44,948 nt of DNA, from the NCBI GenBank assembly GCA_017483575.1, contig JAFUWF010000004.1, positions 1 through 44,948 of the forward strand. Direction: 5' to 3'. Below, piece after piece: positions 1 through 44,948 of this stretch. The notes under the pieces are model-generated. The model saw nothing but the letters and a program-made list of their open reading frames with translations, was not told the DNA's origin and made no database searches. The translations under genes were made by a program, and so were the position numbers. How positions within the stretch are numbered: position 1 is the stretch's first letter; each line of letters starts with the position of its first letter. The DNA is from Bacteroidales bacterium. GTDB taxonomy: Bacteria > Bacteroidota > Bacteroidia > Bacteroidales > P3.

Positions 1-13
1 AACCCCTCCCGAT

Positions 14-149
14 AGGTGTTTACTTCGACATAAGGCATATAGTATTCATATACTTCCCATATAGTATTCATATACTGTATATAAATACTATATGGGAAGT
101 ATATGAATACTATATGTATACTATATAAGAACAGTCGAATAAGACACCT
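14..149. repeat. AT-rich palindromic element, copy C1
   Basis: Long imperfect palindrome upstream of rmuC. Outer arms are AGGTGTTTACTTCGAC (14-29) and GTCGAATAAGACACCT (134-149); inner arms are built of 11-bp units such as TATTCATATAC and TTCCCATATAG, folding around position 76. Two more copies lie at 14912-15058 and 39946-40070. The left arm of this copy has lost about 20 bp compared with the right arm. Its right arm can be read as protein (starting MNTICILY) in frame with rmuC, which extends the rmuC frame artificially. Function unknown; MITE-like or a strong transcript hairpin are both possible. Confidence 0.8.
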
Positions 150-246
150 GTTTGAACGGGTTTTGGGGGCGGATTTTTTTCCGGGCGTTGGTGCAATAAG
201 AGGTGTTTTTTTTCGTTATGGTTTCCGTAATTGTAATATTCGTATC

Positions 247-1893
247 ATGACCCTTGCCATCTTCATAGCCGCCGTTTTCGCCGCCGCCGCCGGTCTGTTG
301 GCCGGAATGGTCCTCGCGGGCCGCAAGGCCGACCGTCTGCGGGAAGAGAAACAGACCGCCGAGAGCCGCCTCGCCTCCGAGGAGGCCCGCTGGCAGACCG
401 AAGTGAAGAACCTCAACGCCCGCCTCGAGGAGGCTCGCCAGCAGCTGCAGCAGCAGACGGCGTCCCTCACGGCGGACTACACCGCCCGCCTCGACAGCCA
501 GAAGGAGGACTCGGAACGTGCGCTCCTGGCCGCAAAGGCCGATGCCGAAAGGACGCTCCAGGCACAGAAGGAAGATGCCGAACACGCGTTGCTGGTGCAG
601 AAGGAAGATGCCGCCAAGGCCCTGAAGGACTACAAGGAGGAGGTGCGCCGGCGCCACGAGCAGGTGCTCGAAGAGACCCGCCAGGCCTACCAGAAGCTCA
701 TCGACGAGCAGGACCGCCGCCACCAGGCCGACACCCGGGCCATGGAGGAGCGCTTCGAGGGCACGGTGAAGATGGTCAAGGAACAGATGGTGAACACCTC
801 CGACGAGATGCTCAAGCGCCGCCAGGAGGAGTTCTCCTCCTCCAGCACCCGCAATATAGACTCCATCGTCAAACCCCTCAAGGAGACCATCGACAAGATG
901 AAGGAGGAGATGGCCAAGAACTCGACCGTGCAGACCAACATGAGCGCCGAGATCAAGACCAACATGGAGCACATGATCCGCCAGAGCATCGCCGCGCAGA
1001 AGAGCGCCGAGGAGCTGACGCGGGCCTTCAAGCATGAGAGCAAGACCCAGGGCGACTGGGGCGAGGTGGTGCTCAGCAACCTCCTGCGGCAGCAGGGCTT
1101 CACCGAGGGCAAGGACTTCGAGGTGCAGGCCATCATGCGCGATGCCGACGGCCAGACCATCCGGCCGGCCGACGCCGAGAACCTGCGGCCCGACGTGCTG
1201 CTGCACCTCGACGACAAGCGCGACGTCATCATAGACTCCAAGGTCTCGATGACGGCTTTCATCAACTACGCCAACGCCGAGGACGAGCTCCTCCGCCGCC
1301 AGTACCTGCGCGACCACATCCGCAGTATCAAGGACCATGTCGACGAGCTCTCGGCCAAGAACTATACCCAGTATCAGGTCAATCCGCATCTGGATTTCGT
1401 CATCATGTTCGTCCCGCAGCCGCCGGCGCTGTGGGCCGCCACCGCCGAGGAGTCCTCGCTGTGGCAGGACGCCATGCAGAAGAAGGTCTTCATCGCCGAC
1501 GAGCAGACCCTCTACGCGGCCCTGCGCATTATCCGCATCACGTGGACCCACATCGACCAGGAGGAGAACCACAAGAAGCTCTATGCCCTGGCGCAGGAGA
1601 TGATTGAGCGCACGGGGAACTTCCTCAAGGAGTACGACAGCGTGGGCAAGAACCTCCGCGATGCCCTCGACACCTTCGAGCTCAGCCGCAAGAAGCTCCT
1701 CCCCGGCGGCCGCAGCATCGGCACCACGGCCAGCCAGATCCTGGCCCTGGGCATCGACAATGTGCGCGTCGGCAAGGGCAGGAAGGGCACCGCCATCATC
1801 CCGGCCGACTATGTGGACGCCACGCTCGACCTGCTGCCCGCCGACACAGAGGCCGAGGCCGACAGCGCGAAGGCGGAGGCAAGCGAAGAATAG
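247..1893 (+). CDS. rmuC: DNA recombination protein RmuC
   Basis: RmuC family protein of 548 residues, a membrane-anchored, nuclease-like protein linked in E. coli to limiting inversions at short inverted repeats. I see one N-terminal membrane segment (about residues 3-22), a long coiled coil (about 28-230) holding repeated QKEDAE/AKADAE units at about 85-130, and the RmuC core from about 266 (KTQGDWGEVVLSNLL, then DSKVSMTAF and HLDFVIMFVPQ). The frame is open from 103, but those 48 codons translate the palindromic repeat, so the ATG at 247, directly before the membrane segment, is chosen. It stands alone; no clear promoter is seen. The palindrome immediately upstream is of interest given the proposed role of the family. 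Family assignment is firm; the precise reaction is not established. Confidence 0.93.
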   Translation: MTLAIFIAAVFAAAAGLLAGMVLAGRKADRLREEKQTAESRLASEEARWQTEVKNLNARLEEARQQLQQQTASLTADYTARLDSQKEDSERALLAAKADAERTLQAQKEDAEHALLVQKEDAAKALKDYKEEVRRRHEQVLEETRQAYQKLIDEQDRRHQADTRAMEERFEGTVKMVKEQMVNTSDEMLKRRQEEFSSSSTRNIDSIVKPLKETIDKMKEEMAKNSTVQTNMSAEIKTNMEHMIRQSIAAQKSAEELTRAFKHESKTQGDWGEVVLSNLLRQQGFTEGKDFEVQAIMRDADGQTIRPADAENLRPDVLLHLDDKRDVIIDSKVSMTAFINYANAEDELLRRQYLRDHIRSIKDHVDELSAKNYTQYQVNPHLDFVIMFVPQPPALWAATAEESSLWQDAMQKKVFIADEQTLYAALRIIRITWTHIDQEENHKKLYALAQEMIERTGNFLKEYDSVGKNLRDALDTFELSRKKLLPGGRSIGTTASQILALGIDNVRVGKGRKGTAIIPADYVDATLDLLPADTEAEADSAKAEASEE

Positions 1894-1908
1894 CACGAAA
1901 AAAAACTT

Positions 1909-1938
1909 TTTGCGTTTTGCAAAAAACACGTATATTTG
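1909..1938 (+). promoter_or_regulatory. Promoter of nagB-DUF4954
   Basis: Bacteroidota-type promoter: TTTG at 1909-1912, an 18-nt spacer and TATATTTG at 1931-1938. It lies about 78 nt before the nagB start, leaving a leader of roughly 70 nt. Confidence 0.7.
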
Positions 1939-2016
1939 CACACACGAAACAGCCGCCACACATCATGAACCAGAAAACATAGAAACCCATATATCAACAA
2001 CTTAATCTTATTCATT

Positions 2017-2847
2017 ATGCGCGTAATCATTACAAAAGACTACGACGAAATGTCGGTCTGGGCTGCCAACTACGTAGCCAAACGAATCAAAGACTTCAAT
2101 CCCACGGCGGAGCGTCCGTTCGTCCTCGGATGCCCCACCGGTAGTTCCCCCCTAGGACTGTACCAGCATCTGGTGAAGCTCAACAAGTGCGGAGTGTTGA
2201 GTTTCCAGAACGTGGTGACGTTCAACATGGACGAATACGTGGGCCTCGACGTGAACCACCCCGAGAGCTACCACAGCTTCATGTGGAACAACTTCTTCAA
2301 CCACATCGACATCAAGCCGGAGAACGTCCACATCCTCGACGGCAACGCCAAGGACCTCCAGGCGGAGTGCGCCCACTACGAGGAGATGATTGCCGCCGCC
2401 GGCGGAGTGGACCTCTTCATGGGCGGCGTGGGTCCCGACGGCCACATTGCCTTCAACGAGCCGGGCTCGTCGCTGGCCAGCCGCACGAGGATCAAGACCC
2501 TCACGACGAATACCATCCAGGCCAACTGCCGCTTCTTCGACAACGACGAGAGCAAGGTGCCCAAACAGGCCCTGACCGTCGGCGTGGGCACCGTGATGGA
2601 CGCCCGCGAGGTGCTCATCCTCTGCAACGGCCCCAAGAAGGCCCGCGCGCTGCACCACATGATCGAGACGGGAGTGAACCACATGTGGACCAGCAGCATG
2701 CTGCAGATGCACCCCCACGCCGTGGTGGTGTGCGACGAGGAGGCCTCCGTGGAGCTCAAGATGAGCACCTACGACTACTTCAAGGACAAGCAGCGCATCG
2801 AAGGAAGTATCGAAGAATACGTCAACCTGTACCACTATGACAAATAA
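2017..2847 (+). CDS. nagB: Glucosamine-6-phosphate deaminase
   Basis: Converts glucosamine 6-phosphate to fructose 6-phosphate and ammonia in the cytoplasm, linking amino-sugar breakdown to glycolysis. The 276-residue product carries the phosphate-binding [12 protein letters not shown] segment near the N-terminus, NMDEYVGL with the general base Asp72, and [14 protein letters not shown] with Asp141, His143 and Glu148, matching E. coli NagB numbering. Length is close to the usual 265-270. It has its own promoter (1909-1938), and its last 11 bases overlap the DUF4954 gene, so the two are probably co-transcribed and translationally coupled. Confidence 0.97.
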
Positions 2848-4678
2848 CTACCGCAATCTAACGGCCGCCGAGATAGCACAGCTCGAGCGTCAAGGCAACT
2901 ACTGCCGCGACTGGAGTCTGGTGCGCGTCGGTGCGCCCTTTGCCGCCGAATGCGTGAGAAACAGCACCTTCGAGGGTGCTGTTTCTCTTGGAGCCCTGGA
3001 GGCCGGCGGCTGCACCAACGACAGCCTCCACCTAAGCGAAGGCATATACAACTCCATGTTGCGCAACGTTGCCGTGGGCGACCACACGGCCATCCACAAC
3101 GTGCGCTTCCTGGCCGACTACACCATCGGCGACCGATGCCTGCTGTTCAACATCGGAGAGATGATGGTGGAGCAGAAGGTCGGCGCCTGGCAAGACAACG
3201 ACGGGAAGGTCTACACCGTGGCGCCCAACGCATGGCTGGAGCCCATGAACGAGAACGGCGGCCGCCGCATACTGCCCTTTGTGGGCATGACCATCGGCGA
3301 TGCCTACCTCTGGGCCCGCTACCGCGGAAGGAAGACCCTCATGGAACGGCTGGAGAAGATGACCTATGCCTGGCAGCAGACAGAGGAAGGGCACCTGGGG
3401 CAGGTGGGCGATGGCTGCACCATCAAGAACACCTCCTGCATCCGCAACGTGGCTTTCCGCTCGCGTATGGACGACCCCACGAGGGTGGAACAATGCATCA
3501 TGCTGGGCGACGGCGTGGTGGGCTACGGATGCACGCTGGAGCACGGCATCATCGCCGAGCGGTTCCTGCTGGGCGAGCACGTGCATCTGGAGTTCGGCCT
3601 GCGCCTGAACGACACCGTGGTGGGCGACAACAGCACCCTGGCGCGCTGCGAGGTGGGCAACAGCATCATCTTCCCCGCCCACGAGCAGCACCACAACAAC
3701 TCGTTCCTCATCGCCGGCCTCGTCATGGGGCAGAGCAACATAGCCGCCGGCGGCACCATAGGCAGCAACCACAACAGCCGCACGGCCGACAACGAGCTGG
3801 CCGCGGGCCGCGGCTTCTGGCCGGGCCTCTGCTGCTCCTTCAAGCACAGCAGCCGCTTCGCCTCCTACTGCCTCCTGGCCAAGGCCGACTACCCGTCGGA
3901 GTTGGACATCACGCTGCCCTTCGCCCTGGTGAACAACAACGCGTCGAAGGACCAGCTGGAGGTGATGCCCGCCTACTGGTGGATGTACAACATGTACGCC
4001 ATGAACCGCAACAGCAAGAAGTTCGCCAAGCGCGACAAGCGCAAGATCAAGGCCCAGAACATCGAGTTCGACAACCTGGCCCCCGACACCGCCGAGGAGA
4101 TGCTCCACGGCATGGAACTGCTGAAGAAATGGATGGCCGGGAGCAAGGACGGCATCGTCTACGGCGAAGGCATGGAGAAAGGCAAGCGCCGCACCGTCAT
4201 CCTCAAGGCCAAGGAAGGCCTGCAGGCCTACGAGGAGATGCTGGTGTACTACGCCATGAAGTACCTCACCGCCACTTGCGGCGACGCCCTCCCCTCGCCC
4301 ACCCTGGGCGAAGGCGCCCGTTGCAAAGAGTGGGTCAACCTGGGAGGACAGCTGGTGGCCAAGGGCGACATGGAGAAACTGATTGCCGATGTGGAAAGCG
4401 GCGCCCTGGACAGCTGGGAGGCCCTCAACGGCCGCCTGAATACCCTCTGGCAGGCCTACCCTGCGCAGCGCGACGCGCACGCCTACCATGTGCTCTGCAC
4501 CCTCGAAGGCACCGACCGCCTGGACGATGCCCGCTGGCAGCGCCTCCTGTCCCGCTACGCGGACATCCAGCGCTACATAGACGACCAGATACACCTCTCC
4601 CGCCACAAAGACGAGGTGAACCCCTTCCGCAACATGACCTACTGGGACGAAGAGGAAGCCGCCGCCGTGCTGGAGTAG
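2837..4678 (+). CDS. DUF4954 family protein (left-handed beta-helix type)
   Basis: 613-residue protein matching the DUF4954 family found widely in Bacteroidota. Residues about 30-330 hold irregular hexapeptide-like stretches (for example [40 protein letters not shown]), suggesting a left-handed beta-helix like that of acyl- or nucleotidyl-sugar transferases; the C-terminal third is helical. The GSNHNSR and AAGRGFWPG segments are family-like. The substrate is unknown. The 11-bp overlap with nagB suggests an amino-sugar link (inference). Two oddities: a perfect 13-bp inverted repeat inside the 5' coding part (2956-2987), and PSPTLGEG near residue 488, which resembles the translated A-type repeats elsewhere in this window. 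Confidence 0.85.
2956..2987 (+). promoter_or_regulatory. Perfect hairpin within the 5' coding region of the DUF4954 gene
   Basis: GAGAAACAGCACC (2956-2968) and its exact reverse complement (2975-2987) are separated by 6 nt with a TTCG centre. No T-run follows, so a simple terminator is unlikely. It could limit ribosome or polymerase passage, or be chance within codons for [12 protein letters not shown]. Confidence 0.45.
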
Positions 4679-4691
4679 TAAAAAAAGAAAA

Positions 4692-4724
4692 AGCCGCTCT
4701 CGTACGAGGGCGGCTTTTTTTTTT
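4692..4724. terminator. Bidirectional terminator between the DUF4954 gene and rpsT
   Basis: AGCCGC-t-CTCG / CGAG-g-GCGGCT stem with a run of T after it on the plus strand and a run of A before it, so it can serve both convergent transcripts. Confidence 0.85.
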
Positions 4725-4744
4725 CACGATTCGGCTATGAGGGA

Positions 4745-4996
4745 TTACATAGCGTTGACCTGGCGCATGCACTTCGACTTGAGGTTCGAAGCTTTGTTCT
4801 TGTGGATGACGCTGCGCTTGGCGAGCTTGTCGATGATGCTGATCATCTTGGGCAGACGCTCGGTGGCCACGGCCTTATCTTCCAGAGCACGGAAGTCGCG
4901 CAGAGCGTTGCGCATGGTCTTGGCGTAGTATCTGTTCTCAACTCTCTTTTTTTCGCTCGAGCGAATTCTCTTTTTTGCAGACTTGTGGTGTGCCAT
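4745..4996 (-). CDS. rpsT: 30S ribosomal protein S20
   Basis: 83-residue, Lys/Arg-rich S20 protein, which binds 16S rRNA during small-subunit assembly. The start MAHHKSAKKRIRSSEKK and the NKASNLKSKC segment near the C-terminus are typical. The 43 nt between it and the tRNA-Glu gene hold no promoter, only a run of 7-bp units, so it is most likely transcribed from the tRNA promoter at 5157-5187. No Shine-Dalgarno site is visible; the AAATTAGAAA-rich leader is usual for the phylum. Confidence 0.97.
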   Translation of the reverse strand: MAHHKSAKKRIRSSEKKRVENRYYAKTMRNALRDFRALEDKAVATERLPKMISIIDKLAKRSVIHKNKASNLKSKCMRQVNAM

Positions 4997-5036
4997 TTTC
5001 TAATTTCTGTTTTCTAATTTCTACTTTTCTTATCTT
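4995..5036. repeat. Heptamer array in the rpsT leader
   Basis: Six 7-bp units on the plus strand: ATTTTCT, AATTTCT, GTTTTCT, AATTTCT, ACTTTTC, TTATCTT. It begins at the rpsT start codon and fills nearly all the spacer to the tRNA gene. Confidence 0.65.
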
Positions 5037-5039
5037 TTG

Positions 5040-5114
5040 TACCGCGTGCGGGATTCGAACCCGCGATTTTGAGAATGAAAATCTCACGTCCTGGGCCAGC
5101 TAGACGAACGCGGC
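5040..5114 (-). tRNA. tRNA-Glu (anticodon TTC)
   Basis: The reverse strand folds as a tRNA: acceptor stem GCCGCGT/ACGCGGT (with a G-U first pair), D arm GTCTAGCTGGCCCAGGAC, anticodon stem TGAGA/TCTCA with loop TTTTCAT giving anticodon TTC, and T arm CGCGGGTTCGAATCCCGC. CCA is not encoded. It is followed 43 nt later by rpsT. Confidence 0.95.
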
Positions 5115-5156
5115 ATCGCTGTTTTTTTTGACTGTTTTTTTCGTCAAAAGCGGGTG

Positions 5157-5187
5157 CAAAATTACGAACATTTTCCGACATGGCAAA
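5157..5187 (-). promoter_or_regulatory. Promoter of the tRNA-Glu/rpsT unit
   Basis: On the minus strand TTTG (5184-5187), 19-nt spacer and TAATTTTG (5157-5164), a full match to the Bacteroidota consensus, about 43 nt before the tRNA. Confidence 0.8.
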
Positions 5188-5224
5188 ATTTTTTTCAACC
5201 CTGTCGGTTGATATCTTTCGCTTT

Positions 5225-5899
5225 TTATTCGCTATCTGCCTGAAAACGAAAGCCTAAACGCTTGCCCGTAACAAGTGATTTTTTGTCGAAATTGGTCCTC
5301 ATCTCACCCACAGAAACGAGCTTGACTTCATCGTAAGGAGGGGTCAAAAGATCAAAATTGGTGGTGTACTCGATAGCCGATTCGATGATTCCCTGAACAC
5401 TCTCTGGAGAGACCTCGGAGGTGTTGAAGTTGGTGTAGAGCATGCCCAGTTCGCGTTTACCCTCTATGAAATAGTGGCGTTCGTTGTTGACGAACACACG
5501 GCCAATCATGTATCCGAGGTCGTTGTCGCGCTGGTAGGCGAAGCTGTCGGCCAGGAAATTATATATATGAATAACGCCGCAGTACGAGCGGCGGGGGTCT
5601 TCGCGCACGTAGGGGGTTTTCATCACCTGATGGTCGCGGGAGAATTCGAAGACGTTGGTGTGCATCATGAAAAGCAGTATGTCACCGGCAAACTTCACCT
5701 CGAACTCGAAGTCGCCGCGGTCGGTAAACTCGAAGGCCACCTGATGCCCCTCGGCGCGGCAGCGCTCGCGGAAGAGCTCGATGAGTTCGCGCGTCTCGCG
5801 GCGGAACATCTCGAAGGTCTCCTTCGTGGCGTCGTAAACGCTTTGTTTCAGTTCGCTCTTGGTGAAGACAAGGTCTTTCAACGTTTCTTTCAGTTCCAT
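5225..5899 (-). CDS. Conserved hypothetical protein
   Basis: 224-residue soluble protein that I do not recognise as a named family, though its style suggests a conserved Bacteroidales gene. No signal peptide, membrane segment or metal motif is visible. The N-terminus is helical and charged (KETLKDLVFTKSELKQSVYDATKETFEMFRRETRELI), the middle is strand-rich (FEFEVKFAGDILLFMMHTNVFEF), and aromatic residues are frequent. The frame runs up to 5980, but the ATG at 5899 is chosen because the extra codons enter the non-coding AT-rich leader. It stands alone, divergent from the sigma factor gene. Confidence 0.8.
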   Translation of the reverse strand: MELKETLKDLVFTKSELKQSVYDATKETFEMFRRETRELIELFRERCRAEGHQVAFEFTDRGDFEFEVKFAGDILLFMMHTNVFEFSRDHQVMKTPYVREDPRRSYCGVIHIYNFLADSFAYQRDNDLGYMIGRVFVNNERHYFIEGKRELGMLYTNFNTSEVSPESVQGIIESAIEYTTNFDLLTPPYDEVKLVSVGEMRTNFDKKSLVTGKRLGFRFQADSE

Positions 5900-6194
5900 A
5901 TTCTTTTTTCTTTCTTTAAACATCCCCCATAACGGCGGAAAAGAAAAAATATTTTGTCGGGATAGAAAATGTTTACACACTCCTCAGTCTATCCCACACA
6001 CTCCTCAGTCAGGCGCAGGCGCCTGCCAGCTCCCCTAACTTAGGGGAGCAGTTAAGATAGTGTGTGGTGCCATCTGGCTCCTCCCCTAAGCTAGGGGAGG
6101 TGGACGCCCGCAGGGCGGACGGCGGAGTGTGTAAGGAAGTGTGTAAGGAATGGGGCCAGCGGAAAGCTTTTTTTCACTTTTTTTGATTTTTTTT
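5900..6194. other. Gene-free spacer with repeat A1
   Basis: No credible gene lies between the unknown gene and the sigma factor. The spacer holds the A1 element (5995-6132) and a partial duplicate of its left end (from about 5974), then the T-rich approach to the sigma-factor promoter. Confidence 0.8.
5995..6132. repeat. Hairpin-rich element, copy A1
   Basis: About 138 bp with inverted ends CACACTCCTCAGTC and GACGGCGGAGTGTG. Inside are four short hairpins, including GCTCCCCTAACTTAGGGGAGC and CTCCCCTAAGCTAGGGGAG. Further copies are at 39775-39918 (opposite orientation) and 40727-40859, with a half copy at about 16431-16488. The layout (inverted ends, no coding capacity, copies in spacers) suggests a MITE- or REP-like mobile repeat. 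Confidence 0.8.
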
Positions 6195-6224
6195 CTTGCA
6201 TATTAAAAAAAATGTGTAATTTTG
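6195..6224 (+). promoter_or_regulatory. Promoter of the ECF sigma factor operon
   Basis: CTTG (6195-6198), an 18-nt spacer and TAATTTTG (6217-6224), about 78 nt before the sigma factor ATG. This is a housekeeping-type Bacteroidota promoter. Confidence 0.75.
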
Positions 6225-6301
6225 CAGCCGAAAAATTGTAGAACCAAAGGGCATTGAATGAAGCAAAACTATCAGTTTTAACCCCCTAAAAAGAGAGGAA
6301 T

Positions 6302-6895
6302 ATGACGGACGTAAAAACAAGACAACTGTCAGACAACGAACTGATTACTCGCTACCAACAAGGCGATGCATCCTGCTTTGAGGCGCTTCTCGAGCGCTAT
6401 CAGGCAAAGGTGTATGGCTACATTTTTTCGGTGGTGAAAGAGAAGGAAACGGCGGATGATATCTTCCAAGACACCTTCTATAAAGTCATTGTCACCATCA
6501 ACTCCGGCCTGTACAAGGATGAAAACAAGTTTGTGCATTGGGTGATGCGTATTGCGCACAACCTGATAGTGGACTACTTCCGCCGCAACAACAAGATGCC
6601 CATCGTGCCCAACAAGCCCGACGGCGATGTGGTGGACAACCTGAAGATTCAGGACGAGAACGCCGAGCACGCCATCATGAAGAAGCAGACCAGCGCCAAC
6701 ATCCGCAAGCTTGTGAAGATGTTGCCGCCCGAACAACGCCGTGTAGTCATCCTGCGCCACTACGGCAAGTGCGACTTCAAAGACATTGCCGCCCGTACAG
6801 GCGTGAGCATCAACACAGCCCTCGGCCGTATGCGCTACGCCATCATCAACCTGCGTCGCCTGGCCCAGGAAAACAATATGTATATTGAACTTTGA
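6302..6895 (+). CDS. ECF-type RNA polymerase sigma factor
   Basis: 197-residue sigma-70 family protein of the extracytoplasmic-function type. Region 2 is at about residues 20-90 (FEALLERYQAKVYGYIF, DDIFQDTFYKV, then FVHWVMRIAHNLIVDYFRR). Region 4 is at about 135-190, with the helix-turn-helix FKDIAARTGVSINTALGRMRYA. No anti-sigma gene lies next to it; downstream genes are RNA and protein modification and thiamine genes, so it resembles the conserved stand-alone Bacteroidota ECF factors rather than a SusCD-type sigma/anti-sigma pair (inference). Its stop overlaps the TTG start of the methyltransferase. Confidence 0.92.
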   Translation: MTDVKTRQLSDNELITRYQQGDASCFEALLERYQAKVYGYIFSVVKEKETADDIFQDTFYKVIVTINSGLYKDENKFVHWVMRIAHNLIVDYFRRNNKMPIVPNKPDGDVVDNLKIQDENAEHAIMKKQTSANIRKLVKMLPPEQRRVVILRHYGKCDFKDIAARTGVSINTALGRMRYAIINLRRLAQENNMYIEL

Positions 6896-7635
6896 TTAGC
6901 AAAAATAAACTGAAGGAATTGGCCGCCTACCGCCTGCAGAAAAGATGCGACGAGGAGGCGGTTTTTGTTGTCGAAGGGGCAAAGATGTGCGCCGAAGCTT
7001 TGACATCGGGCTTTCGCGTGCGCACGGTGTGTGCAGTGGCGGAGTGGCTGCATGCACACTCCTCCGCCCTCGACTGCGAGGCCTACGAGGTGAGCCCGGC
7101 GGAGTTGGAACGACTGTCCAACTTCAAGAGCCCCAACCAGGTGTGGATGCTCCTGGAGCGCCCGGATAATTCTCAATTCTCAATTCTCAATTCTCAATTG
7201 ATTCTTGCCCTCGACCGCATCCAGGACCCTGGCAACATGGGCACCATGCTACGCACGGCCGACTGGTTCGGCATACGCCATGTGGTGTGCAGCCACGACA
7301 CCGTCAGCTGCTACAACCCCAAGGTGGTGCAGGCCACCATGGGCGCCATCTTCCGCACGCAGGTGGACTACGTCGACCTGCCGCAATGGCTTTCGCAGAG
7401 CGGTATGCCCGTCTATGGCGCCTCGCTGCAAGGCAAACGACTATCGACCATCAGCCTCGAACATTCGACACCCAAAGTGCTGGTTATCGGCAACGAAAGC
7501 CGTGGCATCAGCCCCGCGGTGATGGCCTGCGTCTCCCACCCCGTACTCATACCCAACCTCGGCGGCACCGCCGAAAGCCTCAATGCCAGCGTCGCCGCCG
7601 GCATACTGATGAACTGGATGACAAACAAAGAATAG
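6892..7635 (+). CDS. SpoU/TrmH-family RNA 2'-O-methyltransferase
   Basis: 247-residue SPOUT methyltransferase that probably methylates ribose in rRNA or tRNA using SAM; the target cannot be told. Residues about 1-90 are the substrate-binding domain (FVVEGAKMCAEAL). The catalytic part has LALDRIQDPGNMGTMLRTAD, LVIGNESRGIS and IPNLGGTAESLNASVAAGI, the three SpoU motifs with the knot. The TTG at 6892 overlaps the sigma factor stop by 4 bases, suggesting coupling. Residues about 93-103 (NSQFSILNSQL) are encoded by a tandem AATTCTC array inserted in frame between the two domains. Confidence 0.93.
   Translation: MISKNKLKELAAYRLQKRCDEEAVFVVEGAKMCAEALTSGFRVRTVCAVAEWLHAHSSALDCEAYEVSPAELERLSNFKSPNQVWMLLERPDNSQFSILNSQLILALDRIQDPGNMGTMLRTADWFGIRHVVCSHDTVSCYNPKVVQATMGAIFRTQVDYVDLPQWLSQSGMPVYGASLQGKRLSTISLEHSTPKVLVIGNESRGISPAVMACVSHPVLIPNLGGTAESLNASVAAGILMNWMTNKE
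7168..7200 (+). repeat. Heptamer array inside the SpoU methyltransferase gene
   Basis: Four exact AATTCTC units plus AATTG, 33 bp, in frame at the interdomain linker. The same unit in the opposite sense (AATTGAG) occurs in topA at 22881-22908. Confidence 0.9.
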
Positions 7636-7638
7636 ACA

Positions 7639-8664
7639 ATGGAACAACTACAATATCAAGAAGGCCGCACCGAGATTGGCCAACTGGGCAAGGTGCGCCT
7701 CATCGACCGCCTGACGGCGGACACCGGCTGCCAGGGCGACGACTGCGCTGTCCTCGGCACAGGCAAGGAGAAAACCCTCGTCACCGTGCAGACCATGGTG
7801 GAAGGCGTGGACTTCGACATGATGTACACCCCCCTGAAGCACCTGGGCTACAAGACTGTGGCCATAGCCATCAGCAACATTGCCGCCATGAACGGCACCC
7901 CTCGCCAGGCCCTGGTGAGCATCGCCGTTAGCAACCGCTACTCCGTCGAGGCCCTGGACGAGCTCTACGCCGGCGTGCGCCTCTGCTGCGACCGCTACGA
8001 CGTCAGCCTCGTGGGCGGCGACACCCGCAGCACACGTGCCGGCATGGTACTGAGCGTCACCCTCATAGGCACCGCCGACGAGGACAAGATAACCTACCGC
8101 CACGGAGCCAACCACAACGACCTTCTCTGCGTCAGCGGCGACCTGGGCAGCGCCTACGCCGGCCTCCTGGTCCTCGAAAGGGAGAAGGTCACCTACCAGT
8201 CCAACCCCAACTTCCAGCCCGACCTCGACGGCTTCGACTACGTGCTGGAGCGTTTCCTCAAACCTGAACCCCGCATGGACATCGTCAAGGCCCTGGCGGA
8301 GAAGGGCGTAGTGCCCACCTCGATGACCGACGTCAGCGAAGGCCTGGCCGACAGCCTGCTACACCTTGGCAAAGCCTCCGGCAATGGCTGCGAAGTCTAC
8401 GAGGAACGCCTGCCCATCGACTACCAGACCTCGCGTGTCTGTTCCGAGATGAGCAAGAACATGCTGCCCGTCAGCTGCGCCCTCAACGGCGGCCGCGACT
8501 ACGAGCTGCTCTTCACCGTCAGCCAATCCGACTACGAGAAGATCAAGACCATGGAGGGCATCCACATCATTGGCTATATCACCGAGAAAGGCATGCCCAC
8601 CGTCATGGTGACGCCGCAAAACACCACCATCGACCTCGTGGCACAGGGGTTCTCGGCCCAATGA
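7639..8664 (+). CDS. thiL: Thiamine-monophosphate kinase
   Basis: 341-residue member of the AIR synthase-related ATP-binding family that phosphorylates thiamine monophosphate to thiamine diphosphate. Typical motifs: GDDCAVLG near residue 35, VEGVDFDMMYTPLKHLGYKTVAIAISNIAAMNG at about 53-85, LVGGDTRST at about 125-135, SGDLGSAYAGL at about 165, and DVSEGLADSLLHLGKASG at about 232-250. It starts 3 bases after the methyltransferase stop and ends 10 before pcm, in the sigma factor operon. No other thiamine gene is near. Confidence 0.93.
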   Translation: MEQLQYQEGRTEIGQLGKVRLIDRLTADTGCQGDDCAVLGTGKEKTLVTVQTMVEGVDFDMMYTPLKHLGYKTVAIAISNIAAMNGTPRQALVSIAVSNRYSVEALDELYAGVRLCCDRYDVSLVGGDTRSTRAGMVLSVTLIGTADEDKITYRHGANHNDLLCVSGDLGSAYAGLLVLEREKVTYQSNPNFQPDLDGFDYVLERFLKPEPRMDIVKALAEKGVVPTSMTDVSEGLADSLLHLGKASGNGCEVYEERLPIDYQTSRVCSEMSKNMLPVSCALNGGRDYELLFTVSQSDYEKIKTMEGIHIIGYITEKGMPTVMVTPQNTTIDLVAQGFSAQ

Positions 8665-8674
8665 AAGGAGAGCC

Positions 8675-9340
8675 ATGACACGACAAGACACATACAAGCA
8701 TAAAGGCCAACGGCAACAGCTGTGCGACGAGTTGCGACGCAAAGGCATCGTGGACGAAGCGGTGCTGCAGGCCATCAACGAAGTGCCGCGCCACTGGTTC
8801 ATCGACGGGGCCCTGGACGCTTTCGCCTATCAGGACCGCGCGCTAAAGATAGGCTGCGACCAGACCATCTCGCACCCCTCCACGGTGGCCATGCAGAGCC
8901 AGCTGCTCGATGTGCGACCCGGCATGAAGGTGCTGGAAATAGGCACCGGCAGTGGCTACCAGACGGCCATCCTCTGCAAGATGGGCGCCAAGGTCTACAC
9001 CGTGGAACGCCAGAAAGGCCTCTTCGACAAAACCCGCCTGTTGCTGGCCGACCTGGGCTTCCGCGCCCGCTGCTTCCTCGGCGACGGCTACCGCGGCCTG
9101 ACGGAGGTGAACTACGGCCCCTACGACCGCATCATCGTCACCTGCGGCGCCCGCGAGATACCGTCGGCACTGATGGGTCAACTGAAGGAGGGCGGCATCA
9201 TGGTCATCCCCCTCGACGACGACGAGGGCCAGGAGATGCTGCGCATCACCAAGAACGGCCCTTCAGAGGGCGAATGGAAGGTGGAGAAATTCGGTGCCTA
9301 CAGCTTCGTGCCCATGCTCGACGGCCGCGCCATGCGCTAA
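8675..9340 (+). CDS. pcm: Protein-L-isoaspartate O-methyltransferase
   Basis: 221-residue SAM-dependent enzyme that methylates isoaspartyl residues so damaged proteins can be repaired. Features: VPRHWFIDG near residue 31, the DQTISHPSTVAMQSQLL substrate loop at about 65-80, and SAM motif I VLEIGTGSGYQTAILC at about 87-102. The start follows an unusually clear Shine-Dalgarno-like AAGGAG (8665-8670), only 4 nt before the ATG, rare in this window. It is the last gene of the sigma factor unit; its stop overlaps that of the convergent gene by 2 bases. Confidence 0.95.
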   Translation: MTRQDTYKHKGQRQQLCDELRRKGIVDEAVLQAINEVPRHWFIDGALDAFAYQDRALKIGCDQTISHPSTVAMQSQLLDVRPGMKVLEIGTGSGYQTAILCKMGAKVYTVERQKGLFDKTRLLLADLGFRARCFLGDGYRGLTEVNYGPYDRIIVTCGAREIPSALMGQLKEGGIMVIPLDDDEGQEMLRITKNGPSEGEWKVEKFGAYSFVPMLDGRAMR

Positions 9341-9699
9341 CGCAGAATGAAATGCTGGCGCGAGAGGCGGGGGTTGCGCACAGCGATGCCATAGTCGAAG
9401 AAATCGAGCGTCACCTGCCAACGGGCGTCATCCATGACGGTCTGCCAACGGTCCTCCCGGCGGTGGGGATGGTCGAGAACAAGGAAATCGCCGTCGGAAC
9501 AGGAAAACGCGGCCTCGCCGCCCGAACGAACCGCCGCAACGCCATAGTGGCGCTCCATCCGCCAAAGGGCACCCTCATAGCGACCACGCGGCACACCCTC
9601 GGCACGCGAGAAGAGCACCTCGGTGTAGAGCCCGTAGACGAAGGGCGAATGCAGGTTGAACTGCGTCTTGGCCCGAAGGAAATGTTGCAGGCGGTTCAT
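9337..9699 (-). CDS. Methyltransferase-derived protein lacking the SAM-binding core
   Basis: 120-residue protein. Its start (FLRAKTQFNLHSPFVYGLY) and its end (DGDFLVLDHPHRREDRWQTV, then WQVTLDFFDYGIAVRNP and SRQHFILR) resemble the two termini of the Bacteroidota class I SAM methyltransferases that begin with an HSPFVY segment and end in a QHF(K/I)(I/L)R segment. The central Rossmann part, including the glycine-rich SAM motif, is missing, leaving only about 40 unrelated residues. The frame is intact, so either it is kept for another role or it is a recent in-frame deletion. The ATG at 9699 is chosen; codons further upstream translate a heptamer array. A TATCTTTG box lies only 5 nt before this ATG. 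Confidence 0.65.
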   Translation of the reverse strand: MNRLQHFLRAKTQFNLHSPFVYGLYTEVLFSRAEGVPRGRYEGALWRMERHYGVAAVRSGGEAAFSCSDGDFLVLDHPHRREDRWQTVMDDARWQVTLDFFDYGIAVRNPRLSRQHFILR

Positions 9700-9704
9700 G
9701 GGTG

Positions 9705-9712
9705 CAAAGATA
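9705..9712 (-). promoter_or_regulatory. Possible -7 box next to the start codon (near-leaderless transcript)
   Basis: TATCTTTG on the minus strand ends 5 nt before the ATG at 9699. No convincing -33 element; the region upstream is the heptamer array. Confidence 0.4.
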
Positions 9713-9718
9713 CGAAGA

Positions 9719-9746
9719 AAAAATGAAAAATGGAAAATGAAAAACG
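9719..9746. repeat. Heptamer array between the methyltransferase remnant and gldD
   Basis: Four 7-bp units: AAAAATG, AAAAATG, GAAAATG, AAAAACG. It covers the divergent start region of both genes and supplies a spurious upstream ATG (9730) in the gldD frame. Confidence 0.6.
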
Positions 9747-9753
9747 AAAGATT

Positions 9754-10437
9754 ATGAATACTAAACACATACCGACACTTCGCCACAGCGGAATCCTCGT
9801 TTCCGCTTTCTCATTTCTCATTTTATTGGCGTCATGCGGCGGCAGCGGCGACTACACCCCCAAGCCGCAGGCCTACCTGCGCATCGATGTGCCGGAGCAC
9901 ACCTACTGGCTAGTCGACAGCCTCTGCTCCCGCCCCGGCGACACACTCTTCTTCGGCACCGACACGGCATTCACGCTTACCGGCTCCTGCAAGACTTTCC
10001 CCTTCATCTTCGAGGCCAACGAATGCATCGAATTGGCAGAGAAGGGTGCCCCCAAAGGCGAGGTGTGGGTAGACCTGCGGTACCCGCAGTGGGACGGCGT
10101 GGTGTTCCTCACCTACAAGCACTTGCGCGGTCCCGACGACCTGCGCGGCCAGACCGACACCTCCACCCGCATGCTGGAGAAGCACTACCAGTTTGCCTCC
10201 GGCATCGACGAGCAGGCCTTCGAGAGCGACGACCACACGGTGCACGCCGTCAAGTGGCACCTCAAGGGCAGCCGCGTAGCCTCCACCTACCAGTTCTACG
10301 CCACCGACTCCCTCCACCACTTCCTCCGTGGCGCCCTCTACATCAACCGCCCGCCCAACAACGACTCCCTCGCCCCCGTCCTCGAATACATGCAGCGCGA
10401 CATCGACCACCTCATCGAAACCCTCCGCTGGCGGTAA
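9754..10437 (+). CDS. gldD: Gliding motility lipoprotein GldD
   Basis: 227-residue lipoprotein of the GldD family, associated with gliding and T9SS function in Bacteroidota. The signal peptide ends in the lipobox LLASC with Cys28. The mature part has family segments AYLRIDVPEHTYW, WVDLRYPQWDGVVFLTYK and the C-terminal HHFLRGALYINRPPNNDSLAPV. The ATG at 9754 gives a proper signal peptide; an upstream ATG at 9730 lies within a heptamer array. mrdA starts 55 bases later, so the two may be co-transcribed. Together with the sorting domain at 25697-27028 it indicates that the cell has T9SS. Confidence 0.9.
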   Translation: MNTKHIPTLRHSGILVSAFSFLILLASCGGSGDYTPKPQAYLRIDVPEHTYWLVDSLCSRPGDTLFFGTDTAFTLTGSCKTFPFIFEANECIELAEKGAPKGEVWVDLRYPQWDGVVFLTYKHLRGPDDLRGQTDTSTRMLEKHYQFASGIDEQAFESDDHTVHAVKWHLKGSRVASTYQFYATDSLHHFLRGALYINRPPNNDSLAPVLEYMQRDIDHLIETLRWR

Positions 10438-10492
10438 AAAAAATATATCCCGGCAGGCAATATTTAACGGCACTTGGCGTTAAAAGGAAACT

Positions 10493-12352
10493 ATGTCCAA
10501 CAAGTACGCCGACCGGAGCCATGTGGTGAAGATTATCTTCATCGTTGTGGGAGCCCTCTTTGTGGGGCGCCTGGCCATGCTGCAACTCTTCAATCCCGAA
10601 TACAAGGAGAAAGCCGAGATGCAGTCGCTGCGCAACGTGACGCAGTACCCCGCCCGCGGCTTCATCTACGACCGCCACGGCGAACTCCTCGTCCACAACG
10701 AGGCCGTCTACGACCTCATGGTCATCCCCCGCATGGTCAAGAACCTCGACACCGCCTACTTCTGCCAGAGCCTCGGCATCACCCTCGACGACTTCGACGA
10801 GCGCATGCAGAAGGCCCGCAAATACTCCCCCTACTCCGCCTCCATCTTCATGAAGCAAATCTCGAAGGAGGAATACGCCAAGTTCGAGAACAAGATGTTC
10901 CGCTTCAAAGGTTTCTACATCTCGCAGCGCACCCTGCGCATCTACGACCGCCCCATCGCGGCGCAGGTGCTGGGCTACGTGGGCGAGGTGGACCAGGCCG
11001 ACCTCGACCGCGACCCCTACTACAAACGCGGCGACTACATCGGCAAGAGCGGCCTCGAGAAGAGCTACGAGGAGGTGCTCCGCGGCACCAAGGGCAAGAA
11101 AATCATGCACGTCGACGCCCACAACCGCGAGATAGGCCCCTACCGCCACGGCGAGTTCGACACCCTGCCCATCGAGGGCTGCAACCTCCACACCACCCTC
11201 GACGCCGACCTCCAGACCTACGCCGAAGACCTCATGGCCAACAAGCGCGGCTGCGTCGTGGCCATCGAACCCTCCACCGGCGAAATCCTCGCCATGGTCT
11301 CCGCTCCCACCTACGACCCCAACCTCCTCGTCGGCCGCATACGCGGCAAGAACTACCTCATGCTCAACAGCGACATCGCCAAGCCCATGCTCAACCGCGC
11401 CCTCATCGGCCAGTATCCCCCGGGCTCCATCTTCAAGGTGGCCCAGTCGATGGTGGCCCTCGACCTCGGCGTCATCAGCCCCTCCAGCGGCTTCGCCTGC
11501 GAGAAGAGCCTCGTGGGCTGCCACAACCACCCCTCGGCACGCTCGGTGCAGGAAGCCATCAAGATGAGCTGCAACCCCTACTTCTACCAGGTCTACCGCC
11601 GCGTCGTCCAGCAGGGCAAATACCGCAACATCTACAAGGACGCCCAGTACGGCCTCACCGTCTGGCACAACTACATGCTCCGCTTCGGCTTCGGCCAGAA
11701 GCTCGACATCGACCTCCCCAAGAGCGGCCTCTCCACGGGCAACATCCCCGACACCGCCTTCTACAACAAGTGGTACGGCAAGGAACGCTGGGCCTTCTCC
11801 ACCATCTACTCCAACTCCATCGGCCAGGGCGAGGTCACCGTGGTGCCCATCCAGATGGCCAACCTCGCCGCCATCGTGGCCAACCGCGGCTACTTCATCA
11901 CCCCCCACATGGTACGCTCCTACGGCCCCGACTCCATCCAGGACGAGAAATACCGCCAACGCCACGAGACCGGCATCGACCCCCACTACTTCGACATCGC
12001 CGCCGCCGGCATGTACGACGTGGTCCACGTGGCCGGCGGCACGGCACGCCGCGCCCGCGTCGACGGCCTCGACATCTGCGGCAAGACCGGCACCGCCGAG
12101 AACTTCGGCAACGACCACTCCGTCTTCATCTGCTTCGCACCCAAGGACAACCCCAAGATCGCCATGGCCGTATACGTGGAGAACGCCCAGGGCGGCGGCG
12201 GCACCTGGGCAGCACCCATCGCAGGCCTCCTCGTGGAGAAGTACCTCAACGGCGAGGTGAAACGCACCGACGTCGAGAAGATGTACCGCGAAATCAACCC
12301 CTGCCAGAAACTCCCCCTCACCCGCAGAGTGAAGAAAGCGAAGAAAAGATAA
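10493..12352 (+). CDS. mrdA: Penicillin-binding protein 2 (peptidoglycan transpeptidase)
   Basis: 619-residue class B penicillin-binding protein that cross-links peptidoglycan during elongation, working with RodA. One membrane segment at about residues 14-32, a dimerisation/pedestal region, then the transpeptidase domain with SxxK at Ser312-Lys315 (GSIFK), SxN at Ser359-Asn361 (SCN) and KTG at 531-533 (CGKTGTAE). The Lys/Arg-rich C-terminus is cytoplasm-like in composition. rodA begins 5 bases after the stop. No mreB, mreC or mreD precedes it in this window; gldD does. Confidence 0.95.
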   Translation: MSNKYADRSHVVKIIFIVVGALFVGRLAMLQLFNPEYKEKAEMQSLRNVTQYPARGFIYDRHGELLVHNEAVYDLMVIPRMVKNLDTAYFCQSLGITLDDFDERMQKARKYSPYSASIFMKQISKEEYAKFENKMFRFKGFYISQRTLRIYDRPIAAQVLGYVGEVDQADLDRDPYYKRGDYIGKSGLEKSYEEVLRGTKGKKIMHVDAHNREIGPYRHGEFDTLPIEGCNLHTTLDADLQTYAEDLMANKRGCVVAIEPSTGEILAMVSAPTYDPNLLVGRIRGKNYLMLNSDIAKPMLNRALIGQYPPGSIFKVAQSMVALDLGVISPSSGFACEKSLVGCHNHPSARSVQEAIKMSCNPYFYQVYRRVVQQGKYRNIYKDAQYGLTVWHNYMLRFGFGQKLDIDLPKSGLSTGNIPDTAFYNKWYGKERWAFSTIYSNSIGQGEVTVVPIQMANLAAIVANRGYFITPHMVRSYGPDSIQDEKYRQRHETGIDPHYFDIAAAGMYDVVHVAGGTARRARVDGLDICGKTGTAENFGNDHSVFICFAPKDNPKIAMAVYVENAQGGGGTWAAPIAGLLVEKYLNGEVKRTDVEKMYREINPCQKLPLTRRVKKAKKR

Positions 12353-12357
12353 CCGCC

Positions 12358-13614
12358 ATGTACCAAGAAAAACTCAAAATAGACTGGATCACCATCGCGC
12401 TCTACGCCGCCATCATGCTCTTCGGGTGGATGAACATCTACTCCGCATGCTACGACGAGAGCCATGCCGCCATCTTCGACTTCCACGAATACCACGGCAA
12501 GCAGCTCATCTGGATGGGCCTCTCCGTGCTCACCGCCGCCGTCATCCTGCTCACCGAGCCGCGCGTCTTCTCCAACATGGCCTACCCCATCTACGGCATC
12601 GTCCTCGGCCTGCTGGTGCTGACGCTCTTCCTCGCCGTCACCGTCAACGGCGGCAAGTCGTGGATCGACATCGCCGGCTTCCGCTTCCAGCCTTCCGAAT
12701 TCGCCAAGTTCGCCACCGCCCTGGCCCTGGCCAAATACCTCTCCGCCATCGACATCGACCTCAAGGACATGCGCACCAAGATGGTCTCCATAGCCCTCAT
12801 CGCCGTGCCCGCCGTCCTCGTGCTGCTGCAGCACGACACCGGCTCGGCCCTCGTCTTCGCCAGCTTCATCTTCCCCCTCTACCGCGAAGGCGTCTCGGGC
12901 GTGGTGCTTGTCGTGGGCGTAGCAGCCATAGCCCTCTTCGTCCTGGCCCTGCTGGTGAACAAATTCATCCTCCTAGCCATCCTCGCCCTGCTGGCCGTGG
13001 CCTACCTCTTCGTCTGGCTCAACAAACGCACCCGCAAGGACTACCTCCGCGCCATCGGCATCTTCGTCTGCTGCGCCGCCTTCGTCTTCTCGGTCGACTT
13101 CGTCTTCAGCAACGTCCTCGAGAGCCACCAGCGCGAACGCATCGACGTCCTCCTCGGCAAGACCGAGGACCTCCAGGGCTCCGGCTACAACGTCAACCAG
13201 TCCAAAATCGCCATCGGCTCCGGCGGCCTCATCGGCAAAGGCTTCCTCGGCGGCACCGTCACCAAGGCCAACTTCGTCCCCGAGAAGCACACCGACTTCA
13301 TCTTCTGCACCGTAGGCGAGGAATGGGGCTTCCTCGGAAGCACCGTCCTCGTGGTCCTCTACGTCCTGCTGCTCATACGCATCGTGGGCATGGCCGAACG
13401 CCAGCGGTCCCCCTTCTCGCGCATCTTCGGCTACTGCGTGGCCAGCATCCTCTTCATGCACCTCTTTGTCAACGTAGGCATGGTCATAGGCCTCGTCCCC
13501 GTCATCGGCATCCCCCTTCCCTTCTTCAGCTACGGCGGCTCCTCGCTCCTGGCCTTCACCATCCTCCTTTTCATATTCATCAGGCAAGACGCCTCCAAAA
13601 ACCAATTATTGTAA
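12358..13614 (+). CDS. rodA: Rod shape-determining protein RodA (SEDS glycosyltransferase)
   Basis: 418-residue SEDS family protein that polymerises lipid II into glycan strands with PBP2. About ten membrane segments. Family motifs: NGGKSWIDIAGFRFQPSEFAK at about residues 97-117, QHDTGSALVF near 160, GKGFLGG near 295 and EKHTDFIFCTVGEEWGFLG near 308-326, whose Asp is the conserved catalytic-type residue, then IPLPFFSYGGSS near the end. Its stop is directly followed by the clpX ATG with no gap. The frame is open upstream through mrdA, an artefact of GC content. Confidence 0.95.
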   Translation: MYQEKLKIDWITIALYAAIMLFGWMNIYSACYDESHAAIFDFHEYHGKQLIWMGLSVLTAAVILLTEPRVFSNMAYPIYGIVLGLLVLTLFLAVTVNGGKSWIDIAGFRFQPSEFAKFATALALAKYLSAIDIDLKDMRTKMVSIALIAVPAVLVLLQHDTGSALVFASFIFPLYREGVSGVVLVVGVAAIALFVLALLVNKFILLAILALLAVAYLFVWLNKRTRKDYLRAIGIFVCCAAFVFSVDFVFSNVLESHQRERIDVLLGKTEDLQGSGYNVNQSKIAIGSGGLIGKGFLGGTVTKANFVPEKHTDFIFCTVGEEWGFLGSTVLVVLYVLLLIRIVGMAERQRSPFSRIFGYCVASILFMHLFVNVGMVIGLVPVIGIPLPFFSYGGSSLLAFTILLFIFIRQDASKNQLL

Positions 13615-14844
13615 ATGTCCCGAAACACCAAAAACCCCGAAGAACATTGCTCCTTCTGCGGCCGCCCCGCGTCGCAGACCGGCCTGCTGCTCAGCGGCCT
13701 CAACGGCTACATCTGCGAAGACTGCGCCCGCCAGGCAGGCCAGATATTCAAAGAACAGAACCCCTCCGCACAGCCCGCACCCGCACCCGCGGACAACGAA
13801 CCCATACCCACGCCGGCCGAAATCTGCGCCTTCCTGGACCAGTACGTCATCGGACAGGACACCGCCAAGCGCGTCCTCGCCGTGGCCGTCTACAACCACT
13901 ACAAACGCCTCCGCTACAACGCCGCCCACCACGACAACAACGACGTGGAAATCGAGAAATCCAACATCGTCATGGTCGGCGAAACCGGCACCGGCAAGAC
14001 CCTCCTCGCACGCACCATAGCGCGCCTGCTCAAGGTACCCTTCTGCATCGCCGACGCCACCACGCTCACCGAAGCCGGCTACGTGGGCGACGACGTCGAG
14101 AACGTCCTCGTGCGCCTCCTCCAGGCCGCCGACTACGACGTGCCCTCCTGCGAACGCGGCATCGTCTTCATCGACGAAATCGACAAGATAGCCCGCAAGA
14201 GCGAGAACACCTCCATCACCCGCGACGTCAGCGGCGAAGGCGTGCAGCAGGCCCTCCTCAAACTCCTCGAGGGCGCCCTCGTCTCCGTACCCCCCGAGGG
14301 CGGACGCAAACACCCCGAGCAGAAACTCATCACCATCAACACCCGCAACATCCTCTTCATCTGCGGCGGCGCCTTCGACGGCATCGAACGCTCCATCGCC
14401 GCACGCCTCAACACCAACGTCATCGGCTTCAAAGGCGACGAAACCCGCGCCACCCTCGACCGCGACAACATGCTCCAGTACGTCCAACCCATGGACCTCA
14501 AGAAGTTCGGCCTCATCCCCGAACTCGTCGGCCGCTTCCCCATGCTCACCGCCCTCCAGCCCCTCGACCGCGACGCCCTCCGCCGCATCCTCACCGAACC
14601 CAAGAACGCCCTCGTCAAACAGTACCAGGAACTCTTCCACATGGACGACGTAACACTCCTGTTCGACCCCGAGACCCTCGACCTCATCGTCGACAACGCC
14701 GTGCGCTACCACCTCGGCGCCCGCGGCCTACGCTCCATCATGGAAAGCATCATGACCGACTACATGTTCGACCTCCCCACCCTCCCCAAGGGCTCCACCT
14801 TCACCGTCACCCCCGACATGGCACGCCAGAAACTCAATCTCTGA
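13615..14844 (+). CDS. clpX: ATP-dependent Clp protease ATP-binding subunit ClpX
   Basis: 409-residue AAA+ unfoldase that feeds proteins to ClpP. The N-terminal zinc domain has Cys12, Cys15, Cys34 and Cys37. Then come Walker A GETGTGKT (about residue 122), the pore loop GYVGDD (about 155), Walker [12 protein letters not shown] (about 183), the ClpP-docking loop with VIGFKG (about 275) and the sensor-2 GARGLRSI (about 367). The ATG follows the rodA stop with no gap, so it is co-transcribed with the elongasome genes, an unusual place since clpX often follows clpP. No terminator other than palindrome C2 separates it from convergent mltG. Confidence 0.97.
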
Positions 14845-14911
14845 CCCCGCCACCGTCGCCACACCCCCCACCCCGCCGACGCGCCCCATACGCCCCAAAC
14901 CCCTGCCAGAC

Positions 14912-15058
14912 AGGCCACAAATTCGACCCATGTCATATAGTATGCATATAGTATACATATACTTCTCATATAGTATTCATATACCGTATATAAATACTAT
15001 ATGAGAAGTATATGTATACTATATGCATACTATATAAGAACAGTCGAATAAGACACCT
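14912..15058. repeat. AT-rich palindromic element, copy C2
   Basis: Palindrome between convergent clpX and mltG. Left end AGGCCACAAATTCGAC, right end GTCGAATAAGACACCT, with inner arms of 11-bp units (TATGCATATAG, TATACATATAC, TTCTCATATAG, TATTCATATAC). The right end overlaps the mltG stop codon TAG (15057-15059). It could act as a terminator for both genes. Confidence 0.8.
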
Positions 15059-16058
15059 ATTTGATACCCCTTTGGTTGAGGGCGCGGTGGAAGGCGTCGG
15101 CGTTGCGTTGGTGCTCTTGGAGGGTGGCGGCGAAGCGGTGGGTGCCGTCCATTTTGTCGCTGGCGCAGAAGTAGATATAGTCCGTTTGCGGAGCGTTGAC
15201 GACGGCGTTGACGCTGGATTCGGAGGGGAGGCAGATGGGGGCGGGGGGGAGGCCGGTGTGGAGGTAGGTGTTGAAGGGGCTCTCGGTGGCGAGGTGCTTG
15301 TTGAGGATGCGGCGGAGGGCGAAGTCGCCGACGGCGTATTTCACCGTGGGGTCGGCCTGGAGGGGCATGCCGCGTTTCAGCCTATTGAGGTAGACGCTGG
15401 CTATGAGCGGTTTCTCGGCGTTGTTGTTGGTCTCTTCCTCGACGATGGAGGCCAGCACAACGATGTCGCGAGTGGAGAGTGGAGAGCGGAGAGTGGAGAG
15501 CATGCCGCCTTCCGTTTCCCACTTTTCACTTTCCGATTTCCACTGTTTTTCCATGCGTTGCCTGAAGTGCTCGGGGGTGACGGTCCAGTAGAATTCGTAG
15601 GTGTTGGGGCGGATGATGTGGAAGCTGTCCAGGGGGATGTCGAAGTCGTTGTGCATCAGCTTGCTGTCGAGGTATTCGTTGAGCTGCTGCGGCAGACGGA
15701 ATTTGCCGATGGTGAGGCGGATGGGGTCCTGCTGGCCGCGGGTGAGGCGCTTGATGAGGCGGAAGACGGGTGTGTGCGGTTCGACGAGGTAGGAGCCTGG
15801 CTTCCAACCGTCGAGTTTCAGGGTCCGGGCCATAAGGTCGAAGAGGGGGCCGTCGTCGACAAGGCCGTTGGCCACGAGGGTGTCGCGGGCGGCGAGGGCG
15901 TTGTCGTCGGTGGGGAGGTAGAGGCGGACGCTTTCGGTGTTGGAGGTGGTGGCGTTGAGGCACATAAAGGCCATGCCGCCGATGGCGAGCAGCGCGAGGA
16001 TGGCGACGAGGAGGAAGGTCCGGAGGACGGTTTTGCGGTATGCTTGCAGGAGCTTCAT
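15057..16058 (-). CDS. mltG: Endolytic murein transglycosylase MltG
   Basis: 333-residue inner-membrane protein of the YceG family that cuts nascent glycan strands. One membrane segment (about residues 11-32) and the catalytic region LASIVEEETN with Glu207 as the likely catalytic residue, then VYLNRLKRGMPLQADPTVKYAVG. Immediately before the catalytic motif, residues about 173-196 (KSESEKWETEGGMLSTLRSP) are encoded by an array of ten 7-bp units (15472-15541), replacing the helix usually found there. The ATG at 16058 overlaps the GNAT stop (ATGA). Last gene of the topA unit. Confidence 0.93.
   Translation of the reverse strand: MKLLQAYRKTVLRTFLLVAILALLAIGGMAFMCLNATTSNTESVRLYLPTDDNALAARDTLVANGLVDDGPLFDLMARTLKLDGWKPGSYLVEPHTPVFRLIKRLTRGQQDPIRLTIGKFRLPQQLNEYLDSKLMHNDFDIPLDSFHIIRPNTYEFYWTVTPEHFRQRMEKQWKSESEKWETEGGMLSTLRSPLSTRDIVVLASIVEEETNNNAEKPLIASVYLNRLKRGMPLQADPTVKYAVGDFALRRILNKHLATESPFNTYLHTGLPPAPICLPSESSVNAVVNAPQTDYIYFCASDKMDGTHRFAATLQEHQRNADAFHRALNQRGIK
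15472..15541. repeat. Compound heptamer array inside mltG
   Basis: Ten consecutive 7-bp units on the plus strand: GTGGAGA, GTGGAGA, GCGGAGA, GTGGAGA, GCATGCC, GCCTTCC, GTTTCCC, ACTTTTC, ACTTTCC, GATTTCC. Two heptamer types are joined. The GTGGAGA unit also occurs in the helicase gene at 29336-29363. Confidence 0.85.
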
Positions 16059-16510
16059 GGGAGTGTTTTTTGCATTCTGATGTTGTCGATGAAATGGTCT
16101 TTGACGCAGAGCCAGTCGTGGAAGTGGCCGCACTCGGTGTAGCCTGCTTTGCGGAAGAGGGCCAGGGAGGCGGCGTTGGTGGCGGCGATGTCGGCGTAGA
16201 GGGTGTGGAGGGTGGGGGAGAAGTGGGCTTCCAGGGCTTGGAGCATGGCGAGGGCGTAGCCTTGCCTTCTGTATTCCGTGGCCACCATGATGCCCACGGC
16301 GCAGCGTCGGTTGAGGGGGTCGTAGGCGTAGAGGTCCAGGCAGCCACACACTCCTCCACTGGATAGCAGGGCGTAGAGGCGGAGGGAGCCGGAAAAAAAT
16401 GAGGCGCCCTCTTCAGCAACCAAGGTGACTCGCTGCTCCCCTAAGCTAGGGGAGCTGGCAGCCGCTTGCGGCTGACTGAGGAGTGTGTCGGTCAGCTGAT
16501 TTTTCCCCAT
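16055..16510 (-). CDS. GNAT family N-acetyltransferase with a repeat-encoded N-terminus
   Basis: 151-residue acetyltransferase using acetyl-CoA; substrate unknown. Residues about 40-150 carry the core: GCLDLYAYDPLNRRCAVGIMV, the acetyl-CoA loop YRRQGYA, and LYADIAATNAASLALFRKAGYTECG. The expected first strand and helices of this RimJ/RimL-like group (about 50 residues) are missing. In their place residues about 8-26 (DTLLSQPQAAASSPSLGEQ) translate a half copy of repeat A. The ATG lies within the end of recG (19-base overlap), and the stop overlaps the mltG start. Activity is uncertain. Confidence 0.75.
   Translation of the reverse strand: MGKNQLTDTLLSQPQAAASSPSLGEQRVTLVAEEGASFFSGSLRLYALLSSGGVCGCLDLYAYDPLNRRCAVGIMVATEYRRQGYALAMLQALEAHFSPTLHTLYADIAATNAASLALFRKAGYTECGHFHDWLCVKDHFIDNIRMQKTLP
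16431..16488. repeat. Half copy of the hairpin-rich element, A2
   Basis: Contains GCTCCCCTAAGCTAGGGGAGC, the GCAGCCGCTTGCGGCTG hairpin and the end GACTGAGGAGTGTG. The other half of the element is not clearly present. It lies within the 5' coding part of the GNAT gene, directly after recG. Confidence 0.75.
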
Positions 16511-18591
16511 AGCATCTTGTTTTTGGAGTGGGCAATGTGCTGTTGCAGCAGGGGATAGCGCGAGAGGGTGGGGTCAGCAGAGAGGAGGTCGCGGACGGTG
16601 TCGCGAGTGGCGGCGACGAGGGGTTCGTCGTCGACGATGGAGGCCAGTCGGAGGTCGAGGGCGCCGCTCTGCTGGAGGCCCTGTATGTCGCCGGGGCCGC
16701 GGAGGCGGAGGTCGGCTTCGGCGATCTGGAAGCCGTCGGTGGTGGCGCACATGGTGCGTATGCGTTCCTGCGAGGTGTAGGAGAGGTCGTCCTTGGTCAT
16801 GAGGATGCAGTAGGCCTGGTCGGCGCCGCGGCCCACGCGTCCGCGCAGCTGGTGCAGCTGGCTGAGGCCGAAGCGTTCGGCGTTCTCGATGACCATGACG
16901 GAGGCGTTGGGCACGTCGACGCCCACCTCGATGACGGTGGTGGCCACCATGATGTGCGTCAGGCCGCGCTTGAAGCGGTCCATCTCGAAGGCCTTCTCCT
17001 CGGCCGTCAGGCGGCCGTGGACCATGGAGGTCTGGTACTGGGGCCGTGGGAAGTAGCTCTGCACCATCTCGAGGCCGTCCTGGAGGTTCTTGAGGTCCAT
17101 CTTCTCGCTCTCCTCGATGAGGGGGTAGACGATGTAGACCTGGCGGCCTTCGTCGATCTGCTTCTTGAGGAAGGAGAAGACGAGGGGGCGGTTGCGCTCG
17201 AGGCGGTGGTATGTGCGTACGGGGTGGCGTCCCGGGGGCAGCTCGTCGATGACGGAGCAGTCGAGGTCGCCGTAGAGGGTCATGGCGAGGGTGCGCGGAA
17301 TGGGTGTGGCGGTCATGACGAGGATGTGCGGCGGGATTTCGCTTTTGTTCCAGAGCTTGGAGCGTTGCTCTACGCCGAAGCGGTGCTGCTCGTCGATGAC
17401 CACGAGGCCGAGGTTGCGGAAGGCCACGTTGTCCTCGATGAGTGCGTGGGTGCCGATGAGGAGGTCTATCTGGCCGTCGGCGAGTTGCTGTTTGATTTTC
17501 TTCTTGGCGGCGGGGCGCAGGGAGCCGGTGAGGAGCTGCACGTTGAGGCCTAGGCCGTCGAGGAGGCGCTGGAAGGTGAGGAAGTGCTGGGAGGCAAGGA
17601 TCTCGGTGGGTGCCATGAGGCAGGCCTGGGCGCCGTTGTCGACGGCCAGGAGCATGCACATGAGGGCCACGAGGGTCTTGCCGCTGCCGACGTCGCCCTG
17701 CACGAGGCGGTTCATCTGGCGTCCGGTGCGCATGTCCTCGCGGATTTCGCGGATGACGCGTTTCTGGGCGCCGGTGAGGGGGAAGGGTAGCTGCTTGTAG
17801 AAGCTGTTGAAGTGGTCGCCGACATGGGCGAAGATGCGACCCTGGGAGCGCGAGACGCGCTGCTGGTGGGCGTATTGGTAGTCGAGCTGGAGGAAGAAGA
17901 GCTCCTCGAACTTGAGGCGCAGGCGTGCCTGGTCGAGTTGCTGGCGGTTGTCGGGGTAGTGGATGGCCGTCATGGCCTCGCAGCGGGGGAGGAGGCGGAA
18001 GTGGCGGAGGATGTCGTCCGGGAGGTTCTCGGGGATGGTCTGGCTGTCGGAATGCAGGATTGCCTGGACGAGGGTCTCGGTGATGCGTGCCAGGGCGCGG
18101 GTGCCGAGGCCGTTCTGCTTCATCTTGTCGGTGGTGTGGTAGACGGGCATCAGGGGATGGCGTGCACCGTCGTCGACGGCGGAGAAGGGTTCGATGTCGG
18201 GATGGGTTATCTGCCAGACGTTGTTGAAGATGGAGGGTTTTCCCATGACGAGGTATTCGACGTTGGACTTGAGGCGTTCGCGAATCCACTTGGTGCCGGC
18301 GAACCATACGAGCTGGAAGTAACCGGTGCCGTCGAAGAGGTCGACGGTGAGGCGTTCGCGTCGTGGGCCGAGGGCGACGGTCTGCATGTTGGAGAGGGTG
18401 CCTTTGACGACGACGAAGGGGTCGTCCTCCCTGACGGAGGCTATGGTGGAGATGACCGAGCGGTCGACATAGCGGAAGGGCAGGTAGTCCAGGAGGTCGG
18501 CATAGGTGCGGATGCCGGTTTCGGAGGCCAGCACCTTGGCGCGAGCGGGGCCTACGCCCTTGAGGTAGGATATGTCGTCGTAGAGGGTCAT
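16492..18591 (-). CDS. recG: ATP-dependent DNA helicase RecG
   Basis: 699-residue branch-migration helicase that remodels stalled forks and Holliday junctions. The N-terminal wedge/OB region is at about residues 1-260. Helicase domain 1 has Walker A GDVGSGKT (about 298) and VIDEQHRFGV (about 399). Domain 2 has ATTVIEVGVDVPNAS and HQLRGRVGRG. The C-terminus (SKNKMLWGKIS) overlaps the GNAT start. It lies in the topA unit, 25 bases after coaD; that gap is a GTTATGA array. Confidence 0.96.
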   Translation of the reverse strand: MTLYDDISYLKGVGPARAKVLASETGIRTYADLLDYLPFRYVDRSVISTIASVREDDPFVVVKGTLSNMQTVALGPRRERLTVDLFDGTGYFQLVWFAGTKWIRERLKSNVEYLVMGKPSIFNNVWQITHPDIEPFSAVDDGARHPLMPVYHTTDKMKQNGLGTRALARITETLVQAILHSDSQTIPENLPDDILRHFRLLPRCEAMTAIHYPDNRQQLDQARLRLKFEELFFLQLDYQYAHQQRVSRSQGRIFAHVGDHFNSFYKQLPFPLTGAQKRVIREIREDMRTGRQMNRLVQGDVGSGKTLVALMCMLLAVDNGAQACLMAPTEILASQHFLTFQRLLDGLGLNVQLLTGSLRPAAKKKIKQQLADGQIDLLIGTHALIEDNVAFRNLGLVVIDEQHRFGVEQRSKLWNKSEIPPHILVMTATPIPRTLAMTLYGDLDCSVIDELPPGRHPVRTYHRLERNRPLVFSFLKKQIDEGRQVYIVYPLIEESEKMDLKNLQDGLEMVQSYFPRPQYQTSMVHGRLTAEEKAFEMDRFKRGLTHIMVATTVIEVGVDVPNASVMVIENAERFGLSQLHQLRGRVGRGADQAYCILMTKDDLSYTSQERIRTMCATTDGFQIAEADLRLRGPGDIQGLQQSGALDLRLASIVDDEPLVAATRDTVRDLLSADPTLSRYPLLQQHIAHSKNKMLWGKIS

Positions 18592-18601
18592 TTGGGGGGG
18601 A

Positions 18602-18629
18602 GTTATGAGTTATGAGTTATGAGTTGTTG
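18602..18629. repeat. Heptamer array at the coaD 3' end
   Basis: Three exact GTTATGA units and a GTTGTTG. In the minus strand the array supplies the last codons and stop (TAA at 18617-18619) of coaD. Confidence 0.85.
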
Positions 18630-19042
18630 TGGGTGAGTTTTTCGCGTTCGAGGGTGGAGGAGATGTTGATGTGGTCGGGGTCGGCCATGACGAGGAGGGT
18701 CTCGATGGAGGGGTCCTGGAGGCGGTTGACGGCGGCGACGGTCTGCTCGTATTCGAAGTCCTTGGCGGTGCGTATGCCGCGGATGATGACTTTGGCCCCC
18801 AGGCGGTGGCAGAGGTCGACGGTCATGCCGGAGTAGGAGGTGACGTCGACGGTGGGGCAGTCGGCAAGCATGTGGCGTATCTTCTCGATGCGTTGCTCGA
18901 CGGAGAACATGTAGTGCTTCTCGCTGTTTACGCCGATGGCTACGACGACCTTGTCGAACAGCGGCAGCACGCGGCGGAGGATGGTCTCGTGGCCGGCGGT
19001 GAAGGGGTCGAAGGAGCCGGGGAAGAGTGCTAGAACTGCCAT
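18617..19042 (-). CDS. coaD: Phosphopantetheine adenylyltransferase, shortened C-terminus
   Basis: Penultimate step of coenzyme A synthesis: 4'-phosphopantetheine plus ATP to dephospho-CoA. The 141-residue product has the nucleotide-binding GSFDPFTAGHETIL (residues 8-21), IRGIRTAKDFEYEQ (about 88-101) and INISSTLERE near the end, the family ISSxxVRE motif. Usual members run 10-15 residues further. Here the reading frame leaves the family after ERE and ends THNNS inside a heptamer array. The ATG at 19042 overlaps the end of the barrel gene by 13 bases. As an essential enzyme it presumably still works; the shortened helix is the odd point. Confidence 0.92.
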   Translation of the reverse strand: MAVLALFPGSFDPFTAGHETILRRVLPLFDKVVVAIGVNSEKHYMFSVEQRIEKIRHMLADCPTVDVTSYSGMTVDLCHRLGAKVIIRGIRTAKDFEYEQTVAAVNRLQDPSIETLLVMADPDHINISSTLEREKLTHNNS

Positions 19043-19668
19043 ATCAGACGGAAGGTTAGAGAGTTGTTGTAGCAGTCGTTGTCCCATTCTTTGCGAGTGG
19101 TGCCGTCGGAGCGTATCTCGGTGAAGGTCCAGTCGCGCTTGACGGGGATGATGGAATAGTGCCAGCGGATGTTGAACATGAGGCCTTTCCACACCTTGAA
19201 GCGTATGTCGGCGACGGCGGTGAGGTCGTTACCCAGGAAGGACATGTCGTTGGTGTCGGGGAAGAAGTAGTTGGGGTTGTAGCGCATCACGTTGTGTGGC
19301 TGCTGTACGAGGCGGCTGTAGCAGACGCCGAGGCCTATGAGCATGCCGCCCCAGGGGTCGCGGTAGTGGACCATGAGGGGGATGTCGACGTAGTCGAGGC
19401 GGAGGGAGATGCTGTAGGGGTCGCCGGAGCCGTTGTAGGAGCCGCGCTGCGTGAAGGCGGCCTCGATGCTGAGGTTCCAGGTTTCGTGGCGGTCGAAGCC
19501 GAAGATGGCGCCGACGCCTGCCGTGACGCCCCATTTGCTGAAACTTTTCAGTTCGTCGCCCTCGATCTGGGAGAGGGTGCCGCCGGCGGAGGCGAAGCCG
19601 TGGATGCGCTGCGCCGAGAGGGGTGCTGCGGCCAGCAGGAGGAGTAGGAAGAGGGTTGTCTTTTTCAT
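19030..19668 (-). CDS. Outer-membrane beta-barrel protein
   Basis: 212-residue exported protein with a signal peptide (MKKTTLFLLLLLAAAPLSAQ) and alternating hydrophobic strands rich in Tyr, Trp and Gly, ending in Phe (LTFRLIWQF). It resembles the PorT/porin-like outer-membrane beta-barrel family of Bacteroidota, probably eight strands. No binding function can be inferred. It begins 4 bases after the glycosyltransferase stop and overlaps coaD. Confidence 0.8.
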   Translation of the reverse strand: MKKTTLFLLLLLAAAPLSAQRIHGFASAGGTLSQIEGDELKSFSKWGVTAGVGAIFGFDRHETWNLSIEAAFTQRGSYNGSGDPYSISLRLDYVDIPLMVHYRDPWGGMLIGLGVCYSRLVQQPHNVMRYNPNYFFPDTNDMSFLGNDLTAVADIRFKVWKGLMFNIRWHYSIIPVKRDWTFTEIRSDGTTRKEWDNDCYNNSLTFRLIWQF

Positions 19669-19672
19669 AGGC

Positions 19673-21637
19673 TTATATGTTGTTCAGATTGTGCAGCAGG
19701 ATGGAAGCGTCGGTGGAGGTTTTGTAGTGGCGCATGTAGCGCAGGAGGAGTCGTTCCTGCAGTTCCGGCGAGGCTCCCGGAGCGAGGTCGGCAGGGGAGA
19801 AGATGCCTTTGCGGCCGCGGAAGCCCACCCAGCTCCGGCGGCCTGCAAGCACCCGCAGGCAGTCGGCGTAGTAGGCATTCTTGCGGCGTTGGAACCAGAA
19901 GAGGACGGGCGAGAGCAGGAGAAGCATCAGGGCGGTCGTCAGGTCGAAGAGGCGCTTGTTGCGGCGGCAGGCGTCGGTGCTGATGGTCTCCAGGTCGTCC
20001 AGGAAGAGGCTCTCGCGCGAGAGGATGCTGTTGGAGCCGATGACGTAGTCGCTGTTCTCGGGGGCTATCTTGTATTCCACCCCCGTGGTGCGGAGGGTGG
20101 CCATGAGGGAGATGATGTCTTTCAGTTCGATGTCGGCGCCGCAGAAGACCACCTCGTCCACCTTCTCGATGCGTATGAGGTCCTGCAGGTGGTGTGCCTC
20201 GCGGGGCTGTTCGGCGATGATGGCGGTGTCCGTGGAGCCCATGAGGGCGTAGAGTTGCTTGACCCTCGTTGTTTCTGCCTCGCTGCCCACCACCAGCACC
20301 TTTCCGCGCCTGCGTGCGTAGCGTGCGTATCCTTTCAATCCCATAGCGCCCAGCGCCGTCCTGATGAGCAGGGTGCTCAGGAGGGTCCAGGCGCCGCCTG
20401 CCAGCAGGAGCATGCGCGAATAGCGCTGCCCTTCGTCCAGCAGGGAGTAGAACGAGAGCAGGAGCAGCAGGCCTATGCCCATGCCCTTCACGATCTTCCA
20501 GTGGCGCACGGGCTTGTCGTAGCCTCCGGCGAGCCAGCTGCCGCACATCAGTATCAGCACGTAGAGCGGCATGACGAGGTAGGTGTATTCCGGGGGGTAG
20601 TAGTCGATGTTGTTGGCCCAGAGCTCGGCCCAGAGGCGCTTGATGAGCAGGAAGCCGCCGTAGGCCACGCCGAAGTCCAGCAGCGGCATTGCCAGCCGTC
20701 CTCCGATGCGCTTGGCCCAGGCCAGCGAGGCCCGCAGCCAGATGGCCATGCGCAGCAAGGCGTTGAAGAGGCGCGCGTTGCTGCCGGAGAAGTAGCGCTT
20801 GACGAAGATGGACATGGCGTTGTAGAAGGTGTAGACGTAGTTCATGGAGCCGCGCTTGGTGCTCTCGCCCTTGTAGTGGATGATGTGCGTCAGGGGGAAG
20901 TAGTAGTTCTTGAAGCCTGCCAGATGGATGCGCCAGGAGTAGTCGATGTCCTCGCCGTACATGAAGTAGCTCTCGTCGAGGCCGCCGATCTTGTCGTAGG
21001 CCTCGCGGCTTATCATCAGGAAGGCGCCGGGCATGATCTCAATCTCGTTCACCTCGTTCTCGGGCAGGTGGCCCATGTAGTAGGCCGCGATACGGCGGGA
21101 ATGGGGGAAGAGCTTGATGAGCCCGGAGATCTTGTAGAAGGAGGCTTCGGGCGTGGGGAATCCGCGTTTGCTCTCTTTGAGGAAGTTGCCGTCGCCGTCG
21201 ACCATCTTCACCGTCAGGCCGCCGGCGTCGGGGTGGTCGTGCATGAAGTCCACGCATTTCACGAAGGTGTCGTTCTCCACCACGGTGTCGGGATTCAATA
21301 AAAGTATGAGGTCGGAGGTATGAGGTATGAGGCTGTCGTTTCCGACCTTCGACCTCATACCTCCGACCTCCGACCTCATACCTCCGACCTGAACAAGTGC
21401 CTGGTTGTTGGCGCGGGCGAAGCCGACGTTCTGTTTGTTCTCGATCACGTGAACCTCGGGGAACTCGCTGCGCACCATCTCGATGCTACCGTCCACCGAG
21501 TCGTTGTCGACCACCCATACCTCCAGCTCCAGCGTGCTGCCGTCCTTCAGCGTGCGGTTGCTCCCGAACACCGACGACAGGCACTGCCGCAGGAAGTACT
21601 TCACATTGTAGTTGACAATAACAACGGCTAATCGCAT
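19673..21637 (-). CDS. GT2 glycosyltransferase fused to membrane and nucleotide-binding-like domains
   Basis: 654-residue protein. Residues 1-275 are a GT-A family 2 glycosyltransferase: VVIVNYN, VVDNDSVDGS, the DXD-like LLLNPDTVVE, GAFLMISREAY and GLDESYFMYGEDIDYSWR. Several membrane segments follow between about 355 and 445. A nucleotide-fold-like domain starts near 455 (KVLVVGSEAE). The tail (RLFDLTTALMLLLLSPVLFW, then RVLAGRRSWVGF) recalls polyprenyl-phosphate sugar transferases but lacks their catalytic segment. Likely adds sugars to a cell-surface glycan or lipid. Just before the DXD-like motif, about 28 residues (VGGMRSEVGGMRSKVGNDSL and so on) come from a palindromic heptamer array. 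Confidence 0.88.
   Translation of the reverse strand: MRLAVVIVNYNVKYFLRQCLSSVFGSNRTLKDGSTLELEVWVVDNDSVDGSIEMVRSEFPEVHVIENKQNVGFARANNQALVQVGGMRSEVGGMRSKVGNDSLIPHTSDLILLLNPDTVVENDTFVKCVDFMHDHPDAGGLTVKMVDGDGNFLKESKRGFPTPEASFYKISGLIKLFPHSRRIAAYYMGHLPENEVNEIEIMPGAFLMISREAYDKIGGLDESYFMYGEDIDYSWRIHLAGFKNYYFPLTHIIHYKGESTKRGSMNYVYTFYNAMSIFVKRYFSGSNARLFNALLRMAIWLRASLAWAKRIGGRLAMPLLDFGVAYGGFLLIKRLWAELWANNIDYYPPEYTYLVMPLYVLILMCGSWLAGGYDKPVRHWKIVKGMGIGLLLLLSFYSLLDEGQRYSRMLLLAGGAWTLLSTLLIRTALGAMGLKGYARYARRRGKVLVVGSEAETTRVKQLYALMGSTDTAIIAEQPREAHHLQDLIRIEKVDEVVFCGADIELKDIISLMATLRTTGVEYKIAPENSDYVIGSNSILSRESLFLDDLETISTDACRRNKRLFDLTTALMLLLLSPVLFWFQRRKNAYYADCLRVLAGRRSWVGFRGRKGIFSPADLAPGASPELQERLLLRYMRHYKTSTDASILLHNLNNI
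21308..21391. repeat. Palindromic heptamer array inside the GT2 gene
   Basis: Left: GAGGTCG, GAGGTAT, GAGGTAT, GAGGCTG. Right, in the opposite sense: CGACCTT, CGACCTC, ATACCTC, CGACCTC, CGACCTC, ATACCTC, CGACCTG. The two halves can pair, and the whole is translated in frame. Confidence 0.9.
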
Positions 21638-21652
21638 GGCAACTTTCTTTTT

Positions 21653-21707
21653 AACGGCGAATTATTCGAATTGTACGAACTTCGATAGAATCGCATAATT
21701 CGCCGTT
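21653..21707. repeat. Inverted repeat between topA and the glycosyltransferase
   Basis: Perfect 13-bp arms AACGGCGAATTAT and ATAATTCGCCGTT enclose AATTGTACG/AACTTCGAT-type units. It begins 5 bases past the topA stop and ends 16 before the next start. No T-run follows in the direction of transcription, so attenuation or mRNA stabilisation is more likely than termination. Confidence 0.7.
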
Positions 21708-21712
21708 CGACT

Positions 21713-24091
21713 TTATTTTTTCTTTTTCCGTTTGCCGGCGTTGTCGATGATGGCCAAGGCGTCGTCGAGGGAGAGCTGCAGGGGGTCGACGCCCTTGGTC
21801 AGGCGGAAGTTCTCGCCCTTGTAGGTCAGGTAGGGTCCGAAGCGGCCGATGTTGCTCGTCACGGCCTCGCCGTCCTTCTGGCCGATTTCGTGGGGGTAGA
21901 TCTTCTTCAGTTCCTCCTTCTGCTCTTCGGCCTCGCGCTTGGTCTTGATGATTTCGATGCAGCGTTCCAGCGTCACCTCGTAGGGGTCGTCGTTCTTGCC
22001 CAGGGAGTAGAACTTGTTGTTGTGGCGCACGTAGGGGCCGAACTTGCCGATGCTGACGGTCACCTCCTTGTCCTCGAAGTCGCCCAGCGTGCGAGGCAGG
22101 GCGAAGAGGCCCAGGGCCTCCTCGAGGGTGATGGTCTCGATGCTCTGTCCGCGCTTCATGCTGGCGAAGAGGGGCTTCTCGTCGGTGTTGGTCTCGCCGA
22201 TCTGCACCAGGGTGCCGTAGCGGCCGATCTTGGCGTAGACGTTCTTGCCGCTCTTGGGGTCGGTGCCCAGGAGGCGGCTGCCGGTGGTGCGCTGGCTGTT
22301 CTGCTGTGTCTGGCGGATGTTCTTGTGGAAGGGCACGTAGAAGCGGTCGATGACCTTGCGCCATTCCTTTTTGCCGGCGGCGATGTCGTCGAAGTCTTTC
22401 TCCACCGTGGCGGTGAAGTTGTAGTCCATGATGTTGTCGAAGTGCTCCATGAGGAAGTCGTTCACCACGCATCCGATGTCCGTGGGGAAGAGCTTGCCCT
22501 TCTCGGCGAAGCCTTTCTCCTTCTTCTCGGTGCGTTTCACCTGGCCGCCTTTCAGCGAGAGCACTACGCAGTGGCGCTCCTCGCCCTCGCGGTCTTCCTT
22601 CATGATGTACTCGCGTTTGAGGATGGTGCTGATGGTGGGGGCGTAGGTGGAAGGACGGCCGATGCCGAGGTCCTCGAGTTTTTTCACCAGGCTGGCCTCG
22701 GTGTAGCGCGGGGGGTGCTGAGTGTAGTGCTCTTCGGCGTCGCAGCTCTCGAGGGAGAGGAGGGTGCCTTCGGGCAGGCGCGGCAGGAGTTTCTCGTTGC
22801 CGGAGGGTTCTTCGTCGTCGGTGCTCTCCATGTATACCTTCAGGAAGCCGTCGAATTTCACCTGCTCGCCGGAGCATTGGAATTGAGAATTGAGAATTGA
22901 GAGTTGAGAATTATTGCTTGCGTCAGCCGGATTATCCATTTTCCAATTTCCGTTTTCAATCCGGATCTCCATCTCGGTCTTCTCGATGTCGGCGTCGGCC
23001 ATCTGGCTGGCCACGGTGCGTTTCCATATGAGCTCGTAGAGACGGCGCTGGGCGCTCTCGGCGTTGATGGTCTGGGCCGTCATGTCGGTGGGGCGGATAG
23101 CCTCGTGGGCCTCCTGGGCGCCTTTGGTCTTGGTCTGGTAGCGGCGTGTCTTGACGTATTCGGCGCCGTACTGGCTCTCGATTTCCTGCTTGGCCATGCT
23201 CAGCGCCAGCTCGCTGAGGTTGACGCTGTCGGTACGCATGTAGGTGATGTATCCGCTCTCGTAGAGCTGCTGTGCCACCTGCATGGTGCGAGCCACGCTG
23301 AAGCCCAGTTTGCGGCTGGCCTCCTGCTGGAGGGTGCTGGTGGTGAAGGGCGGAGCAGGGGTACGGTGGGCGGGTTTGGTCTCGATTTTGCTCACCTTGA
23401 AGTTGGCGCCGGAGAGGCTCTCCAGGAAAGCCTGTGCCTCGGCTTCGGTGTCGAAGTGGCGGTTCAGCTCGGCGCTGAGGGTCTTGGTGCCGTCCACGGG
23501 GCGGAACTGAGCCAGCACGCGGAAGTAGGCCTTGCTCTTGAAGGCCTTGATTTCGTTCTCGCGTTCCACGATGAGACGTACGGCCACGCTCTGCACGCGG
23601 CCGGCGCTGAGGGCGGGTTTGATCTTGCTCCAGAGGATGGGGCTGATTTCGTAGCCCACGAGGCGGTCCAGCACGCGGCGTGCCTGCTGGGCGTCGACGA
23701 GGTTCATGTCGATTTGGCGCGGGTTCTCGATGGCGTGGAGGATGGCGGTCTTGGTGATCTCGTTGAAGACGATGCGCTGTGTCGTCTCGGGGTTGAGCTT
23801 CAGCGTCTCTTGCAGGTGCCATGCGATGGCCTCTCCCTCGCGGTCCTCATCGGATGCGAGCCATACCTTCTCGGCGCTCTTCACAGCTTTCTGCAGCTCG
23901 CTCACGAGGCTGCGCTTGTCGTCGCTCACCTGGTACTGCGGCTCGTACTGGTTCTCCACATCGATGCTCATTTCCTTCTTGGCCAGGTCGCGGATGTGGC
24001 CGTAGCTCGACTTCACCGTGTAGTCCTTGCCGAGGAATTTCTCAATGGTCTTTGCCTTGGCAGGCGACTCAACAATTACTAAATTCTTCAT
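21713..24091 (-). CDS. topA: DNA topoisomerase I
   Basis: 792-residue type IA topoisomerase that relaxes negative supercoils. TOPRIM domain at the N-terminus (VIVESPAKAKTIEKFLG, later SDEDREGEAIAW), the catalytic tyrosine in GYITYMRTDSVNLSE (about residue 288), and GIGRPSTYAPTI near 476. The C-terminus has GRYG/GKFGPYV repeat units and a Lys tail, and no zinc fingers. Two heptamer arrays are translated in frame at about residues 378-404 (ENGNWKMDN, then NSQLSILNSQF), in a loop before the VKFDGFLKVYME strand. First gene of a seven-gene minus-strand unit. Confidence 0.96.
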   Translation of the reverse strand: MKNLVIVESPAKAKTIEKFLGKDYTVKSSYGHIRDLAKKEMSIDVENQYEPQYQVSDDKRSLVSELQKAVKSAEKVWLASDEDREGEAIAWHLQETLKLNPETTQRIVFNEITKTAILHAIENPRQIDMNLVDAQQARRVLDRLVGYEISPILWSKIKPALSAGRVQSVAVRLIVERENEIKAFKSKAYFRVLAQFRPVDGTKTLSAELNRHFDTEAEAQAFLESLSGANFKVSKIETKPAHRTPAPPFTTSTLQQEASRKLGFSVARTMQVAQQLYESGYITYMRTDSVNLSELALSMAKQEIESQYGAEYVKTRRYQTKTKGAQEAHEAIRPTDMTAQTINAESAQRRLYELIWKRTVASQMADADIEKTEMEIRIENGNWKMDNPADASNNSQLSILNSQFQCSGEQVKFDGFLKVYMESTDDEEPSGNEKLLPRLPEGTLLSLESCDAEEHYTQHPPRYTEASLVKKLEDLGIGRPSTYAPTISTILKREYIMKEDREGEERHCVVLSLKGGQVKRTEKKEKGFAEKGKLFPTDIGCVVNDFLMEHFDNIMDYNFTATVEKDFDDIAAGKKEWRKVIDRFYVPFHKNIRQTQQNSQRTTGSRLLGTDPKSGKNVYAKIGRYGTLVQIGETNTDEKPLFASMKRGQSIETITLEEALGLFALPRTLGDFEDKEVTVSIGKFGPYVRHNNKFYSLGKNDDPYEVTLERCIEIIKTKREAEEQKEELKKIYPHEIGQKDGEAVTSNIGRFGPYLTYKGENFRLTKGVDPLQLSLDDALAIIDNAGKRKKKK
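22881..22908. repeat. Heptamer array inside topA (AATTGAG type)
   Basis: AATTGAG three times, then AGTTGAG; reverse complement of the unit in the SpoU gene (7168-7200). Confidence 0.9.
22938..22958. repeat. Second heptamer array inside topA
   Basis: ATTTTCC, AATTTCC, GTTTTCA, translated on the minus strand as ENGNWKMDN. Similar to units in mltG (GATTTCC) and the rpsT leader. Confidence 0.65.
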
Positions 24092-24223
24092 AGTTATATA
24101 TTTTTTTTTCGTTCTTTTCGGTCATAAACACATGAGCAAAAACGTAAATATATATAATTTATTGTACGCACACAGAAAAAAAGTTTTTTCCGTAAAAAAG
24201 TTTTCACATTTGAAAATTTTTCA

Positions 24224-24231
24224 TATATTTG
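24224..24231 (+). promoter_or_regulatory. Probable -7 box for the secreted-protein pair
   Basis: TATATTTG about 94 nt before the ATG at 24325; no good TTTG lies at the right distance upstream. The 232-bp spacer back to topA is AT-rich and otherwise without features. Confidence 0.5.
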
Positions 24232-24324
24232 CAGTGACAACAGGTGGGGAGTAAGGGGTGTAACGTGGTCGAAATTAAACACATAAACACTATAAATGCA
24301 ATATTTTTAATCATATTAAACGCT

Positions 24325-25680
24325 ATGAAAAGCAAAATTTCATTTTTATTCTCTGTTTTGGCGATTGCATCAATCGCCTCGGCGCAATCGTACAACAGTG
24401 CGCTTTTGACACCGGTATCGCCATACAACTCATTGGTGCAGAACGTTGTGCGAAGTTGGAATGAAAAGTATGTTGTCACGTTCCATTCCAATCCGGATGT
24501 TATGTTCTCGTGCACCGACTACAGCAATTTTTCGGGAACGTATAACCCTCTCTGTTTTGCTTCCAACGGCTACCATAGCGATGCTCTGCCGTCCAACTAT
24601 ATGGTGGAAGACGTAAGAATCATGGACGACACAGCGTGGTTCTGTGGTTTGGTGGAGCATGGCACCCCACAGCGCCCCGACTTATATGGGCTGGTAGGGT
24701 GGTTCGACCTCAACAATTTCATTTCAGGTATTTTCGAGCCCCATTTCATCGAATTGCCATTTTCCGCCGGACTATACAGGATGGCGGTCTATCGTGACCG
24801 TGGCCAGTGCAAAGCTGTCTGCATTGGCTATGACAAAACTACAATGGAGAAGAATCAGGTTGTGGAGATAGACAATGTGGCTACCTCCACGTCGTGTAAT
24901 TGTCATACATTGCCCAATACATCTGGTATAACTGAAATCTGTGACGATATTTTGTATACTGGAACAAATGTTGTTGTAATCGGTCGGGCGGTGTCGTCAA
25001 CATACACAACATATTGTGTCCGAGTGGCAGACAATCCATCTTCTATATCTTCAACACAGTTTAACAAACTCGTTGTTTTTATTCCATCCACAAATGAATT
25101 GAACGGAGTCCCCAAAGCAACGCATCTGGGGAATGGGGATATCGCCATGATATACGACCGCTTTGATGGAGCCAATTTCACATCCAGGCTGAGGGTGATT
25201 AAAACAAGTTCTTTTCCTCCGTCCAATGCTTATTCTCAGGAGTTTGTGATATATAAAGACTCGGAGGCTTCAGATATGGTGTACCATAAAAAAAGCAATA
25301 AGCTCGTTGTTCTCCAGCCTAACCAGAACTTTTACAGCTACCTTCCGCAGTTTACTTTCCTTGAACCCTACAATACTTCGCCCTACAGTGCCGACATTAC
25401 CCATTTCTACAGTAATTATCATTTCAATTCCATGGATTTGTACAAAAAAGACAACATTGTGGCTGTCTCCGCTGACGCCACCTATCTGCAATACATTCCG
25501 ATATTGGATAATTCAGGTTGCCCATTTAATGACCCCATTATGGTGAATCCAATATTGAACAATTCCGAATTATTTCTTACGCGATCAGTTCCTACATCGT
25601 TATATGTATACACACCTTACTTTTTTAGTAAGAGAACATATGGCATGAGATGGGAGTGTGACTGTTGTAATGGTTTTTAA
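24325..25680 (+). CDS. Secreted protein of unknown function
   Basis: 451-residue exported protein. Signal peptide MKSKISFLFSVLAIASIASAQ; the frame extends upstream to 24244 but the ATG at 24325 gives the clean signal. The rest is strand-rich with many Tyr, Asn and Ser, repeated short runs such as VVVIGRAVSS and NKLVVLQPNQNF that could be beta-propeller blades (weak inference), and a Cys-containing end (WECDCCNGF). No T9SS tail is seen. It is clearly more AT-rich than its neighbours and sits 16 bases before the T9SS-tail protein, so the pair is probably one transcript and possibly acquired. I do not recognise the family. Confidence 0.8.
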   Translation: MKSKISFLFSVLAIASIASAQSYNSALLTPVSPYNSLVQNVVRSWNEKYVVTFHSNPDVMFSCTDYSNFSGTYNPLCFASNGYHSDALPSNYMVEDVRIMDDTAWFCGLVEHGTPQRPDLYGLVGWFDLNNFISGIFEPHFIELPFSAGLYRMAVYRDRGQCKAVCIGYDKTTMEKNQVVEIDNVATSTSCNCHTLPNTSGITEICDDILYTGTNVVVIGRAVSSTYTTYCVRVADNPSSISSTQFNKLVVFIPSTNELNGVPKATHLGNGDIAMIYDRFDGANFTSRLRVIKTSSFPPSNAYSQEFVIYKDSEASDMVYHKKSNKLVVLQPNQNFYSYLPQFTFLEPYNTSPYSADITHFYSNYHFNSMDLYKKDNIVAVSADATYLQYIPILDNSGCPFNDPIMVNPILNNSELFLTRSVPTSLYVYTPYFFSKRTYGMRWECDCCNGF

Positions 25681-25696
25681 AATTCAAAATCGATAA

Positions 25697-27028
25697 ATGA
25701 TGAAAAGATATGTTTTATTATTGGTGTGTTCCCTGTCGCTGTTTTCGACGAGGGCGCAGGACACGATTCCTTTCCTGGATTCCTGTTTTGGATATACCCC
25801 TGTTATGGAATTTGCAATGGGAAATCTAATACCATGCGACTCCGTTCCGTTCCAGTGTATGAGGATAGTTACACCGCAAGAAAGTGGTTATCAAGGATTA
25901 TGTAATCATAGTGGTGGCATGAATTTTATAAGATTTGTCATGCCCGTGGGGACACGTATTTTGGGCATTGCTGTCACCGAGGATTTTCCTCCGTCGAAGC
26001 CGGGATGCAAGTACGGGGTGTATGTGTGGCGGGAAAACGGCGTGGATACGCTTGAGACCGTCGATGTCAACGGATGGTGCAAGAAAATGCGATATATGTA
26101 CCAGGGCTATGACAGTTCAAGCATGGCGGTTCCATGCTACATCTACCTCTTCGGAGAAGACGTCTATGTGGAGGCAACAGCGACCCAGGACACTTTCTAT
26201 ATTGCTATGGATGATGGAGGAGGCTATAGATGGGCATGGGCAGACGATTTGGAAGAATACGGAGCGTTGAGCCCTTACTATCTAATCAGTGATGACTATA
26301 AGAGACATTCAGATGGTTATGCTAATATTTGCCCCAATATTGAAAGTCTTGGATCGTGTGTATTGGGATGGAGTAATAATAGTTTAGGATACCCAGCATA
26401 CACGGCTGCGTGGGGATTGTATTTCCCCATCCTGCAGTTGCCGTGCCCTTTGCCGTCAAAGCCGTGGGTGGCCGACAGGCTGGCGGAGGGCGTGCTCTTC
26501 CAGTGGCCTCTGAACGACAGCCTGGACCACTATGAGGTCAGTCTCTCGCTGTACGGCAGCGACAGCACGGTCTACCACTCCGGGCTCTTGTCCGACGCGT
26601 CGTTCCTGCTGTCCGACAGCCTGATGGCGTCGCTGGGGCTGTCGGAGGACAACTACAGCCTTCGCTTTCGCAAGGAGTGCGTCTTCGAGTCTGGTAGCTA
26701 CCGCACCAGCACATGGAGCGAATGGAGCGCCCCGCGGCCGTTCCACTATGCGACGGCGGCGGGCATTGCCGATGTCGCCATGCCGGTGCTCACGCTTGTG
26801 CCCAACCCGGCCTCGGGGCGTGTGACGCTGACCCTCTCGGAGGCGCCGGAGGGTGGCGGCACGCTGGCGGTGGTGGATGTCGAGGGGCGTCAGGTGCTGT
26901 CGATGCCTATGGCGGCAGGAGCCACGACGGCGACATTCGACGTCTCGGCGTTGCCGTCGGGAGTCTACTTCGTCCGCCTGGCGACCGCCAGCGGCGTCTG
27001 CTCGCAAAGACTGCTGGTGGAGCCCTGA
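25697..27028 (+). CDS. Secreted protein with a T9SS type A sorting domain
   Basis: 443-residue exported protein. Signal peptide at about residues 1-20 (MMKRYVLLLVCSLSLFSTRAQ). Residues about 20-245 form an unrecognised Cys- and Tyr-rich domain, about 255-350 look like a fibronectin type III-type fold (GVLFQWPLNDSLDHYEVSLS), and about 360-443 are the T9SS C-terminal domain (LVPNPASGRVTLTLSEAPEG, then LPSGVYFVRLATASG). The protein should be exported by Sec, cross the outer membrane by T9SS and be attached or released. Base composition changes sharply near 26440: the first half is AT-rich, the FN3/CTD part GC-rich, suggesting joining of an acquired domain to a resident export cassette. Confidence 0.88.
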   Translation: MMKRYVLLLVCSLSLFSTRAQDTIPFLDSCFGYTPVMEFAMGNLIPCDSVPFQCMRIVTPQESGYQGLCNHSGGMNFIRFVMPVGTRILGIAVTEDFPPSKPGCKYGVYVWRENGVDTLETVDVNGWCKKMRYMYQGYDSSSMAVPCYIYLFGEDVYVEATATQDTFYIAMDDGGGYRWAWADDLEEYGALSPYYLISDDYKRHSDGYANICPNIESLGSCVLGWSNNSLGYPAYTAAWGLYFPILQLPCPLPSKPWVADRLAEGVLFQWPLNDSLDHYEVSLSLYGSDSTVYHSGLLSDASFLLSDSLMASLGLSEDNYSLRFRKECVFESGSYRTSTWSEWSAPRPFHYATAAGIADVAMPVLTLVPNPASGRVTLTLSEAPEGGGTLAVVDVEGRQVLSMPMAAGATTATFDVSALPSGVYFVRLATASGVCSQRLLVEP

Positions 27029-27104
27029 GAAGTTTTCTTTGCGGCTGACATACTAAAATTTTTTTTTCGGCGTTGTAGTAATGCTAATTAATAATGCCGA
27101 AAAG

Positions 27105-28661
27105 ATGAATATACATGTTGTTCAGCACGATGTGCGCACCAACCGTCCCGAGGAGAACCTCGAGTGGATACTTGCCGAGCTGGACTCGCCGCAGTCGCGG
27201 GAGGCCCTGCTTACCGTTTTTCCGTCATGCACCCTCTGCGGGGCGCCGCTTTTTGCCTCGGCGGGCTACACCGACCTGCAGAAGCGCGCCCAGGCCGCCT
27301 TGCAGGAGCTGGTGGCCCGCAGCGAGCACCGCGCCTTCCTCGTGGGCTTGCCGTTGCAGATCCAGGACAAGGGGCTCTGCAATGCCATAGTCTTCGTCCA
27401 GAACTGCGCCATCCGTGCCATTGTGACCAAGAAGTACCTGGTGCCCGACGAGCAGCGCTGCTTTGTGCGCGGCGAGGGTGTGCAGGTGGTGCAGTTCCAC
27501 GACCAGAAGATTGCCATCGGGTTCTATGAGGACCTGAAGGAGCTGACGCGCGGCCATGTGGAGCAGCCGGACCTGGTGGTCTGCTGCGGATGCAATGTGT
27601 TCGACTACCAGAAGCCCTACCGTACGCGCTACCGTATGAGCAAGATCGTGGAGACGCTCAACGCCGGCCTGGTCTATGTGAACCGTACCGGCGGCGAAGG
27701 TCCGTTCCTCTATGCCGGCGGCAGCATGGCCATGAACGCCGCTGGCGGTGTGCTGTGCCAGCTGCCCTACTTCGAGGATGCCTGCGTCACCGTCGACATG
27801 CAGCAGATAGAGGAGATCGACGACGAGAAGCCCGAGGCCGTGGAGCTGGTGTACAAGGCACTGGTGTGCGGCTTGCGCGACTATTTCCGCAAGAACGGCA
27901 TCCAGCGCGCCGTGCTGGGCCTGAGCGGCGGCGTGGACTCGGCCCTGGTGGCCACGCTGGCCGTCGATGCCATTGGCGCCGAGAATGTCCACGGGCTGCT
28001 GATGCCGAGCCAGTACAGCACGGACCACTCCGTGAAGGACGCCGAGGACCTGGCGCACAACCTGGGCATGAGCTACCACTTGGTGCCCATCAGGCCGATG
28101 TTCGACCAGTTCCGCGAGAGCCTGAAGCCTGTCTTCGAGGACCGCGCCGAGGACGTCACGGAGGAGAACCTACAGGCCCGTATCCGTGGCACGCTGGTGA
28201 TGTCCTACGCCAACAAGTTCGGCGCCATGGCGCTGAACACTACCAACCGCTCGGAGGCCGCCATGGGCTACGGCACGTTGTACGGCGATTCCTGCGGCGG
28301 CCTGGCCGTCATCGGCGACCTCTACAAGACCGAGGTCTACCAGCTGTGCGAATACATCAACCGCGACCATATTCGCATTCCGCAGAATACCATCTCCAAG
28401 GCCCCCAGCGCCGAGCTCCGTCCCGGACAGAAGGACAGCGACTCGCTGCCGGACTACGACACGCTGGACGCCGTGCTGAACCTCTACCTCGACGAGTCGA
28501 TGTGCGAGGACGAAATTGTCGACGAGGGCTACGACCGCGACCTTGTGCACGGCGTTATCCGCAAGGTGGCCCAGAACGAGTGGAAGCGCCTCCAGTTCGC
28601 CCCGCAGCTGAAGGTGAGTCCGCTGAGCTTCGGCCTCGACCGCAGATGGCCGATTTCGTGA
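27105..28661 (+). CDS. nadE: NAD+ synthase with a degenerate glutaminase domain
   Basis: 518-residue protein. Residues about 245-518 are the NAD synthetase domain that amidates nicotinate adenine dinucleotide, with the PP-loop LGLSGGVDSALV and NTTNRSEAAMGYGTLYGDSCGG intact. Residues 1-235 are a carbon-nitrogen hydrolase-like domain, which normally releases ammonia from glutamine with a Glu-Lys-Cys triad. Here the Glu position reads VFPSCTLCG (Ser41), the Lys is kept (KKYLVP), and the Cys position reads GFYEDL (Tyr141). So glutamine use seems lost and free ammonia, or another partner, may be the nitrogen source (inference). ATG 27105 is chosen over 27081 because it puts the usual first strand at the start. 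The helicase gene follows after 8 bases. Confidence 0.93.
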   Translation: MNIHVVQHDVRTNRPEENLEWILAELDSPQSREALLTVFPSCTLCGAPLFASAGYTDLQKRAQAALQELVARSEHRAFLVGLPLQIQDKGLCNAIVFVQNCAIRAIVTKKYLVPDEQRCFVRGEGVQVVQFHDQKIAIGFYEDLKELTRGHVEQPDLVVCCGCNVFDYQKPYRTRYRMSKIVETLNAGLVYVNRTGGEGPFLYAGGSMAMNAAGGVLCQLPYFEDACVTVDMQQIEEIDDEKPEAVELVYKALVCGLRDYFRKNGIQRAVLGLSGGVDSALVATLAVDAIGAENVHGLLMPSQYSTDHSVKDAEDLAHNLGMSYHLVPIRPMFDQFRESLKPVFEDRAEDVTEENLQARIRGTLVMSYANKFGAMALNTTNRSEAAMGYGTLYGDSCGGLAVIGDLYKTEVYQLCEYINRDHIRIPQNTISKAPSAELRPGQKDSDSLPDYDTLDAVLNLYLDESMCEDEIVDEGYDRDLVHGVIRKVAQNEWKRLQFAPQLKVSPLSFGLDRRWPIS

Positions 28662-28669
28662 TATAGCCT

Positions 28670-30814
28670 ATGAACGAGCAGATTGAACTGGCAAGGCGTT
28701 ATGTCGAGATGACCGGTGTCAGCGTGTTCCTGACGGGGAAGGCGGGCACGGGCAAGACGACGTTCCTGCGCAACCTTGTGGAGCATTGCACGAAGCGCCA
28801 TGTGGTGCTGGCACCGACGGGTGTGGCGGCGGTGAATGCCGGCGGCGTCACCATCCACTCGTTCTTCCAGCTGCCCTTCGAGCCGTACCTGCCCGATGTC
28901 AAGGAGCTGATTACCGAATACCAGATGCCCAATGCCCACAAGAGCCTCAGCAAGACCAAGCTGAATATCATCCGGACGTTGGAGCTGCTCATCATCGACG
29001 AGATTTCCATGGTGCGTGCCGACCTGCTGGATGCCGTGGACATGGTGCTGAGGCGCTATAGGCGCAATTCGCGTCCTTTCGGCGGCGTGCAGTTGCTGAT
29101 GATTGGCGACGTGCACCAGCTGCCGCCGGTGGTGACGGAACGTGAACGGGGCTATATGGACCGCGTCTATCCGTCGCCGTTCTTCTTCAACAGCAAAGCA
29201 CTGCAACGGATAGAATACGTTACCATCGAGCTTACGCATGTCTATCGCCAGCAGGACGCCTCCTTCGTCAGCCTGCTCAACCATGTTCGCGACAACAACC
29301 TCGACGCGGAAACCTTGGCGGCGCTGAATGCCAGGGTGGAGAGTGGAGAACGGAGAGCGGAGAACTCTTCACACACCGTCCCCATTACCCTTACCACGCA
29401 CAACCGCCAGGCCGATGCCATCAACCGTCGCCACATGGATGCCCTGAAGGGAGAGATGCGTATGTACAAGGCGTTGGTTCGAGGCAATTTCCCCGATTCG
29501 ATGATGCCTATCGATGCCTTGTTGGAAGTGCGCGAAGGCGAGCGGGTGATGTTTGTCAAGAACGATGGTACGGGTCGTCACCGTTATTACAACGGCAAGC
29601 TGGCTACGGTCCTCGGTTTTGTCAAGGACGAAGAGGGGCGCGAGCTGGTGGAGGTGGCCGACGACGACGGCGCGGTGCTCCAGGTAGGCCTCGAGATATG
29701 GGAGAACCTCAAGTACACGCTCGACGGCAAGAGCGGGCAGATTACCCAAGAGGTGGACGGCACCTTCAGCCAGTACCCCCTGCGGCCGGCATGGGCGGTG
29801 ACCATCCACAAGGCTCAGGGACTGACCTTTGACCGTGTGGCCATCGATGCCGCCGACGCCTTCGCCTTCGGACAGGTGTATGTGGCCTTGAGCCGTTGCC
29901 GCACGCTGGAAGGACTGACACTGACGACCCCGTTGTCGCCGGGTGTGACATTCGGCGATGCCGCGGTGTCGCAGTTCGCCGCCGATGTTGATGAACGGCG
30001 TGAGGCGGTGACCGAGGGTATTGGGCAAAAGGAGAAGGAATACCGTCTGGAGAAGCTGATGGAGCTCTTCGGCATAGACGATGTGTTGTACGACATGGGG
30101 CGTCTCGTGGAACGCTATGCCAAGCTGCGCAATATTTTTCCCGACAAGGTGGAGCAGATGCACAGTGTGGAAGCCTCGTTGTCGCAGCTGCAGGGGGTGA
30201 GTGACCGTTTCCGCACGCAGCTGATGCGCCTTGGCGAGCAGGAACAGGACCAACGGGCACGACAGGGTGCCGAGTACTACCGCACACAGTTGGCGGCGGC
30301 ACGCAGCGCTGTGGCGGCATTGACGGAGGTGGAAATCGACAACCAGGACACCGCCAAGGCCGTCAGGGAGGCCTCGGAGCAGCTGCTGGAGCGCCTGAAG
30401 GTGAAGCTGGCCTGCATGGAGGCTGTCTGCAAGGAGGGCTACAGCGTCATGGCGGTGCAAAGGGCCAGAATAGAGGTGCTGCTGGAAAAAGAAGGGAAGG
30501 GGATTGGCCGCGGCAAAGAACGGACGCGTCGCGCCGCCACCGCGACCAACGAGGTGCAGGCGCAGGCGGGTTCCGTGCAGGAAGGACTGGTCTCCCTCCT
30601 TACGCGTTGGCGCAAGGAGAAAGCGATGGAAACCAGCCGGCCTGCCTACTACATTTTCAACCAGAAGACCCTCATGGCGCTGGCCTCCATCATGCCGCGT
30701 ACCGAGGCTGAACTTCTCGCCGTGCCTGGCATCGGCAAGTCCAAAGTGGAACTTTTCGGCAAGGAAATACTCGACCTGGTGGCCGACTATCGCGAGTATA
30801 ACGGCATACAGTAG
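28670..30814 (+). CDS. Pif1/RecD-type helicase with a C-terminal HRDC-like domain
   Basis: 714-residue superfamily 1 helicase of a kind common in Bacteroidota. Walker A FLTGKAGTGKTTFLRN (about residues 20-35), APTGVAAVNAGGVTIHSFF (about 48-66), Walker B LLIIDEISMV (about 105), GDVHQLPPV and the C-terminal AVTIHKAQGLTFDRV with YVALSRCRTLEGL. A coiled-coil linker follows at about 440-600, then an HRDC-like domain (FNQKTLMALASIMP, LAVPGIGKSKVELFG). Expected to unwind DNA during replication or repair. Residues about 223-231 (VESGERRAE) are an in-frame GTGGAGA array. Probably co-transcribed with nadE. Confidence 0.88.
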   Translation: MNEQIELARRYVEMTGVSVFLTGKAGTGKTTFLRNLVEHCTKRHVVLAPTGVAAVNAGGVTIHSFFQLPFEPYLPDVKELITEYQMPNAHKSLSKTKLNIIRTLELLIIDEISMVRADLLDAVDMVLRRYRRNSRPFGGVQLLMIGDVHQLPPVVTERERGYMDRVYPSPFFFNSKALQRIEYVTIELTHVYRQQDASFVSLLNHVRDNNLDAETLAALNARVESGERRAENSSHTVPITLTTHNRQADAINRRHMDALKGEMRMYKALVRGNFPDSMMPIDALLEVREGERVMFVKNDGTGRHRYYNGKLATVLGFVKDEEGRELVEVADDDGAVLQVGLEIWENLKYTLDGKSGQITQEVDGTFSQYPLRPAWAVTIHKAQGLTFDRVAIDAADAFAFGQVYVALSRCRTLEGLTLTTPLSPGVTFGDAAVSQFAADVDERREAVTEGIGQKEKEYRLEKLMELFGIDDVLYDMGRLVERYAKLRNIFPDKVEQMHSVEASLSQLQGVSDRFRTQLMRLGEQEQDQRARQGAEYYRTQLAAARSAVAALTEVEIDNQDTAKAVREASEQLLERLKVKLACMEAVCKEGYSVMAVQRARIEVLLEKEGKGIGRGKERTRRAATATNEVQAQAGSVQEGLVSLLTRWRKEKAMETSRPAYYIFNQKTLMALASIMPRTEAELLAVPGIGKSKVELFGKEILDLVADYREYNGIQ
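29336..29363 (+). repeat. Heptamer array inside the helicase gene
   Basis: GTGGAGA, GTGGAGA, ACGGAGA, GCGGAGA; the same unit as in mltG. Translated as VESGERRAE. Confidence 0.85.
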
Positions 30815-30842
30815 GCGGCAGTCGACACTTTTTTTTCTGTGG

Positions 30843-30861
30843 CGGACAATAATATTGTCCG
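30843..30861. promoter_or_regulatory. Operator-like inverted repeat before the GWxTD gene
   Basis: CGGACAAT-AAT-ATTGTCCG, perfect 8-bp arms, 39 nt before the start codon. Too short and without a T-run for a typical terminator; could bind a dimeric regulator. Confidence 0.45.
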
Positions 30862-30899
30862 AATGGCGTTGTATTATTAGTTTTTAAAAAGTAAAAGAG

Positions 30900-32432
30900 A
30901 TGAAAAGGATTGTATCGATAATGCTGATGGTGGCTGCCATGTCGGGCGTCTCCCTTCGTGCGCAGGGGTCGCTGCGTGCGGTCTTCAGCTACAGTACTTT
31001 CTATTCGGCCGCCAGTGGGCAGCCATACGTGGAGACCTACCTCTCGTTCGACGCGTGGACGATGCAGTTCGTGCAGCAGGCCAGCGGCACCTACCGCGCC
31101 ACTGCCGAGGTAGTCATCGTGGCCCGCCAGGGCGATTCTGTTTGCTTTGTCAAGAAGTACGACCTCAACAGTCCCTCCGTCGGCACGCTGGAGGAACTGG
31201 ACTTCAGCTTTATCGATATGCAACGTTTTTCGCTCAAGAATGGCGTGTACGACCTTGAGTTGACCCTGCGCGACAAAAATACCGACGATCCCGCTGCCAC
31301 CGTCAGCGAGAAGCTGGTACTCAACTACGACAACCTCCATCCCACGCTCTCCTCCATCCAGCTGATGGCTTCGGCCACGCCGACGACGAAGGAGAACATC
31401 TTCTCGCGTGGCGGCTACGACATGGAACCCTACGTCAGCGACTTCGTTCCCGAGCAGGTGGACAGGCTGAACTTCTACTACGAGATATACAATATCAACC
31501 AGGAACTGGGCAAGAAGCCTTTTCTCGTGGTGGCCTACGTGGAACAGCAGGAGACCGGTAGCCGCTATGAGGCACAGCGCAGCATGGCTCGCAAATACAG
31601 CTCGGCCTATGTACCCGTCTATGGTTCGCTGGACATCTCTGAGCTGCCTTCGGGCAACTACAACCTCGTGGTCGAGCAGCGCAACAGCGACAACCAGTTG
31701 CTGCTCTACAAGAAGCTGCCTTTCTTCCGTTCCAACCCCGGTGTGAAGGGCGAAAAGCTGAGCGACTTTGCCGGCACCTTCGTGGGTGCCTATACCGACG
31801 AGGACAAGCTCAACGTTTACCTCGATGCGCTCTATCCTCTTGCATCGGAGCAGGAGAAGCATGTGGTGCGCGACCTCATCAGCCGTCCCGGCCTGGAAGA
31901 GAAGCAGGCGTTCCTCTATCGTTTCTGGCAGGAGCGCTACCCGATGAATGCCGAGGTGGAATGGCTCAAATACAAGGAGCGTATAGACTATGTGCAGGCC
32001 ACCTTCACCTATATGCGTACCCCCGGCATCCATACGGATCGCGGACGCGTGTACCTGCAGTACGGCCCTCCCGACTATGTGCGCGACGAGAAGAACTTCG
32101 TCTCCGTGCGCCGACTGGAAAAGACCCACTCCGGCACTCCCGTCCAGATGCGCCAGACCGGCGATGACGCCAGCAACCAGTTTGAAACGGAGTCGCAGGG
32201 GCATGTCTACTATCTGCCCTATCAGATCTGGCGATACAACAAGCTCCCCATGGACGACAATACGCGTGTGTTCCTTTTCTGGGACGAACATCGCAGCGGA
32301 AGCTACCGGTTGCTGAACAGCAACGCCCGTGGCGAGGTTCAGGATCCCGGTTGGGAGCGTCGCCTCTGTCGCAACCAGCTTGGCGACAACGTGGTGGGCG
32401 AAGTGGGTGAACAGTTCCAGCGTGGTTATTGA
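30900..32432 (+). CDS. GWxTD domain-containing secreted protein
   Basis: 510-residue exported protein. Signal peptide at about residues 1-22 (MKRIVSIMLMVAAMSGVSLRAQG), a strand-rich middle, and a C-terminal GWxTD-type domain (FWQERYPMNAEVEWLKYKERI, then GIHTDRGRVYLQYGPPDYVR), in which the name-giving Trp is Ile. Function of the family is unknown; it is probably periplasmic or outer-membrane associated. It starts an apparent unit with the acyltransferase and GT2 genes, which suggests a role in envelope building (inference). Confidence 0.85.
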   Translation: MKRIVSIMLMVAAMSGVSLRAQGSLRAVFSYSTFYSAASGQPYVETYLSFDAWTMQFVQQASGTYRATAEVVIVARQGDSVCFVKKYDLNSPSVGTLEELDFSFIDMQRFSLKNGVYDLELTLRDKNTDDPAATVSEKLVLNYDNLHPTLSSIQLMASATPTTKENIFSRGGYDMEPYVSDFVPEQVDRLNFYYEIYNINQELGKKPFLVVAYVEQQETGSRYEAQRSMARKYSSAYVPVYGSLDISELPSGNYNLVVEQRNSDNQLLLYKKLPFFRSNPGVKGEKLSDFAGTFVGAYTDEDKLNVYLDALYPLASEQEKHVVRDLISRPGLEEKQAFLYRFWQERYPMNAEVEWLKYKERIDYVQATFTYMRTPGIHTDRGRVYLQYGPPDYVRDEKNFVSVRRLEKTHSGTPVQMRQTGDDASNQFETESQGHVYYLPYQIWRYNKLPMDDNTRVFLFWDEHRSGSYRLLNSNARGEVQDPGWERRLCRNQLGDNVVGEVGEQFQRGY

Positions 32433-32444
32433 TAGTCGGAGCCC

Positions 32445-33299
32445 GTGTTTCTGCTGTCAGACATACTGTATTTCATAGCGTATCACCTTGTGGGCTATCG
32501 TCGCAAGGTGGTTCGTCGCAATCTGGCAACCGCTTTCCCTGAAAAAGGGGAGAAGGAACGAAGGAAGATTGAACGCCGCTACTATCGGCACCTCTGCGAC
32601 CTCCTCGTCGAGGGAATCTACAACCTCTTTGCTTCGCCACGCAGCATCATGAAGCGCTACCGCGTAACGAACCGTGAGTTGGTCAACCGCTACTACGAAG
32701 AGGGGAGGACCGTGGTACTCATGTCGGCCCACTACAACAACTGGGAGTACATGGTCACCTCGCTCAACATGCAGCTGTTCCATCATGGCATCGGCATCGG
32801 GAAAGCCCTCAGCAACAAGGTGCTCGAGCCGTGGGTGTTCCGTCGTCGCACACGCTTCGGCACCGAAGTGGTGTATTCCGATACGGTGCGGCAGGTGGTG
32901 GACTTCTACGACAAGCATCGTGTGCCCTGTGCCTTGATGATGCTCAGCGACCAGTGCCCTTCCGATGTCCACAAGAGCTATTGGACCACTTTCTTCCATC
33001 AGGAGACACCTTTCCTCTATGGTGCCGAGAACTTCGCCCGCCGCTATAACTACCCTGTGCTCTACTACCGCGTCGACAAGGTGCGCCGTGGACGCTATAC
33101 TGTCACTTTCAGCCTTCTCTGTGAGGATCCGCAGGCGGTGCCGCAATACACCATTGAGGAGCGCTACATCCGCACCCTCGAGGCCGACATCGCTGCCAAG
33201 CCGGAGTACTGGCTGTGGAGCCATCGCCGCTGGAAACGCAAGCGTCCGGCCGATGTGCCCTTGCATCCGGCCACTTCTTCCAATACCAACCCTGCATAG
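32445..33299 (+). CDS. Lipid A biosynthesis-type acyltransferase (LpxL/HtrB-like), N-terminally short
   Basis: 284-residue membrane-associated acyltransferase that would add a fatty acid to a lipid A-type precursor. The catalytic H-x4-E motif is SAHYNNWEYM (His96, Glu101). Other family segments: GYRRKVVRRNLATAFPEK, FASPRSIMKRY, and SDQCPSDVHKSYWTTFFHQETPFLYGAE. The start is GTG at 32445, because an in-frame TAG lies at 32433-32435. The first residues (FLLSDILYFIAYHLVGYRRK) align inside the usual N-terminal segment, so about 20-25 residues with part of the membrane anchor are missing. It follows the GWxTD stop by 12 bases. Confidence 0.88.
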   Translation: MFLLSDILYFIAYHLVGYRRKVVRRNLATAFPEKGEKERRKIERRYYRHLCDLLVEGIYNLFASPRSIMKRYRVTNRELVNRYYEEGRTVVLMSAHYNNWEYMVTSLNMQLFHHGIGIGKALSNKVLEPWVFRRRTRFGTEVVYSDTVRQVVDFYDKHRVPCALMMLSDQCPSDVHKSYWTTFFHQETPFLYGAENFARRYNYPVLYYRVDKVRRGRYTVTFSLLCEDPQAVPQYTIEERYIRTLEADIAAKPEYWLWSHRRWKRKRPADVPLHPATSSNTNPA

Positions 33300-33312
33300 C
33301 CCGATAGAAATC

Positions 33313-34386
33313 ATGATACATGTAGCAATAGTCATACTCAACTGGAACGGACGCTCGATGCTCGAGCGCTTCATGCCCTCGGTAGTCAAGTATTCGCTGA
33401 TGAACAGCGAGTCGGAGGCTGGATGGCAGACCCCCCACAGCGAGCCGTTGGACATCACGTCGGAAGTGGTTGTGGCAGACAACGGGTCGACCGACGATTC
33501 TGTTGCCTTCCTCAACGAACACTACCCGGATGTGCGCCTCGTGTTGCTCGACAAGAACTACGGTTTCGCCGAAGGCTACAATCGTGCGTTGGCGCAGGTG
33601 GAGGCCGACTATTATGTGTTGCTCAACAGCGATGTCGAATGCACACCCCATTGGGTGCAGCCTGTGGTGAGCATGATGGAACGCGATACCAATGTGGCCG
33701 TCGCGCAGCCCAAGCTGCTGATGTACGACCGCAAGGACACCTTCGAGTATGCCGGCGGCGCCGGCGGCTTCATCGACCACTACGGCTATCCTTTCTGTCG
33801 CGGACGCCTTTTCTCCACCCTTGAACGCGACCATGGACAGTACGACGACGAGTGTAATATCTTCTGGGCCTCGGGAGCGGCCATGTTCGTCCGCTCTTCG
33901 GTCTTCCACGAGCTCGGTGGCCTCGACGGCGACTTCTTCGCCCACATGGAGGAGATTGACTTCTGCTGGCGTGCCAAGAACAGCGGCTACCAGGTGCGCT
34001 ACTGCCCCCGCTCCACGGTCTACCATGTCGGTGGCGGCACCCTGCCCAAGAGCTCGCCCTTCAAGACTCGTCTCAACTTCCGCAACAACCTGGCCATGCT
34101 CTACAAGAACCTGCCGGCAAACCGCCAACGGCGTGTGGTGCGGCGGCGCCTGGTGCTCGACTGGGTGGCGGCGGTGAAGTTCCTCCTGCAAGGCAATTGG
34201 GGCGAATTCCGTGCCGTAGGACAGGCCCATGGCGAGTTCCGCTCCATGCGGCCCCAGCTGGCCGACAAGCGCGAGGCGTTGAAACAGCGCACCGTCAGCG
34301 GTGTCTACCGCCGCCTGATTCTTATCGACTATTATCTGCTCCGGCACACGGTCTTCACCGCCTTGGGAACCAAGTTCGTGAAATAA
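33313..34386 (+). CDS. Family 2 glycosyltransferase
   Basis: 357-residue GT-A glycosyltransferase with no membrane segment. Motifs: VAIVILNWNGRSML at the N-terminus, VVVADNGSTDDS, the DXD-like VLLNSDVEC, NIFWASGAAMFVRSSVFHELGGLDGDFFAHMEEIDFCWR, and a YHVGGGTLPK segment, all typical of the rhamnosyltransferase-like group. Donor and acceptor are unknown; neighbours point to surface polysaccharide or LPS. A run of about 22 residues (LMNSESEAGWQTPHSEPLDI) between the first helix and the second strand is longer than usual but is not a visible tandem repeat. ATG 33313 lies 13 bases after the acyltransferase stop. Confidence 0.9.
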   Translation: MIHVAIVILNWNGRSMLERFMPSVVKYSLMNSESEAGWQTPHSEPLDITSEVVVADNGSTDDSVAFLNEHYPDVRLVLLDKNYGFAEGYNRALAQVEADYYVLLNSDVECTPHWVQPVVSMMERDTNVAVAQPKLLMYDRKDTFEYAGGAGGFIDHYGYPFCRGRLFSTLERDHGQYDDECNIFWASGAAMFVRSSVFHELGGLDGDFFAHMEEIDFCWRAKNSGYQVRYCPRSTVYHVGGGTLPKSSPFKTRLNFRNNLAMLYKNLPANRQRRVVRRRLVLDWVAAVKFLLQGNWGEFRAVGQAHGEFRSMRPQLADKREALKQRTVSGVYRRLILIDYYLLRHTVFTALGTKFVK

Positions 34387-34392
34387 AAAAAA

Positions 34393-34420
34393 GACGCAGG
34401 CTTTTGCCTGCGTCCTTTTT
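34393..34420. terminator. Bidirectional terminator between GT2 and ompH
   Basis: GACGCAGGC-TTTT-GCCTGCGTC followed by CTTTTT, with a run of A on the other side; serves both convergent units. Confidence 0.9.
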
Positions 34421-34438
34421 GTGTCCAGAGGGAGGGAC

Positions 34439-35065
34439 TTATTCTTCCTTCTTGGATTTGACGTTCTTGTACTCTTCGTTGAGGCCGTCGAGGATTTCCT
34501 GGGTGATGTCCATGCCGGGGTTGAGGTAGAGGCTGGGCGAGTTCTCGAAGGTCTTGCGCATGATGATGTCGAACTGCTGGTTCTGGGCGTTGTACTCGCG
34601 CACGAAGGCGAAGATGGCGTTGAGGAGCTTGGTGTTCTCCTGAATCTGGCGCTCCATGATTTTGGCCGTGAGTTCCTGCTCAAGGGTCGACATCTTCTCG
34701 GCTCTCTGCTTCAGCTCGGCCTCCTTGGCCTGCTGCTGCGTGAGGGTGAGGTTAGAACCGTTCTGCAGGTAGTCCTGATAGTCTTTCTGGAATTTCTCCA
34801 TCTGCTGACGGCCATACTGCTCCTGCTGGCTCTTGAAGGCCAGAAGCTCTTCCTCGAGGTCCTTGGCATACTGGTAGTGGGCCAGGAGGGTGTCGGTGTC
34901 GACGTAGGCCACCGTCAGGCCGCCCTCTTTCTGCAGGGGGGCTGTGGCTTCGGGGTTCACCTTGCTCTTGGGACCCGAGGTGAAGTGGAGGATGTAGATG
35001 CCGATGAGGCCCAGCAATAACACGGCATTGCAGGCCAAAAGGATTTTCGTTGTCTTATTTTCCAT
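34439..35065 (-). CDS. OmpH/Skp family periplasmic chaperone-like protein
   Basis: 208-residue protein with an N-terminal hydrophobic segment (about residues 9-28, LLACNAVLLLGLIGIYILHF) that looks like an anchor rather than a cleaved signal. Then comes AYVDTDTLLAHYQYAKDLEEEL and a long Gln/Glu-rich coiled coil (about 75-150) as in Skp. Skp-like proteins hold outer-membrane proteins during transit. ATG 35065 is used; the longer frame would need an ATT start. The end is Lys/Glu rich (VKSKKEE). Last gene of the minus unit below gltX. Confidence 0.85.
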   Translation of the reverse strand: MENKTTKILLACNAVLLLGLIGIYILHFTSGPKSKVNPEATAPLQKEGGLTVAYVDTDTLLAHYQYAKDLEEELLAFKSQQEQYGRQQMEKFQKDYQDYLQNGSNLTLTQQQAKEAELKQRAEKMSTLEQELTAKIMERQIQENTKLLNAIFAFVREYNAQNQQFDIIMRKTFENSPSLYLNPGMDITQEILDGLNEEYKNVKSKKEE

Positions 35066-35082
35066 AACAATTTTCTTTTTTT

Positions 35083-36600
35083 TCAATTTTCAACTTTTAA
35101 TTTCTCTATGGCGCGCTCGATGCGGCGGATGGTCTCCTCCTTGCCGATGGTGAGGATGAGGGTGATCATGTCGGGACCCACGGTGCGGCCCACGACGCAG
35201 ATGCGCAGCGAGTTCATCACCTTGCCGGTGTTCAGCTCGTTGGCGGCGATGTAGTCGTCCAGCAGGGCCTTGTGGATGGCGTCGTGCTCGAAGGGCTCCG
35301 TGTTCAGGATGTCGATGACCTTCTGCATGTGGACGTGCATGTCGGGCGTCCAGCGCTTGGCCACGTCCTTCTCGTTGTATTCCGTCGGGGCCTGGAAGAA
35401 GTAGCAGCAGGTGTCCCACAGCTCGCTGGGGAAGGTGATGCGTTCCTTCATCATGCCGGCAACCTTCACGCAGTAGTCGTGCTCGGCTGCTGCGCCGTGC
35501 TCCTTGGCCTGCGCCTCGAGCATGGCGCCAACCTCCTCGTCGCTGAGCTGCTGGAAGTATTCGTGCTGGAACCATTTGGCCTTGTCCAGGTTGAACTTGG
35601 CTCCGTTCTTGCTGATGTGCTCGATGTTGAAGAGTTTTATCAGCTCGTCCATGGTCATCAGTTCCTGTTCGGTGCCCGGATTCCACCCCAGCAGCGCCAG
35701 CATGTTGACCACGGCCTGGGGGAGGTAGCCTTTCTCGCGGTATCCGCTGGAGATTTCGCCGCTCTTGGGGTCGTGCCATTCCAAGGGGAAGACGGGGAAG
35801 CCCAGACGGTCGCCGTCGCGTTTGCTGAGCTTGCCGTTGCCCTCGGGCTTCAGCAGCAGGGGCAGGTGGGCGAACTGCGGAGCCTCCCAGCCGAAGGCTT
35901 TGTACAGCATGACGTGCAACGGGGCACTCGGCAGCCACTCCTCGCCGCGGATCACGTGGGTGATCTCCATTGTGTGGTCGTCGACGATGTTGGCCAGGTG
36001 GTAGGTGGGCATGCCGTCGCTTTTGAAGAGCACCTTGTCGTCCAGCAGGCGACTGTTCATCGTCACATCGCCACGGATGAGGTCGTGCACGGTGATGTCC
36101 AGGTTGTCGGGGAACTTGAAGCGAACCACGTAGGGGTCGCCGGCGTCGATGCGGCGCTGGGCTTCCTCCATACCGAGGCTGAGGCTGTTCTCCATCCCGC
36201 TGCGGGTGTTGCAGTCGTACTGGAACGTTTTCTTCTCGGCCTCGTACTCTTTGCGCTTGGCCTCGAGGGCTTCGGGGCGGTCGAAGGCATAATAGGCCCA
36301 ACCGTCGCGGATAAGCTGCTCGGCATACTGGCGGTACATGGGCTTGCGGTCGCTCTGGCGATAGGGGCCGTAGGGGCCGCCGATGTGCACGCCTTCGTCG
36401 AACTGGATGCCCAGCCATTCGAGGGCTTCGATGATGTATTGTTCGGCACCGGGCACGAAGCGTGTCTGGTCGGTGTCTTCGATGCGGAGAATCATCTTGC
36501 CGCCGTTCTGACGGGCGAAGAGGTAGTTGTAGAGGGCGGTACGCACACCGCCGATGTGGAGTGGCCCCGTGGGGGAGGGGGCGAATCTTACTCTTACCAT
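35083..36600 (-). CDS. gltX: Glutamate--tRNA ligase
   Basis: 505-residue class I aminoacyl-tRNA synthetase that charges tRNA-Glu. The HIGH-type motif reads [20 protein letters not shown] (residues 9-28) and the KMSKS-type motif [16 protein letters not shown] lies near 263. [12 protein letters not shown] and [14 protein letters not shown] are also typical. A cognate tRNA-Glu gene lies at 5040-5114. It is flanked by an outer-membrane protein and an OmpH-like gene, so it is probably co-transcribed with envelope genes. Confidence 0.96.
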
Positions 36601-36621
36601 TTGTTTTTTCTTGTGTATGTT

Positions 36622-37392
36622 TTATTCTTTCATGAAACTACCGAGGCTGTAGCTGACGCTCAGCATGTAGGCCACGTTGTGGCCGTTGGGTATCTTCACG
36701 TCGACTTTGTTGCTACTGCCGACGGAGGCATTCTCGATGATGCGGAGGATGTCATCGCCCTCCGAGGTGGCCAGGAAGCCATGGTCGATGTAGATGGAGG
36801 CCGAGAGGCGTTTGTATTCGTAGCTGAGTCCGATGATGGCGCTGACATCCAGACGGTTTACGTGATTGAAGACTTTGCGGTCGTCCGGCGAACCGTTGAA
36901 GTTGACGTCGTAGTTGGCCGTGGTGGAGGTGATGCCGGGGGTGATGCGGCGGTCACCGTAGCCGCCAAAGAGACCATAGCTCACGGCAGGGCCCAGAAAG
37001 ACTCCCACCACGTGCCCTGAGGCGCGGATGGGCAGCTCGTAGTGCACACAGGCCAGTATGGGCAACTGGATATAGTAAGAGTGGTAGTAGCCCTCGCGGA
37101 ACATCAGGCTTGCACCGTTCTCCAGCACCTCCTGGAAGTTGCCGCCCCTGCGCGTAAGGTTCAGGCCCGTCTGCAGGAAGAAGGTCTCGGCTAGTACACT
37201 CTCGCTCTGGGCGAAGGTGTAGTTGATGTAGCCGCCAATGGAGGCACCCAGAATAGGCGACTTCGAGGCCAGGTCGTCGTCCATGGTGGCCAGGCCTACT
37301 CCGACCTTCACGCCGTAGTCGCCGAACTGGGCCTGGGCGCTTCCCATAAGTCCTATAAGCCCTATGAGTCCTATAAGTCCTATTTTCTTCAT
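36622..37392 (-). CDS. Outer-membrane beta-barrel protein with a repeat-built signal peptide
   Basis: 256-residue porin-like barrel protein. After the signal come Gly/Tyr-rich alternating strands (YGVKVGVGLATM, ASIGGYINYTF, GVFLGPAVSYGLFGGYGD) and an end in MLSVSYSLGSFMKE. The signal peptide itself, IGLIGLIGLIGLMGSAQAQ, has its hydrophobic core encoded by four 9-bp tandem units (37346-37381). ATG 37392 is chosen because the upstream codons of the longer frame overlap the peptidase end. Part of the peptidase-gltX unit; ligand unknown. Confidence 0.82.
   Translation of the reverse strand: MKKIGLIGLIGLIGLMGSAQAQFGDYGVKVGVGLATMDDDLASKSPILGASIGGYINYTFAQSESVLAETFFLQTGLNLTRRGGNFQEVLENGASLMFREGYYHSYYIQLPILACVHYELPIRASGHVVGVFLGPAVSYGLFGGYGDRRITPGITSTTANYDVNFNGSPDDRKVFNHVNRLDVSAIIGLSYEYKRLSASIYIDHGFLATSEGDDILRIIENASVGSSNKVDVKIPNGHNVAYMLSVSYSLGSFMKE
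37346..37381. repeat. 9-bp tandem repeat encoding a signal-peptide core
   Basis: ATAAGTCCT, ATAAGCCCT, ATGAGTCCT, ATAAGTCCT on the plus strand, read on the minus strand as a repeated IGL/MGL tripeptide. Unit number could change without frameshift. Confidence 0.9.
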
Positions 37393-37405
37393 GTTATCTT
37401 GATTT

Positions 37406-39688
37406 TTAAAGTTTTCTTTCAATAAAATCGGTCATCAACTGGTAGAGGTTCAAGCGCGTCTTGCCCGTGTTGTCGTAGATGGAGTGGTTCTTGTTGGGGT
37501 AGATGCGGAACTCGAACTGCTTGCCGGCCTCTTCCAGCTTCTCCACCATCTCGGCCGAGTTCTGGAAGTGCACGTTGTCGTCGCCGGTGCCGTGGATGAG
37601 GAGGTAGTTGCCCTTCAGCTGCTGGGCGAAGTTCAGGGGCGAGTTCTCGTCGTAGCCCTTGGCGTTGTCCTGTGGCAGGCCGAGGTAGCGCTCGGTGTAG
37701 ATGTTGTCGTAGTAGCGCCAGTTCATCACCGGGGCCACGGCGATGGCCATCTTGAAGACGTCGTTGCCCTTCAGGAGCGAGAGGGTCGAAAGGTATCCGC
37801 CGAAGCTCCAGCCCCAGATGCCGATGCGGCGGGCGTCAATCCAGCTCTCCTTGCCGAAAGCCTTGGCGGCCTCGATGGCGTCCTCGCACTCCATGTGGCC
37901 CATGTCGCCGTAGGTCTGCTTCTTGAAGGCTGCACCGCGCCCACCGGTGCCACGGCCGTCGAAGCAGGCCACCACATAGCCCTTCTCAGCCAGCATGTGG
38001 TACCAATAGTAGTCGCTGTAGCCGTAGCTGTTGGTCACCTGCTGGTTGCCGGGACCACCGTAGACGTAGATGAGCACGGGGTATTGTTTGTCCTCGTCGA
38101 AGTCGGGAGGCAGGATGGTGTAGCAGTTTAACTCTGTGCCACGCGAGGTGGTGAAGGTGCTGAAGGTTTTGCGGCAGGTGCCGAAGTCGGCCATCTTCTG
38201 CTGCAGGTCAAAGTTCTGTTCCAGCACTTTGAGCATCTTGCCTTGGGCGTTGTGGAGGGTATAGACAGGGGGGAAGTTGGCGTTGCTGTAAGTGCATATG
38301 TAGTATTTGCATCCATTGCTGAAGGTGGCGTTGTAGGTGCCGAGGATGACAGGCTGGCTGAAGGCCGAATTCATCAACTGCGACGTGGTCACCATATGGC
38401 CATCCTCTTGTTTCATGTAGAGATTCGCGACGTCTTTCTGTGTGTAGTTCAGGCATTTCTTGCCCTTTCCGTCCAGACCGATCATGTAGAGACTCTTGTT
38501 GATGGCGCCGTCTTCGCGGCTGGTGTAGTAGAGACGGTTGTTTTTCACGTCGACACCGGCCACCTCGCAGACCTCCCATTCGCCGGCGGTGATTTGCTTC
38601 ACCATGTTGCCCTGCATGTCGTAGAGGTAGATGTGGCGGTAGCCGTCGCGCTCGCTGGTGATGAGCATCTGCTCCTGGGCTTTCTTGCCCTTGCCCACGG
38701 TGATGAACTGCCATGTGTCCGGCACCTCGACGTAGGCCTTGTCCTGTTCCTCGTAGAGCATCTTGCCCTCGCCGGTCAGTATCTGCATGTGGTTCTGCAG
38801 ACGGTTCATGAGCATGTAGGTCAGCGTGCCGTCGGGCGTCCATTGGAATCGGGGAATGTATTCCCATGTCTTGTCGGTGGATGCGATACGGGACGGTTTT
38901 GCATTGTCGATGTCGCACACCCACAGTGACACCTCGCTGTTGTCCTCGCCGGCCTTTGGGTATTTGTATTTGTAATCCTCTGGATACAAGGCGCCCCACA
39001 TCTGCATATTGTACTCTTTCACCCTGCTCTCGTCGAAGCGCATGTAGGCTATCTTCTTGCTGTCGGGGCTCCACTGGAAGCCCTTCGTGATGGCGAACTC
39101 CTCCTCGTAGACCCAGTCGGTGGTGCCGTAGATGATGCTGTTCAGCTTGCCATCGGTGGTGATGGCGTGCTCCTCGAGGGTGGCGAGGTCCATCCAGTAG
39201 AGGTTGTTGTCGCGCACAAAGGCCACCTTCGTGCCGTCGGGGCTCAGGGTGGTCAGGCGCTGTTTGCCGTTATTGGACAGCTTCGTGAAGCTCTTCGCCT
39301 TCACGTCGTAGAGGTAGTAGTCCGAAACGCCGCTGTGGCGGTAGATGGGTTCGAAGCCGCTGCTGAGCAGAATCTTCTGCTCGTCCTTGCTGAACTCGTA
39401 GCCCTCCATCGGGGGCAGGGGTTTGGCTTTCTTGTGAAGGTCCGGAGCATTGAAGAGGCACACGTCCTCCACTTTCTCGCCCGTGGCATAGCTGTACTTG
39501 GCTATGCCCGTGCGGCTCATGGTGCAGTAGTGCTCGCCGTCCGCCATCGAGCGGATGCCGTAGACGCCCTTCGGACGGAAGGTCCCCTTCGTCCAGATGT
39601 CCTCCAGGGTGATATTTTGGGTTTGTGCACTGGCCACGCCAGCGCCTGCCAACAGTGCAAATGCCATATAGACAAATAGTTTCTTCAT
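37406..39688 (-). CDS. S9 family peptidase (dipeptidyl peptidase IV-like)
   Basis: 760-residue exported serine peptidase that should remove N-terminal dipeptides, probably after proline. Signal peptide MKKLFVYMAFALLAGAGVASAQ. N-terminal beta-propeller at about residues 35-490 with the DPP-IV-type double-Glu segment DWVYEEEFAI. C-terminal alpha/beta hydrolase has GWSFGG (Ser628), HGTGDDNVHF (Asp703) and NKNHSIY (His735). In asaccharolytic Bacteroidales such enzymes help peptide feeding. It has a strong promoter (39724-39754) and heads a unit with an outer-membrane barrel, gltX and ompH. Confidence 0.94.
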   Translation of the reverse strand: MKKLFVYMAFALLAGAGVASAQTQNITLEDIWTKGTFRPKGVYGIRSMADGEHYCTMSRTGIAKYSYATGEKVEDVCLFNAPDLHKKAKPLPPMEGYEFSKDEQKILLSSGFEPIYRHSGVSDYYLYDVKAKSFTKLSNNGKQRLTTLSPDGTKVAFVRDNNLYWMDLATLEEHAITTDGKLNSIIYGTTDWVYEEEFAITKGFQWSPDSKKIAYMRFDESRVKEYNMQMWGALYPEDYKYKYPKAGEDNSEVSLWVCDIDNAKPSRIASTDKTWEYIPRFQWTPDGTLTYMLMNRLQNHMQILTGEGKMLYEEQDKAYVEVPDTWQFITVGKGKKAQEQMLITSERDGYRHIYLYDMQGNMVKQITAGEWEVCEVAGVDVKNNRLYYTSREDGAINKSLYMIGLDGKGKKCLNYTQKDVANLYMKQEDGHMVTTSQLMNSAFSQPVILGTYNATFSNGCKYYICTYSNANFPPVYTLHNAQGKMLKVLEQNFDLQQKMADFGTCRKTFSTFTTSRGTELNCYTILPPDFDEDKQYPVLIYVYGGPGNQQVTNSYGYSDYYWYHMLAEKGYVVACFDGRGTGGRGAAFKKQTYGDMGHMECEDAIEAAKAFGKESWIDARRIGIWGWSFGGYLSTLSLLKGNDVFKMAIAVAPVMNWRYYDNIYTERYLGLPQDNAKGYDENSPLNFAQQLKGNYLLIHGTGDDNVHFQNSAEMVEKLEEAGKQFEFRIYPNKNHSIYDNTGKTRLNLYQLMTDFIERKL

Positions 39689-39723
39689 TTCGAGTAGTTC
39701 GTTTTTATATTTTGTTAAAAATG

Positions 39724-39754
39724 CAAATATACATCTTTTTTCTGATTCCGCAAA
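39724..39754 (-). promoter_or_regulatory. Promoter of the S9 peptidase operon
   Basis: Minus strand TTTG (39751-39754), 19-nt spacer, TATATTTG (39724-39731); perfect Bacteroidota consensus, 36 nt before the ATG. Confidence 0.85.
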
Positions 39755-39774
39755 ACTTTTTTATCTCCTCCCCA

Positions 39775-39918
39775 CACACTCCTCCGTCCGCCCTGCGGGC
39801 GTCTACCTCCCCTAGCTTAGGGGAGGAACCAGATACCAAAGTGTAGACATGTACTATCTTGACTGCTCCCCTAACGTTAGGGGAGCTGGCAGCCCGTCAG
39901 GGCTGACTGAGGAGTGTG
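39775..39918. repeat. Hairpin-rich element, copy A3
   Basis: Full copy, opposite in orientation to A1: starts CACACTCCTCCGTC, contains CTCCCCTAGCTTAGGGGAG and GCTCCCCTAACGTTAGGGGAGC, ends GACTGAGGAGTGTG. Confidence 0.85.
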
Positions 39919-39945
39919 TGGGAAAGCCCCCTCCAATCCCTATTC

Positions 39946-40070
39946 TATTCGACCGTTCTTATATAGTATACATATAGTATTCATATACTTCTCATATACT
40001 TCTTATATACTGTATATGAATACTATATGAGAAGTATATGAATACTATATGTATACTATATGAGAACAGT
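39946..40070. repeat. AT-rich palindromic element, copy C3
   Basis: Inner arms of about 55 bp pair almost completely around 40012, with the 11-bp units TATACATATAG, TATTCATATAC, TTCTCATATAC. The outer ATTCGAC is kept on the left; the right end is shortened compared with C1 and C2 (GAACAGTGCTATTTG). Confidence 0.8.
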
Positions 40071-40161
40071 GCTATTTGATGGCAGTCGGGTGGGGGTGAA
40101 AAGCGGTTTTTTTGCGTTGCCGATACAATAAAATTTCCTTTTGTCCGTTTCTTTGAATGTT

Positions 40162-40713
40162 ATGGTTTTAAGTCGAAATATCATCCTCTGGACGGCCCTT
40201 ATGGCTGCCGTGGCGCTGGCCGGGTTTGCTCCGGCGCAGGTCCGGGCGCAGGAGGCGGGCAGGCTGGTGGGTGCCGTGGTGGACGCGAAGACCCTCGAGC
40301 CGATGCCGTTTGTACAAGTGTCGCTCTATCAGGGCGACTCGTTGGTGCGCAGGACCATGAGCGATTTCGACGGCGTCTTCAAGTCGGGGCCGATGCCCGT
40401 GGGCGAGTATGTGATGAAGGTGTCCACCGTCGGCTACCACGACGTGGAAAAGACCGTCATCCTTCGTCCGTCGGGCTTCTGGATGGAGGATGTGCATCTG
40501 GAGGCAGACCCTTCCAAACAGGTTGGCTGCCCCGTCATCGAGATGGGGCACAAGCCGGAGGTTGTCGTTGCCGTCGAGGAGGAGACTCCGCCACCTCCGC
40601 CGCCGAGCCACGACATGGATGTGGTCCGTTGCGGCATCGCCTCGCCCCTCTCTTCCAGCGTCCCGCCGCAGCAGGAGTATGAGAAGGAAGGTGTGAGAGT
40701 GGTAGTAAAATGA
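40162..40713 (+). CDS. Secreted carboxypeptidase-regulatory-like domain protein
   Basis: 183-residue exported protein. Signal peptide at about residues 1-30 (ending APAQVRAQ) and one carboxypeptidase D regulatory-like beta-sandwich at about 32-115 (GRLVGAVVDAKTLEPMPFVQ, MSDFDGVFKSGPMPVGEYVM). A Pro/Glu-rich linker (EEETPPPPPPSH) and a low-complexity tail follow. ATG 40162 is preferred to a TTG at 40141 because it places a proper signal. It lacks the Cys-rich N-terminal module of the next two genes. The stop overlaps an ATG at 40710 that opens into repeat A4. Confidence 0.82.
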   Translation: MVLSRNIILWTALMAAVALAGFAPAQVRAQEAGRLVGAVVDAKTLEPMPFVQVSLYQGDSLVRRTMSDFDGVFKSGPMPVGEYVMKVSTVGYHDVEKTVILRPSGFWMEDVHLEADPSKQVGCPVIEMGHKPEVVVAVEEETPPPPPPSHDMDVVRCGIASPLSSSVPPQQEYEKEGVRVVVK

Positions 40714-40726
40714 AACGAAGACACAA

Positions 40727-40859
40727 CACACTCCTCAGTCAGCCGCAAGCGGCTGCCAGCTCCCCTAACTTAGGGGAGCAGCCAGATAGACATGACGGCG
40801 GCAGCAGCTCCTCCCCTAAGCTAGGAGGTGGCTGCCCGAAGGGCAGACGGAGGAGTGTG
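40727..40859. repeat. Hairpin-rich element, copy A4
   Basis: Full copy starting CACACTCCTCAGTC and ending GACGGAGGAGTGTG, between the first and second genes of the cluster. It is open in the frame of the second gene: from an ATG at 40710 it would translate as TLLSQPQAAASSPNLGEQ, the same peptide as in the GNAT gene, and continue into the gene. Confidence 0.85.
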
Positions 40860-40877
40860 AAAAATATAGGACAGATT

Positions 40878-41855
40878 ATGAACAAAGGCAAAGACATCTG
40901 CAAGGAGCTGAAGGCCGTCCGCAAACAGATTGCGGCGGAGAACGGCATTCCGCTCGACATCCCCGAGTGCACCTACAAAGGGCCCTGCCGGGGGACTTGT
41001 CCGCGGTGCGAGAGCGAGGTGCGGTTCCTGGAGAACGAGCTGGCAAAGCGTATCAAGCTCGGCAAGGTGGCCACGGTGGCCGGCATCGCGCTGGCGCTAG
41101 CGGCGCCGGGAGTGGCCGAGGCTCAGAGCGGCGAGACGCCTGCGGTGCCGCCGTCGCACGAGCGGCAGGTGGGCGAATGCGAGGTGACGGGCGTGGTGGT
41201 CGACGGCAAGAGAGGCGAGCCGATTCCCTACGCACGGGTGATGCTTTTGAACGGCGGCGACACGGCCAAGGTGACGGTGACGGACTTCGACGGTCGCTAC
41301 CGGTTCAATGTCCTTGCAGGACACTATACGATGGTTGTCAATTACGTCGGTTACAAGCAGTTCCGCCGCGAGGTGGACGTCAAAGGCTATGGCGCTGAGC
41401 AGGCCGAGGCGACGCTGGAGGCCGCGGCCGTCGTGATGGACACGGCGCGGCTGGAGAATTCGTTTACGGGTCTCGTCCAGGTGGTGTTTGAGACGAAGGG
41501 CACGCTGCTGGACGAGCGGACGAAGGAGCCGCTGCCGTTTGTGAATGTCATTGTGAAGCAGGACGGGCAGGCGGTTGCAGGTGCCACCACCGACTTCGAC
41601 GGCAATTTTGCGCTCGAACTGCCGGAAGGCAAGTACGATTTCGAGATAAGTTCTCTCGGCTACGAAAGGATGACCTTCCCCGTCAGGGTGCCGGACGACA
41701 CGCCGTTGAAGGCCATCGAGTTGAAGAGTACCGCCCGGCATCTGGAGGGAATAGTTGTAATAGATCCTGACAAGGTGCCACTGATGGAAATAGGGTCCCC
41801 CGGTACGGTGCAGGGAACGGAGATTGACGGCGTGCAGGTGCGCGTGCAATATTGA
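40878..41855 (+). CDS. Cys-rich-module protein with two carboxypeptidase-regulatory-like domains
   Basis: 325-residue protein. Residues 1-57 are a charged Cys-rich module: KDICKELKAVRKQIAAENGI, then Cys31, Cys37, Cys41 and Cys44 (ECTYKGPC and CRGTCPRCESE), with a CX3CX2C core. Residues about 60-83 (LGKVATVAGIALALA, GVAEAQ) look like a signal-peptide core with an Ala-x-Ala site, so the module sits before an export signal. Two beta-sandwich domains follow (about 95-175 and 195-275). The end is EIDGVQVRVQY. Family known to me from Bacteroidales but without function. A longer start at 40710 through repeat A4 is possible; ATG 40878 fits the paralogue. Confidence 0.82.
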   Translation: MNKGKDICKELKAVRKQIAAENGIPLDIPECTYKGPCRGTCPRCESEVRFLENELAKRIKLGKVATVAGIALALAAPGVAEAQSGETPAVPPSHERQVGECEVTGVVVDGKRGEPIPYARVMLLNGGDTAKVTVTDFDGRYRFNVLAGHYTMVVNYVGYKQFRREVDVKGYGAEQAEATLEAAAVVMDTARLENSFTGLVQVVFETKGTLLDERTKEPLPFVNVIVKQDGQAVAGATTDFDGNFALELPEGKYDFEISSLGYERMTFPVRVPDDTPLKAIELKSTARHLEGIVVIDPDKVPLMEIGSPGTVQGTEIDGVQVRVQY

Positions 41856-41871
41856 AAAAAAAAGAATGGAT

Positions 41872-42543
41872 ATGAACAGAGGCAAAGATATCTGCAAGGA
41901 ACTTAAAGCTGTCCGCCGTCAGATTGCGGCGGAGAACGGCATCGATTTGGAAATTCCGGAGTGCACCTACCATGGGGCCTGCCCGGGAACGTGCCCGCGC
42001 TGCGAGAGCGAGGTGCGCTTCCTGGAGAACGAGCTGGCAAAGCGTATCAAGCTCGGCAAGGTGGCCACGGTGGCAGGGCTGGCGCTGACGCTCTCGGCTA
42101 CGGCGCAGGCGCAGGATGTCGCGCCCCGTCAGCAGCAGGCTGCCGACAGTGTGAAGGTGGAACGGAAGGTGGCGATGTATGAGGTGAAGGGCTCCGTGGT
42201 CGACGAGAAGACTCGGGAACCGCTGCCGTTTGTGAACGTCGTCGTCATGCGCGACGGGAAGCAGGTGCATGGCGCCACCACCGACTTCGACGGCAACTTC
42301 AAGCTCCGGCTGCCAGAAGGCGAATATGATTTCGAGATAGTCACTGTAGGTTATGCACGGTATATACGGACGGGCGTCAAGGTGCCTATGGAACAGCCGT
42401 TGGAGGTCGAGCTGAAAAATGATGCTACGCCGATAGATCAAATAATAGAAGTGGGAGGTTCGTATTTCCCCATCATCGATATAGGACCAGAAGGTGGGAT
42501 GAATACCAATATTCAAGGCGTTCCGCTGTATATTCAATATTAA
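41872..42543 (+). CDS. Cys-rich-module protein with one carboxypeptidase-regulatory-like domain
   Basis: 223-residue paralogue of the preceding protein. The Cys module has the same Cys positions 8, 31, 37, 41 and 44, followed by a signal-like stretch (LGKVATVAGLALTLSATAQA) and one beta-sandwich domain (about 98-180: YEVKGSVVDEKTREPLPFVN, TTDFDGNFKLRLPEGEYDFE). The end, NIQGVPLYIQY, resembles the paralogue end. DNA coding for residues 44-68 is nearly identical between the two genes, more alike than the rest, suggesting recent duplication or gene conversion. ATG 41872 matches the paralogue; 41866 is an alternative. 14 bases before the radical SAM gene. Confidence 0.82.
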   Translation: MNRGKDICKELKAVRRQIAAENGIDLEIPECTYHGACPGTCPRCESEVRFLENELAKRIKLGKVATVAGLALTLSATAQAQDVAPRQQQAADSVKVERKVAMYEVKGSVVDEKTREPLPFVNVVVMRDGKQVHGATTDFDGNFKLRLPEGEYDFEIVTVGYARYIRTGVKVPMEQPLEVELKNDATPIDQIIEVGGSYFPIIDIGPEGGMNTNIQGVPLYIQY

Positions 42544-42557
42544 TTCCTGTTTTCAAA

Positions 42558-43169
42558 TTGGAAAGTGTACCGTTCATAGGCATCGACCGTCACCGGTTGG
42601 GCATCGACGGGGTGGGGGTGACCACCCTGGCGGCCTTCCACGGCTGTCCGTTGAGGTGCAGGTACTGCCTGAACCGCCGTTGTCTGGAGGACCCGGAGGG
42701 CCTGCGGAGGTTTACGCCGCAGGAGCTGTACGACTACGTGGGGGTGGACAACCTCTACTTCATCGCCACGGGCGGCGGCGTCTGCTTCGGCGGCGGCGAG
42801 CCGCTGCTGAGGGTGGACTTCCTCACCGAGTTCAAGGCGATTTGCGGCAAGGGCTGGAACCTCACGGCGGAGACATCGCTGCAGGTGCCTTCGGAATCCG
42901 TCCGAGGCGCCGCCGAGGTGGTCGGCGACTTCATCGTCGACATCAAGGAGAGCAATCCTGACATCTACTATTCCTATACCTCTGGCGACGCCGCCCGCGC
43001 TTGGGACAACCTCGCCTTGCTGCTGTCGCTGGTCGGCCCGGAGCATGTCATTGTCCGCGTGCCCCAAATCCCCGACTACAACACCGAAGCGGACTGCGAC
43101 CGTACCGCTCAGCGGCTCGTTTCTATGGGAATCACGAGGATAGACCGTTTCGTTTATAGAGTAAAGTGA
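42558..43169 (+). CDS. Small radical SAM protein (activating-enzyme-like)
   Basis: 203-residue radical SAM enzyme. The [4Fe-4S] motif is GCPLRCRYCLN (Cys30, Cys34, Cys37; CX3CX2C), followed by GGGVCFGGGEPLL (about 72-84), the SAM-binding GGEP. DIKESNPDIYYSYT and VIVRVPQIPDYNT resemble pyruvate-formate-lyase activating enzymes. No auxiliary cluster or extra domain is visible. The only start in frame is TTG at 42558, 14 bases after the previous stop. There is no glycyl-radical enzyme in the window; the neighbours are the Cys-module proteins, which are the obvious candidate partners (inference). A terminator follows at 43205. Confidence 0.85.
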   Translation: MESVPFIGIDRHRLGIDGVGVTTLAAFHGCPLRCRYCLNRRCLEDPEGLRRFTPQELYDYVGVDNLYFIATGGGVCFGGGEPLLRVDFLTEFKAICGKGWNLTAETSLQVPSESVRGAAEVVGDFIVDIKESNPDIYYSYTSGDAARAWDNLALLLSLVGPEHVIVRVPQIPDYNTEADCDRTAQRLVSMGITRIDRFVYRVK

Positions 43170-43177
43170 TTTTTTAA

Positions 43178-43204
43178 CGACAACAACGACAACAAGGACA
43201 ACAA
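43178..43204. repeat. 9-bp tandem repeat after the radical SAM gene
   Basis: CGACAACAA, CGACAACAA, GGACAACAA, running directly into the terminator stem. Confidence 0.85.
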
Positions 43205-43232
43205 GGGGAACGCAACATTGCGTCCCCCTTTT
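43205..43232 (+). terminator. Terminator of the Cys-module/radical SAM unit
   Basis: GGGGAACGCAA and TTGCGTCCCCC pair with a 2-nt loop and one mismatch, followed by TTTTCTCT. Confidence 0.85.
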
Positions 43233-43335
43233 CTCTGTTGCAAAATGGTTGGGGATTGGTTAAGTTGTTGATAGGTTTTTACCCAATAATCGGACGACCA
43301 AATAATGTCTCATTTCCACTTTGATTCACATTTTT

Positions 43336-43366
43336 TTTGTCATATCCGAAAAAGTTTGTATTTTTG
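43336..43366 (+). promoter_or_regulatory. Promoter of the downstream membrane-protein unit
   Basis: TTTG (43336-43339), 19-nt spacer, TATTTTTG (43359-43366); full Bacteroidota consensus. The transcript would start near 43373, giving a long leader to the ATG at 43639. The stretch 43233-43335 before it holds nothing I can name. Confidence 0.8.
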
Positions 43367-43429
43367 CACTCGCAAACAGCAAGTAAGAGTTTGCCGAATG
43401 GAAGTGCATTTCCGCCTTATTCCGACTGC

Positions 43430-43585
43430 ATGAACTTGGCCGTTCTACAAATAATATTAGGAATAAAGGAGATTGAAATGCTCCTATTGGAATGTATCAA
43501 TATGTTAGGTGATACACCATGTGGAGCTACTCATAAAACCTTTATTTTATATTATTGGGAGGCCAAGCCCACATGCAGAAAATAG
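43430..43585 (+). CDS. Possible small ORF in the leader (51 residues)
   Basis: ATG at 43430 opens a 51-codon frame starting MNLAVLQIILGIKEIEMLLL. It is downstream of the promoter and ends 53 bases before the membrane-protein ATG. No homology recognised and no codon signal; it may be a leader peptide or chance. Confidence 0.3.
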   Translation: MNLAVLQIILGIKEIEMLLLECINMLGDTPCGATHKTFILYYWEAKPTCRK

Positions 43586-43638
43586 GGTCGATGATGGATG
43601 GCTCCACTTTCTTCGTTGGTAATAATTGCCATCGGGCC

Positions 43639-43941
43639 ATGGACAAAAAAATAAAAAAAATGTCTCCAATGTGGATTGTATCTATTGCGGAAAGCCCTTA
43701 TTTATGGCCTTTGGCTCCTGCTTTAATAATCGCATGGATAGGGAATGCGATTGCTGATGAAAATGATGCAGGTGCCTATTTTTCTCATTTTTTGTATTCG
43801 TTGATTCCTATAGTCGGCATCATAATGTGGTATTTTAAAAAAGAGGAAAAAGGTTGGGAGAAATTGTCAAAAAGTGCTCTATGGTGTGGTATCCTTGGCT
43901 TTGTGGCAAATGTTATTATTCTGGTTATCGTATTAAATTAA
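43639..43941 (+). CDS. Small membrane protein of unknown function
   Basis: 100-residue protein with a Lys-rich start (MDKKIKKMSP) and about three membrane segments: WPLAPALIIAWIGNAI, FLYSLIPIVGIIMWYF and ALWCGILGFVANVIILVIVL. In-frame ATGs upstream (43573, 43591) would add a non-conserved-looking extension, so 43639 is chosen. It lies 15 bases before the CD225-type gene, and the two are probably co-expressed. AT-rich compared with the rest of the window. Family not recognised. Confidence 0.65.
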   Translation: MDKKIKKMSPMWIVSIAESPYLWPLAPALIIAWIGNAIADENDAGAYFSHFLYSLIPIVGIIMWYFKKEEKGWEKLSKSALWCGILGFVANVIILVIVLN

Positions 43942-43956
43942 AATTATTTTTCTATT

Positions 43957-44826
43957 ATGGAGCGTATTTGTAACAACTGCAAAAATGAATACAGTATAGA
44001 ATACGGAGTATGTCCCTTTTGTGGTGAAAAGAATGATATGTATGATAAGGATAAGTCTACATTAGATGAATATCGAGATCTTGTCGCAGATGAACAACAA
44101 GATTTTGTTGAGGATGATAAGAAGAAACAAGAAGAGGAAATTGACGAAGAAAAACTAAAGGAGCAAGGTTGCCCCAAGACGTATTTGATGGAGTCTGTTC
44201 TTGCCACGATTTTCTGCTGTTTCCCTGTTGGCATATTCGGCATAATCAATGCAAACAGAGTGGAGTCGTTGTATAGAAATGGACAATATAAAAAAGCATT
44301 TGAGTCCAGTCAAAAGGCAAGGAAACTATTTATTGCAAGTATTATTACAGGAATCATTCTGGGTTTGGCAATGATAATATGGGGTATTGTGTATATAAGT
44401 AATCAGGCTACATATATTAACCTTTCCGAAGAATATATATCTACTGGTCCCAAAGAATTTAGTAGAACTATTGATGTTGAGTCGGATGGAAAATGGGATG
44501 TGGAGTTTTCGAGCCCATGGATTAGTGCATCAAAGAATAAAAATGGCAAGGGTTTCTTACTAGGTATTAAAAAAAACACAACAGGTGAATATCGCACAGG
44601 ATGGGTTACTATTTCATCAGGTTCCCTTCAAGCCCGTATAGCAGTTGAGCAGAACGGCACGGCAACATACTTGACGGCTGACTCGACACAGTTGAGATAC
44701 GGGCAGGGGAGGGTCTATTCACAAAAGATTAATGTACAAACAGATGGAATAGAATGGAAGATAAAGAAGAGACCTGATTTTGGCTCTATAGAGAAACAAG
44801 ACGATTACTTAAGGAGTGTTCTATAA
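43957..44826 (+). CDS. Zinc ribbon, CD225/dispanin-type and BACON domain protein
   Basis: 289-residue protein with three modules. Residues 1-25 are a zinc ribbon (CNNC ... CPFC). A charged coil (DEQQDFVEDDKKKQEEEI) follows. Residues about 72-145 are a CD225/dispanin-like pair of membrane segments (YLMESVLATIFCCFPVGIFG, NANRVESLYRNGQYKKA, then IASIITGIILGLAMIIWGIV). From about 150 comes a BACON-like domain (WDVEFSSPWISASKNKNGKG, RTGWVTISSGSLQARIAVEQ), outside or in the periplasm. A second BACON-like domain begins (ADSTQLRYGQ) but stops after about 45 residues, so the protein may be truncated. AT-rich. Confidence 0.82.
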   Translation: MERICNNCKNEYSIEYGVCPFCGEKNDMYDKDKSTLDEYRDLVADEQQDFVEDDKKKQEEEIDEEKLKEQGCPKTYLMESVLATIFCCFPVGIFGIINANRVESLYRNGQYKKAFESSQKARKLFIASIITGIILGLAMIIWGIVYISNQATYINLSEEYISTGPKEFSRTIDVESDGKWDVEFSSPWISASKNKNGKGFLLGIKKNTTGEYRTGWVTISSGSLQARIAVEQNGTATYLTADSTQLRYGQGRVYSQKINVQTDGIEWKIKKRPDFGSIEKQDDYLRSVL

Positions 44827-44903
44827 ATTAAAATATTGTTAATCTTGTAATTGCATCAAATATTATTCGTTTTTTTACGTTATTACGAGAAAAGACGCGC
44901 AAC

Positions 44904-44948
44904 ATGAAATATCTTGACAATCAACAGGTATCAATATTCGACCGAGAG
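44904..44948 (+). CDS. Start of a gene running off the window
   Basis: ATG at 44904 opens a frame (MKYLDNQQVSIFDRE) that continues to the end. Only 15 codons are visible, so no assignment is possible. The 77 bases before it are AT-rich and hold no obvious promoter. Confidence 0.4.
   Translation, partial: MKYLDNQQVSIFDRE

Follow-up and report, generated by a model that had tools for sequence, protein, structure and literature searches.

Why should a small radical SAM (rSAM) protein be encoded beside exported proteins that begin with a common Cys-rich segment? The question is raised by a locus in a 44,948-nucleotide stretch from a Bacteroidales bacterium (contig JAFUWF010000004.1 of assembly GCA_017483575.1; hereafter the window), the features of which are given in Table 1. 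A sequence-only reading of this locus had described two neighboring genes sharing a 57-residue module with five Cys, placed ahead of a signal-peptide-like segment and exported beta-sandwich domains, and our analysis confirmed this architecture. The N-termini of the two proteins show 84% (80 residues) to 88% (74 residues) identity, a sharing that exceeds chance, and Cys 8, 31, 37, 41, and 44 are invariant in 70 of 70 sequences of our module alignment A4, which excludes half modules lacking the Cys loop. The hydrophobic segment after the module ends, as read by eye, with AEA/Q and AQA/Q, which are signal peptidase I type sites and not lipoboxes, and in both proteins it is followed by CarboxypepD_reg domains. 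The start of module protein 1 was placed at the Met of MNKGK (40878), as in its homologs, the mechanical open reading frame beginning at 40710. The rSAM gene has a TTG start, 14 nt downstream of the gene for module protein 2. In total, the genome of the window possesses four full module copies and one half copy.

Table 1 Features of the rSAM locus, numbered by window position
Feature	Positions	Strand
Exported CarboxypepD_reg protein with signal peptide, without Cys module; tail EKEGVRVVVK resembles that of the module proteins	40162..40713	+
EKEGVRVVVK, C-terminal motif of the first gene in the range	40681..40710	+
Module protein 1, 325 aa: Cys module, signal peptide, two CarboxypepD_reg domains	40878..41855	+
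57-residue Cys module of protein 1 (Cys 8, 31, 37, 41, 44); predicted helix-loop-helix	40878..41048	+
RHLEGIVV in protein 1, candidate L-x-G-type target motif (motif-model score 10.8)	41736..41759	+
EIDGVQVRVQY, C-terminal motif of protein 1	41820..41852	+
Module protein 2, 223 aa: Cys module, signal peptide, one CarboxypepD_reg domain	41872..42543	+
57-residue Cys module of protein 2	41872..42042	+
NIQGVPLYIQY, C-terminal motif of protein 2	42508..42540	+
Small rSAM protein, 203 aa, one CX3CX2C cluster motif	42558..43169	+

The partnership between module and rSAM protein, postulated in the earlier reading, is strongly supported by their distribution. Among 190 genomes of the family of the window, 65 hold both, four the module only, and four the rSAM gene only; among 393 genomes of the order, the module is present in all 15 rSAM carriers. 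A module gene lies at most 3 kb away in 70 of 80 rSAM loci, which were kept from at least 519 rSAM relatives, and seven genomes encode the module as a fusion at the C-terminus of the rSAM protein. Four rSAM loci, each flanked by 2.9 kb or more on either side, show no module gene in that stretch, and one genome (G042) has an intact rSAM gene and no module match. Fisher p values overstate the association because related genomes are not independent, and the test enters as module-only three genomes (G295, G375, and G402) whose module matches (E 3.5e-4 to 9.8e-4) were judged spurious (no CX3CX2C within open frames of at least 85 residues). A draw of 395 genomes from the phylum yielded rSAM matches with E below 1e-90 in G000 and G353 only; matches in six other genomes (E 5e-37 to 7e-26) were taken as other activases. 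The pair is found in Bacteroides faecis, B. xylanisolvens, and B. reticulotermitis, among gut and rumen Bacteroidales. Scanning viral contigs with the module matched 99 pattern stretches, with no relative among them. Literature titles and abstract openings, which cover subscription journals poorly, contained no account of the module–rSAM pair. The association suggests that an rSAM protein and a Cys tag constitute an unrecognized route of modifying envelope proteins chemically before their exit.

We propose a putative model, which we consider on balance probable, in which the rSAM protein and its module-tagged exported clients form a two-component protein-modification system, with a Gly-centered motif being modified and the module removed. 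The enzyme would be a minimal rSAM protein akin to the activases of glycyl radical enzymes, and the 57-residue module a docking or recognition domain that extends the signal peptide N-terminally on many unrelated exported proteins. The module would bind the enzyme in the cytosol and offer the unstructured segment behind it; docking is proposed because the rSAM–module fusion was modeled with a pTM of 0.90. The enzyme would then act on a short motif centered on Gly (consensus L-x-G-[DE]-[VI]); hydrogen abstraction at the alpha-carbon of this Gly, the chemistry used by structural relatives of the enzyme, is the most likely mechanism. Afterwards, Sec export followed by cleavage by signal peptidase I or II would strip the module, whereas the mature (lipo)protein would retain the modified linker. 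The module appears to have shifted to the enzyme C-terminus in some lineages, where the candidate substrate would be a small separate peptide. The earlier idea of a recognition leader fits this modular architecture and the varied domains behind the module, among them TonB_C, CarboxypepD_reg, and lipoprotein-like proteins (8 of 127 proteins were dropped from the domain scan), with up to 11 tagged proteins in a single genome (G182).

The module is predicted to adopt a helix-loop-helix fold, the structure model of which has no PDB match below E 5, and its profile gave only weak matches to PDB sequences (best E 0.16, anti-TRAP). The sequence-only reading had likened the CX3CX2C motif of the module to the cluster motif of the rSAM protein. 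The spacing itself stands, being found in the window and in no fewer than 162 of 165 free modules; the echo does not. All eight full-length fused rSAM–module genes checked read CX4CX2C (CX3CX2C is seen in a ninth that lacks its start); equal spacing is thus not conserved, the likeness is probably a coincidence, and an imitation of the cluster motif was rejected. A serious though clearly less probable alternative to a role in recognition only is that the module gives the enzyme an auxiliary domain, binding metal or an Fe-S cluster, similar to SPASM/twitch domains and provided either in trans on the substrate or in cis at the C-terminus, its Cys taking part in catalysis or electron transfer. SPASM domains sit at the C-terminus of other rSAM maturases, such as anSME and sactisynthases, as does the Cys-rich module in the fused forms, and the five invariant Cys would suit such a role. 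Moreover, the window enzyme matches only Radical_SAM and Fer4_12 in Pfam at E up to 1, with neither an RRE nor a SPASM domain, and hence shows no second cluster domain of its own. The module segment C-x5-C-x-G-x-C-P partly resembles the SPASM segment C-x5-C-x3-C, the hhalign alignment of a module profile from five sequences picked by pattern being weak (P 0.0018, probability 15%), and the SPASM-type rSAM model PRK13745 gave sub-threshold matches in 6 of 70 module members (best E 0.021). However, the zinc ribbon PF08274, itself a weak match, is slightly stronger (20 of 70, best E 0.0029), SPASM is absent from the 18 Pfam families matched by the 70 members at E 0.1, and both the predicted fold without PDB match and the location of the module, mostly on the substrate, differ from those of SPASM/twitch maturases. 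Membership of the module in PF11405 (best E 0.00099) or NF033497 (best E 0.0015), each matching 2 of 70 members, was not accepted.

Behind the module, the Gly-centered motif is enriched, yet not universal. A de novo search found L-x-G-[DE]-[VI] in 55 of 69 linkers (missing from 14), whereas the strict form occurs in 7 of 955 neighbor proteins and [LIV].G[DE][VIP] in 1 of 22 module-less TonB_C proteins. Inspection of the sequences preceded the choice of the strict regular expression, and the de novo search drew on the same proteins; likewise, the 7 module-bearing TonB_C proteins used in the comparison overlap the discovery set. Six of 130 clusters were dropped from the motif count for retaining fewer than 20 residues, and in a few proteins (such as L075, L089, and one in L154) the module end was set too far right, which merely shortens the tail counted. 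Support is weaker among the hold-out proteins, all from the home family: the strict expression is present in 3 of 43 and the looser one in 14 of 43, while 10 of 41 reach a motif-model score of at least 9 and 31 stay below it. Seven of these 41 share over 25% of their 5-mers with a discovery protein; without relatives of discovery proteins, 7 of 34 reach that score. Module protein 2 of the window has no good site (best score 3.3), and a B. xylanisolvens module protein (L199) has none by the loose pattern. The C-terminal tail motif was set aside as a universal target, occurring in 38 of 165 module proteins and two module-less proteins, a count in which 8 of 10 rows labeled module-less are module proteins fetched later or cut by the locus end.

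It is unlikely, in our estimation, that L-x-G-[DE]-[VI] serves the binding or sorting of exported Bacteroidales proteins independently of the rSAM protein, with module and enzyme acting elsewhere, for instance as a redox or metal checkpoint ahead of export. The motif sits in the linkers of lipoproteins and TonB_C proteins, a plausible place for localization signals, and its incomplete occurrence would agree with this. However, the motif is rare in module-less TonB_C proteins and neighbors, and it is also present in module proteins without a recognizable signal peptide (ELTGDV, L154 7195-7482; LMGTPMPVP in a serpin module protein of L126) as well as in module-less peptides beside the fusions. 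In the g33 fusion genomes, the module lies within the enzyme and a separate peptide bears L-x-G-[DE]. Counting against the preferred model, only one of seven small peptides beside fusions reaches a motif-model score of 9, and these peptides amount to few independent observations because the six from g33 are homologs.

The module itself might instead be the substrate, modified or matured by the rSAM protein, with the exported part a mere passenger. It is the sole part common to all clients, and in G422 a standalone 88-residue module protein adjoins the rSAM protein; nevertheless, we hold this reading to be improbable. By pattern, 74 of 165 module proteins carry a lipobox, and 126 of 165 carry either a lipobox or an A.AQ site behind the module; the module, and any modification on it, would therefore be lost at export. 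The g33 arrangement, with module and motif on separate proteins, also argues against it. The Gly-centered motif is a likelier target than the module.

The window enzyme is related to the activases, which act on glycyl radical enzymes. A homolog is predicted to adopt the PFL-AE fold with the CX3CX2C cluster motif, and the window enzyme matches the models for PFL activating enzyme and other glycyl-radical-enzyme activases (TIGR02494, E 4.7e-27, 95 bits; TIGR02493, 71.1 bits), under the respective cut-offs of 174.35 and 231.75. A weak PADLOC match to viperin (E 0.0065) was taken as general rSAM similarity. Despite this fold and sequence class, an ordinary activase with an incidental module neighborhood is highly improbable and largely refuted, given the near-perfect co-occurrence with the module, the fusions, and the outcome of a PF01228 search at E 1e-5: 10 of 15 carriers, all but one of them at least 91% complete, gave no match, and in the other five the match always resides on another contig than the rSAM gene. 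The earlier reading had named regular residence beside a glycyl radical enzyme as evidence against itself; on the contigs of the rSAM gene in these 15 genomes, no PF01228 gene was found. More tentatively, an activase-type enzyme may have been repurposed for Gly-centered radical modification in the linkers of many exported proteins of anaerobes, an auxiliary and possibly metal-bearing domain having become a removable N-terminal substrate tag.

The preferred two-component model is reminiscent of several known systems. It differs from glycyl-radical-enzyme activases in its partners, a Cys module and exported proteins, and in the module fusions. As in leader-guided rSAM systems for RiPPs, a leader is shared by otherwise different precursors and encoded beside the enzyme; the 203-residue window enzyme, however, has no RRE or SPASM domain. 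The TIGR04133/TIGR04134 system, a gene pair of Bacteroidetes, likewise includes a family of putative lipoproteins associated with an rSAM protein. Within the module proteins, TIGR04134 aligns with the beta-sandwich part alone, scoring 18.7 and 15.3 bits (cut-off 39.8), and TIGR04133 is not among the 25 of 27 matches listed for the window enzyme. In DAG-RiPPs, which are RiPP-lipoprotein hybrids of Bacteroidota, an MNIO enzyme modifies Sec-exported, often lipidated peptides and proteins over 30 kDa, and the targets have a conserved short motif, repeated in some (PMC12636315). Predicted Sec-exported targets, often with a lipobox (as counted above), Bacteroidota hosts, and a candidate short target motif are shared with our system. 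DAG-RiPPs use a C-terminal recognition motif, whereas our system has an rSAM enzyme and apparently an N-terminal folded Cys module.

In summary, a relative of known activases travels with a mobile domain that tags many exported proteins. The system is directly testable, because the smallest clients keep about 40 residues after the predicted lipobox (L273). If the repurposed-activase reading is true, this enzyme group would have a substrate class other than glycyl radical enzymes. Should the enzyme further yield an exported glycyl radical, or the form of one that O2 can cleave, the cell envelope would contain a switch triggered by oxygen. Modification of the motif, if it occurs, would be widespread among envelope proteins of the gut microbiota and so far without annotation.

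The sequence-only reading had described two adjacent genes that share a five-Cys N-terminal module ahead of a signal-peptide-like segment and lie beside a small radical SAM enzyme (rSAM). Both genes were confirmed, with modules 84-88% identical and Cys at positions 8, 31, 37, 41 and 44, in a group of four genes that all run in the same direction. In the genome sequence of the window (1.96 Mb, 78% complete), rSAM occurs once, and the module has four full copies plus a half copy. The third and fourth full copies are each followed by a lipobox-like sequence; one belongs to a 155-aa protein (locus L003), the other to a TonB_C protein (L004), and both are distant from the single rSAM gene. The half module, comprising the first helix without the Cys loop, begins a membrane-protein-like ORF (L005 1024-1569, contig C26 of this genome, G000), and the ORF L110 4036-4533 begins with a similar half module.

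Features of the window around the module genes
Feature	Position	Strand
Inverted repeat upstream of the operon	39952-40070	
Palindromic repeat, first copy	39774-39919	
Exported CarboxypepD_reg protein, without module	40162-40713	+
In-frame extension of a mechanical ORF	40710-40877	
Palindromic repeat, second copy	40716-40862	
Module protein 1	40878-41855	+
Module protein 2	41872-42543	+
Radical SAM protein, 203 aa	42558-43169	+

The dispersed palindromic repeat reads CTCCTC...CTCCCCTAA-TTAGGGGAG...GAGGAGTGTG, and its second copy sits within the in-frame extension. Used as a query, this copy gave 71 rows of matches in the genome, among them several that represent one site on both strands. The inverted repeat (59 nt, 90% complementary, 1 nt between arms) is AT-rich with 11-bp periodic units.

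The predicted partnership of module and rSAM is strongly supported across genomes. Among 190 genomes of the home family (module E ≤1e-3, rSAM E ≤1e-15), each was found in 69, with 65 carrying both, four the module only and four rSAM only (Fisher p 1e-40, in a test that ignores the relatedness of genomes). Three of the module-only genomes are 59-75% complete, and the fourth reaches 96% completeness, with 9% contamination. As for the rSAM-only genomes, the rSAM pieces are truncated in G055 and G160, rSAM has a different C-terminal part in G150, and it is intact in G042. The G055 remnant (L298 2991-3251) is fused in frame to a signal-peptide-like start and looks like a decayed copy; the module search gave no match in this genome. 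In a draw of 393 genomes from the order Bacteroidales, 15 carry rSAM (E 1e-20), all 15 with the module; three additional weak module matches are probably spurious. The lack of co-occurrence that would speak against the partnership is thus clearly not what was found. The neighborhood agrees. Scanning named genomes gave at least 519 rSAM relatives, of which 80 loci were kept. Of these, 68 have a module gene no more than 1 kb from rSAM, 70 have one within 3 kb and one has it farther away. The other nine have none in the stretch retrieved around rSAM, five of them with rSAM within 0.6 kb of the contig end. Three rSAM-module loci (L177, L182 and L184) are on contigs labeled Clostridia or Clostridiales, reflecting either mis-binned MAGs or transfer.

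Moreover, the module is fused to the rSAM C-terminus, with all five Cys retained, in six of the nine genomes of genus g33 and in all three rSAM matches of G129. In G323, G419 and G559, the g33 genomes covered by the module search, the fused module is the sole match; G129 has three module matches, equal in number to its fused genes. At all six g33 fusion loci, the gene that follows codes for a peptide of 61-92 aa that lacks the module but has L-[VI]-G-[DE]-[IL] close to its end. In G422, an 88-aa standalone module protein adjoins rSAM. After C31, the Cys spacing is 4-4-2 in all eight full-length fused genes checked; in the 165 free modules it is 5-3-2 in 158, 5-3-2 plus one additional Cys in four, and unmatched by the pattern in three. 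The module alone is predicted with high confidence (pLDDT 92, pTM 0.75) to form helix 3-22, a Cys-bearing loop and helix 42-59. This model has no PDB match below E 5, and the module has no convincing match in Pfam or NCBIfam. Its weak similarities to zinc ribbons and the SPASM Cys segment are not evidence of its membership.

Domain scanning of 119 module proteins (clients; eight of 127 omitted) revealed TonB_C in 45, CarbopepD_reg_2 in 44 and a serpin in one. Pattern matching of 165 module proteins gave a lipobox in 74, an A.AQ site in 52, another hydrophobic segment in 30 and no recognized signal in nine, at least three of the nine owing to a module end placed too far right. The A.AQ sites agree with the Q-rule that PMC10653852 describes for signal peptidase I in Bacteroidetes. 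By sequence, this implies that the module would be cut off upon export. The module-serpin protein (L126 1913-3334, G156; linker VTMGMPDPTKPEVLMGTPMPVP) has no recognizable signal peptide; a neighbor ORF in G157 (L127 5438-6376) shares VTMGMP with it and has an LQGDV segment.

Behind the module we found a candidate target motif centered on Gly. L[EMAQ]G[DE][VIP] occurs 46 times in 34 of 124 non-redundant module proteins, versus seven times in 955 neighboring proteins with 14 times more sequence. In L-x-?-[DE]-[VIP], the middle position is Gly in 54/93 cases versus 35/540 in controls. A de novo search of 69 non-redundant linkers and short tails gave an L-[EL]-G-[DE]-V-like motif in 55 (Gly 98%). 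In hold-out proteins from 40 further home-family stretches, this model scored ≥9 in 10/41 (1.4 expected) and ≥7 in 15/41 (3.5 expected); omitting seven related to discovery proteins left 7/34 at ≥9, and the strict regular expression was weaker (3/43). Among TonB_C proteins, [LIV].G[DE][VIP] occurs in 6/7 with the module, which overlap the discovery set, versus 1/22 without. Clients at L003, L182, L208, L273 and L284 consist almost entirely of the module, a signal peptide and between one and three copies of the motif. In the home family there is also a C-terminal motif, E-x-x-G-V-x-V, present in 38 of 165 module proteins and in two module-less neighbors, one being the CarboxypepD_reg protein of the window.

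We propose a putative model. In the cytosol, rSAM would bind the module, and the disordered stretch beside it would enter the active site. The enzyme would then abstract a hydrogen, most plausibly at the Gly alpha-carbon, since its structural relatives act so on a Gly in an extended loop, as PFL activase does. The radical might afterwards undergo thioether formation, cleavage, oxidation or re-reduction. In an alignment of 14 rSAM enzymes, the three cluster ligands are the only invariant Cys. This speaks against hydrogen donation by a Cys of the enzyme, a role that one of the module could take.

MNIO enzymes make RiPP-lipoprotein hybrids, and MNIO-modified proteins over 30 kDa are also known (PMC12636315). 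The main text of a Bacteroidales RiPP survey (PMC10352776) makes no mention of TonB, carboxypeptidase, lipoprotein, signal peptide or glycyl, and no paper on the module-rSAM pair was found by title or opening of abstract. We file the pair as a new form of leader-guided radical SAM modification, outside the activase family.
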